Below are positions 1 to 64,000 of a stretch of DNA of 64,000 bases, piece by piece (positions within the stretch are counted from its first letter, which is position 1; each line of letters starts with the position of its first letter). The notes beneath the pieces were generated by a model. The model did no database searches. It was not told the origin of the DNA and saw nothing but the letters and a program-made list of their open reading frames with translations. Origin of the DNA: Dioscorea cayenensis subsp. rotundata (taxonomy: Eukaryota; Streptophyta; Magnoliopsida; Dioscoreales; Dioscoreaceae); contig NC_052476.1 in NCBI RefSeq assembly GCF_009730915.1, positions 1,302,001 to 1,366,000 on the forward strand, read 5' to 3'. The translations under genes and the position numbers were made by a program.

Positions 1-780
1 CCCCCGGGCCCACGTTTTCCGTCGGGAAGTGGGAACTCCTTTTCTGTGTCCTTTTCCGGATACTCGCGTACGTTTACAATGGACACGTGGCGGACAGGGA
101 ACAAGATCGGACGGTTGTGCCGCCAGTTTCCGTCCGAACGGTGGGACCCACAAAGCATGTGGTTGACTCGTGAGGTGACACGTCAGCCCTAAGACAGCTG
201 TGGCGATCGCTTGCCACGAGGCGATGGTCCACCGTCGAACGGCTGGTGATGTGACGCGTGGCAAATATGGCTGTTAATGTGCTGGCACGTGTGGTGAGGC
301 ACGTGCTAGTGACAGCTAAGATTGGTGGGGTGTGGTGGGCCCCCCACCTTCCTTTCTCCTCGGTCTCATCCGGTCGGAGATGCGGATAAGTCTAAGGGCA
401 AAACCGGAATTTGAAAATATTCTTATACCAGTTAATTTTTGCAAACATACCCTCCACACTTTCAAATTTTAGTAATCAGTCCTTTCATTTTTTTCATTCG
501 AGGGACCAAATGAAAATTTTCTTATTTAAATAAATAAATAAACAAGAGCAGTGCTCGAGCTTATCCACTCACTCAAATAATAATAAATAAATAATAATAA
601 ATTGAAATTGAAAAGAAAGGAACAAGGGAAAAGGGTTAAATTTTGAAACATTAAAACATTTTTAATTCCAATTATTAATAATGAAATAAATATCCCACCC
701 AAAAAAAAAAGGGGGAAAAAAAAAATACCATTTTTAACACCATTGAGTGCTTTTTTAGCTCATTCGATTGCATAAAACCG
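1..780 (+). promoter_or_regulatory. Upstream/promoter region of the TPS gene, three G-boxes
   Basis: The first 350 bases are GC-rich and the rest is AT-rich. Three perfect CACGTG G-boxes lie at 84-89 (followed by GC, so ABRE/G-box-like), 286-291 and 300-305. A further ACGT element, TGACACGTCA, lies at 176-185. CACGTG is the known core site for plant bZIP and bHLH/PIF factors. That it controls the downstream gene is inference from position. The transcription start is not certain; the pyrimidine-rich leader seems to begin near 800. Confidence 0.5.
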
Positions 781-799
781 CAGCAGCAACGTTGCTGGA

Positions 800-1255
800 T
801 TGTTGTTAGTCTCTTTCTTCATCTTTTTCATTTCCTAATCAATCTCTTTCTTGAATCCCTAAAACCCTAATCTCAAAATCCCATTCAAATTTCAACCCAA
901 AAGTTTTGGTTTTTGATTGTGTTCTTGGGTTTCCTCTGAAAAAAATCTCATCTTTTTTGCTCCTCATCTCTGATTTCCACTCCTCAAATCAAAAAATCAA
1001 TCATCAAACATCAATCAATCCATTTTTGTTTTCATTTTTTCTTGAATCTCTAATCTCATTCACATTTCCATCAATTTTTCTCTGGATTTTTCAATCGAAA
1101 GTTTTGATTTTTGATCATGATCTTGGTTTTCCATCAATCTTTTTCTTTCATCTTTAATCTCATTCACGTTTCCAGTTTAGAAATCCTACAAATTTGAAGC
1201 TTTTCTTTGTTTTCCAAGATATCATCCCCAAATCCAAGCAAAAAAACCCTAGAAA
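800..1255 (+). promoter_or_regulatory. Pyrimidine-rich 5' leader of TPS with telo-box and one uORF
   Basis: This C/T-rich stretch precedes the TPS start. It contains a telo-box AAACCCTAA at 862-870, common near plant transcription starts. The only upstream ATG I find opens at 1117 and gives a 26-codon uORF ending at a TGA at 1195-1197, 58 bases before the main ATG. Whether the leader is spliced cannot be seen. Confidence 0.45.
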
Positions 1256-4000
1256 ATGGTATCAAAATCATACCCAAACCTTCTAGAGCTGGTCTCCGGC
1301 GATCCACCATCCTTCGGCCACCTCAATGGCCGGATCCCACGCGTCATCACCGCCTCCGGCCTCATCCCCGACCTCTCCGACACCGACTCCGACACCTCCT
1401 CTTCCTGCTCCGACTCCTCCGGCCACTCCCGCACTATCATCGTCGCCAACCACCTCCCCTGTCCGCGCTCACCGTCGCTCCTCCGGCTGGTCCTTCATCT
1501 CCGACGACAACTCCCTTCTCCTCCAACTCAAATCCGCCATCAATCCCCACTCCGACATGGACTTCATCTACATCGGCTGTCTCCGCGGTGACGAGATTCC
1601 CATCTCCGATCAAGACGAGGTCTCTCAAACCCTAATCGAAAACTTCAAGTGCGTCCCCGTCTTCCTCCCTTCCGATCTCCTCTCTCGCTTCTACCTCGGC
1701 TTTTGCAAGCAACACCTCTGGCCTCTCTTCCACTACATGCTTCCTCTCTCCCCTGAACTCGGCGGCCGCTTCGATCGATCTCTCTGGCAAGCCTACGTCT
1801 CCGTCAACAAGCTCTTCGCCGACAAAATCCTCGAGGTCATCAGCCCCGACGATGACTTCGTCTGGGTTCACGATTACCATCTCATGGTCCTTCCCACCTT
1901 CTTGCGCAAGAGATTCAATCGGGTAAAGCTCGGCTTTTTCCTTCACAGTCCTTTCCCTTCGTCGGAGATCTACAAGACTCTTCCCGTCCGTGAAGAGCTC
2001 CTCCGTTCACTGCTGAATTCCGACCTCATCGGCTTCCATACCTTTGATTATGCTCGCCATTTCTTATCCTGTTGTAGTAGAATGCTTGGATTGAGCTATG
2101 AATCAAGAAGAGGGTACATTGGTTTGGAGTACTACGGCCGGACTGTGAGTATCAAGATTTTGCCTGTTGGGATTCATTTGGGGAAGCTCAAGGCTGTGTT
2201 GAGCTTGCCGGAGACGGAGAAGATGGTGGCGGAGCTCGCCGACAAGTTTAAAGATCGGATAATGCTGCTTGGTGTGGATGATATGGATATCTTCAAAGGG
2301 ATTAGTTTGAAGCTTCTTGCAATGGAACAGTTGTTGTTGCAGCATCCGGAGTGGCGTGGGAAGGTTGTTCTTGTGCAGATTGCGAACCCGGCGAGAGGGA
2401 AGGGAAAGGATGTCAAGGATGTGCAAGCCGAGAGCTTTGCGATGGTTAAACGGATAAATGAAGCTTTCGGTCAACCGGGATATGATCCTGTTGTGCTTAT
2501 TGAACGACAGCTTCAGTTTTATGAGCGAATTGCGCATTATGTTGTGGCGGAGTGTTGTCTGGTGACCGCGGTGAGAGATGGGATGAATTTGATACCTTAT
2601 GAGTATGTTGTGTCGAGGCAAGGGAATGAGAGGTTGGATGAGGTGTTGGGATTGTCAAGAGAGGCTCCGAAGAAGAGTATGCTTGTGGTTTCGGAGTTCA
2701 TCGGGTGTTCGCCGTCTTTGAGTGGTGCTATTCGGGTGAATCCTTGGAATGTCGATGCGGTGGCTGATGCTATGGCCTTGGCATTGGAGCTGCCTGAGTC
2801 GGAGAAGCAGTTGCGGCATGAGAAGCATTATCGGTATGTTAGCACTCATGATGTCGGGTATTGGGCGAATAGCTTCTTGCAGGATTTGGAGAGGACTTGT
2901 AAGGATCATATTAGGAGGAGGTGTTGGGGGATTGGTTTCGGGCTTGGCTTTAGAGTGGTGGCTCTTGATCCAAACTTTAGGAAGCTTTCGATGGAGCACA
3001 TTGTTTCTGCTTATAAGAGAACAACAACCCGTGCTATTTTACTGGATTACGATGGTACTTTGATGCCGCAAGCATCGATTGATAAGAGCCCCAGTGCGAA
3101 GACAATTGAAACCTTGAATAGTTTGTGCCGGGATAAGAACAATATGGTGTTCATCGTCAGTGCTCGAAGCAAAAAGACTCTGAGTGAGTGGTTTTCACCT
3201 TGTGGAAATCTTGGCATCGCAGCGGAACATGGCTACTTTTTGAGGTAAAGACTGATACTACATCAGACCAATATCAGGTTTTGTGTATGTGTAATTGATG
3301 ATCTGTGTTATCAGGTTGAATGGAGATGCAGAATGGGAGACGTGTGCTCCTGTTGCTGATTGCACTTGGAAACAAATCGCCGAGCCTGTAATGAAATTAT
3401 ACACCGAAACAACTGATGGTTCTACCATTGAAGACAAAGAAACAGCACTTGCCTGGTGTTATGAAGATGCCGATCCAGATTTTGGGTCTTGTCAAGCTAA
3501 AGAAATTCTTGATCATCTGGAGAGTGTTCTTGCCAATGAACCGGTCACTGTAAAAAGCGGCACAAACAATGTGGAAGTTAAACCACAGGTTTAGAGAACA
3601 AAACTGTCTTTCTCCCTCAGCATTCAGCATCTGGTGCTGATGTATGAATTATAATCAATTTGCTTAATGAATGCAGGGAGTGAGCAAGGGTCTTGTTGCA
3701 CAGCGTCTGCTTTCCATTATGCGGCAGAGGGGATTAGTACCCGATTTTGTTCTCTGTATCGGGGACGATAGGTCTGATGAAGACATGTTTGAAGTGATCA
3801 CCACTGCAATGGCGGGCTTTTCATGTACTCCGTCAGCCGAAGTTTTTGCTTGCACGGTGGGCAGGAAACCCAGCAAGGCAAAGTATTATCTGGATGATAC
3901 TGCAGAAATCGTTCGGTTGATGCAGGGCTTGGCTTCTGTTTCCGAACAAATGCCCAGCAATTTGCCAGGTATCATACAAGGTGTGATACTTAACGCTTGA
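1256..4000 (+). CDS. Class II trehalose-6-phosphate synthase-like protein (one frameshift)
   Basis: The gene has three exons: 1256-3244, 3315-3588 and 3677-4000, with GT-AG introns of 70 and 88 bases. It encodes about 861 aa, normal for plant class II TPS (TPS5-11 type). The N-terminus (MVSKSYPNLLEL) is the family hallmark. A GT20 domain covers about residues 60-545 (VWVHDYHL, GFFLHSPFPSSEIY). A TPP/HAD domain follows with LLDYDGTLMP and ends with GDDRSDEDMF. Class II members are generally regarded as regulatory, with little or no synthase activity, and act in sugar and SnRK1 signalling in the cytosol. The frame breaks near 1454-1462: residues up to IIVANHLP read in one frame, and RAHRRSSGWSF onward in the next, one extra base (T1460 is the simplest). 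Removing it restores one frame across all exons. I cannot tell an assembly error from a true mutation. Confidence 0.93.
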
Positions 4001-5472
4001 TTTATTGCTTCCATCTTGTATGACGATGTTGTCAGGATGTATATAAGTTAGCCTTTCTGCAGATAGTTGCCTTGTTGGCTGTGCATGTTTGTGTTGTTTA
4101 ATTTCTCTTCTACCCATATGTGTATATAGTTATCATGTCTTGGCTAACTGGGGAACCTATAGATCAGTGCCTTCACAGGTTTATGCCTAACCATAATAGT
4201 ATCATGGTTTGTTTGATTACATGATGAATGCTTATCAGGATAGCATGTTTTGAATCCAAGCCCTATCGTTTTCATCTAGCATGAGATGTGATTTGAATAT
4301 TTGGGGTTTTATGCAACAGCTCTAAGAGTGAACAATGTGTTTTCCTGATGTTATGTCTCGATGATGTTTTGTCGTAACTTAAACTACAAACAGTTTGTTC
4401 TGATCATTGGTTACTTGATTATGGTTTTGTCGCGCTGTGCAAATTTAATACAAGCCTATGTTGGCTTAGTTATCTTCAGAGTAATCATGAATTTCTGATA
4501 TTGAAAATGCTATAAATTAATGCAGAGAATGCAAACAAGACATATTGCTAAATTTACATACTGATATAACAGGGAGCAATCTATCTATAATTAATCAATC
4601 AGTAAAAATTTGGAAATGGAAAATGCTGAGATACTTCAGGGTGTTAGACATGATGCAGCCATGCAATAGCATACCAATATACATCTATACTCACAAATAA
4701 GTACATCCTTAAAAAATATTATGTGTTTTCCAAATGTTATGTCTTGAGTTTTGTCGTATCACAAATTACAACAAACAGTTTGTTCTGATCATGGTTTACA
4801 TAATTTTGGTTTTGTGGCTCCATGCAAATTTAATATAAGCCTATGCTGGTTTAGTTATCTTCAGATTAAGTCATGAATTTCTGATATTGAAAATGCCATA
4901 AATTACTGCAGAGAATGTAAACAAGACATCTTGCTAAATTTACATACTGATATTACAGGGAACAATCTATCCATAATCAATCAATAAGTAGATATTCTGA
5001 AATTGAAAATGCTATCGGATATTTCAGAGTGCTGGATAAGATGCAGCAATGCAATTACTAGCTACATCTATGCTCACTAAATAAGTGCATCCTTCAAAAA
5101 AAAAAATTTATGATACTGAAAATGCTGTAAATTAGTTCAGAGAATGCAAAACATAGCAGCGGCACATCACAGACAAACTGATATGAGATGTAGCAATCTA
5201 TGTTTACTACACAAGTGCATGCTTTCAGGCGTGTAAAAAGAATTTGTGAAATTGAAGATGTTATAATTTACTTGAAAGGCCTGCAAGACAAGATGCGGCA
5301 ATGCACTTGAGTGCCGATATAACAGGGAACAATCTATGTAATCAATAAATAAGTGCATGCTTGCTTTCAGATGGTCAAAAAGTAAGGAAATTCTGATATT
5401 GATAATGTCAACAAATTACTTCAAAGATTCCAAAAGAGGCAATAGTACACTTACTGATTGTTTGATGAATGA
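4001..5472. repeat. Convergent intergenic region with diverged tandem repeats
   Basis: This lies between the 3' ends of TPS (+) and TBL (-). From about 4330 to 5460 a block of about 370 bases recurs in diverged copies. Shared words are 'acaaacagtttgttctgatc' (near 4390 and 4780), 'gctaaatttacatactgat' (near 4549 and 4934) and 'acagggaacaatctat' with 'aataagtgcatgc' (repeatedly from 4950 to 5360). Copy one is about 4330-4700, copy two about 4725-5090, and partial copies follow to 5460. No coding potential was seen. Confidence 0.65.
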
Positions 5473-5695
5473 TCAAGGTGAATCTTTGACCAGTATGTGG
5501 TAGAAATTTACAATTGTATCTGCAGTGGCTAACAGTAACAATGTTCTTTCAATTGGAAAAGTTAGCAGAACAAAATTTTCCAATCCTATAATAAACCCTT
5601 TCATTTCACTCGGCATGATTAACTCTTGAGAAGGAAGTCGGCTTTCCGTAAGAAACTCATGAAATGAACAATGTGTATCTCTATCTAAATGATGT

Positions 5696-7581
5696 CTACA
5701 GTTGTGCAGAAAGAATCTCATTCCAGGTATCAGGAATACCTGGAAGGCACCAATGTAGGCAGTCTTGTACACCTGCATTGGCCTTGCTACCATACTTCGA
5801 TATATGCCCTTCATTTCGAAGTTCCGATAAAGCTGTAATGTCCAAAAGTTTAACCTTGGTGCCCTTAACAGCACCTTCTGCACCAGGATCAGATGAACCA
5901 TCCCGTAAAACCTCACTGCCAGCAGTTAATGGAGTTGTATTGTCACAGCTGCCACCAGTATTCCATTCTCCATTCACAAAGTGCCTGGGTGATATTGATC
6001 TGAAGAAGGCTTTCAAATGTGGGTATTGCAGTATCTGTGAATCCAGCCATTTTACCACGCTGTAGATAGTCAAATTTTTTGCATTCATCATCATTGCAAG
6101 CTTTCTATCTTTAACTGGTTTTCCGCTGGCATACATCACCCACCGGTTTGCATTGAACTTGCCTCTATTCCAATGGTGACCAGTGTTGAGAACTACAACA
6201 TCGAGCTTATGAAGATAATGCTTTAAAAAGGGAACAGGACGATCAAGATGCATGGCGTAATTGGTTGCCGGATCAGTTAGATTCAGAGGTTCCAGCTCAC
6301 AGAGACTTGCAGACCAATAATATAAGATTGTGGTGTTGGTGCTAGGGAATCGATAAGCCCAGCCAGCCGGTCGTTTAGCACCTGGCTCTTGAACAAGACC
6401 ATATTCTGATCCAATGTCTTCTACTTCAGAGTTTTCTTTGCCACCAGTGACCATGCACATCAACGATTGGAACTGCTGTCTTCCCAACGAGTCCCCCACA
6501 AGAGCGATGGTTTTGCCCTGCATCCTGAAAGCCAGCAAAGCCATTAGCATTCCACAATTAAAATATATTTTTTTCTCAAATATAATGTAGCCAAAGGAGA
6601 GTTCAAGTTTAGAGCATATACATGCCTTTTTAAAAACTCAGAACCTTTAAACTCTGGCATATCGCAATCTTTTGGTTGCCAGCGAAAACTCTCATATGAG
6701 AAATCTTTCCGCTGCATCAATCTGCAAGCCCACATGCTTGAAAGCCACTGTTTGCATTGAAAACCTGAGTACAACGGTCTCTTCTTGTCCGCAAGCCATT
6801 TTCCTTTTGCATAATTGCACCCTGGAGCAAGAATATTGGGTAATTATAGAATATAAGCAGATTACACAGAAGTTAAAAATAATTCTCACAATTGTTGATA
6901 GCAAAAGCAACCACACTAAATCAAGAGCGTAGTACCCAAAAAAGATGGTTAAACGGATTAAAAATCAAAAGTGAATTCCAACCAGAGCAATTTTATAGCA
7001 CAAAACGCAAGCATCATTGCAAAACTGTGCTTAAAGCAAACTTCAGCTGAAATCCTTATGAACACAGAAGAGAAGAGCACTAAATTAAAACAAGGAACAA
7101 TAACCAGCTTAGAAAGAAGAGCTACCTGTTTCCTGCGCAGGCGATTTTGTCAAATCCTTATCATCTTGTCTTGGTTCCAATAAACTTGTCGGCAATCCTG
7201 AGGAATTCACTGAATGAACATCAAGAACATGACCTGCTTCAGCAACAGGCTGGTGTTCAAGTGTGTTTACAGTTGACTGGTGTCCATTTGGAGATAGCTG
7301 TTTGTATTCTTTCAAGTGGGTATCAGGAGTAAGCTCGACAGTTTCTATGGCCATGACATAAATCGGAGGTTAGAAATAAAGGAGCAACGGACATATTCTG
7401 ATAACCAAACACTGATGAACGAGGGAATCAGACCTGTAGAAATGACATCCAAAGTCTCAGGTGGGATGAGAGAAGAAATGAGAGGTGTCTTCTCCCATAG
7501 CAACAAAATAAGTGCCACTGACACAAGAGCGATAATTGTGACAGAAATCTTAATGCCCTTATGTGAGTTCCCACTCTTCAT
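5696..7581 (-). CDS. TRICHOME BIREFRINGENCE-LIKE protein (TBL14/16 type)
   Basis: There are four exons on the minus strand: 7581-7434, 7344-7126, 6821-6626 and 6524-5696, total 1392 nt, 463 aa, all phases closing. TBL proteins are Golgi O-acetyltransferases that acetylate cell-wall polysaccharides. Residues 12-29 form a single hydrophobic signal-anchor. A variable stem runs to about 120. The PMR5N domain starts at GCNYAKGKW (about 122). The catalytic GDS sits at residues 198-200 ([12 protein letters not shown]), and the C-terminal DxxH is DCLH at 442-445. I start at the ATG at 7581; the GTG just upstream is not a plausible plant start. Intron 3 has a GC donor (AAAAAG|GCATGT), needed to keep the frame. 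The specific substrate cannot be deduced. Confidence 0.92.
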
Positions 7582-9005
7582 CACTTAAGATGTCCACAGT
7601 CTATGTTTCTCCTTCTTTTAAGTTAAGAGGCAATCAAATAAACTTTCACACGTAAGCACATCCTCTCTGTGAAAAAACAATTGATTATCGAAAAATATAC
7701 AAAGAAATAACAACTATGTGAAAGAAAAATATCAAGTATAAGCCAATTCTGCACAACAGAGTTCTCACACATTATAAGCACAAAAGCTATTTACCATAGA
7801 CAAGTTGTGTGGAGTAGACAAGTAGGTAGGTTGGTACTGATGTGCCGGGACATGCCATTGATCTCTAATAACAAAACCTTTGTTGGTATCAATTCTTGGC
7901 AGAAACACAATGCAAATGACTGCTATTATGAGAAAATTGAAGCATTAACTAGCATTCTCTAATCTTTATGGGAACCATAATATATTAAGGAGAATTAACT
8001 AATAGAAACATGAACAGCAAAACAAGGTAAGAAATCCTCGTGTGAAGCCACAACTACAAACATCAAAACTTCACCCAAAAATTTCAACTACAGATTTATG
8101 GATTCTTAATCTACCAAACTTATCTGTTATGTGTTTGGAGAAGGACTAAGAGTGGATTAAGATTAAGGTCCAAATTGACTTATTGTCCTCCCTTATTCAT
8201 TTACGATGCAAGAAGTATCACCTTATACTGAAATAAATTTTATTAATCCACACAAGAGGGATAAAGCAAGTAAGAATAATAAATCCAAGGTTTGGCTCTG
8301 ATTCCTGAATTAAATGCCTTATTTTTCTCTGATTATCCATCCAAATACATCCATCAAATTTTAAAATTATAAATGTTCATTGATTCAACTCATTCTTTAT
8401 TCCTTATTTTGGACAAACATACATAAACAGCAAGTAAAACTCAAAAATAAATGACAAGATATCACCTTTTGAAAACAAAACGTAGAACAAATAAACACCA
8501 CCAAAACAGAACAATCACGAAAAGAAAATACCACAGAGTTGAAGCATGGTGATTAAATTCATCTAACTCCGAAAAAAAGCGAAAATTTTTCAACATTCAC
8601 ATTTATATCACACAAATTAAAGATGGAATCCATGAACAAAACCATCAAAACATGTTCGGAAGCCAAATGGCATCAATCCGCTCAAATCAAACATAAAAAT
8701 TTCCATCGAAAACCAATTGAAAGACCAAAAAGAGCTCAAATCCTTCAGAGATTCATGGAGGAGAGATCTTATCAAAAGAAGAAAAAAAATTTATGCATCA
8801 AATACGAACCAAACCAACAGATCAATCAATCCACAGAACCAAATCCCTCGCAGAAACAAAAAAATTGAAATGAGAACAATTTGAATCACCTTCAGCAGTG
8901 ATCCGAGCTTCAGATTCCTCTTCCTACGAACTGAATTCACAGCTCCGAAAACCAAAGAGCGAGAACGAGAGAGAGAGAGAGAGAGAGAGAGGGGTCCGAA
9001 TTCCA
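7582..9005 (-). promoter_or_regulatory. TBL 5' leader, probable leader intron and CT tract
   Basis: No ORF of interest is seen. On the minus strand a possible leader exon lies around 8890-9000, including a (CT)n tract (plus strand GA, about 8967-8991). A GTGATT donor near 8890 and a TTTTTTCACAG acceptor near 7675 would define a leader intron of about 1.2 kb. This is inferred from signals only. Confidence 0.35.
8967..8991. repeat. (GA)n microsatellite
   Basis: An uninterrupted GA run of about 12 units lies at the probable TBL transcription start. It reads CT in the gene's sense direction. Confidence 0.9.
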
Positions 9006-10434
9006 CACGGAGAGACTTGGTAAATGGGTCGTAGATGGGAAGCGGATCGGGTTGGATGAATCTCCCGGATCCGGATCCGAATCCCGATCCGGTACCAGAC
9101 CCGTTATGGTTGGAGAACTACTCTGCCTGCCTGTCACGTAATGAGTCTGTTTGATGTGGAAGATTTCACGAGACAGCACAAAACAACTACTATTGTTATG
9201 TGTTTGATTCAACACAAATGATCGAATCAATACTGCATAATTCCCTAATTTTTTTTATCATAATAGTACACAAATTTTATCGGGATACAGGATAACTTAA
9301 TGATAAATTTATCTTTATTTAAAGTTAAAAATTACAATACTATATTACAAATGTGATAGGATATGATTTATTTATTTATTTGTTTGATTTTTAGGATTAA
9401 GATTATAATGAAAGTTTGTAACTTTGTTGTGGATTGAATGTGTTATAAAATTATGTTGTGTTTGGATTTAGTTAATTTTTTAACTTGTTGCTATGTTGTT
9501 AATCCTTGTAAAATTTGATTAGATTTTCATAAAATATTAATATTATTATTATTATTTATTATAAAACAAATATAGAATTATAAAAAATATTATTGTAATT
9601 GTACTATTTTGTGTTCTCTATTTATACAAATCAAACACTAAACAACAAAAAAAAAAATTGTATTGTCCAATAAAAATAAAACATAGAACAACACAAGCAC
9701 TTGTGTTGTGTTTTAACCACTAGTCTTTGTACTGTATTACTTGTGTTGTTCTCATTAACGAATCAAACATATTTTATAAATGTGTCTACTTCCGAATTAG
9801 ATTGGATCTCATGAATCTTTATCCAAATCTCCAGATCCAGGACCAAACCGTTGTAGTTAGAGAACTACTCCTTTTTATATTATAATTTATAAGTATGTGT
9901 ATTTCTAGATTATGTAGATTTTAAATTATTTGTCCACATAATTAATTTAAGTGTTAATCTTTAAATTTAATCTTACTCATTTATTTAAATATTTTATTCT
10001 CCATTATTATGGTTTTAAATACATAATTTTAGTATATAGAGAAAAAAAAATAGGAAAATTAAAAAAAAAAAATCTAAATTTTTATAAGGATAGATCCACT
10101 CCATTGGATCCGCATCCAATAAGAAAGGATATTATAAGTCAAGAATGTCAGCTGCCATAAAAAATGGGTTTGCCCGTTAAATGATCTGTTAACCCTCCAC
10201 AACGGTTTTGTGTGATTCTTTGGCTGCTTTGAAAAGTTAGTCAGATCCCTGAAAGCATTGATTAAAGGGAGATGATCTTATGGGCCGATTTCGTGATAGT
10301 TTATGATATCTTCAGCCTTGAATTACCTTAATTTAAAAATTTTTAAAATAAAAAATAGTAATTTTTTTAATAAAATTATTAATTTATTCTTATATCATAT
10401 AATAAATAAAAAATAAACTTTTTATAAAACCATG

Positions 10435-10690
10435 ATTAAAAATTAGCAATATTTTACTCAATTTATCTTTTTAATCCCTATCTTTTAATTTATTCACAAT
10501 AGATCCCTATATTGTTAAAAGTTGGACAAATTAAATCCAAATTGAGTAAAACACAGGGAGTAAATAGGGGAACAACCGTGAGGGGCTAGACCTAATTTAC
10601 CCTATTTTGACAATATAGGGACTTAATGAAGACAAATTAAAAGGTAGGGACTAAAGCGGAAAATTATGTAAAATACATGGATTAAAAAAG
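10435..10690. mobile_element. Hairpin MITE-like inverted repeat
   Basis: The two arms, about 10435-10520 and 10603-10690, are imperfect reverse complements. Shared words are 'tccctatattgt', 'cttttaattt', 'tattttac' and a TAATCC / TAGTCC motif. The loop is about 80 bases. There is no ORF. It resembles a foldback MITE, but I could not fix a target-site duplication, so the superfamily is left open. Confidence 0.6.
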
Positions 10691-11099
10691 GTATTTGGTA
10701 GGCTAAGATCTTTCATCATGTAAAATAAAAATAGTATATTATTATATTTTATCTTAATATAAAATGAAAAAATTAAATATAACAAATATAATATAATTAT
10801 TAATAATAAAGGCTTATTATTATATTTTGTATCAATACTTTGCTATAAAAAATCATAAATTGTGTAGTATATTTAATATAATTATTAAAATTAACAATAA
10901 ATTGTAATGAAAACATAATTATATATTAAAAAAAGTAATTATTTGCATAATTATTTTTTGTTATTATTAATAACATTTAATTGTGTATTTTTAATTAATT
11001 AAAATTAATGTTGAACCAAGGTGGGGTAACCTCACAAAGATGTTTATATCCTAGAAATATATCCAACTTAATAATATTTTTAAAATCCAGATTTACAAA

Positions 11100-11262
11100 T
11101 CCCTCCAACCAAACACAAAATTTTATAATCCAGCATTCCAACTACATCAAACCAAACACCAGATTTAACACTCATTGTATTTTTAAATACAATAATTATA
11201 ACTACATTGTAATTTAAAATCCACTGCATTTTCAACTACATCTAACCAAACACTACCTAAAA
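11100..11262. repeat. Possible MITE end with repeated 'accaaacac' words
   Basis: 'aaccaaacac' type words recur at about 11107, 11151 and 11243, ending in 'aaccaaacactacctaaa'. This resembles the reverse complement of typical hAT/PIF MITE ends (GTGTTTGGTT). A partly similar 'ggtatttggtagg' occurs at about 10690. The other boundary is not clear. Confidence 0.3.
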
Positions 11263-12473
11263 TTAAAACCTAATTGTTTGTTCTTTTAGTAAACCATTAA
11301 GCATAATTAACAATTTTCTTTAAAAATTTATGTTTTTTATTATTTTATTTATTTTCATAATTAAAATTTAAAATGTACTTTCACTAATAAAATCGAATAC
11401 ATTGACAACCAAAAATGTTGTTTATTTGTAATGACATGCAGCTAATTTTTTTATTATTATTTTTTTTTTACTCTATTTAAGAGAAATCAGAGATATGTGC
11501 ATGCATAAAGTACAACCGCAAACTCAATAAACACTTATACCTAATAAACCAAGGTACATGCAACAAATAGCAAATATGAATGAAAATAATTCAATTGATA
11601 AGATTAAAAATCGAAAGGGATTAACAGCAAATTTCCAAAATTAGATGAATACAAATAACACGATTAATTTATTCCAATATTTTCTGGGATTATAAAGTTT
11701 ACATAGGAATTATAATACAGAGGTGATATATACATCATCCTTCCAGCCATCAATGTCAAACATAGAGACAGAGAATGAGCATCACCATTGAAAAGCAGAT
11801 GCTGCAACTGGTATTCAGTAGGGATTCCAGATTCAAGCATCAAACTTTTCAGAATTGTAAAAAAAAAAAGCACAATGTTTTTTTTGCCACGAAGTTTCTT
11901 CGCGTGTTGCTCATGTTGATCCTCGATTCCAGTGGAATTTCAGCTAACCATTCCTGTCAAACAAGTTTTAGATTTTGTTCGCAAATATAACTGGTGTATT
12001 ATTATCTATAGAGGTCACATTTATTTTGTTGTAAAAAGAAACACCATTTGTTTTATGCTAACCATTTTTCCTGCATATGAAGTTTTGTTTATGGTGGAAA
12101 GCAAGGAACCATGCCCTTGTTAGCATAAGCATCACTAGAAGTGCAGCCTATCAAACCCATAGTAAGTTATTTCAGTAATAATCATGATCATATACTGGCT
12201 GGACAAACTCAAAATATAAGCAACAAAGATCTAAAGCATCATCATATCCATATGCAAATTAACAGTTAAAATTTAGATTCTACGAAGTAGTGAAAGAAAT
12301 TTGAAGATAATTTGATTAGTAGATAAATCCTATTCCTATCTTTGTCTACAAGACAACAATCCAAGCAAATGATGTTTTCTCATTCATAATAAGATTTAGA
12401 AAGCAAAGCTTTGCTTATACTTCCTTATTCCCCCAACCCCCAAAAAAAGATTCAGTATGGGATAGGTTATTAC

Positions 12474-15400
12474 CTACTTTGAAGAAACACCAGCGAAACC
12501 ACTTTGAGGAAAATGTGACAAGACAGAGTTTCCAGAAGTAAAATCATCCAGAAAATCCAAACTAATCTCTTGCTTCACAATTTCTGCATCATCAAAAGTG
12601 CAAGCGCCACCATGTCTCATATCATTAGTTGATGACTCAATGTCATCCACCACAAACCGGCTGGGAATACAAGTACCTTTACCAGCAAAGCAGTGATTCC
12701 TCCCCACTCCCTGCTCAGGCAAGGTTCCTATCTTGGTCTCAAACACCTCCTTGTGCAAACTTGGCACAAACCCCGGCGTTTTATAAGAGAGACCAACATT
12801 TACAAGTGTGTTTTGCACCTGCCAATGATCATTACTATCTGCGTGACCGGAAGCAGATGACACTGAGGATGAAATTGATCTTGACATCAAGTATGCATTT
12901 GACATACCGGCACCCTTAATATCTTCATCGGAGATTTGTGGCATACCAACTGCTGCATTATTTGACTGCGACAAAGGATGACTATACCCCACAGCCATAC
13001 TGCTGATATTTGCGTTATAAGCTTCGCTTACACGAACAGAACTTTTTCCTGCATGATAGTTGGCCAATGTTCCGGATTGGGACCCTGCACTGTTTGAATT
13101 CACAGGAATAGGAATGCTCCCAACCTGGAAATTGTTCATTGGCTGTGAAGGTACAACCAAACAGGAAGGTTGCACATTAATTGCATGCTGAGGTTTTGAT
13201 TGCACAGGAAGCGGTAATTGCTGGGGTATTTGTAACATAATATTACCATTTCGGACGCTGCTCATGGCTTCAAGATTGCTAGCACAACCTGAGATGTCAG
13301 ATTGATTAATAGGCCAAGCTGGAAAACTAGGGGATGTATCCTCAAAAGATATGCTGGGGTGAGGGTGCTGGTTAGATGAGTTAGATTGGCATTTAAATAT
13401 AGGCTGTCCAACCGGTACTTTGTGTTCAAAAGGAATGTACTTTGGTCCTTCTGAAGATTGTAGAAAAACGGATTGGTCAATTGGAGGCATCACTAAGCTC
13501 TCAGAAGGGCGGCCCATGAGCTCTGCACGAAAAGCAGCCAGAGTTTGTGGAGGAATTTGCCCTGCAGCAGTCAGCACTGGAAACTCAAGTCTGCCTAATG
13601 AACCTACATTTGAATTTGGTTCTAGGGTTGAACAGAAAGAACTTGGGTGAGTCACCCCGCTTAATCTCTTGAGATACAATCTGAACTTCTGCACATCATT
13701 ACAAAATCATTGAAAAATAAGATCCTTACAGAAAAAGCAAATGAAGAAGTTAAAAGCAATAAGAGTAAAGATGTTAAAAGCAATGAAACTAGAGATAAAG
13801 ACAAACAATATATTACGCATGCTTATCAGTAAATCTATGAGAAGATCAAAATCTGGTCACATCAGCGAAGAGGAACAAATAGTAGAACATGGCATTTAGC
13901 AAACAAGTAACAGACTAAGCATAGGACATAAAACTTGAGCAACAACACTAATGCAATAACCATGAACAACATTCCAGATACAATTCATATTAGCAGCATA
14001 TGCATCAGTGGTGAAAATACAAATGGTTTAATGCATAACTCAACAAACAGTTGAAGAACTGCAAAGGCATGTATTCACAAGATATGATAAAATGTGTAAA
14101 AAGTAAAGTCACTTGAAAGAATCATAAGGAAAAAATGAGGGAAATTAGAATTATTATAAGCCTCAAAAGAAAAGCATATATATTTTATATAATTTGGAAT
14201 TATACCTGTAAATGGCTCGCAACATTTTCCCTGGTTAGACCAGGGACATTCATCAGTTCAAGAATTCTCTTAGGAACAGCCTCTGCAAACAAGTAAGAAA
14301 ATATATCCATCATGTAGGTACAGTCACAGCAACTGTTATTCATGTGCTCTCCTACAAAAAGGGCACAGTTTACATGTATAAGCAATTATAAAACAGTTTA
14401 GAGGTGAGAAAGTCATACTATCAATGCCAAGTTGGTTCACAGCATTGACAAATTGTTGATGGAGTTCCACTGACCAAACTACTCGTGGTTTTTTGGATGA
14501 GGATGGATCTTCACTATCCAATTCTCCATCATCATCATCTCTAGCATCTCTTTTCTTCTTTTGAGATTTCAGAGTACTATCAGTTCCATCATTCACTGAT
14601 GAAGTATATTCAGCTTCATCTATTACTCGTCTCTGGTGCTCAGGATCTTCTGAGCTACATAAATTTTCCAATTCCTTGTTCTCATTCCATTTTTTCCTGA
14701 CAACATGCTGCCAAATATTCTTTAACTCTTCCATGCGTACAGGTTTAATCAAATAATCACAAGCCCCATGTTTTATTCCTTTCATCACTGCATTAGTGCT
14801 CCCATCAGCAGACATCACTGTGTATGGAAAACCATGAACAAACCATTCTCAAAACCTTTTCAGGGTACAAAAAAGCATTAGTACAAAGGATTTTACTCAC
14901 TTATAACAGGAAGATCCATTTCAAGACCAACAAGTTCAAGTAGCTTAAATCCATCCATGTCAGGCATATAAACATCACTAATCACCACATCAAAACCATC
15001 AAAACCATCCTTCCTTTCCCTGAGAAGAGATAAAGCCTTCGAAGCCCGAGTACAAATTGTGACTGCAAGATTAAAAATCTCCATTGTAATCAACAGGACA
15101 TAAACAGAACACGCTACTTTCAGTTGAAAATGAAATCAGATGTGGATCAATCAAAAGCCAAGGTCTTGAAAGGAATCCAGAACCAAAAATACCAAATTCA
15201 ACATTAAATCAACAGTAAGCACACTAAAGAATCTAACTTTCAAGATTAGTCTCAGTGATTTATCACCAATAACTACCAAACTAACTAAAATCCAACATAA
15301 TTCAATATCAAAATCTCAAAGAACATCAACAAGATCATCACGAGCACCTCACCTCGATATGAGCATTTATGAAGCATCTGCTCAAGGATTCTCAGGCAAG

Positions 15401-15479
15401 TAACATCATCATCCACCACAAGAACTCTTAACCCCGCCGGGAACTGATCACCACCACTCCCCATCCCGGGCTTCATCAT
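12474..15479 (-). CDS. Type-B two-component response regulator (ARR family)
   Basis: There are five exons: 15479-15353, 15062-14901, 14817-14419, 14282-14206 and 13688-12474, 1980 nt, 659 aa, with every phase closing. Type-B ARRs are nuclear transcription factors at the end of the cytokinin phosphorelay. The receiver domain covers about residues 17-135, with acid-pocket Asp 23-25 (VVDDD), phospho-acceptor Asp72 (ISDVYMP) and Lys121 (LIKPVR). A basic and acidic linker (QKKKRD) follows. The GARP/Myb-like DNA-binding domain covers about 205-265 (KPRVVWS through [13 protein letters not shown]). The long Q/S/N-rich tail fits an activation domain, ending in a short acidic segment (LDFLDDF). I start at the MM pair at 15479; the second Met at 15476 is also possible. 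All receiver residues are intact. Confidence 0.95.
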
Positions 15480-16060
15480 CCTCACCAAAACCACAAGAAA
15501 ACCCTAAAACAACAACCAAATCCACTCATCCGCCACTCATCCAGCTCCTCCAATGAACCTCCACCAAAATCCTCCCAGATTTACAGCCAAAATCCAGAGG
15601 AAAGAGCGAGATCTAGGTCAGCGAGCGCCGAGAGAAGCGAAGAAGAGATCGAGAGATCGAGAGAGAGAAAGAGAAAGAAGAGAATGAAGGGTTGGGGTCT
15701 AGTGTTTCAATCGGAACAGCAAGGACACCGTACGATCACAGCGGTAAAGCACGAATATCGAGGCAAAATTAACGGCTGGGATTCAACGAAACCGATTAAG
15801 TACCAAGTCGCCAGACGGCGATAGAATTGAAGCTTGGAGACGAACTGTTTACACCGACCGCTAGATGGGACTAGAGACCTGTGACGTGCACGTGGGTTTG
15901 TCCTATTGGTTGGGTCGTTTTTGTGGTCGGCAAATAAGAGTGTTGTTTTGATTAAAGGGTGGGTCCCGCGGAGTGGCCGAGCGTGCGGGATGGGGCCCAA
16001 TTCTTAATGGGCCAATTTGGAATTCGCTTTTGTGGCTTTTGGACCATCTTCGTCTTTGTC
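15480..16060 (-). promoter_or_regulatory. ARR leader and promoter
   Basis: A GA-rich tract at about 15595-15690 reads CT-rich in the sense direction, typical of a plant leader. Upstream are GGGCC-type elements (tggggcccaat near 15991 and atgggccaat near 16007), which match site II/TCP-type motifs common in housekeeping promoters. No ORF is supported. The assignment is by position and motif only. Confidence 0.45.
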
Positions 16061-16497
16061 TGTACTCTGTACTCACTGTTTATAAAATTATTATTATAAG
16101 TTCATTTTGTTTATTTATTTAGTTAATCCAGTCCAAATTATTATTATTATTATTATTATATTTCAATAAAATTAAATCCTAATTTTATTGAAATATATAT
16201 ATATATATATATATACACGCAAATGACTTTCACTGATTGGTGGCGTATCTTTTTTTATTCTAGTCTGGATTAACTGGTGCTTTACTTCTAGTAACCCAGG
16301 TTTTTTCTGTTTGTACTGTTCACTAAGAATGCTTATACATTGTTGTTGGATAATGATCAAACAACTATTTTAATATTATTTGACAATGTTTAATATTGTT
16401 TATGATTATTATGTATCACGGAGTATTATACAACGCTTTTTGGTATTGTTTAATACTGTTTATAAATAGATCGTATCTAAATCCAGTATATATTATG

Positions 16498-16534
<37 letters not shown>

Positions 16535-18830
16535 ATAACCATTTTATAAACATAAGTAATCTTTTGTGAGCTATATGTATTAAAGTGTCCATAATGTTTT
16601 TTATTAAAGAATATAATTGAAAGAAAGATATGTCCAAACTATTATTTTGTTGTTATTATTAGTTCATTATAAACTAGATGAAATATTTAAAAATTTAATA
16701 TAATTATTAAAGAAGCCCTTATAAATAATCGCAGATAGCGACAAGATTAGGCATAAAGTTTTTAATCTCTATAAAGAATTTTGAAGATATATATTAATTA
16801 ATGTTTATATGGGTGGCATGATTTGCATGCCAATAATATCAGTATATAATATTCATTGGTATTTTATAAGCATTAGTGTGTGCATGAATTTTATTCTAGA
16901 TGCCAATACTTATTAGTATTTTATTAACAGATTTGAAGAATTATTTCAATATATATATATTTTTATATATATTATAGCCTCGCTTTTTATTTCTTTATTC
17001 ATGTACTCGTACATAATCTTATTTATTATTGAAATCATGGTTTAGAGAATAACTAAATTTCTATTATGGAAATATATATATATATATTAATCATTCACAA
17101 GTGACAAGTATAACTATTGGCAAAAAGAGTTAGGGCAATAAAAAAAAACTTTATGATTTCCATGATTAATTAAAAAAAACATGTGATTTATTTTTATATT
17201 TACATAAAAAACAATCTCTTCCTCCTTTGTTTGTCTCATTTTGTAGTTTTTATTAGTATTTTTAGTTTGTCCATTTAGAATTTTTCAAAATTTACCATTT
17301 ATATTTAATGCACTTCAATAACTTCCAATAAATCATATTTAATTATAAATTCAATTAATTTATATATAATTTTTTATAAATTTTAGATTACCAATTAACT
17401 TCAATTGACTTTCTTAATTTATATAAATTAGTTAAAATAGGCAAATAAAAAAGACGGGAGAAAACAGTTAATAAAAAAACCATGAACGATTTTAATCCTG
17501 CTTATAAGTTGAATTAATAAAATCACCCTTCCTACATAAACAAAAATTAGCACTATTAATAGTTTTTTTTCCAAAAAAAAATGTTTTGTCCTTTATTAAT
17601 AAATTATATAAAAAAATTCGTTTAATTTAAATAAAAATGGAAATATTGAATGGGCTTAAATTTATAAAGGCCCAAAAAGTCTCACAAGGCCCAAACCAAA
17701 AGCTTTTTTATAGAACTATCCTGAAGAAGAATATCCCCACTTGTCGGTGCGGCGGAAAAAGATATTTTTCATAATGAGTACGGATCACGAGGCAAAAATA
17801 TCCCAACATTCTGATGACGTGGCAAGAGATGAGTGGATCAAACACTCACACAAAAATAGATATTTGTGCGCACTCATCTGATGCACTATACTCATTTTTT
17901 TTTAACGGTTTGTGAAAAAGTCGGCTAGAATTGACCTCGCTTTCACATTTAATTACTAAACTGCCACCCCACTTCATGCTCTGACAAACCTGTCAAATAT
18001 GTAAATATGAATTAAATATATTTAATAAATATGCCAAAAATTTAAATTCAATCTATTTAATAATTACGTCAAAAATCTAAATCTATTAATCTCTATGTAT
18101 ATATACACCATGATTCAAGGTGTATATATGTATATATATAACAATTCCTATCACACTCCCTCATGTTTCAATAAACATATCTCTCATTGTGAAAATGGTA
18201 ATTGTCCATTTCCAACATTGTTTTAATCAAGCTTTGTGTACTACAGACGCATGTGTCTCTACCTGTCAATTTTGATAAGCATCTAATAAAATATTTCGAC
18301 TTCCAACTCACTCTTTGCACGGCCAATATAGATGTCTTCACTGATAGCTATAAAAATACACATATTTATATATAATTAAGTGGATGTATACATTCACACT
18401 TTTATATTTATAGACGCAGCATAAATTACAAATTCAAAAAAAATTTATAATTTTGGAAGATCTAATGTGAAATAAAAATTATTCTTGTGAAAAAAACTAT
18501 AGAACTATAAAAATTACTGTAAAATTTTAAATTAAAAAAGTTAAAAATCTAAGAAAGCGAACAAAATACTACGGATAAAAACCACTAGTTATTTAAATTT
18601 AAAAATTAATAATAATTTAAATTTTGATAACCACTACTAGTTATTGATGTCAATAAATATTTAAATTGATTCAAAAACTCATCTCAACATCACCAATTTA
18701 ACCTCATTCTAACTCAACGAAATAAAATAAAACAACCAAAAAAAATAATTTGTAAAAAATGATGATAATAATAATTAATTAATTAATTAATTATTATTAT
18801 TAAATTGTTTCAAGTTTTAAGTGAAAGGGG
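16061..18830. other. AT-rich spacer, no gene seen
   Basis: The sequence is strongly AT-rich with (TTA)n, (AT)n at 16193-16215 and 16500-16530, and short TA-rich hairpins such as the inverted pair around 18094-18138 (tatatacacc / ggtgtatata). I see no coding region longer than chance and no element with recognisable ends. Confidence 0.6.
16500..16530. repeat. (AT)n microsatellite
   Basis: A run of about 15 AT units in the spacer. A second, shorter one is at 16193-16215. Confidence 0.9.
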
Positions 18831-22713
<3,883 letters not shown>

Positions 22714-23157
22714 TGAAGAATTTTGCTGTTAATGTGAAGTATCTTGGTTTTGTTTCTTCTTTGCTCGAAGTTTGTAGGTATGTATGTTTGTGTTTACTGT
22801 TTTTCTTGATGAAGTTGAGCAAATTGCAATCTGAAATTTGGAATAGCATAAATCACAATCATAGGAATTATAGGATTTGTTTTCCGGTTTTATTTATAAC
22901 TGCAGCACAAGTATCATGAGGAAAATTTAGAAATATAATTAGCTGTAACAAAGTCTTATTTTCATTGATTCCAACTCAAGGAAAAATATAATCCCGAGTC
23001 AATTAATACACACTGCAAAACAAATGTAGTTCGTATACTGAATCGGGCACTACTAGTGAGCTAGTGCGCCCGGGAAAAAAATAGATGAATAAGCTCTCCG
23101 CAAACTCTTACTGCCTCGAATTTGTTTCTTCTCATACTCAAAAAAACACTGGTGTTA
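22714..23157. other. Convergent 3' ends of ZTL and dynamin genes
   Basis: This 444-base gap between two stop codons must hold both 3' UTRs. AT-rich poly(A)-signal-like words occur on both strands. No other feature was seen. Confidence 0.6.
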
Positions 23158-26100
23158 TCACTTCCATGCAACGGAGTCGATTTCATCTCTAGCAGATTTG
23201 TACAATTCTAAACGCTTAGCTATGCCATTCCTTTTGTCCATTAAAGTAGGATCTTCGTCCAACATAGCGCCAAGTTGCTTCTTCTGCAACATGGTTGTGA
23301 AAACCTGGGATTAATCATCTCCCTTTGATTGCAAAACTAAGTCATAAAACAAGACCGAAAATGGAATACCTCTCGTTGACCAACTTGGCTGTAGAAATAA
23401 TTAAGCAATGATCTTTTGGCTTCTCTAACTTGACAGTAAACAATGGCCTTTGGAATGGTGAGCCTCAATGTCTCGCATACCATACCGACATAAGCCGATA
23501 CATTTGAACCTTTAGAAAAAGTAATACGATGTCAATCTAATAAGCCTATAGAATCATTAGAAGCTGCACAAAGCAAATTTGATACTGATATTGTCTCATA
23601 AAGGTATGAAACATCTAATACCTATTCTCCTGAGGTGGCCATCAGCATATCTGTCTGTGGTGGGAGTTGGGTTGTTTGTTCCTTTCTCAGGTTCAAGAGG
23701 AAGTTTTCGGAAGAATTCAACTGTGAGATAACTAGATTCCATTTCCACTAACCGAAGAACTGTTTTCCGGCTATCATCGCGGAATCTTTCCAAGGCTTCA
23801 TTTGCTGCAGCTGCTATGTCAGCTTGAAGAGTCGGAAACCGCTTTAATTCCTATTACATACAATAAGGGTTCTTCAGAAGTAGGAAATGCATGTAACATT
23901 TACAGTCATAGCTTAGTTCAAAGCAGATACTATAGATGACTTTAGGTAATAAAACAAATACATAGAATCAAAATCCTTATCCAAATGCAAAGTTGTTGGC
24001 TGATTGGATAGCTTTTGTAAAGATTAATGTAGAAATGGTCATTATCCACTGGAATAGATAATAAGACTTATACAAGAAGTAATCATGGTGGGTTGATTGA
24101 TCTTTGAAATTCTCTTTTTGAGGAAAATGGCAGTCCTTATCCTTAGAAAAGGTGATGGAGAATAGCATCATGACCACAATCATTTAATAGTGACATTGGA
24201 GGTTGGGCCAGATGGAATCAGATCCTAAATCATATGATCTTTTGCAATAAGAATATAATAATAAGCTAGGAAAAATAGGAAGTATGAATACTATGAAACC
24301 AATAACCTATGACTTAAAAGGCTTACATAAGCCTAGTGGATTAAATTAGCTAAATATGCATTGAAGTTCTCTGTCATGTATTACATATAGAACCTTGAAA
24401 TTAAGGTTCCAATATCAACAAAATCACTTCCATGCAAAGCATATAAGTAACAATATTTTTAGAGTAGCTAACCTCAGTTTCGGTGATAGACTTCCGAACG
24501 AGTTCCTTCAAGACAAAGTGCACCTGAGAAATATCATCACTCCATTTGCATTAGGTGGAGAAATAGTATTTGCGAATCCAATTTAATGTAACTACAGTAA
24601 TAAACCAAGTTGATGAGAATGGATAAGAGAAACAAGATGCCTTTATTCAGGAAAGATAGATGAATTCCAATTCTCAATAATCCCAAGAAATCCGAGAGTG
24701 CAATGGTAAGGTTGACAGAAATGATGATTACACCATAGAAAAGGCAAGCCAAATGTTCCTAGCCTAAATATATTTATTTTGATGAAGATGCTTAATATGC
24801 TGATCTCATGCACACTTTGAGGTCATGAAAGAAAAGTGAAGAAAATAAAATATTAGAGACAAGAAATAGTGGTTTTACTGCATCAACCGAGGCTTCAGCA
24901 GGTCCTTTGAAAAAGCCTAGGGAACCATCTATAAGCCTTCTATATCCTTGTTCGGGTGCGATCAGATGCGGCTGATAACCGTCTGCTTCAGAAACAACTC
25001 TCCGGACATTTTGTAAGGAGAGATGCTTATCAAAGGGGAGCTTTTTCAAAGCAGCCGGAAGTTGATTGTCAAATACACCATATATGCGGTCTCCACCTGG
25101 TCGCCTGAGAAAATGTAGTTATAAGAATTTTGAACTCAAGAAAGATACAGTGTTTACAAAAACTGTGCATAAATTACGACAGTGGCCTTCTTAATATACA
25201 TTGGAATTGAGTGCATGTGAACTATCATAAGGACATCATTGATGTACAACGATTGAGCGATCCTTCAGTACATATATAAGAATCTCACTCAAAGTGATTA
25301 CAATGAAAATCAATAGGATGGAAGACCAAGATATTGCTAATTGTGAATGCCTATATATTAGAGTAAGTAATATTCTCACATCGATTAATTTGTTAAATAT
25401 GTATCTAAATATATAAATATGTCATTTATCTATTAGCTTAAATTTTGACATTGAATCAGACTTGAATAATATGTTTAGTTTGCATTTACCGCTATCTTGG
25501 TTATTAGAAAAATTCTTGTGTACCATCATGATCAAAGACATTGCAATTCAACTAACCATGAATTTCCAACACTAGCTTGTTTGTATCAAGCTTAATAAGT
25601 ATAACTTCCATACTACAAAAATGTTAAAGAAATTTTACCCCCCATCCAAGTGTTCTTTAAATACACGATCAAATGCACGACACATCTCAAGTATTGTGTA
25701 AAGTTGTGCCTGTTGGTAGAAAACACCGGCGATGGTTATTAATAATTGTGGGAAAGAGCAAGTATATGTTAAGTTTTTCAATTTACCCCTGCATCAACTC
25801 CAATGGGTCTTCCCAATCGATCCAGCTCCGCCTCAAGTTCACTAATTGTTTTATTAATCAAAGCAATAATGCTTGGTATGCGTGATCTGATCACACTCTC
25901 CAAATGCTGAATAGATAGGGAGAAGAAGATGATTAAGATCCAACAATTTAGATTAAAGAAAAGGAAAAAAAGTAAAGTAAAGAGAAGCAAAAACAGAAGA
26001 ACCTGAGATAGAAGCTTAGCCAAGTATTCAGAACCCATTTTGTGTGCCAAATGTCCATAATCAGGGCTAGTTGCAAAGTACTCCTGCTCTTTACGTCGAG

Positions 26101-28501
26101 CATCTATCATGTCGACATTCTTGTTTATATCGGCTTGTGAGCGATTGACGATTCCAACCCAAGGATGTTGTAATCGATAAGCTCTTCCTTCAAGTACCTG
26201 TAACACAAAAAGGCAATCCATGAGTTTTATCATCAGATATGGTATTCAGAGGGTCAGAAGACCGAAGAAAACAATTTGGAACATTTGCAAATTGATATGA
26301 ATGAGATGCAGCGTACGTCGAGAGCATTGGTACCCTTGTCCATCAAATCCAGCTTTGTTAGAACTCCAAATGTTCTCTCACCTGGAAAATTTCAAGGGAT
26401 AAAAATGTTAAGTCAATTGGTGAACAGAATCATTACAATCTATCATAACAGATGTATCAACCAAATCTCTGCCATAAATTGCAAATAGAGTCAATTATAA
26501 TGCTTTGCAAGATCACTATGGTGATTTCTCCTACCTGAAGGATCAACTTCTCTCGCTAACTTTATAGCATCTGAAGTAGCGATATCTTGATTCGCGGGAG
26601 AAATTGCCAGTATGATACAATTGGGCTACAAATTAAACAAGTGGAGTTGTAACTCATGAGAGGATCTAAGAAAAGCTTGCAACATGGTGTATAATATCAT
26701 ACAAGTATGAAAACAATAGTTTAAAGATGTGAATAAATATGTACGGTAAAGAAGTTACTAAACTCCAAAATTAAGAGAACAATGTACTATCGACAGATTA
26801 AATGTTGAAGGAGCAAAAGAATAAATAAGGTAAATCTTTAGATTAGAGAACAGTGATAACATTTTGAATTCCATGATAGAACAAAGGAACAGAAGAGCAC
26901 AAATATTAAAGATACATTACCTTTTCAACATACGACCGCACCATATTATCAATATCTTCAACAATGCTGTCAGGTTGTCCCTCTGACACAAAAATAATCA
27001 ATTACATATAACTAAAAATCTGAACCTTTCATGATCTGGACAGATAACCGTGTGTTTTCGTGAATGCTTACCTACTGCAACCTTTGTCATTCCCGGAAGA
27101 TCGATGAGTGTTAAGTTTACAACTGCCAAATATAGCAATAAATCAAGTGAATCAAACTTGCATTTGCAATTGTCAACAATGAATAAATCATACATGTAAG
27201 TGTAACCCAGAGAAAACATTCATAGAAAGGAAACTGACTAACCGTGTGGAGAGTAAATGCTCAAGTGAATTGGAACATTGGATATCTGTTTTGATTTCCC
27301 AGTTATGCGATCAGTTTCATCCGAAATCTCTCTTCTGACAGAAGCTGGATGAGTACAAGATTCAAATCGTAACATCAATATACAGGGATCAATATGAGAA
27401 GTTGGGAAAGGTAAAAAGAAGAAGAAAAAAAAACATAGGAATAATTCAGATCAATCCTTTTAAGCATATGATCAGAACTTCCGATCATCTTGGGTCTGTA
27501 CTAAACCATATTTCTGACATATGACAAAGCACATTGGCCTTTAAATTTTCCAAAAATAGGTTCATAATAATCATTTTATACATTTCCAATAACAACTTGC
27601 AGTGATCTATGTTTCATATATTAGTCTTCCCAGAGACCAACGCCCCATAATTTCACTTTCCATCTATATATGATGCAAAATGCCATACAGAAATGTGAAA
27701 TATCCAACCATCTTTCCATCAGATTCAATGAGTTTCCTACAAAAACTAGTATTAGATCCAAAACTCTAGCTAACAGCCATTTTGAGATTTCAGCTCTACT
27801 GTGAATACCATGACAACCAAATCACACAAACATCTGCAGAAATAAACAAGTACATTGTGCATCACTATTATAAAATTTAAAATCAGCTGGATCTCAATGG
27901 GAATATGAAAAAAAAAATCCAGTCTTTCAATCAGATCCAGCACAAAATTTCATTGCTAGCAAAAATCATAAGAAGATCAGATGAGAAAGTGGCAAGAATC
28001 TCTAACCAAAGTCAGCGAATTTCTTCCTGGGCGCATGAAGAAACTCTGCATACTCTGCTTGCCCACGGTCCAGCTTATGCAGCTGGAGCACCAATGGCCT
28101 CCTCGTCACAATTCCTTAATCCCAGATAAAAGATCCAAATCAATCATTTTTTTTTTTTAAAAAGAAAAATCTATTCCAAGAGAGACAGATCCGATCGGGC
28201 AATCGATTACCAGAACCGCGAGGGAGGAAATCCCTGCCAACGATGCTCTCCAGCACCGACGACTTCCCGGAGCTCTAAGATTACACTAAAACCATCAAAA
28301 AAGGGGGAAATCCAAGACCCAAAAGGCTAAGAGACATTGGGATTCAGAGATTCAGAGAAAGAGGCAAACCTGGCCTCCGACGACGGCGACAGAGGGAAGG
28401 GCTTCCCAAAGGGAGGATCCCTCGCCGCCATGGTCTCCGAGGACGGTGCATGCCCTCTGGATTCGATTGACGAGGCCTATCAAGCTCTCCATCGTCGCCA
28501 T
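23158..28501 (-). CDS. Dynamin-related protein 1 (DRP1C-like)
   Basis: There are 16 exons: 28501-28370, 28274-28211, 28114-28007, 27344-27243, 27122-27072, 26982-26921, 26625-26535, 26381-26317, 26197-26003, 25906-25787, 25709-25639, 25104-24879, 24523-24473, 23850-23622, 23509-23370 and 23283-23158. The total is 1833 nt, 610 aa, no frame error. DRP1 GTPases pinch membranes in clathrin endocytosis and build the cell plate. The P-loop GGQSSGKS is at residues 42-49, the RGSGIVTRRP switch follows, DLPG is at 143-146 and TKLD at 212-215. The middle domain includes [13 protein letters not shown], and the GED ends in VAWK. No PH domain is seen, as in DRP1. [19 protein letters not shown]-type residues favour DRP1C over DRP1A. 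The DLPG region has Met where Leu is usual (LPGMTKV), a conservative change. Confidence 0.95.
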
Positions 28502-29494
28502 TTTTGGATCTCGAGAGAGCGAGAGACACCAAATGGAGGGAGGTCGTCGAAATAAAACTATAAAAACGGTATATGCACTTTTGCAGTTATACCCCTCGAA
28601 CTTTCCATAATTTCTTGGGAGTGAGTATTTTATACATCATGGTTTTTTTTTTAAATGTATTATTTAATACCTTGTAAAATTCTGAAATTATAAAAATGGC
28701 CGTTTATAGTTAGTTATATGTTTCCCTTTTGGTGATTGGTTCTTTTTTTCTTCGTATCCGTTAGTAAAATTGGAATTTTTAAGCCTTAAAAATAATATTA
28801 ATCTAGAAGGGCTTTTTTGGTAAAATACAATACAATAAAAAAGTACCTGAAATGGGTAAAGGCATAAAAATATAAGATGAATAATCATAATTTTAATTTA
28901 TTTTATTTGCATATTTTATTATTGTTATTATTATTATTATTTTTTTCATACATGTCCCAATAAAAATCCGATAAAGAAAATAGCACACCTGTCCGCTGTC
29001 TTTTCATCTGTCTCATTTTTAAAATTTTTAATTCTTTTTACTTATTTATTTAAAAAATTTATGAAACATTGAAATATTAATTTTTTTAAATTTATTTTTA
29101 TATGTTTTTTCATGACTTCTAATAAATTTAAATTATATTCAACTACATATTTTATTAAATAAAAATTTTAAATAAAAAAAATTTTAAAAATATTAATATA
29201 TTTTTTTATGAATTTAAATTACTAATCAACTTTAACCAACTTTCTTAATCAATATAAATTAATTAAAATAAACAAATTAAAAAAATGGAATGAGTAAATT
29301 TTTACCACTCCCATAAACTGGATGCTTGAGACAATAAAATTCCAAGGCTGGAGGACAAAATATCTTTTATAATAAATTTGTCAGTAACTAACGATACCTT
29401 TCCTGGTGCGCAAGACATCACAGGCTGCCAAATGGAAAGGAGGTACATGTAAATGAAATAGGCAACAATGCCATAAATCAAATAATACTAACAA
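28502..29494. other. AT-rich spacer upstream of the dynamin gene
   Basis: The first 100 bases probably hold the DRP1 leader (short GA-rich segment at 28512-28530) and promoter. The remainder is T/A-rich with poly-T and (TTA)n. No ORF is supported. Confidence 0.5.
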
Positions 29495-29502
29495 GATAAA
29501 AG
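29495..29502. repeat. Left target-site duplication of hAT element
   Basis: GATAAAAG directly precedes the left terminal inverted repeat and is repeated at 30389-30396. Confidence 0.8.
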
Positions 29503-30388
29503 CGAGGTTGTCAGACCCGGCCCGGACAATGACCCGGCTAAACCCAGGGATCAGGGGTCAATGTGTTCGACCGGGTCGAACCAGGGTCAATAATTAAATA
29601 TAAAAAATATTATAACAATTAATAATGAACAAATATAATATTAAACCCATAATTATATTATAAAAACCTACTCAAATTTGATATTTAAATTGATAAATGA
29701 CCTTATATACTGATAGGTTTTTCAATCATGTCATTTATTTTTTTATATTTTTAAATATTTACAAATTTAATATATTAATATATAATTATCGAACTCTCTC
29801 GGTGTTATTTATTTATTTATTTGTTTATTGGTTGATTTTGTTAAAAATAAATAAAAATTTAATTTACTAATTTCTATATCTCATTGAGTTTTTATTTTTG
29901 TTTTTAAATTTTTCTTATATTTTTTTATTTAATTAGAATACTTTTAATTTTTATATTTTTTTATAATAAAATTACACTCATTTATTGTTTTATTTTTCTT
30001 AATAAATTAAATTTTTTTAGAAAGTATTTATATAACACATTAATATATTTATTTTTAAATGTTAATTTTTGTTGGTATGTTTATGATATATATATTGTAA
30101 TTCTATTTATTGATTATAAAACATAAATTAATATTAATAAATATACAAGATTTTGTGGTTTCTAATGAAAAAATAATAATAAATTATCAAATATTGTAAA
30201 AAAAAATTAAACATTGTGACCCGATTGACCCGACCGGGTCAACCGGTTCCCGGTTTAACCGCTCAGTCACTAGGGGTTAACGTCGGGTTTTTAATACCCG
30301 GGATCGATGGGGTATCTCGGGACCGGGCACATGGCGGTTCACGTTTTCAGTTGAACCGGCAGGGACCGGTCCGAGTCTGACAACTTTG
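29503..30388. mobile_element. Non-autonomous hAT-type transposon, 886 bp
   Basis: The left end CGAGGTTGTCAGACCCGG (29503-29520) and the right end, reverse complement CAAAGTTGTCAGACTCGG (30371-30388), match at 15 of 18 positions. An 8-bp direct repeat, GATAAAAG, flanks both sides exactly. An 8-bp duplication and a C-A-A-A-G type terminus fit the hAT superfamily (YARNG ends). Both ends are rich in CCGG/GACCGGGTC words; the core is AT-rich with no transposase ORF, so it is a MITE-like or internally deleted derivative. Confidence 0.85.
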
Positions 30389-30396
30389 GATAAAAG
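30389..30396. repeat. Right target-site duplication of hAT element
   Basis: GATAAAAG, identical to 29495-29502. Confidence 0.8.
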
Positions 30397-31291
30397 TAGC
30401 CGGTTTGCATCCCTAATGGAAATTAAAAATAGAAAAAGTCTGAGCATAAACAATAAGATTATATATATTGTTGGAAAACTGGATATGCGAAAATTAATGA
30501 GAAAAACAAGCAATATAAGGGGCCTTACACAAAAATATCAACAGGGTGGCAAGACAAGAATTCCACAACCATAACAATGCTACAAATAACCGGAAGATGC
30601 TCGGAGATCACACTATACAACAAGTACGTGCGACGAGAACATATGATGATGATAAGATTAAGAAATCACAGACATGATACAACAAATTTTTTGGCAAAAT
30701 AAAAGACGGACAGTCGTGATACTCTTCGACTTGCAACTAATCCAGTAACATCCAACTGTTTTTGAGGGTCAATGAACCTCATCATATACCTTGCAGACTG
30801 GGGCTTCTTATTGTACTTGGATTCTGGAAGAAAAAACACGAAAAAGCCAAGGACATTAACCATCTTGATAAATAGTTCTTGAACTCAAGTCTGACAAACA
30901 ATCATTGGACACAGACAGATGGGAATAACAAATCATGTTCGACTCTGCTTTGGCAAGACATCCAGATGAAATGCAGTCATTGCCATGTTATTCTCATACT
31001 GACAATATCTGAAGTTCGTAGAAATACATGAAAGTCAAGTTTGATGTTCACACATCCTAAAATATCGCTTGAAGAGTTTGTCTTATGTTAGTTTGGTAAA
31101 TTATTTTAAATTTACTGTTAAACGGGGAGTATATATGGATCTAAAGCAACATCCAATACGCATTATGCCTATGAAATGTGTATGAGTGCATCGAGGATTA
31201 GTGTGGTAGGACCAAGATAGTGTGGTATAAAATTTGTATTCCCTTGTAAAGAGACAAAGCATTAAAATTGCAAACTCCGAAATTAAATTTC
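30397..31291 (-). other. Downstream region of the 533-aa gene, possible 3' UTR exon
   Basis: On the minus strand a good acceptor (tttttcttccag) near 30823 precedes an open stretch reading SKYNKKPQSARYMMRF and onward. It may be a 3' UTR exon or an alternative last exon of the gene upstream, because a GTAAG donor overlaps that gene's stop codon. Nothing else was seen. Confidence 0.3.
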
Positions 31292-34200
31292 TTACCAACG
31301 AACAATAACGGGCGCCAATGAATCCATCCATCTTAGCAGCACCCCATGTACTTCACAAGACCTTTGATGACCCATCATCAGTTCTTCAACAACAGGTCTC
31401 TACAGTGGGAAACCAGAGAACAATTATAAACCACATAAATTATTACACATCCGGATCTTCCTCAAGCTAATAAGAGCTAACAAATCAAAGATATATATAT
31501 ATATATATATATATAAAAAAAGGCAGATGAACTAGGTTTGAGAATGCAACAGAAGCATTAACATCAAATTATACTTTTAGAGCATAAAATATATTACAAG
31601 TACAGAAGAAGATGGTTGAGATCAGGATACAATATAACTTCATGTACTAAAAGAAAAACAGTAGGATAAAAAAACAATTATTTTGCATGGAGTCACCATG
31701 CAGAATACCAACCTTAGATTATTTCCGCAAATAGCAGAGTACACAACTCAAGCACTGAACTAAGATATGTAAGCCCATGCTGCATAGCAAAGTTGTCCTG
31801 TAGATGAAGTAAAACAAACCCCATACACTTTAAAGTTATGCACAATCCTTAAACAACAGTAATTAAAAACAATTTTAAACAACATAAGATATTTCATCTT
31901 GCATATATGACTTTGAATAATTAAAATAACTAAGGGTTCTGGAGTGGGTACCACAAAAGAACTTGAAAGCAAATGAAGTTTTACACTATTCTACAATTTT
32001 TGCACAAACCAAAGTTCCCCAGATCAAATTTCTAGTAGAAATCCAAACCTTTTGTATCAAAGAAAATGCATCAAAGCTCCAAATGGGAATAAATAATGAA
32101 TTTATGCTTGCAGAGAATTATAATTGTCAGCTCACCATTGGATAACCCAAACATCTTGAGGTCAATCAGAATCCACAGGCCAAATAAACTACCACTTGGA
32201 GTAAATCCACTTCATCCATGTTAAAAAGCAATACCTAGCAAGGTGTTCTGGTAAATCAGCCTGCACAAAATGCCATTACAAACAAGTAAGACCTATATGC
32301 ACAGAGGGTATCGCTTAAAGACGGCATAAATTCCTGGCCTGCTTCAAGTTTGGCAAGTTTTAACTACAGAAAATTATCTAGATAATAACTATTCTAAAAA
32401 AGTTATCTTCAGATCTTTATAACCATTAAGTCTATATTCAGAATTTAAAACTCTAAATGTTAAAGAGCTCTATAGTATGACTATGCGTTAATCAAACTAA
32501 AAAAGATAAAGATGATGAGAAGAACTAACAATATGCCATGAGCAGGAGTAACCATCTGTTGAAAGCAACCAACTCCTCTCTTCCAGTTTCAGTGTTTCTT
32601 GTCCATTTAATGTTTTGAAATCCTCCAGCCCATCAGAATTCCACTCCTCATGATCATTTTTATTTCTTCTCCTTTTCTTCTTATCTCTCTTCCTCTTCTG
32701 GCCACCAGTTCTCCTTGAGCCCTTATCATCAGCACCAGAACCATATATCTCTTGATAACCATCATTGTTTATCAAGGTGTAATCATCAGCTTTCTGGAAA
32801 CCAATACCATTCTTAATGAATATTGACTCACACGATTCTCGAGTCTTGCATTCTTTTGACAAGCAATAGTGAAGAGCCCAAGAATGAAGGCCAGCCCATT
32901 TTATAGCGACTTTCTTCTGCATTCTCATGCATTCTCTAATCAGAGCCCAATGATCTGCATCACTAAACATACTGGCAGTTCTCAAAAGCTCTTCCAACCT
33001 CCCATTTTCTTCTGCATGCTCTTCATCACTGAGAAGGTGTAGGAGCTTTCTTCCATGAGAAATGACAGCATTCAGTAGAAAAAGCTCATTGAGAGTCATA
33101 TCACTACTGGTTGACAAAAGATATTCAAGCCAACCAGATGGATATCCAAAATCTTTGTGTTGCACACCTGCAAAAATATATTTGCTGACTGACTTCAAAA
33201 AAGCAAGCAATTCATGCTCGTCAAGCAAAACAAGAAGATGTTGGCAAAGATATGAATATTGCTCCTCAGTGAGAAATTTCTCTACAGCTGCCCATAACTC
33301 TTTAAAATTTTCCTCGTACAAGAGTTTGATGAATTGATCAACAAAATATTGTGTATCAATCTTAAAAATCTCGCCATCCCTGAGAGATTCGGCAAGCTCG
33401 TGTGATGACCAAAAATCTGGTACATATTCGAGGAAATTTTCCACTGTATGCAGGACATCCAAATCATGGAAATAATGAGGCTTGGTAGCAACAACAGCTG
33501 GTGATTGCCCGTGACTTCCCTTCCACTCTAGCTCTTCCCAGCACATGTCGCGGTTCACAAATGCAAACTGAGATAATGCCCTTGCGCCTTTTTTATGTCC
33601 TGATTCACCGACACTAGCGAAATTGTCAAACCATAGTAAAATGCGTCTAGGGTTTCCTGCAATTTACAAGGAAAGAAATGCAGAAGAGACACAATTAATT
33701 AAAAATATGTAACATGAATGGACATGGCACAAGTAAGGGATGACCAAGTGTGCATAGGCTTCTGCCAATGCAACGCCCACAAGGTGTCAAGCATGTGTAC
33801 CCTTACCCAACCAAAAATTTATTTCAATATAATAAACCCATGATACCAGTCTGCCATTGAGCAAACATAATAATGCACCAAAGATAACATCAAGGGCACA
33901 AAAACCTAGCCATAAACTAGAGAGAAAAATTATCCTTATTGAGAGGAGACATCAACAGAATGAACTACAATATGCACTTGCTAAAATAGCAGCCAATGGA
34001 ATGTGGGAAAGATAAGATCTTAGAGCAAATGAAGAAATGGAAAATAGACGTACAAGCTGTTACTCTCCAAAGACATGTAAAACTTAATGAAACAAAGAAA
34101 CTACCAAAACTAGAATGTATAGAAACCTACCTTCTATTGCATCTTCACAATATTTTTATTTCTTTATAAATCTGATAGTTGTCTGTGTCATCAACCTAAT

Positions 34201-34919
34201 CCTGCCATGAGGTGCTATCGAGCCAATTGTGCAAGGCTAAGAAAGTTCGAATGAACCAAAAGGTATAAGAGATCACGGTTAACAGTAAACTACTGTTGCA
34301 TATGTTGCAACATCAATACATAAATAACTACTATGCACGCAACTGATGGAACAAGAAATGAACATGCTTGCTAAAAAATAGAAGAGGATGGGACAAAAAA
34401 AAAAATTTCTGGCTTAAAGACAGCATTTTGTATTCACCATGTAATTTACCTGTGCAAAATCTTTTGCAACTACAAACATGTAAAAGTATCACTTATAAAA
34501 CATTTTTAGGCAATAAAACTGGTAAACCTGGAAAGAAAAAAGTATAGTCACCGCCAAAGCAGAGAAGAGAAGCTACCTTCAAAAAACTTCTCAAGCAAGT
34601 AGCTTTTCTTTGCAATCACAGGGCCTATTTCTCCAGGGCTCTTTTCTAAGATCATTCGTAAGAGTTGAGCAGCCACATCATGTTTTGCTGGCTTGGACCT
34701 TAATAGCTCACGAAATAGTTCACATTGGTTGCGAGATGTAATACACTGAATGCAAGAAATGGTGTTGCAAAGCCACAAACGAGCCTCATAACGCCCTCCT
34801 AATGTTATAATAGACCAGATAATGGATTCAAGTCTCTGAAGAAGAGATAACCTTCCCTCAACCAAATCTCCATCCCCAGAGGCATCTGCCACTGGTTTTG
34901 ACAAATATAACTGAACCAT
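31292..34919 (-). CDS. Uncharacterised conserved plant protein, 533 aa
   Basis: The exons are 34919-34577, 33656-32530, 32260-32235 and 31397-31292, total 1602 nt, phases closing. I recognise it as a plant-conserved protein without a known function, and I give no symbol. The sequence is alpha-helical in character. It begins MVQLYLSKPVADASGDGD, runs through ECELF/HLLVLLDEHELLAFLK-like helical stretches and has a strong basic cluster (KRKRDKKKRRRNK) at about residues 415-430 that could be a nuclear localisation signal. An acidic, Trp-containing tail follows. No signal peptide or membrane segment is seen. The last two exons are short and less certain; the final exon uses an acceptor 'tagag' and its stop overlaps a donor-like GTAAG, so another 3' end is possible. 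Confidence 0.75.
31491..31515. repeat. (AT)n microsatellite
   Basis: A run of about 12 AT units close to the last exon of the 533-aa gene, inside its last intron. Confidence 0.9.
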
Positions 34920-36280
34920 TTTCTTCCTGCAAGCAAAACAACAATAAATCAAGCACAACAACAATAAAAGCATCAAAAACAACATAAATACAATGAGAAA
35001 AATGGTAATGCATGTGTCAAAGGCATAGAATATAATCAGAATTACTAGCAAGTAAAGAGCAATTAAACACTTATTTAACTTCTAGGAAAAATTTTGAGCA
35101 TCCATTCATGGAATTTTATAGAAAGCACATGCATCATCTCAAACTCGCTTTTTGCTCACTTCTAAAACAATCTTAAATCTGGCAAATCATTAGTACAAAT
35201 GGATCAGTGGTTTGAGAATGGGGAGATTTCTTGTGGCTAAATTCAATCAAGAAGGAATTTTGTCAACAAAAAAAGCATCAGAAACATCACAAGTAGAATA
35301 AGAAAGGCACTAATGCATGGATAAAAGGCACACAATATAATCTCAAAAACAGCTTTTAGGAACCCGACACTTTTCATGTTGTATGCATTCAAGAAGAAAT
35401 CGTGTGGAAAAGTTCAAGATACAAAATTACCAGCAATTAGAGAGTGATTATACTCTCATTTAAGTTCATGGAGGAATTTTAAGAATCCAACCTTGGAACT
35501 TTATAGGAAGGAAGGCAATGGACCATTTCAAACTTGATTTTAGCTCATTTTAGCTTCACATCCCAAAAAAATCTTATTCCTTAAAAATCATTGGTACCAA
35601 ATTGATCTGCAGTTTGAGAATGGGAATTTATTCTAGCTAAATTCACAAATTATAGAATTGCATCAACAAAAGCTTCAGAAACATCACAAGTCGAACGAAG
35701 AACAGTTATGAATCAAATAAAACCATATAATATGATCCAAAACACATGAGGAACCCAGACTTCACCTCGTAAGCATTCTAGAAGACATCCTATGAAAAGT
35801 TCAATTCTGTTTAACCTGTGAAATTACTAGCAAATGGAGAATAATCAATACTCGTACCTAAATTTCAGGAAAATTTTCAAGCAATATTCATGGAACTCAA
35901 CAGGAAGCCAGTGGGAAATTTCAAACTCAATTTCAGTCTCTTTTCTAGGGTTTCCAAGTCCAAAACAATCTTAAATCTTGAAAATCATGGATTCCAAACC
36001 CCACAGCGGTCCAAGAACGAGAGAATTCATTTAACAAAATTCAAGCATCCAGATATGCAATTTTCTAGCCATACACCAAGAATTCAATTGGTAAAAGACA
36101 AACCATGGTCCCTACAAGATCCTTAATAGCAAACCCTTGCGTGAATCGGAGGTCAGAGGAGAAGAGATTACCCTAATCCGCTTGAAGCTCCCGCCCAGAG
36201 AAACAATGGCGAGCCGAAAGAGAACGATCTCGAGAACGATGGAGAGAGAGAGAGAGAGAGGCCGAGGTTTGGCTCTTTGA
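34920..36280 (-). promoter_or_regulatory. Leader intron and first leader exon of the 533-aa gene
   Basis: An acceptor 'ttgcttgcag' sits 9 bases before the ATG. About 36170-36260 holds a CT-rich exon in the sense direction, with a (CT)n tract (plus-strand GA at 36242-36260) and a GGTAATC donor near 36170. The 1.2 kb between looks like a leader intron with two related stretches (about 35140-35330 and 35510-35720, sharing 'tttgagaatgggga/ttt' and 'cagaaacatcacaagt'). Confidence 0.5.
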
Positions 36281-36286
36281 AGTCCT

Positions 36287-36418
36287 TCTTGTCGGATTCG
36301 GGTCTTCTCTTACGATTTGGATCCGAAAAAGCTCTATCTGTATTATCGGATCTTGTCGGATTCGGGTCTTCTCTTACGATTTGGATCCGAAAAAGCACTA
36401 TCTGTATTATCGGATCTT
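36287..36418. repeat. 64-bp tandem duplication in the promoter
   Basis: Two copies start at 36291 and 36355 with a 64-base period and one obvious mismatch (gctctatctg versus gcactatctg). Each contains 'cggattcgggtcttctc' and 'gatttggatccgaaaaag'. A diverged third copy of the core lies near 36569-36610 and a fragment near 36757. It lies just upstream of the 533-aa gene's leader. Confidence 0.85.
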
Positions 36419-37299
36419 GAAAGTCCGAACCCGTACCCGTTACTATCTTTATCCGTTTTTTTTTAAAACAAATCCGATAGTATTTGTAAATCCAAGGTAG
36501 TACATTCAACGCAATAATTAAAAAATGAATAAATAATTTTACATTTTCACAGTTTAAGTTTTTTTTTTATCGGATTCGGGTTTTCTGTTGGGATTTGGAT
36601 CCGAGATAGCTTTGTTGGGAAGATGGAAAGCGGAAACATGTTGATCTCTTTATTTTTTATTTTATAAAAAAATCAAACAATGCTAAACAAATGAATAATA
36701 AATAAATCTTGAATATAAAAATCTGTTAATTAATTTCTTATAAAAACCCTTTCTTATCGGATTCGGGTTGAGAGCCTATTTGGCATTCTTCTGATCATGA
36801 AAGCAGGAATTCGTCAATTAGTTTTTTATATAAATAATGTAATAGAGACCAAAATAAAACTTGAATATATATGTTGAAAAATGGCACAAACTTCACCGAC
36901 CAGCGGGTTATCAACGGACATATAAATACGGAAATATACTAATTATAATAATTTGTTGATTTTTTAAAAAATTTATTAACTCAGTTAAATGTCACATAAA
37001 ATAATTATAGTTTTATCACATACACCAAAAAAAAAAAAAAATCTAAAACTAAACCAACTTAATAAATTCTTTCGCAATATAACCTGAAAAGAAAAAGCAA
37101 CGAACATTAAATAAATAATATAATTATAATAGTTCTCCTTGCACAGTACTGCAACAATATATTTGCCTTACAACTTTAGATACATTATTTACTGTTTAAG
37201 TAATAATCTACTGTATCAAACAATGTTTTATATTACATACAAAAGTTCAAGATTATTACTTCATTCAACACGTAAACTTAAAGAAAAATAATAATAATT
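36419..37299. other. AT-rich spacer with dispersed repeat copy
   Basis: About 36895-37085 holds a segment related to one at about 38025-38220 ('gacatataa(a/g)tacgga', 'ttattaactc', 'gtcacat'). The rest is AT-rich without genes. Confidence 0.5.
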
Positions 37300-37752
37300 T
37301 CATAATTTCACACCTTTGCGTCTAGTAAGCACGTGTGAATCCACGACATCTTCGCGGGTACCGCATATCCCCAAGGCATGCCGCATCCAAAATCCGTTAA
37401 CCCGTTTAGCCACCTCCTTTGTCCCCTTCGGATCCGTTCCGTCCACATTAGCCATCACCAACCGTTCGATATGCCTCGTGATCCGCTCCACCTCATAAAG
37501 ATCCAACAACGAGTTAAAGGATCCTTCCGGGTCGGATCTTTGCAGAAGATCCGAGTCCGACTCAGCCTGGATCTTGAACCGCGATGGGCGGCAAGTGAAG
37601 CGGGTGGGAACCGCGGCCGATTCGGCTTCGGGAAACGGTATCCCTTCGGCTCCGCAGCCGCGCTGGTACCAAGCCCAAGCCGCCGCTTTAACGGCGGCGA
37701 GCTCGTCGGCGCCGGAGCTTATGCTTGGCTTCCTTTGTTTTTTCCTGTTCAT
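37300..37752 (-). CDS. Uncharacterised 150-aa plant protein, intronless
   Basis: A single minus-strand ORF runs from ATG at 37752 to TGA at 37300-37302, with much higher GC than its surroundings. I do not recognise a named family. Visible features are a basic N-terminus (MNRKKQRKP), an Ala/Trp-rich segment (AVKAAAWAWYQRG), a TRFTCRPSRFKIQAES stretch, an acidic Leu-rich middle and a C-terminal basic part. No signal peptide or transmembrane segment is seen. GC bias, codon-like base use and length argue for a real gene. It may belong to the small plant proteins with an AAWAWYQ motif, but function is not known. Confidence 0.65.
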   Translation of the reverse strand: MNRKKQRKPSISSGADELAAVKAAAWAWYQRGCGAEGIPFPEAESAAVPTRFTCRPSRFKIQAESDSDLLQRSDPEGSFNSLLDLYEVERITRHIERLVMANVDGTDPKGTKEVAKRVNGFWMRHALGICGTREDVVDSHVLTRRKGVKL

Positions 37753-39210
37753 ATATGGAATAGAGAATGGAAATAATAATAATAAATAAATAAATAAATA
37801 AATAAAAGATGAAGGTTTGGTTAAGAAGGAGTTGTTGAGAAAACTAGAGATTGAGAATTATTGGACTTGTCTTAATTTCGATCAAGGATTTAATTCTTTC
37901 TAGGGACTTCCCTTTTTAATGTTGATTTTGAACGTTCTCCTCCTATTTATTCCTTCATCCGTGCATTTTTATATATCATATTATTTATGTATTTTTTTTA
38001 ATAAAGGCGACAAGCACGGCACCACAATGAGGTGTAAAGGGACATATAAGTACGGATGTGCACCAATTACAGTGACTTAATGATCTCCTAGAGATTTATT
38101 AACTCGGCCCCAGACGTCACATTGGGCAATTAGATTCTTACCATATGCACGCCCAGAAGATATTTTAAGAACCAAATTAAGTCAATAAATCCTCCTGCCT
38201 TATAACCCTGGAGGTGCACCAATTATTTATGTATTTTTTTATTAAAAAAATTATATCACCATACAACTCTATATATTAGACTATTTTTTTGTGTATAATA
38301 AATAAATATATAAAAATAAAAAATTAAGCAATAAGATTGTAGTTAAATTATTCATATGATAACATATCAATAATTTGTATCGATAAACACAACCTACTAT
38401 GATGGATTGTTATTTAAATGATGAATTGACATTGTAAAGATCGAATTTCTGAATTGATAATATCATTATAATATTGTGTAACATCGTAGTAATAATATAA
38501 AGTATTGTAGTAATATTATTTATTCAATATTTGCTAGTTTCATGGGAGGAAGATATTGATTTTTTTCCCCTATTTAAAATTGCATGATAGAAATAATTTA
38601 TTAACTCAATTTACTTTATAAAAAATTTTCGAAGTAAGTAGCACTCTAATCACTATGTGACATTTAACCTAACCAATAATTTTCTAGAAAGTCAATGACC
38701 TATCATAATTGATATATCTTGACCTTTAACAACTTTTTTTTAATAGGGTGATGTTTATCGTCTTTTATAAAAATAAAATTAAATAAAAAAAACTTGCATT
38801 GTCAAATCATGTGAGGGGTGCATCCTTTAAATCCAAGCACTGATATATTAATTTAAGAAACAATCTTTCCTTATTTATGTTTAGTTCATAGTATTTTTGA
38901 ACATGTATTTAAATTTAAAATTATAGTACTAAAATTAACCAATAAACGAGAGATTTTTTTACTATTAAATAATTTAAATTATATATTTTCCCTTTTTTTT
39001 ATATATTTCCTACCGGATCCGTGAACACACCCGAAACCCGTTAACAAACCCGACCCGTTTCGGTTAAACATCGTTTCCCACCGTGCCAATTGGACCAAGG
39101 TCCTCCTTCTCTCCTCTCAAAACCCTACTTAGGTTTTTTCTAGGGTTTCGCTCCCCCCTTGCAAAACCCACTCCATCCCTACCTCGGATCCGGCCTAAAG
39201 AGGCGGGGGA
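37753..39210. other. Spacer between two divergent genes, with dispersed repeats
   Basis: A (TAAA)n run lies at about 37780-37806, upstream of the 150-aa gene. A repeat copy lies at about 38025-38220, flanked by 'gtgcaccaatt' words at both ends (near 38054 and 38213), and a further weak copy at about 38590-38720. Telo-box-like words (aaaccctac, tagggtttc) at 39121-39150 mark the NUP155 leader. Confidence 0.5.
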
Positions 39211-42200
39211 ATGGCGTGGGAGAACGACACCGTGGGTCCGGACGTGGCCATCGCCGGCGTGCACATCAGCGAGCGCATCGGAAAGGATGTTGCCGGCCAG
39301 CTCGACCTTGAGGAGGCCCTTGAGGCGTCCCGTTATGCTAGCCATCCGTTCTCCTCTCACCCCAAGGAGGTGAAACATTTCGAGCTTTATTTACTGTTTC
39401 AAAGCTTAAAGTTTTGATCTTTGTCCGTGTTTTTGTAATTATAGCTGCAATTCGCTGAAAAGCATTGGTTTGATCTCGTCGTGCGATTCTGATTTGTTAA
39501 TTCCCGGCATTGGTTTAGTTAGGGATTTTTCTCTCACGTTGGAGGATGGTATATCCGGAATATAAAACTTTTTGCTCCCTTTCTATGCAATGTTTGTTAG
39601 TAACATTATGGTCTTCTTTTAACTATAGCTGTTATGGACTTCTGATTCTTTCCGTTTGCCCTACTTTGGTGCCATATATTTCCCCCCTACGCTTCTCTTT
39701 CTTTATTGGTTTGTTGTTTCTTTTGTGCAGTGGCCTCCTTTATTTGAAGTTGTTGAAAATCGGGAATTGCCTCCTGTTCTAATTGAAAGGTTTAATGCAG
39801 CTGGTGGTGAAGGAACAGCATTATGCGGGATATTTCCAGAAATACGACGAGCATGGGCATCTGTTGACAATGCATTATTTTTGTGGCGCTTTGATAAGTG
39901 GTGAGGCTTACGAGTGCTCCCACATCTGCTGCATTACTTAATCTGCTCTCTCCTTTCACAATACACACCATTATAGACAATGATGACAAATCTTAAAAAA
40001 GTTATGAATTATTTGAATTATTTGAATATTTTGTGAGTATGATTATTTTCATGCTATTCTTATTTGCTTGATTAATTTTCACTTGATGTTGCACTGTGGA
40101 GAAGGTTACTTTCCAATAATCATTATGTACGGATGTGCTGGTGCTTTAGGAACATCTTTTTTTTCTCTCTGTTGAACCTGCAAACAAGTTCTACAACTAA
40201 TGTGATGGTTGTTTGTATTTTATGTGTGTTCTCTATCATAGGGATGGCCAGTGCCCCGAATACAATGGCGAGGAGCAAGCAATATGTGCTGTTGGCCTTG
40301 TTAGGTCAAAGCCTGGAATTTTTGTAGAGGCTATCCAATATCTTATAGTGCTGGCAACTCCTGTTGAGGTAGATGTGATGTTTTCCTTGGAATGTTTTTC
40401 ACTCATGATAACATGGTGCTGGGCCTTCATATTTTTCTAATTCATGCAGTTTGGCTTAAATATTACTTTTGAATATTCTATGAATGCCATAGAAATCAAA
40501 TAATATTGACCTTGGTTCTTAAATCAGCATGAATCTGTTAGAAAAACGCGAATATCAACATTAACATACCAGCAACTAATAATGAAGAGAGAGAAAAGTG
40601 AATCTAATTGATTCTGTTGCTTAGTTTCTTGTTAATCTAATAAACCCTCCTGGGTCACTTCCGCAATTTTTGCCACAATATGAGAAGTTGTGCTCTATAT
40701 TTAGTTTTTTTTTTTCTTTTTTATGTGGATTTAGTTGGTTCTTGTTGGAGTCTGCTGCACTGCAAGAGGAGATGGAACAGATCCATATGACGAGCTTTCT
40801 TTACAACCTTTGCCTGAGTACACAATACCATCTGATGGAGTCACAATGACTTCCATTGCATGTACAGATAGAGGTCAAATATTTCTTGCTGGACGTGATG
40901 GCCACATTTATGAAATGCAATACACCACTGGCTCTGGTTGGCATAAACGCTGCCGTAAAGTTTGTTTGACTGCAGGCTTGGGCAGTCTTATTTCAAGGTA
41001 TTTCTCAGTTCAGTTTTAATTGGGGCCCAATCCTCGACTTCCTAGGTTGCAGGAACTCCTCTGACTTGCGTATGCAGCAACTCTGCTTTGTTGCAAGCTG
41101 TGGAGGGTGACCAATTTGCCCAAGATTAAATGCAGGCACATGCAATGATTATCAATTTTGCCCTAGCACTCCACCATAGGCAGCTGAGGGAATTCTTTCA
41201 ACTCAGGCTGTTGAGGATCCTTTCCCATTTGAGTTATATTTGACATGCCATGTCTTACACAAGTTGAATTCATCATTTATTGTGTGTGATTTTTAAATTT
41301 TCAGGTGGGTCTTACCTAATGCCTTCAAGTTTGGAGCTGTTGATCCTATAGTGGATATGGTTATAGATAATGAAAGACATATTTTATATGCCCGAACAGA
41401 AGATATGAAACTGCAGGCCTTTGATTTGGGAGTTGATGGTGATGGACCATTCAAGAAAATTGCTGAAGAGAAAAATTTGATTGATCCTCGGGAAACACAA
41501 TATGGTGGCAGAAGATCTGCTGCATCTAGAGCATTGGCTAGGGCAGCAAAACCATCTATAGTATATATTGCTCCTTTATCGACTATGGAATCCAAATGGC
41601 TACATGTGGTTACTGTCTTGTCAGATGGCAGAAGATTATACCTTTCCACTTCATCATCAAGTGGAAGTAACCGGTCTGTTGGTGGCTTAACAGGCCTGGA
41701 CAACAACTACCAGAGGCCATGCTGTTTAAAAGTTGTAGCAACCAGGCCTTCTCCCCCTTTAGGGGTCGGTGGTGGTCTAACTTTTGGTGCTATGTCTGTA
41801 GCTAGTAGAAGTCAGCCTGAGGATCTCGCTTTGAAGGTGGAAACGGCTTTTTACTCTTTAGGAAGCCTTGTGCTTTCAGATTCTTCTTCCCCAGCAGTGT
41901 CTTCCCTTCTAATTGTGGGCAAGGATTCAAGCATGCAATCATCTGCAGTTAGCAATTTTGGAGTGTCACTACGTGAACTAGTATCATCTTTGCCTGTTGA
42001 TGGCAGGATGCTTGTTGTTGCTGATGTTTTACCCACACCTGATATTGCAATTACAGTGCAGTCACTATATGCAGATGTAGAAGTTTATGGCTTTGCTGCT
42101 TTAAGAGAATCCTGTGAAAAGGCATCTGCGAAGCTTTGGGCTAGAGGTGATCTGCAAACTCAACATATATTACCAAGGAGAAGGATAGTTGTGTTTACTA

Positions 42201-45200
42201 CAATGGGCATAATGGAGGTAGTTTCCAATAGACCAGTGGACACTCTAAGAAGATTGTTTGAATCCAATGCCCCAAGATCACATATAGAGGACTTCTTCAA
42301 CCGTTTTGGTGCTGGAGAGGCTGCAGCGATGTGCCTACTGTTGGCAGCAAAGTTAGCATATTCTGAAGAAAATCTGGTAAGCAATGCAGTTGCTGAAAAG
42401 GCAGCAGAAGTGTTTGAGGATCCTAGGATGGTTGGAATGCCTCAACTTGATGGTGCTGCTGCTTTACCAAACACCAGGTCTCCACCTGGTGGCTTCAGTA
42501 TGGGACAGGTTGTTCAAGAGGCTGAACCTGTATTTTCAGGTGCCCATGAAGGACTCTGTTTATGCTCATCCAGGCTTCTGCTGCCTATTTGGGAACTGCC
42601 TGTTATGATTGTCCGACGGGAAATGGTCTCTGATACTCGAGATGATGAAGGTGTGGTGGTTTGCAGACTCTCTACTGGAGCCATGCAAGTTCTTGAAAAT
42701 AAGATCCGCTCTCTAGAGCAATTTTTAAGATCTAGAAGGAACCAGAGTAGGGGACTCTATGGTTATGTTGCTGGTCTAGGTGATTTTAGTGGTTCCATTC
42801 TTTATGGGACCAGTTCTGATTTAGGGACTGGGGGTATGGGTTCTGGCAGGAACTTATTTGGGCCATACTCACGAACTGTTGATTCAGGAGATGGTATGAC
42901 GGCAAACAAAAGATCACGGCTTCCATATAACCCTGCAGAGCTGGCTGCCATGGAGGTAACTAACTTTTAGTTGCATTGCATGTATGATCCTTCTCCAGAG
43001 TGGTTCAACTTTTCCAATCCTTGCAGGTAAGGGCAATGGAATGTCTGAGGAGGTTGCTTAGGAGATCTAGTGAAGCACTTTTCTTGCTTCAGCTGATCTC
43101 ACAACATCATGTAACTCGCTTAGTTCAGGGTTTAGACAGTACTTTACGTCAAAGGCTCCTCCAATTAACATTCCATCAGTTAGTATGTTCTGAGGAAGGT
43201 GACCAACTGGCCATGCAACTTATTTCAAGCCTTATGCAGGTAAAATTTGCATGTAGATATGCCATTTTGAATGCATGACATATATGGTAAATGCTCATAT
43301 GGTTGCTCTTGTTTAAGGATGCTAACTTTATAGGAGGCATGCTTTTGCATATTTACATATGTTGGAATGTATCAATGGCTCATTCTCAATATCTGGTGCA
43401 TGTGTACCATGCTAATTTGTGATCATCCCTTTTTCTTGCAGTACCACATTGGTCAAGATGGCCGTGGGACAGTAGATGAGATCAGTGTGAAACTTCGAGA
43501 CGGTTGTCCAAGTTTTTACAATGAGTCTGACTATAAATATTTCTTAGCAGTAGAATGCCTTGAAAGAGCTGTTGCTACTAAAGATGCTGGAGAAAGGGAA
43601 ATACTTGCTAGAGATGCTTATAATTTTTTAAGCAAGATTCCTGACTCAGCTGACTTGAGTTCTGTATGCAAAAGATTTGCAGACTTAAGGTGAAGGTGCT
43701 TATCCTATTGTTATCTCTTTGCTGTGTCCCCTTTCTTCACTGTTTGTTCGAATTCCAGCTATCCTTTATCATGTTGATGTTCCTTTCTATATTGTAGATT
43801 TTTAAAACTTATGTAAGTATTGTTGTGTGAGAGAGATGCATGATTTCTAGGATATTCGTTATTTATTTTTAAAATTTTCAACTTTCATTTGCCACTTTGT
43901 CTTGATGCACTTTTGCTCGTCTGAAACATGAACCCAGTCACTTTCTTTTTGTAGATTTTATGAAGCTGTTGTACGGTTGCCTCTGCGAAAAGCACAAGCT
44001 CTTGATCCTAATGGGGATGCTGTAAATGATAAAATCGACCCAGTCAAGCGTAATGATGCACTTGCCCAGCGAGAGCAGTGCTACGAGATAGTTGTGGATG
44101 CCCTTCGGTCTCTGAAAGGTGAAGTTGCTCAAAAGGGAATGCAGGAGTTTGGTGCTTCTGCTAAATTTTCTGGTTCAGGATCTGTCCTTGACCAGACCTC
44201 TAGAAATAAATTCATTAGGCAAATTATCCAGCTAGGTGTTCAATGGCCAGACACACTCTTTCATGAGCATATGTACCGGGCGTTGATTGAATTGGGCCTT
44301 GACCAGGAGCTGTTAGAGTATGGTGGTTCTGATTTGGTCTCGTTCTTGCAAAGTGCAGGCAGAAGGACCCCACAAGAGGTTTATTCTGCTTCTCTTAAAT
44401 GAATCCTTATATTTTATGCTAGAATTAATTAAAATTTTTATGAATGGATAGATGTGCTGAATGACTGATGCATGACAATCTGATCAATCTATACAGCTGG
44501 ATAGTGTGAATTTACCTTTTGTTTTCTTTCATTCCCTGAATGACTCGCCCAATCATGAATTTTGAATTTCTCCTCGAAAACATGATTTTTTATGGATGGG
44601 TGGAAGCTTTTATTCCCAGAAATTTCTGTCTAAATTTATTGAATACTGTGGCCTATAAAGGCATGTGTTATCTAAAGGATTTGTAGCACCTTTTAAATGT
44701 TTGCGATGAGAACAAGTTCTCTGTTAGCACCATGTGCTCATATCATTTGTGAGAAGCATTTCTTCATCTGATTCTTAGGCATCTATTCCATGGGTTCTCT
44801 GTGTGCACCTATGTCTTCATCCATGCTCTTTTGTCTTTTCCAGATTCGGGCTGCTACTGTTACTAGTTCCATGGGTTCTCCACTACATGCTCCTGAGGCA
44901 CCTATTCCTCCTAGTCAAACCAAGTATCTTGATCTTCTGGCTAGGTATTATGTCTTGAAACGACAACATCTTCTTGCTGCTAATGTGCTATACAGGTTGG
45001 CAGAAAGGCAATGTTCAGATGCTGGGGAGGGTCCTACACTAGAGCAGAGGTCTGCATGTGAACTGGTTTTGTTATTAGTTGGGGATTTATCTTATATTGT
45101 TCATTTTAGCATGTTCTCTTTCTTCTGCAATCAGGCGACAGTACCTCAGCAATGCAGTTCTGCAAGCTAAAAGTGCAAGCACTACTGCTGGAACAACCAC

Positions 45201-47524
45201 AACTAGACAAAATATTGACGATGGGCTGCTAGACATGCTCGAAGGAAAACTTACTGTCCTTAAGTTCCAAATGAAAATCTAAAGAGGAGCTGGACTCAAT
45301 TGCATCAAGTCTTGATGATGTGCAAAACATCACTGAATCACTTCAAAACAATTCCTTTCCGCATAGCAACCTCATGGCTGATGCCAGTTTTGCTATAGCT
45401 GCTAGGGAAAAGGCTAAAGAGTTATCGTTAGAGTTAAAAAGCATCACTCAGCTATACAACGAATATGCCGTACCTTTTAGACTATGGGAGGTTTGTTCTT
45501 TTCACTAGTAGCCTTTTGGCAATTTGCTTCCAAGCTTTATCGCATGTAAATGCTGTTTATGAAGTTTCCTTAGGTACATTATGCTCAGATTTCTTTAAAG
45601 TCTGTGTGGCTTTACCTACTTGCCATTCCTACTCTCAAGTTTTTAAGGCCCGCTATTACTTGAAAATATTCATGGAAATTCAAGAAATTAATCATCCAAT
45701 TACTTATTTGCTCAGATATGCCTTGAAATGCTCAACTTCGCCAACTACTCTGGAGATGCTGACAGTAAAATTGTTAGGGAAACCTGGGCTCGACTTCTGG
45801 ACCAGGCTCTTTCCAAAGGTGGTGTCGCTGAAGCTTGTTCTGTGCTTAAGAGGGTTGGATCTAATCTTTACCCTGGAGATGGGGCTTGCTTGCCTTTAGA
45901 TACATTGTGCCTTCATCTTGAGAAGGCCGCTCTGGTAAAAATTCTAGATTCCCTTCATATAGTTACTTTTTTTGTTTGTCCATTTGGTGGATAGGAGTAC
46001 ATATCGATGTTTCTCTGCCCTGGGTGTGCTCGCCATCCGTTAGGCTTACCATGTCTGTTACATTCTTTAGGGTTTCCATAGTTCATTTCTTGTTTCAGCT
46101 TTGGTATACTGGTATTTGGCCCCTTAATAATGGAACATTACTAAATGTCCAAAACCATGGACAATCTAATCTATTGATGCAGCAGCATGCTGATTATTAC
46201 TTGTAACTTACTAGCACTGTTCATGTTGATTTACCAGTTGTATGATTTTGTGTGTGGAATGTAAACTAGACACCTAACTAAAGCTCTGGTGTGCTGCCTA
46301 CCAAGTTTAGTTGACTTGTAAGGTTTGGCTCTATTGTTCAAGGTCTAAAGTAAAGCTTCTGTACAGTGCCAAGGTTGCATGTAATGGTTCTAAATGCACC
46401 CGGTTTTGGGTGTTTGTGGCACCTTGTGCTGACTATTAACTTGTCTATTCATGGTTGCATTTTCTTGAAACTTTCAACTGTGCTCTCTTGTTACTGTAAT
46501 ATGCTTCTTTGACAGGAGCACTTGAGCTCTGGAGTTGAACTTGTGGGAGATGAGGATGTTGCAAGAGCTCTTCTTGCATCATGTAGGGGTGCCCCTGAAC
46601 CTGTCTTAAGCATCTACGACCAACTGTTATCAAATGGAGTTATTTTGCCTTCACCAATCTTGAGATTGCGTCTACTTCGATCAGTTCTTGTGGTGCTTCG
46701 TGAGTGGGCTATGTCTATCTTTGCAAATAGAATGGACACAACAACAGCAGGGGGCTTCATTCATTTTTGGTGGGAGATTGAGCTTGGAACAGACGACAAT
46801 GGTAAATCAAGGAGTTCGGGATAAAATCACAAGCGCATTAAACAGGTCAGTTGTGCCATCTTTCTTCCGGAAAAGTGGTTTTTACTCTTTCTTTGCATTT
46901 ACTTTTGGGCTTTTAAATTTCAAAAAATTCTAATCTTTCCATGACAACGTGGATGTTATTTATGAGAATACGAACTTGTAGTTGCTTGTTCTAAAAAAGT
47001 TTCACATTTCACTGTAGTGTTATATTGTCAATATGAAATCATGGTGCTAGTTGGCTTTGTTGCCAATTCAGATTGAATCAGTTGGTTGTTTTGTTTGGTT
47101 TAGAAAATTTTGACACTTTTGGAAGAATATAGGAAATTTTTTCAAAAATTTTGAAAATCATCACCATGGCAATTCTCGACTGCTCACCAATACGACGAAA
47201 CAATAGGATGTCATTTGATTTGTCCTTGTTTTTCGTTACATTTCCCTTCATAGTTTTCAATTGATACTTTGTTATTTGTATTATTTTCTTCGGAAACACG
47301 GAAAAAAAAAAGACTTTCTACTGGTTATCATTTCGATCAACCATACTAGTTTTTCTATTTTTTCGGAATGCAACACATTTATTCGATGAAGTTCATGATT
47401 TACCAGGTATATGACCGAGGTGCGACGATTGGCTCTTCCGCAAAGCCAGACCGAGCCTGTTTACCGAGGTTTCCGAGACCTCGAGGAAAAGCTACTTGCT
47501 CCGTCTTCTTTGCCAACATTTTAG
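39211..47524 (+). CDS. NUP155: Nuclear pore complex protein NUP155 (two single-base frame breaks)
   Basis: There are 13 exons: 39211-39369, 39731-39900, 40242-40368, 40735-40997, 41305-42955, 43027-43239, 43442-43689, 43955-44378, 44844-45049, 45135-45490, 45716-45934, 46516-46845 and 47407-47524. The product would be 1493 aa, close to plant NUP155 (about 1460). NUP155 is a scaffold nucleoporin of the inner ring (Nup93 subcomplex): an N-terminal beta-propeller (about 50-500) and a C-terminal alpha-solenoid. Clear matches include LDLEEALEASRYASHP, EWPPLFEVV and AGASFIFGG-type residues. Two breaks occur. In exon 10 a T at 45280 turns ATC-AAA-GAG into ATC-TAA. In exon 12 the five-G run at 46750-46754 has one G too many. 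Dropping these two bases makes every phase close, so a sequencing or assembly error is likely, but true lesions are not excluded. Confidence 0.95.
45280..45282 (+). other. Frameshift/stop in NUP155 exon 10
   Basis: TAA appears where the family has Lys-Glu-Glu (reading IKEEL). Without T45280 the frame continues from KFQMKI to KEELDSIAS. Confidence 0.85.
46750..46754 (+). other. Frameshift at a G5 run in NUP155 exon 12
   Basis: Reading GCA GGG GCT TCA needs four Gs; the window has five. Downstream the other frame gives SLEQTTMVNQGVRDK, which is the conserved sequence. Confidence 0.85.
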
Positions 47525-48207
47525 ACTTCATTTTCATCCTACTCCGAAAAAACACAAAAAAAGGGAACTGTTCTAATGAGCTGAGAGGTGAGGTTGGTGT
47601 GTTACTCCATCAAAAGATTAAAGATTGTTGTGTTTGAACTCCAGCATTTTAGATTTTTCATGTAACTCTACATTGCAAGAACTTTCAGTGGTTATTTGCT
47701 GTACCATATATGATTCAATGAAACCTTTTTGTGATTGATATTTCTTTTTAACTTCTACTTGTCAACCGTTAAAGCCAAAGGTGGTGAGAGTTTAAAATTC
47801 ATCTAGAAATCAATGGTAGTTTGGACTTTTTGTGTGAATACAAAGGTAACTTTTGACTAAGAAGGGAAGGGTTAACTTTGAAGGTGTTACTTATTTATGT
47901 TAGTTTCCGGTCTGAATTTAATGTGGCACAGAAATTATGGAAAGTTAACTCTTTTACGATTGTCTAAAATTATAAATTTTTTATTTTGTTTTATATATAT
48001 AATTCAGAGAGTTAACTGCTGTCAACGAAAATGTCTATCAGCTTAATATCTTTCAATTTAAGCTGATAGATCAGATATTAAATAAAAAAAATTAAATATT
48101 TTATATATATTATGTGAGAATTTTTTGTGATTATATGAAATACAAAAAAAAAATATTATAAAATAGAATAAATCAGAGAGATTAATAATTCATTTTCTTG
48201 TAGTAAA
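47525..48207 (+). other. NUP155 3' UTR and spacer before the MULE
   Basis: This is AT-rich. A perfect 12-base inverted repeat (CTATCAGCTTAA at 48035-48046, reverse complement at 48058-48069, 11-base loop) is the only structure noted. Confidence 0.6.
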
Positions 48208-48216
48208 TAAAAATAA
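48208..48216. repeat. Left 9-bp target-site duplication of the MULE
   Basis: TAAAAATAA, identical to 57478-57486. Confidence 0.85.
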
Positions 48217-49811
48217 GGGAAAATTACTGTTCACCCCTCGTAATTTTCAAAACTTCCCAAAAACCCCCTCCTACTTTTTACACACCACTCTGACAAATCC
48301 CTTCCATAGTGTTTAACTTCCTTTACCCCCACTGCTCACTTCAAATGGGCTCCATGTCATGAAATCCCATTTTTACCGAAAATGGTCGGGAAAGCGAAAG
48401 CGCCAAATCACATCATGCTCAACCTCAGCGCTGTCAGCTTTGGTTTCGATAAAAATGGCAAGGAGTTACATTACATCTTGTTGTTCTCCTCATTATCATA
48501 CCCGAAATATATAAACTCGGTTTCTCGAATGTAAAACGAAATTGATTTCCATCGGATTGGTCAAGTGCACTTCATCTTCAAATCGAAACTGTAGTCGATT
48601 TTTATCGTCGAGGCGAGCATGTGCCATTGTCGCCTTCTCGCTTTATGGTTGTAAAGTTAGTATTACTGACGAGAAGAACGAAAGTAATTACGATTTTCAG
48701 TTCATTTCGTTGTAAAAGTTCTTCCTCGCTTTATGGTTATCTATTTGTATATTTTTAAATAATGTTTAACTATTTTCTATTATCCGCTTAAATATTTTAC
48801 TAATATGTTTAATAATTATCATATCCGCTTTAATCACTTCCCATCTCCGCTTTAACATTATCTTTACATGTATAACTATTCATAAACGTGTAAATTCTCA
48901 AAAGTCTCGCAGAAACGGTGATCTTTTTCGCTTTGATCTCAATTGTTGGCATGTGCACGCAGTGGCAAGGTGTGAGTGAGGATCCCTGCATGCAAGAATT
49001 AATGACGGCATTAATTCTTATGCACGTCAACATAAATTTCCGAACACCCGCTCGCTCTCATCACCAATGTCGGCCATCGTGCGCTTTAACTTTTTTTCTC
49101 GGATACGAAGAGTCACCGCTCGTGGACTTCACACCATAAATAACCGTGAAGAACCCTCCCCATGGACAACCACTCCCTCGCCGTCCTCGCTCATCCTCCT
49201 CCTCCTCCTCCTCCTCTTCCTCCTCTTCCCACGGACAACCACTCTATCTCGAGAAAACGATGTTTGCGTGAGCCTTCTTCCTCTATCTTGAGAATCGATC
49301 AGCCGTAATCATCGAACTAGTTAAACTATCTTTTCGCCTGCCGTGAAGTCCTCTCATAATCGCTCGAATGCAGAGGATTCTCCAAATGCATGGATGACGG
49401 AAAGCAATTAAGAGAGCATTTCGACTTGGGTATGAAAAGAAAGTTTTTCACGCATTAGCGTGATTGCGTGAGGATTCTCTAGAGGAGGAGATCACGAAAC
49501 ATCCTTTAAGACGGGGTCGACATTTACCACTCGAGACTTTCCGTTAACGCTTTAAGAAAATTACGCCAGTGTACAACCCGAGTACGCCTCGTGTTTAACT
49601 ATCGGGATCGCTGCTTAAGTCCCTACCATGACACATTGATTAATAGTCGCTTTCACGAATGTGTGTTGTTTAACCTTTTTAATGTTAGTACGCTTTTGCG
49701 TGTTCAAGTCTGATGCGCTTCTTACGCAAACGCACGTGAGCATTCGAATGTATGTACACTTGTTTCGCTATATCGAGGGTCGAGTCGTGAGTGTCCAAAG
49801 TCCGAGCGGAC

Positions 49812-49868
49812 GTTGTAAATGTTGTAAATGTTGTAAATCTTTGTAAATGTTGTAAATGTTGTAAATAT
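49812..49868. repeat. GTTGTAAAT minisatellite
   Basis: About six 9-10 base units of GTTGTAAAT, one with a CT insertion, in the 5' part of the MULE. The unit reads Cys-Cys-Lys in one frame, but this is probably non-coding. Confidence 0.9.
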
Positions 49869-50502
49869 TTTATAAATAAAACGAAACAATCGTATTTGAC
49901 TGTGAACTTCGAAATTTAAACAGAGACCTAGTAAAAACAATGGGAAACAAAAAACGTCATTGTAAACAATAGAAAAAGTTAAACAATACTCAAGTTACTC
50001 TTTTAAACAATGACAACGGTGTTTAAGAAAATACGTAAATATGTTTAAACAAAGTGACCCGTGAGGTACCCATCTAGCAACGCCGATGTCGCTGAAAAGT
50101 CATTCAATTTAAAACAATAACATATTATTTACATGATATAGACTTTTAGTTAAACAGGCTAACTCGTTATTTTAAACACTATATGTATCTGCTTAAACAT
50201 AAAAAGCTTAGGCGTTTATACGTAGACTCGTGTTGAGTTGAGAACTTTCATTCGAACGACGACAACATGTCTTCCTCACGACAACGACATATATTTCCTT
50301 TTGCCCTTGGGATGGAGGGAAAAAAATACCGCCCAATCACATCACGCCTAGTCTAACCTCTATGCATACAACTGCGCACTTTTTTGTTCATAGCCTCGAC
50401 CGCTTTGTTCTTTACATCTTCTACTTCTTCTTCGTCGCCTTCGCTTTTGTTCTTCATTTCATTCTGGTTTTCAGTACGATTTGGTTTTCGAATCGATATA
50501 TT

Positions 50503-53050
50503 ATGGAGAGTTTTTTTGTGGTATTGCTAGATTCAACGGGAGGGAAGAGTGCTAATGTTCACGACTCGGACTTCTTGGGAATTGCGTTAGTCGAGATATG
50601 TGAGCGATGGGGTCTCAAGTTTCTCTTGTCGTGGTTAAGTTCATCACACGGACGGATATAAAAACGGTTTCGCCTAATAGAAACGGATGTTGACTTCCAG
50701 TCGATGTGTCACGTCCCACTCCATCTTCAAATGTGTCAGTAGTCGATCTTGTCGTCGAGACGTAAAATGTGCTATTGCCATCCTAACGAAAACGAGGTTT
50801 ACTCGTCAGAAGTTCCTTTTCTTTAATTATTCCGATATCCGGGGTCATTATTGTTTAAATATGTCCGTCATCGGGTTAACATATCGTACTAGTCCTTTAC
50901 GTTATTAGTTAATTGTTTAAGTATTTAATTTAACGCTTTAACTATTGTCATTATCGCTAAACATTGTATTCTCCGCTAACATATCGATCTTTTTCATTTG
51001 ATCGAAGTGTTGGCAGGAATTCGGATTCCGCGAGTGCTCCCATTCATCCCCATAGGGCGACTCGACGGCTGGGATGTCTTCCCTTCCTCGCCGATCATTC
51101 GCAAGTGTTGTCGTTGGATATTGGTCAACGCTTTTGACGGTGTCGAACATTTCGTGGATGTACTTGAAATCATGCAATCAAAAGGAATTTTTGACTTCAA
51201 ATTCATAAAGAACGAAAAACATCGGTGCGATCGTGGAATGCGACGCCGATGGTTGTCGTTAGGCGCCTCATGCATCAAAAGAGTATAACAAAAAATACTT
51301 TCGTAATCAAGACAATCAACCCGTCCACACACTTGCGGTGGTGGCGTAGGTTCGAGCGCCACATCCGAAAAGCGTCCCAAAAATGGGTTAGCGCACGCAG
51401 TGATTCGAAGCTCAGGGACAGTCCCCTCGTACAAGGCCATCGACATTCGAGAAGCGACACGTTGTGGGAACATGGTGTCCACATACCATACAAGCGAGGC
51501 TTGGTTGGGAAAAGAGCATGCCCGGGTGGTCCTCGACGGCAGTGACATCTCCAGGCTATGATCGCTTGCTTTGGTATGTGGATAAGGTGGGTCGAGACAA
51601 ATCCCGTAGCAGGCTGCGATCGTGGAGAGAGACGGTGATCGCTTTTAAACGCGGCATTCTTTTCTTTCGGCCGCGTGTATCAGGGGATTCAAGAGGGCTT
51701 GCAGGGTCAGCTGTTTCTCGATGGTACCCACCTCCTTGGAAAATATCGGGCACACTCACTGCGCGTGCCGAGGAAAGATGGTAACAATGGTTTTTTCCAC
51801 GCCGCCTTGAGTATAGTCGACAACGAGACCGATGCCAATTGACTTGGTTCATATCTAAGTTGGGCGATGCCTTATCACGAGGGTGGAGATTATCATGAGA
51901 TAATTACCTCGCCGTGTCGGACAGTCCGAGGGCCTTGTGAGAGCGCAATTGCGAGTCTTCCCTTCTTCGCCACATGCGCATCGCCTTCGACATTTGAGGC
52001 CAATTTTATGAAAGCCAATGTCGGACTTGGGAAGGCATTGAGGGATGAGTCTCTGGTCCATATGCTTCCGCATTGCGTGGGCATCCACGGCTAAAAGATT
52101 TCGATGATACAGTGAATGAGCTGCAGCCATATCACCCGAAGCTCATCATCGGTTGATTAATAAATCGGATATGGCACATTGGTCGAATTATCTGCTCGGA
52201 GGTGATCGTTGGGGTGAGATGTATTCGAGCGTCGCTGAGTCGTTCAATGCTTGGATCAAGGAAGCTCGTCATTTCACGGGTGACGAAAAATGGTCGACTC
52301 CATAAGGTCTCGCGAATGTTGATTTACACTTAACATTTTTGTATTACCCTTTAAACATTCTCAATCTTTGTTTAATTACACTTTTTCCCGACTTTAAATA
52401 TTAATCATTTCGCTTTTTAATTACAATAATGTTTTAAACATGTTGATGAATTATTTAACCATCATCGTCTTTGTTTAACCTTATTTTGCGAGTTCGAGTT
52501 GATGCGCATGTTATGTAACCGCGAGTGAGCAAGCGACCAAATGGGAGACCTACTTATGCCCGAGACATACATTCGAAGTTAGAGATCATTGTTGAGGGAC
52601 GACCGAAATCTTCGTGTTGGTCGTTAGTGTCGATGATCGTTACGAGTGATCGACCAATGCAGCGACTCCGTGGATCTCGCCATCGAACTTGTTCGTAGTC
52701 GAAGGTGGCAAGTTTATGGTATCCCTTGCAGAAACATGCTTGCGTAAAGAATAATGCGATGGGACACCAACGTACATCGATTTATGAGCGGGTACTTCAC
52801 CGTCGACAATTACAAACCGGCGTACAAGGAAGCTATATTCCCCCATACCAGACGATGACGGTGCCTTTCGGGACGGAATCGCGAGCTTCGTTATGCGGCC
52901 TTTTGTGACTAAAAGCGGCACTGGGCGGCCTAGAGCGAAAGAGGATCGAGTCGCATGGCGTTTGATGTCCGCGAAGTTACATTCATGGCATGGCCGAGGA
53001 TCCGTCACGATCGGCGATCTTCTGATGTAAACTCGTCGCCGACTAGGCAT
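50503..53050 (+). pseudogene. MULE transposase (MuDR-type) with frame disruptions
   Basis: A patchwork of plus-strand frames gives a MuDR-type transposase. In order: an N-terminal part (about 50503-50950); the plant MuDR domain with a Cys/Trp-rich segment (about 51100-51290); YDRLLWYVDKV (about 51550); the DDE catalytic domain, with D in FLDGTHLL (51720-51722), D in VSD (51920-51922) and E in AESFNAW (52237-52239); the ANFMKANVGLGKALRDE segment; and a SWIM zinc finger WQVYGIPC…HAC (about 52695-52755). All three catalytic acids are present. At least six frame changes separate these blocks. It is either a decayed copy or one hit by consensus indels. Introns may explain some gaps. Confidence 0.75.
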
Positions 53051-53539
53051 TGTTAATAAACCGAGCGATGATGGGAAACATTGTGTATTTATAACGAATT
53101 GAATGTATTTTACACGCGAGACATTGTTATTTTAAACGGATACATCTGTAATTTGAAATATTTCAAACCGATGTTTAAAGCGATGAATTGAATTGTGTAT
53201 TGATGGGCAACTTTCCATATTTAGTTAAACAATAAGTGCATTCATTTAAACAGAGAAAGTGTTATTTTTAAACGAGTACAACGTAATTTGAAATATTTAA
53301 AAGCTGATGTTTAAACGATATATACTATATTTAAACAATGAAAGTGAAATGTACACAAGCACAACGTAAATTAAACAATGAAATAAAACCGAATGGAATT
53401 TAACCCGCTTTACAATTCAAAACAAACAAAATTTACATTAAGGTATACAAGTCATGTTCTTCGAACACGAAAACAATGAATTGAATTTGTCAGATTTACG
53501 TTTGAAAACAAAATTGACGATCGGATATACAAGACATGT

Positions 53540-56500
53540 TATTCAAAAACATGATTTAACCCGCTTGTGACGACCCCTTTGTCATGGGACGCGGTACCGC
53601 TCCTCCTTAAGTATCGCGGGTAACATACCGTGATCGAGGTAAGGAACGTGCATGCTGCGGTGGCCGTAACTTCTCACCCCACGAATGTGCTCGATAAACC
53701 GCATGGCGTGAGCGGCGCGATCGACGCTTCCTTGTTTTGGCGCTGGGGTTTTACGTAGCCGTCACGCGGCGGGTACTTTTGATCGTCAGACTCAGCTTAA
53801 CTCCATATCGACACAAAGGTCGAATAGATTCCACTGCCGAGATATGCAAGTCGAGATTAGAATACCGATTTAAATACCAAAGCGAGATATTAATCGGACG
53901 TAATTAAAGAACTTACCATGTCCAACAGCGTCCCTTATCGTACCCGGACATGAAGAATAATACTCAGTATTCTTGATTATCATTGTCCGGACGACGACAT
54001 GGAAGTGGCCATTCATGATTATCGGGAGGATGACAATTTGAACTTATGCAGTGCTTGCGCAGCGATCCCGATCATAGCCATAATGTGTGTCGTATGCGTC
54101 GATGCACGCTTTGACATAAAGCAGTATGAAGCGGTCGATGATGGGCGCTTCTTGTAAGGATATGGCTCTTTGCTCAGCGACTTTTGTATTATGCATCGAA
54201 AAGCGTCCCATCACATCATCGGTGACCATCTCCTTCCCTCAGCGGTGTATAACACGTCAGCGTGTGGTCGCGGCGTCGTTCTTCCACACGGCGGTCTTTG
54301 AGGTTAAACGATAACAGATATTAGAAGACCATATTGTAAATATTTAAATGATATTATCAATTGTTACATGATATTATATATAATTAAACGGTAAGGCGAA
54401 AACTTAAATGATAACATAATGGTATTAAACACTATTAGGTAATATTTAAACACTATAAGAAACCCTTTAAACAATATCATAAAAACGTTACACTTACCCG
54501 TCCATAGTGCAGTTGAGGAAGATCCTCATCAACTCCTGCTCGTATTTGTTAAGACGACTCAGGCCAACCCATTTCTTCTTCTTCGGAATAAAAGCTTTCC
54601 GAGCCGTATGGTCCAATTTTTGATTGGCCTTGATCATCTCTCTCGTTGCTCGGTCGGGGTCTTCATCAGCATCTTCCTTGGATGCGGGGACGATGGCGAC
54701 AGCATCAACTGCAGACACATCCTTACATTGTTGTTCTTGTTGTGGGATTGTGTCTGGCTTCGATGCGGGGACGACGGCGACAGCATCAACCGCAGACACT
54801 TCCTTAACTTGTTCTTGACCTTCAGGGATTGTGTCCATCTTTGATGCCGCAATCTCGGCAGCCGGTTCCACCGGGTCGACGATTTCATCGAGAAGAGAGT
54901 CAACGACCTTCTCAACCGCGGCAACGGCCACATCATCTACGATGTCCTCCACCGTCATGGCCATGTCATCAACGGCGACAGACTCGATATGACGATCGCA
55001 CCGATGGTGTTGCTATTGTTTCATCGTCGGACCGGCGGTGGAGACGAGGCGATGTGTTCTCCTCTTTTTCGCAGAGTCTCTTGAATGTGGCCGCCTTGGA
55101 ATGACCTTCCCGATGATGTCGTCGTCAGTCGAAATTCCGGCGCCTCGTTCGTCCCGGGTGCTCGGTTCTTTCGAGGGATAGGCGCGACCGGTCTGTGAAA
55201 GCGTCCTTCCGGCTCACTCGCACGGCGACAAGCCGAGGAAACTTCGGTCGTCAATATCAGCAGTACTGCGTAAGAGTTGCGGTGACATCTTCGCCCAATG
55301 TCACGGTAGGTGCCGTCACTCGGAGGGCTGCCATGGTCGGGGGATCGTCGTTGTCGTGGTAGGGAGGGTTGTTAGCAATCTGCGGGGTAGGGGAGGGCTT
55401 CTCGGGCGTCGAGGAATCGTGCTGGCGTGGTGGGGTCGGAAGTAGGAGAGCAGGGCGTCCAGGCAGCATGATGAGGTCGCTCTCTCGTCCTCGCTTCGAG
55501 CTAGCGGTTCGGGAGCAGATGGCATCCATCCGGTCGGGTTGGGCGCCCAACAAATATTTCTTCTTGACGATTCGCGAACCAGCTCAGGAAACTATATATT
55601 TAAAGCGTTATAGAATATAATTAAGCGGAGAGACGAGAATATTTAAACGGTTATTAATAATAGTTAAACGGTAAATACTAAAGTTAAACGCTATGTTTTA
55701 AACATTAAAGACTTATGTTAGACATTGTCCATGATTTATTACCTCTTTTCCATCGACGATGACTAAGCTCAGTTTCTCACCGTCACTTGCTTCGGTGAGT
55801 ACTTTTCACCGTAGCAGCGGACATCCTTGGGATCTTCTTAGAAGCGGACTTTCTTCCCCTGATCCGATCTCGTAAAACCGAGGCGTTAAGCGCGACCGAA
55901 AGCAACCCTTAATGTATCCCACATGTTGGTCTTCTTCCCGCGCATCTATCTTGCACTCGGGCGGCAGCCATGGAATATCCTCCATAAGCCACTTGTGCGT
56001 CAGCCTCGCGCCCATGCGTATCGCCCCATACGGGCTGGTAGATCATCGACGTAGTCAGCGATCCGAGTTCGGAGCCGAGCATGATGTATTTGGGAAGAGG
56101 GACTGTCCCTCATGAGGTACACCATCGGGAGTTTGACAAAAATTATCTTCTTCTCCCTCAGTCGAACAAGTTGCACTGAGTGCTCTTGATGGAGTCTCTG
56201 TGTCTCGTGGGTCTTTGATAGATACTGAGCCTTGAACGCACGACACGGTTTTCTTCTTCGAAGACCCGACTCGCGTCGCCATCGCATACGCAGACCAAGA
56301 ACGACGGGCCACATCTTGGAGGTGCTGAAAACTCGGCGAGCTTTCCCCGATCCACGAATTTATTGGTGCGACCATCGTACGCTTTGCAAAAAAGAGAATC
56401 AAGAAGGGCCCTCTCTTGGTATATGGCTTCCGACTCGATGAGCGCATAAGCGGTGTCCTTCGAATAATCTCCCGATGTCGAGGGTCATGTTAACTTTCAA

Positions 56501-56960
56501 TTCGATTTAAGGTCTCACATGCTAGGTGTCGAAATAGCGCCCATTAACTAGGTTGACGCCAGTAATCACTAGCTGCGAGTATTGACAAAAAGTTTAAGCG
56601 TTAATATAAGGTTTTTAAGCGGTAAACTCTCGGTTATTAAGCAGTAGATATAAAATGTTAAACGAGACCCATTTTGTTAAAGCGAGAGACGGAATACTTA
56701 AGCAGAGAGCAACAAATGTTAAGCTGAACATCTCATTTCTTAAATGTCGACCTCGTTTGTAAAAACGCAGCCATATCAAGCGAAGCGGAAATGTACATTA
56801 TAAATATTACACAAATCATAACGATCGAAAAAAACTATTTCGAGTAGTGTATACATCTAAAATCGCAAAAACAAAACAAAACCCTAGCAGAAATCTCCTG
56901 CAGACTAACAAAACCCCAGTGAGAAATCCCCTACGAGACTTGATATCTTCCAACAAAAAG
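53540..56960 (-). pseudogene. Ulp1-like (C48 peptidase) gene carried by the MULE, disrupted
   Basis: On the minus strand, blocks read as an Ulp1-type protease remnant. Upstream exons (about 55800-56460) hold an N-terminal region with SAPPRCGPSFLVCVCDGDA and KLPMVYLMRDSPSS. A Glu/Ala/Val-rich segment (54494-54964) contains two near-identical copies of VSAVDAVA-VVPAS. The protease domain (about 53600-54230) has GHFHVVV (candidate catalytic His) and HAMRFIEHIRG. The residues before HAMRF read D-R-A instead of the family's D-C-G, so the nucleophilic Cys codon (TGC expected) is CGC. Frames are broken several times. Known plant MULEs carry such genes; their role in transposition is not settled. Confidence 0.55.
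54494..54964 (-). CDS. Acidic repeat exon of the Ulp1-like gene
   Basis: An open 156-codon stretch has an internal duplication: two copies of about 30 residues (VSAVDAVA…PASK) flank QEQQ-type linkers. It ends in a basic KKKKWVGLSRLNKYEQEL segment that probably leads into the protease domain. An intron-like AT-rich spacer with repeated motifs separates it from 53600-54290. Confidence 0.45.
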   Translation of the reverse strand: MAMTVEDIVDDVAVAAVEKVVDSLLDEIVDPVEPAAEIAASKMDTIPEGQEQVKEVSAVDAVAVVPASKPDTIPQQEQQCKDVSAVDAVAIVPASKEDADEDPDRATREMIKANQKLDHTARKAFIPKKKKWVGLSRLNKYEQELMRIFLNCTMDG

Positions 56961-57477
56961 CAGGAGCACAAAACAAAACCGAAAAATCTTTCTTTAGTAA
57001 CGTAGCAGTTAACATAAAACCATACTCGATACCTTAGATTGCAAGTCGATGAAATGCCAACTAGTTAGCATGGGACTTCTCCTTCGAGATCTGGGTGGAA
57101 AGGGAAAAGGCGATGAAATGGCAATTCTGAGGCTTGCCGGTAGAGACAACTTCGGAGGCGACTCGAAATGGAAAAAGTCGAAGGCGTGAGTTGAGAAAAA
57201 GCGATTAAACCAGCTCCGATAAATTAGCTCTCGAGTTCCTACTGGAAAAACCCCCACTTCCTCTCAAATCGCCGAGATGGTCGGTAGCCACGACTCCCCA
57301 TGCAAAGGCATTTTCAGTCAAAAATTTGAAAGCTCACTCAGATTGCATCAGATTCCGGGGTTTGGGGGTTTGAAAAAAACATAGAGCTTTTAAAAGGAGG
57401 GGTTTTGGGGATTCTGAAAGCTAGCAGGGTGTTTTTAGCGATTTCTGAAACTTAAAGGGTTTTTGTGCAATTTCCAC

Positions 57478-57486
57478 TAAAAATAA
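57478..57486. repeat. Right 9-bp target-site duplication of the MULE
   Basis: TAAAAATAA, identical to 48208-48216. Confidence 0.85.
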
Positions 57487-57884
57487 TTATAAAAATTAAA
57501 TTATTTCTATTAATTTTAATCAACTTTTGACCGTACGGAGATGAAGGGAATAATAAAAAAAAAAATATATATATATATATATTAAATTTTTAATAATAAT
57601 TTTTAATTTTATTTCCCAGAAACCACAGATCACATCATCTGAACCGTCCAAATAAAAAATCAACGGTGGATCCATTACTCATAATACCAATAAAGCTCTT
57701 CCATTCGTCTCCTTTCCTCTTCCCCAAGTCACCTTCTTCTCTTTATAGTTTATATATAATAACATCCATCTCCCATTTATTTCAATCCCCAAATCGGAAT
57801 AACATCACCACGAACAACCATAATTTTTATTCCCAAAATACCCCTCCCTCTTCCTCTTCCTCTTCTTCTCTCCCTCCTCCAACC
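57487..57884 (+). promoter_or_regulatory. NFX1-like gene promoter and leader
   Basis: AT-rich, with (AT)n near 57565-57581. A C/T-rich leader runs from about 57700 to the ATG at 57885 with no intervening in-frame stop. The MULE inserted only 398 bases upstream of this start, so it may have replaced distal promoter elements. Confidence 0.4.
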
Positions 57885-60800
57885 ATGAACCGCAAGCCTT
57901 CCCGCTCTCGCCAAGCTTGGGTACCTCGTTTCTCTAACCCTAATCCTAACCCTAATCCAGATTCTCGCCATGGCCATGGATCCCAGTCTCAATCCTTATC
58001 GGATCCTTCCTCGATTCCCCAGCTCGTTCAAGAAATCCAGGATAAGCTCTCCCGCGGCGCCGTTGAGTGCATGATTTGCTATGATAACGTCCGGCGATCG
58101 GCGCCGATCTGGTCCTGCTCTAGCTGCTACTCGCTTTTCCATCTTCACTGCATCCGCAAGTGGGCTCGCTCTCCTACTTCAGGTGATCACTCCTCTGCTT
58201 CCGGCTCCGCCTCCGCTGCTGCTTCCTGGCGTTGCCCTGGTTGCCAGTCTATTCAAGCTATCAAGCCTGAAGATCTTTCCTACCTTTGCTTCTGCGGCAG
58301 CCGGCGGGATCCCCCCAATGACCTCTACCTCACCGCTCACTCCTGCGGCGAACCCCTGCCGCAAGCCACTGGATCGCGGTGATCCCGGAGAGAACGAGTA
58401 TCTTGATCCTTGTCCTCATGTCTGCGTGCTGCCGTGCCACCCCTGGCCCTTGCCCGCCTTGCAAGGCTTTTGCCCCTCGTAGGCCTTGCCCTTGCGGGAA
58501 GAAGACCGTCGTTCGGCGCTGCTCTGATCGGACATCTCCCCTCACCTGTGGTCAGGTCTGTGGTCGGCTTCTCTCTTGTGGTCGCCACCGCTGTGAAAAG
58601 ATCTGCCATACTGGGGCTTGCAGCCCCTGCCGTGTCTTGATTACTGCGTCTTGCTTTTTGCTCCAAGAAATCTGAGGTTGTGCTCTGTGGTGACATGGCG
58701 ATGAAGGGGGAGGTTATGGATTCGGATGGGTTCTTTTCTTGTGATTCAATGTGTGGGAAGATGCTTGCTTGTGAGAATCATGATTGCCGTGAAAGTTGCC
58801 ATCCGGGGCCGTGTGGTGACTGCGAGTTGTTGCCGGAGAAGATCAATACTTGCCATTGTGGGAAGACGCCATTGTCGAAGGAGCGTGAGAGTTGCTTGGA
58901 TCCAATACCTACTTGTTCGCAGGTTTGTTCCAAGTTGCTTCCTTGTGGTGTTCATCAATGTGGAGAGACTTGCCATGCTGGGGATTGCCCGCCTTGTCTG
59001 GCCAAGGTTGAGCAGAAGTGCCGGTGTGGGTCATCTACACGAACTGTAGAGTGCTTTAGAATGTTGGAAGAGACGAATAAATTTGTGTGTGAGAAGCCGT
59101 GTGGGAAGAAGAAGGGTTGTGGGAGGCACAGGTGCAGTGAGAAATGCTGCCCTTTGTCTAAACCCAGTGGGCAGCTTGCTGCTTATGATTGGGACCCTCA
59201 TTTGTGTTCAATTTCGTGCGGAAAGAGGCTTCAGTGTGGACAGCATTCTTGCCAGTTGCTGTGCCACAGTGGCCATTGTCCACCGTGCTTGGAAACCATC
59301 TTCACTGATCTTACCTGTGCTTGTGGGAAGACTTCGATACCTCCTCCTTTGCCTTGTGGTACTCCGAGCCCATCGTGTCCTCATCCTTGTTTGGTGCCTC
59401 AGCCTTGTGGGCACTCAGCAGCTCACACATGCCATTTCGGAGACTGCCCTCCGTGCTCTGTGCCTGTAGTGAAGGAATGCATTGGTGGGCATTTGCTTCT
59501 GAGGAATATACCTTGTGGTTCCAAAGATATCCGATGCAATCAGCTCTGTGGGAAGACTAGACAGTGTGGGTTGCATGCTTGTTCCAGGACTTGTCATCCT
59601 CCTCCTTGTGATTCATCATCTGGGTCAGTCTCTGGAGCAAAAGAGTCTTCATGTGGGCAAGTTTGTGGCGCACCACGGAGGGATTGCAAGCACACATGTA
59701 TGGCAGCTTGCCATCCCTCTGCTTCGTGCCCAGATTTGAGATGCGAGTTTCCAGTCACAATCTCCTGTTCTTGTGGCCGCATCACAGCTAGTGTTCCATG
59801 TGGTGCTGGCGGCAGCACAAGCGGATATCATATGGAGACTGTATTTGAATCATCGGTAATTCAGAAGCTGCCAGTGCCTCTTCAGCCAGTGGAAGCAGAT
59901 GGGAAGAAGGTGCCTCTTGGTTTGAGGAAGTTAACTTGTGATGAAGAATGTGCTAAGATGGAAAGGAAGCGGGTTCTCGCTGACGCATTTGACATAACTC
60001 CAAATCTGGAGGCATTGCACTTTGGGGAGAATGCAAGTACTTCTGAATTGCTTTCAGATCTCTTGAGAAGGGAGCCTAAGTTCGCCATGGCTGCTGAGGA
60101 GAGGTTCAAGTTCTTGGTTATGGGGAAACCTAAAGGAAGCACTTCCAGCACCCTTAGAGTTCACATATTCTGCCACATGATCAAGGAGAAGAGGGATGCA
60201 ATTAAGGCTTTGGCAGAGAGGTGGAAGCTTGCAGTACTTTCAGCAGGATGGGAACCGAAACGTTTTGTAGTTGTTCATGTTACTCCCAAGTCCAAACCTC
60301 CATCTCGGATCTTGGGCGCCAAACCTGGCCTTCCTATAACCGCTCCTCCCCATCCTCCGGTTTTTGATCCGCTGATTGACATGGATCCTAGGCTTGTTGT
60401 CTCTATGCTTGACTTGCCAAGAGATGCAGATATCAGTTCATTGGTTCTCAGGTTTGGTGGCGAATGTGAGATGGTTTGGCTGAATAATAAGAATGCTCTA
60501 GCTGTTTTTAATGATCCGATGCGGTCTGCTACTGCTCTAAGGAGGCTGGATCATGGGTCAGCGTATCATGGTGCGGTCATGGTCCTTCCAAATGGTGGAG
60601 CATCCGGGCAACCAGTGAGCAATGCATGGGGGCTTGTACAGAAAGAGGAACAGTACCTGCAAAGAGCAGTGGTAATCCATGGAAGCAAGCTCTTGCCACG
60701 GAGTCAGAATCATGGGGTGATGCTACATTGCCTCATTGGAGACCCGAATGAAGTGCCTCCCATTGCGGCTTCCCAAACAGATGGGATGTTCTTGATCCAA

Positions 60801-61004
60801 ATGCTTCTGCAAATACAGTGACGACTGAATCAGTGGATGGTCATAATGTGACTACTATGATTGATCAAACGCATGGCAGCGTAAGCTCTTCTTCTCAGGG
60901 TGTGAGCATTAATAGTGAGGCAGTGGTTGAGGAAAGCGGTGGATGACTGGGAGGAGGCTCTATCAGTGACAGTGCAAGCATATTCCTATTTTGCTGGCAG
61001 CTGA
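57885..61004 (+). CDS. NFX1-type zinc-finger protein (NFXL1-like), multiple frame breaks
   Basis: An intronless gene of about 1040 codons. It begins MNRKPSRSRQAW, then has a RING-like domain (CMICYDNVRRSAPIWSC … WRCPGC), a series of NFX1-type zinc fingers (CG-x-H-x-C-x-x-CHxGxCPPC, about ten) and an R3H-like region (ERFKFLVMGKPKGS … AIKALAERWKL). RING plus NFX fingers are typical of NFXL transcription regulators in stress and salicylate/defence responses. Frames shift at 58353-58356 (extra C), 58441-58443 (extra C), 58655-58659 (extra T in T5), about 60660 (one base missing), around the TGA at 60749, and 60933-60935 (extra A). The last correction gives the conserved VDDWEEA end and a stop at 61002-61004. 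The indels lie mostly in homopolymers, suggesting consensus errors, but decay is possible. Confidence 0.85.
58353..58659 (+). other. Three homopolymer frame breaks in the NFX1-like gene
   Basis: Extra C at 58353-58356 (GEP|CRKPLDR), extra C at 58441-58443 (CH|PGPCPPC) and extra T at 58655-58659 (ASCF|CSKKSE). The three together return to the original frame. Confidence 0.85.
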
Positions 61005-61353
61005 TCATGATGGAATTTGGTAATATAAATACATGAGGTGATAGATATCGATGCTTGTTTTGATTTTGATATTCCTTGAAGTGCTGAATGTAGGCCTTCT
61101 CTTTGCCAATCTTGAGGCAAGGCAAATGAGTACAAGTGAACGATGAGCCCTACGAGGATGAAAAGTTCATTTTATGTTTGTGATATGAATAGATTCCTCA
61201 TTTGAATGTTACTTGTTGCCGAAGGGGGATTCTGAGACACTAGCATTCATTTTGGTTTTCCTATATGTTTCTACAGGAAGACCAATGTAACTAAACTGAG
61301 TAGTTTTTGAGGCAATACCTTATCTTGAAATGTCCAACCTCTCATATTGAGTT
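61005..61353 (+). other. NFX1-like 3' UTR
   Basis: About 350 bases downstream of the stop with no other ORF. It runs into the assembly gap. Confidence 0.5.
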
Positions 61354-62353
61354 NNNNNNNNNNNNNNNNNNNNNNNNNNNNNNNNNNNNNNNNNNNNNNN
61401 NNNNNNNNNNNNNNNNNNNNNNNNNNNNNNNNNNNNNNNNNNNNNNNNNNNNNNNNNNNNNNNNNNNNNNNNNNNNNNNNNNNNNNNNNNNNNNNNNNNN
61501 NNNNNNNNNNNNNNNNNNNNNNNNNNNNNNNNNNNNNNNNNNNNNNNNNNNNNNNNNNNNNNNNNNNNNNNNNNNNNNNNNNNNNNNNNNNNNNNNNNNN
61601 NNNNNNNNNNNNNNNNNNNNNNNNNNNNNNNNNNNNNNNNNNNNNNNNNNNNNNNNNNNNNNNNNNNNNNNNNNNNNNNNNNNNNNNNNNNNNNNNNNNN
61701 NNNNNNNNNNNNNNNNNNNNNNNNNNNNNNNNNNNNNNNNNNNNNNNNNNNNNNNNNNNNNNNNNNNNNNNNNNNNNNNNNNNNNNNNNNNNNNNNNNNN
61801 NNNNNNNNNNNNNNNNNNNNNNNNNNNNNNNNNNNNNNNNNNNNNNNNNNNNNNNNNNNNNNNNNNNNNNNNNNNNNNNNNNNNNNNNNNNNNNNNNNNN
61901 NNNNNNNNNNNNNNNNNNNNNNNNNNNNNNNNNNNNNNNNNNNNNNNNNNNNNNNNNNNNNNNNNNNNNNNNNNNNNNNNNNNNNNNNNNNNNNNNNNNN
62001 NNNNNNNNNNNNNNNNNNNNNNNNNNNNNNNNNNNNNNNNNNNNNNNNNNNNNNNNNNNNNNNNNNNNNNNNNNNNNNNNNNNNNNNNNNNNNNNNNNNN
62101 NNNNNNNNNNNNNNNNNNNNNNNNNNNNNNNNNNNNNNNNNNNNNNNNNNNNNNNNNNNNNNNNNNNNNNNNNNNNNNNNNNNNNNNNNNNNNNNNNNNN
62201 NNNNNNNNNNNNNNNNNNNNNNNNNNNNNNNNNNNNNNNNNNNNNNNNNNNNNNNNNNNNNNNNNNNNNNNNNNNNNNNNNNNNNNNNNNNNNNNNNNNN
62301 NNNNNNNNNNNNNNNNNNNNNNNNNNNNNNNNNNNNNNNNNNNNNNNNNNNNN
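61354..62353. other. Assembly gap of exactly 1000 N
   Basis: A run of 1000 Ns. The round number suggests a placeholder of unknown true size. Confidence 1.
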
Positions 62354-64000
62354 TCAGTTATTACAGTGGTGGCTTAAATTAATTTTTCTTTCTCTTAAAT
62401 ATAAAAGTACTTATTTTATATATTATTATTTTTTTACCAATTCAAAATTGTTTGGAAACAATACCAAATTAGATGAAAACACTCTTTGATTTTTTCTCTT
62501 TAATAATGAAAATTTTCCAAACATAAAACTATCCAACTCATTTTTTTTTTTTTAAAAACAACAACAAGACTTGCAATAAATAAATGCTTTCTTTATAAAC
62601 CAATCCATAAAATGAATTCTTTTGACTCTTCCGGACTTATGTCCGGGTGGGGTCATTAGTTGAGTAATGTGATTCATCTCTAACTACTACAATGAAAAAC
62701 TAATTTAAGGTAATTAACTTAACTATCTATTAAGAGGGAAGCATGACCATGTGCAATGAAAAGTGACATTGAATTGAAAGTGAATGTGGGGAAGTTGATG
62801 TAATAATATATATATATATATATATAATGTATAGCTTTGCAAGTAGGCAAACCCCATTCATTTATTTTGTTTATCTTTTTGCCATATTATCTTCTCCTTC
62901 TTCCAAGCATTCCCATGTTTATCATTTCATGTTCTCACATCTTAATTTGTGGCCATGAAAATTTTCATTTCAAAATATAAATAAATAATTAAATAAAATA
63001 AAAGCTTGTGGTCCTTAATGGTCACTATAGCACGTTTTTTAAACCAGAAAGGGAAATGCAAATGTACAGAGCATCATATTTATTTATTTATATTTAAAAA
63101 ATTAGGAAAATGCAAATGTACGAGTAGAATTTTAACGTTAACTTTTGAGTTGAAAGAGAAATGAAATACCAGTTACCTAATTATGAAGGTGGTCCCTGTG
63201 TCATCTTTTTTAGTTTATTTAATGTGTTATCTAATAATATGTTGTATATGGTCATTAGAAAACTTTTCTAGTGATCATTAATTTTACGAATTTTTTTTAA
63301 TACTTTGTTGGCTGTTATTTTTGTATTTATTTTTGTTTTCTTGATATTTTCAAAATGTGTGGTTCATTGTGTGCACATATTCAAATAATTAAACCTGTAT
63401 GAGTAGAAATTAAACCTCAACTGTTAGGTTGAAAGAGAAATGAAATACTAATTTGAAAAAAAAATAAAATACCAATTATCTCATTATACAAATGATAATG
63501 CATCAATTCATTTCGTACGTTTAATGTACATCTTATAATATGTTGTTTATGGCCATAGGAAAACTTTCTTATGGTCATCATTTTTTTTTTAATTTATTGA
63601 TTATCATTCTTGTAATTATTTTTATTTTTTGTTTTTTTAAAGTTTATGTGGTCCATCGTATATATTATTATTGTGGGCACATGTTCAAATAATTAAAGCT
63701 TATTTGCAGTTGTTTTCTGAAAACATTTCTTTTAAAGCAATTTTTAATTTTTAAAAAAAATTGATAAGTATGATAGAGATGTACATAACTGAAAGTACAT
63801 CTTAAAAATATTAGAAATAAAAAATGGAGCTGTTTGTACCACAAAGTACAAGAACCATATCTTCCTGCCAGTCAGTGCACAGAAAAACAAAAGATCAATT
63901 AATCAACAAACAAATTTAAATACTAATGATAAACTCACTTGTCAATGCAAATGCAAATCAATTGATTTGATTATGTTGGCTGTGCAATTCAACAGCTTAT
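62354..64000. other. AT-rich intergenic DNA
   Basis: No gene seen. It contains an (AT)n run at about 62806-62826 and a tandem duplication at about 63118-63700. Confidence 0.6.
63118..63700. repeat. Tandem duplication, about 290-bp unit
   Basis: Two diverged copies (about 63118-63398 and 63399-63700) share 'ttgaaagagaaatgaaatac', 'aatatgttgt', 'aaaacttt', 'acatattcaaataattaaa' / 'acatgttcaaataattaaa' and a 'gagtaga' start. Indels are present. Confidence 0.75.

Follow-up and report, generated by a model that had tools for sequence, protein, structure and literature searches.

The 64-kb window, which is the whole stretch of DNA analysed here, contains between positions 48217 and 57477 (+ strand) a Mutator-like element (MULE) of 9261 bp flanked by a 9-bp target site duplication. 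In our judgement it is rather probable that this element is built like the Kaonashi and VANDAL elements, that its noncoding motif arrays are bound by the protein of its antisense gene, and that a second copy of the locus represents a haplotype with an excision footprint.

The duplication, TAAAAATAA, is exact on both sides (48208..48216 and 57478..57486, both on the + strand). The same 9-mer occurs eight times on the + strand of the window, a frequency of about 1.2e-4 per position that makes a match at one fixed position unlikely, and the position of the element is set independently of the 9-mer because its boundaries are shared with other copies in the genome; a chance origin of the matching 9-mers, which the sequence-only reading had allowed, is therefore very unlikely. 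The element begins on the left with GGGAAAATTAC and on the right, read inward, with GTGGAAATTGC, and these ends are degenerate terminal inverted repeats (48217..48276, + strand; 57418..57477, - strand) in which, by our own count, 41 of 61 alignment columns agree across the outer 60 bases. Over the outer 300 bases the inverted ends give a local alignment score of 56; 200 letter shuffles averaged 29.9 and reached at most 50. Both earlier claims, of a complete MULE within a perfect 9-bp duplication and of related inverted ends, are thus borne out by the exact 9-mers, the ends common to other copies, and the transposase domains found in sister copies. To the left of the element lies the TAG stop codon (47522-47524) of a frame taken for a putative NUP155, and to the right the ATG of a putative NFX1-like gene (57885), which, read from the sequence, lies the previously claimed 398 bp past the right 9-mer. 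Elsewhere in the window, positions 21100-22713 hold a LOV/kelch F-box gene of the ZTL/FKF1 kind, with chains of Adagio protein 1 as its best PDB matches. Within the element, 18 of 19 steps of 500 bp have a CpG observed/expected ratio of 1.03-1.74 and the last one a ratio of 0.65; the whole window has 0.75.

The family is abundant in the genome (584,211,761 bp in 2249 contigs searched): the left 301 bases yielded 1607 first-look candidates, of which 40, the window copy included, were scored. All 40 start at query base 1 or 2; those other than the window copy are 87-90% identical to it. Among 20 copies fetched for comparison (L009-L028), 11 align to base 9261 at the right end and two more to 9257-9258; of the copies with both ends, eight are 9.2-9.9 kb long and five are internally deleted (5.8-8.5 kb). 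Target site duplications were scored in the 13 copies with a readable right end (the right end being extended past the alignment by 4 bases in L011 and 3 bases in L017), as the other seven have no right end aligned in place. Perfect 9/9 duplications flank seven of the 13 (L010, L012, L013, L021, L024, L026 and L027) and comprise six different 9-mers, L024 and L026 having the same one; this is the outcome that the sequence-only reading had proposed to look for in other copies. In the remaining six the two 9-mers differ (8/9 matching positions in one copy, 2-7 of 9 in five). The left 9-mers of 21 loci indicate a target preference, with T as the first base in 18, A as the ninth in 19, and mostly A or T between. 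Thirteen of the 20 fetched copies contain a second piece matching element bases ~5028-5271 (~240 bp), which resembles a tandem duplication; the window copy has no such piece.

The sense strand of the element encodes a transposase in two parts: the DNA-binding and MULE catalytic part (51006..52338, + strand, located by tblastn with open reading frames of L026 and L027) and, after a presumed intron, the C-terminal part with a SWIM zinc finger (52469..52843, + strand, located by tblastn with an open reading frame of L015). From the window copy by itself, a Pfam search with ten pieces (five from the transposase region, four from the antisense gene, one from upstream) returned one weak MULE match (14.9 bits, cut-off 27.6), the others being at chance level. 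The reading frames of its sisters pass the Pfam cut-offs: L026 for MULE (68.9 bits) and Transposase_mut (32.5 bits), L027 for DBD_Tnp_Mut (80.4 bits) and L015 for SWIM (26 bits). In NCBIfam the L026 protein has an IS256-type similarity far below the cut-off, and a search of the PDB with the element proteins returned neither a MULE nor a Ulp1 match.

On the opposite strand lies a gene that resembles PMD/DUF1985 and Ulp1 genes, at scores below the Pfam cut-offs. Its PMD/DUF1985-like part (55949..56484, - strand) was located by tblastn with an open reading frame of L013, which scores 21.8 bits against PMD (E 1.3e-4, cut-off 34.9) and E 0.2 against DUF1985 in Pfam; NCBIfam gave no match to the PMD-like piece. 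The middle part (54497..55012, - strand) is an open frame of 172 aa that matches no Pfam family above cut-off. The C-terminal part (53684..54238, - strand) is probably of the Ulp1 (C48) kind: several copies have NGHFHVVV- and RQKQGSVDCAVYVMRF-like motifs with the residues H, D, Q and C, and the joined pieces match Peptidase_C48 with E 0.0033 (17.7 bits versus a cut-off of 20.7) over 32 residues. Pfam matched none of five stop-free Ulp1-like pieces from other copies and neither of two short ones, and the joined piece had no match among solved structures. The PMD-like protein itself retrieved 5118 first-look candidates from the genome, of which 150 were scored; by our own count, 19 of these 150 (46-54% identity) are stop-free, with open frames of 280-300 aa, and this sister lineage looks better preserved than the family of the window element.

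The transposase frame of the window copy is broken as assembled. An uninterrupted transposase frame of 312 aa occurs in L026 (L026:3282-4217), which is 7.3 kb long and is missing ~2.1 kb, among this the PMD-like part of the antisense gene; between L026 and the transposase part of the window copy, 22 of 24 indels are 1 bp long. Some indels in this part are common to up to 12 of 13 copies, and the majority sequence of 14 copies is likewise frame-broken, which fits either transposition in trans of copies already broken or a systematic assembly error. Attributing all frame breaks to biological decay was rejected because the excess of 1-bp indels resembles assembly error. Nine pairs of copies have 0.31-0.59 indels per substitution, with 1-bp indels making up 69-81% of all indels, a pattern that suggests an unpolished long-read assembly of repeats, in which case both the ages of copies and their frame breaks are overestimates, as assembly error may inflate divergence. 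Private 1-bp indels are not marked by nearness to CG (22 of 53, versus 0.37 at random).

The sequence-only reading had found the perfect duplication to fit a recent insertion. This argument is not supported: seven of 13 other copies of the same diverged family keep perfect 9-mers. In a tree of 13 copies (left 4.9 kb) the terminal branch of the window copy (0.084) ranks third in length; the copy diverges from the plurality sequence by 6.8%, and of the other left ends scored none is more than 90% identical to it. The long branch, the distance from the plurality and the absence of any closer sibling among those matches all argue against a fresh insertion, although the assembly error suggested above may inflate the divergence.

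The noncoding parts of the element contain arrays of a short, tandemly repeated motif, TTAA(A/G)C, an arrangement that also marks Kaonashi and VANDAL elements. It occurs 54 times on the two strands versus 12.4 expected from dinucleotides, and 52 of the 54 lie outside the coding-homology blocks (11.4 expected; binomial p 6.7e-9). The blocks themselves (3443 bp; tblastn blocks trimmed by hand) contain 2, with 1.8 expected, and the rest of the 64-kb window has no enrichment (60 observed versus 89.6 expected). From left to right, the motif forms a subterminal array (48764..48812, - strand, all three motifs on -), an array upstream of the transposase (49916..50198, both orientations), a group in the presumed transposase intron (52351..52478, recorded without strand), an array between the two convergent genes (53132..53376, + strand, two of nine motifs on -), two arrays in presumed introns of the antisense gene (54304..54472 and 55621..55703, both + strand), and an array upstream of the antisense gene that is subterminal on the right (56592..56724, + strand, six of seven motifs on +). 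The period in noncoding parts is ~21 bp: TTAA pairs 20-22 bp apart number 36, where the background for three distances is 3.8, and the spacing peaks again near 42 and 63. The linkers between motif cores are near random. As the core itself had served as the search term in the linker analysis, TTAA was also scored by spacing alone; the core follows in 36 of 52 TTAA within 20-22 bp chains of the window copy, versus 14 of 50 outside chains, and the contrast holds likewise in four other copies tested.

The motif is not confined to the window copy. Every one of the 20 fetched copies is enriched in it (2.1- to 5.3-fold), as are 20 of 20 loci retrieved by the PMD-like protein, two of which are the L013 and L024 elements over again, with best-piece DNA identity down to 77%. 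One sister family, read at a single locus with 52% protein identity, has an uninterrupted frame of 291 aa and, upstream of this gene, GTTTAA at a 20-bp period; this locus also has a GTGGAAATT end.

The combination of a sense MULE transposase with an antisense PMD/DUF1985-like, Ulp1-like gene is what gives the element the layout of Kaonashi (KI) and VANDAL elements. KI-MULEs carry a ULP domain antisense to mudrA (PMC2528002), Ulp1-carrying MULEs are known also in rice (PMC13317346), and VANDAL elements with a Ulp1-bearing VANC (KIU) are described in a review as acting like VANC, with motif targets in noncoding parts (PMC13317346). The window element likewise has a MULE transposase and an antisense, Ulp1-like gene, and its motifs too occupy noncoding parts, their binding being proposed here by analogy. 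Unlike KI elements, which are described as non-TIR, it has degenerate TIRs (~67% identity); its Ulp1 match is weak, and the TTAA(A/G)C motif with its 20-21 bp period is its own in comparison with the KI and KIU elements as far as the cited passages describe them. VANDAL21 (Hiun), with VANC21, also has a short motif repeated in noncoding regions and a second protein with DUF1985 (only DUF1985-like here, E 0.2), but the VANC21 motif is YAGTATTAY instead of TTAA(A/G)C, and its binding and demethylation are demonstrated (PMC5735166) whereas those of the window family are predicted. MULE groups with an antisense PMD have been tabulated (PMC6446971): MULE-Solanaceae_1, MULE-Monocots and MDR combine a SWIM transposase with a PMD that is sometimes antisense and have a 9-bp duplication where one is given, and the passages cited make no mention of motif arrays in them.

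The VANC proteins of Arabidopsis bind to short, tandemly repeated motifs in the noncoding parts of VANDAL MULEs (PMC5735166) and strip methylation from these elements (PMC5735166; PMC10398659). From the similar architecture of VANDAL and KIU elements, the arrays of the window element are read as targets of the antisense-encoded protein: they would be its predicted binding sites, two helical turns apart, through which it would hold methylation of the family low and preserve its mobility, as VANC does for VANDAL. Counting against the overall reading are the Ulp1 and PMD scores, which fall short of the Pfam cut-offs, the broken frame of the window copy as assembled, and the differing 9-mers of six of the 13 copies. 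In addition, CpG positions of the window copy have diverged by 13.1%, versus 7.1% at other C/G sites and 5.4% at A/T sites, so that this copy may have undergone some methylation decay; and two related families here have a GTTTAA core in common, whereas VANC motifs vary between VANDAL families (PMC5735166).

Two other functions, or lack of function, would account for the arrays. They might be sites of the transposase itself, subterminal and internal, and not anti-silencing targets; the arrays nearest the two ends are mostly opposite in orientation, as end-recognition sites would be, but arrays in presumed introns and between genes would be useless for end recognition, and we regard this as improbable. 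A nonfunctional origin as decaying minisatellites appears just as improbable. Noncoding DNA often undergoes tandem slippage, and several short arrays of ~21-22 bp (69-84% matches) are detected within the element by Tandem Repeats Finder; against slippage stand a core that is preserved between near-random linkers, and the recurrence of an identical core in separate clusters, in every fetched copy and in a sister family of another period. Binding by the antisense-gene protein is the preferred reading.

The genome contains a second copy of the locus from which the element is absent. The right flank matches two places, its own and C6:1375637-1376052. The stretch fetched for the second match (L049) begins with 694 N, followed by a match to window positions 48165-48217 at 100% identity and then directly by the right flank. 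Over 495 aligned flank bases this copy differs from the filled locus by 2 substitutions and 4 gaps, one of the gaps being three bases, GAA, at the insertion point, where the junction reads TAAAAATAA-GAA-TTAT. Among the contiguous deletions tested, exactly one (48218..57484, without strand) converts the filled site into this junction, exactly over the 110 bp compared. The GAA would then consist of the element's first base, G, and the final AA of the right duplication, following the intact left duplication; by our own reckoning, only 4 of the 64 possible 3-mers could arise by such a deletion. The most plausible reading of the junction is that of a footprint left by excision, on a contig of an alternative haplotype placed behind a scaffold gap, and its three extra bases point to loss of the element and not to its arrival. 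An empty site with a single TAAAAATAA, which the sequence-only reading had suggested seeking, is represented in the same genome by this copy, with the qualification that it carries the additional GAA; an element-free allele keeping both 9-mers, named there as what would refute that reading, was not what was seen, the junction having one full 9-mer and GAA. Since one of the two almost identical copies of the locus has the element and the other lacks it, some event here was recent.

This second copy, we infer, represents the other haplotype. Window positions 61354-62353 are a scaffold gap of 1000 N; taken with the gap that precedes the element-free copy, this suggests the placing of contigs from two haplotypes one after the other on C6. 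Since the element-free copy begins only 53 bp to the left of the site, beside an assembly gap, it could alternatively be a tandem duplicate or a misassembly, and the three bases by which it differs could stem from a separate indel in AT-rich sequence. An unrelated indel of this kind would allow the element-free copy to be the ancestral, unoccupied haplotype, into whose counterpart the element was newly inserted. The 2 substitutions in the 495 aligned bases agree with this, the three other gaps indicate that indels are not rare at the locus, and the donor of a cut-and-paste insertion may be gone from the genome. Against it, it would be a coincidence for an indel to fall precisely on the junction and to spell the element start plus the duplication end, no close sibling is found among the 40 scored left ends (the nearest is 90% identical), and the terminal branch of the window copy is long, though assembly error may lengthen it; overall we consider a new insertion unlikely. 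A never-occupied site would distinguish the two, reading TAAAAATAATTAT if GAA is an excision footprint and TAAAAATAAGAATTAT if GAA is ancestral.

It is possible, at a level that we would call tentative, that the family represents a VANC/KIU-like anti-silencing system with its own arrays at 20-21 bp spacing outside the eudicots, in the monocot Dioscorea, and that it has left at least one excision footprint. The review cited above dates the capture of Ulp1 to the monocot-eudicot separation and describes it as strongly conserved in eudicots (PMC13317346). Ulp1-bearing MULEs of rice being already in print there, what would be new is the target arrays and the anti-silencing. If the proposal is true, binding, demethylation and excision would be traceable at one defined pair of sites, two near-identical gene-flanking positions of which one has, and the other lacks, a large MULE 398 bp before a start codon. 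The noncoding arrays of the family predict what its second protein should bind, and, if the host is a monocot, this would test whether sequence-specific anti-silencing predates the eudicot systems described or arose independently of them.
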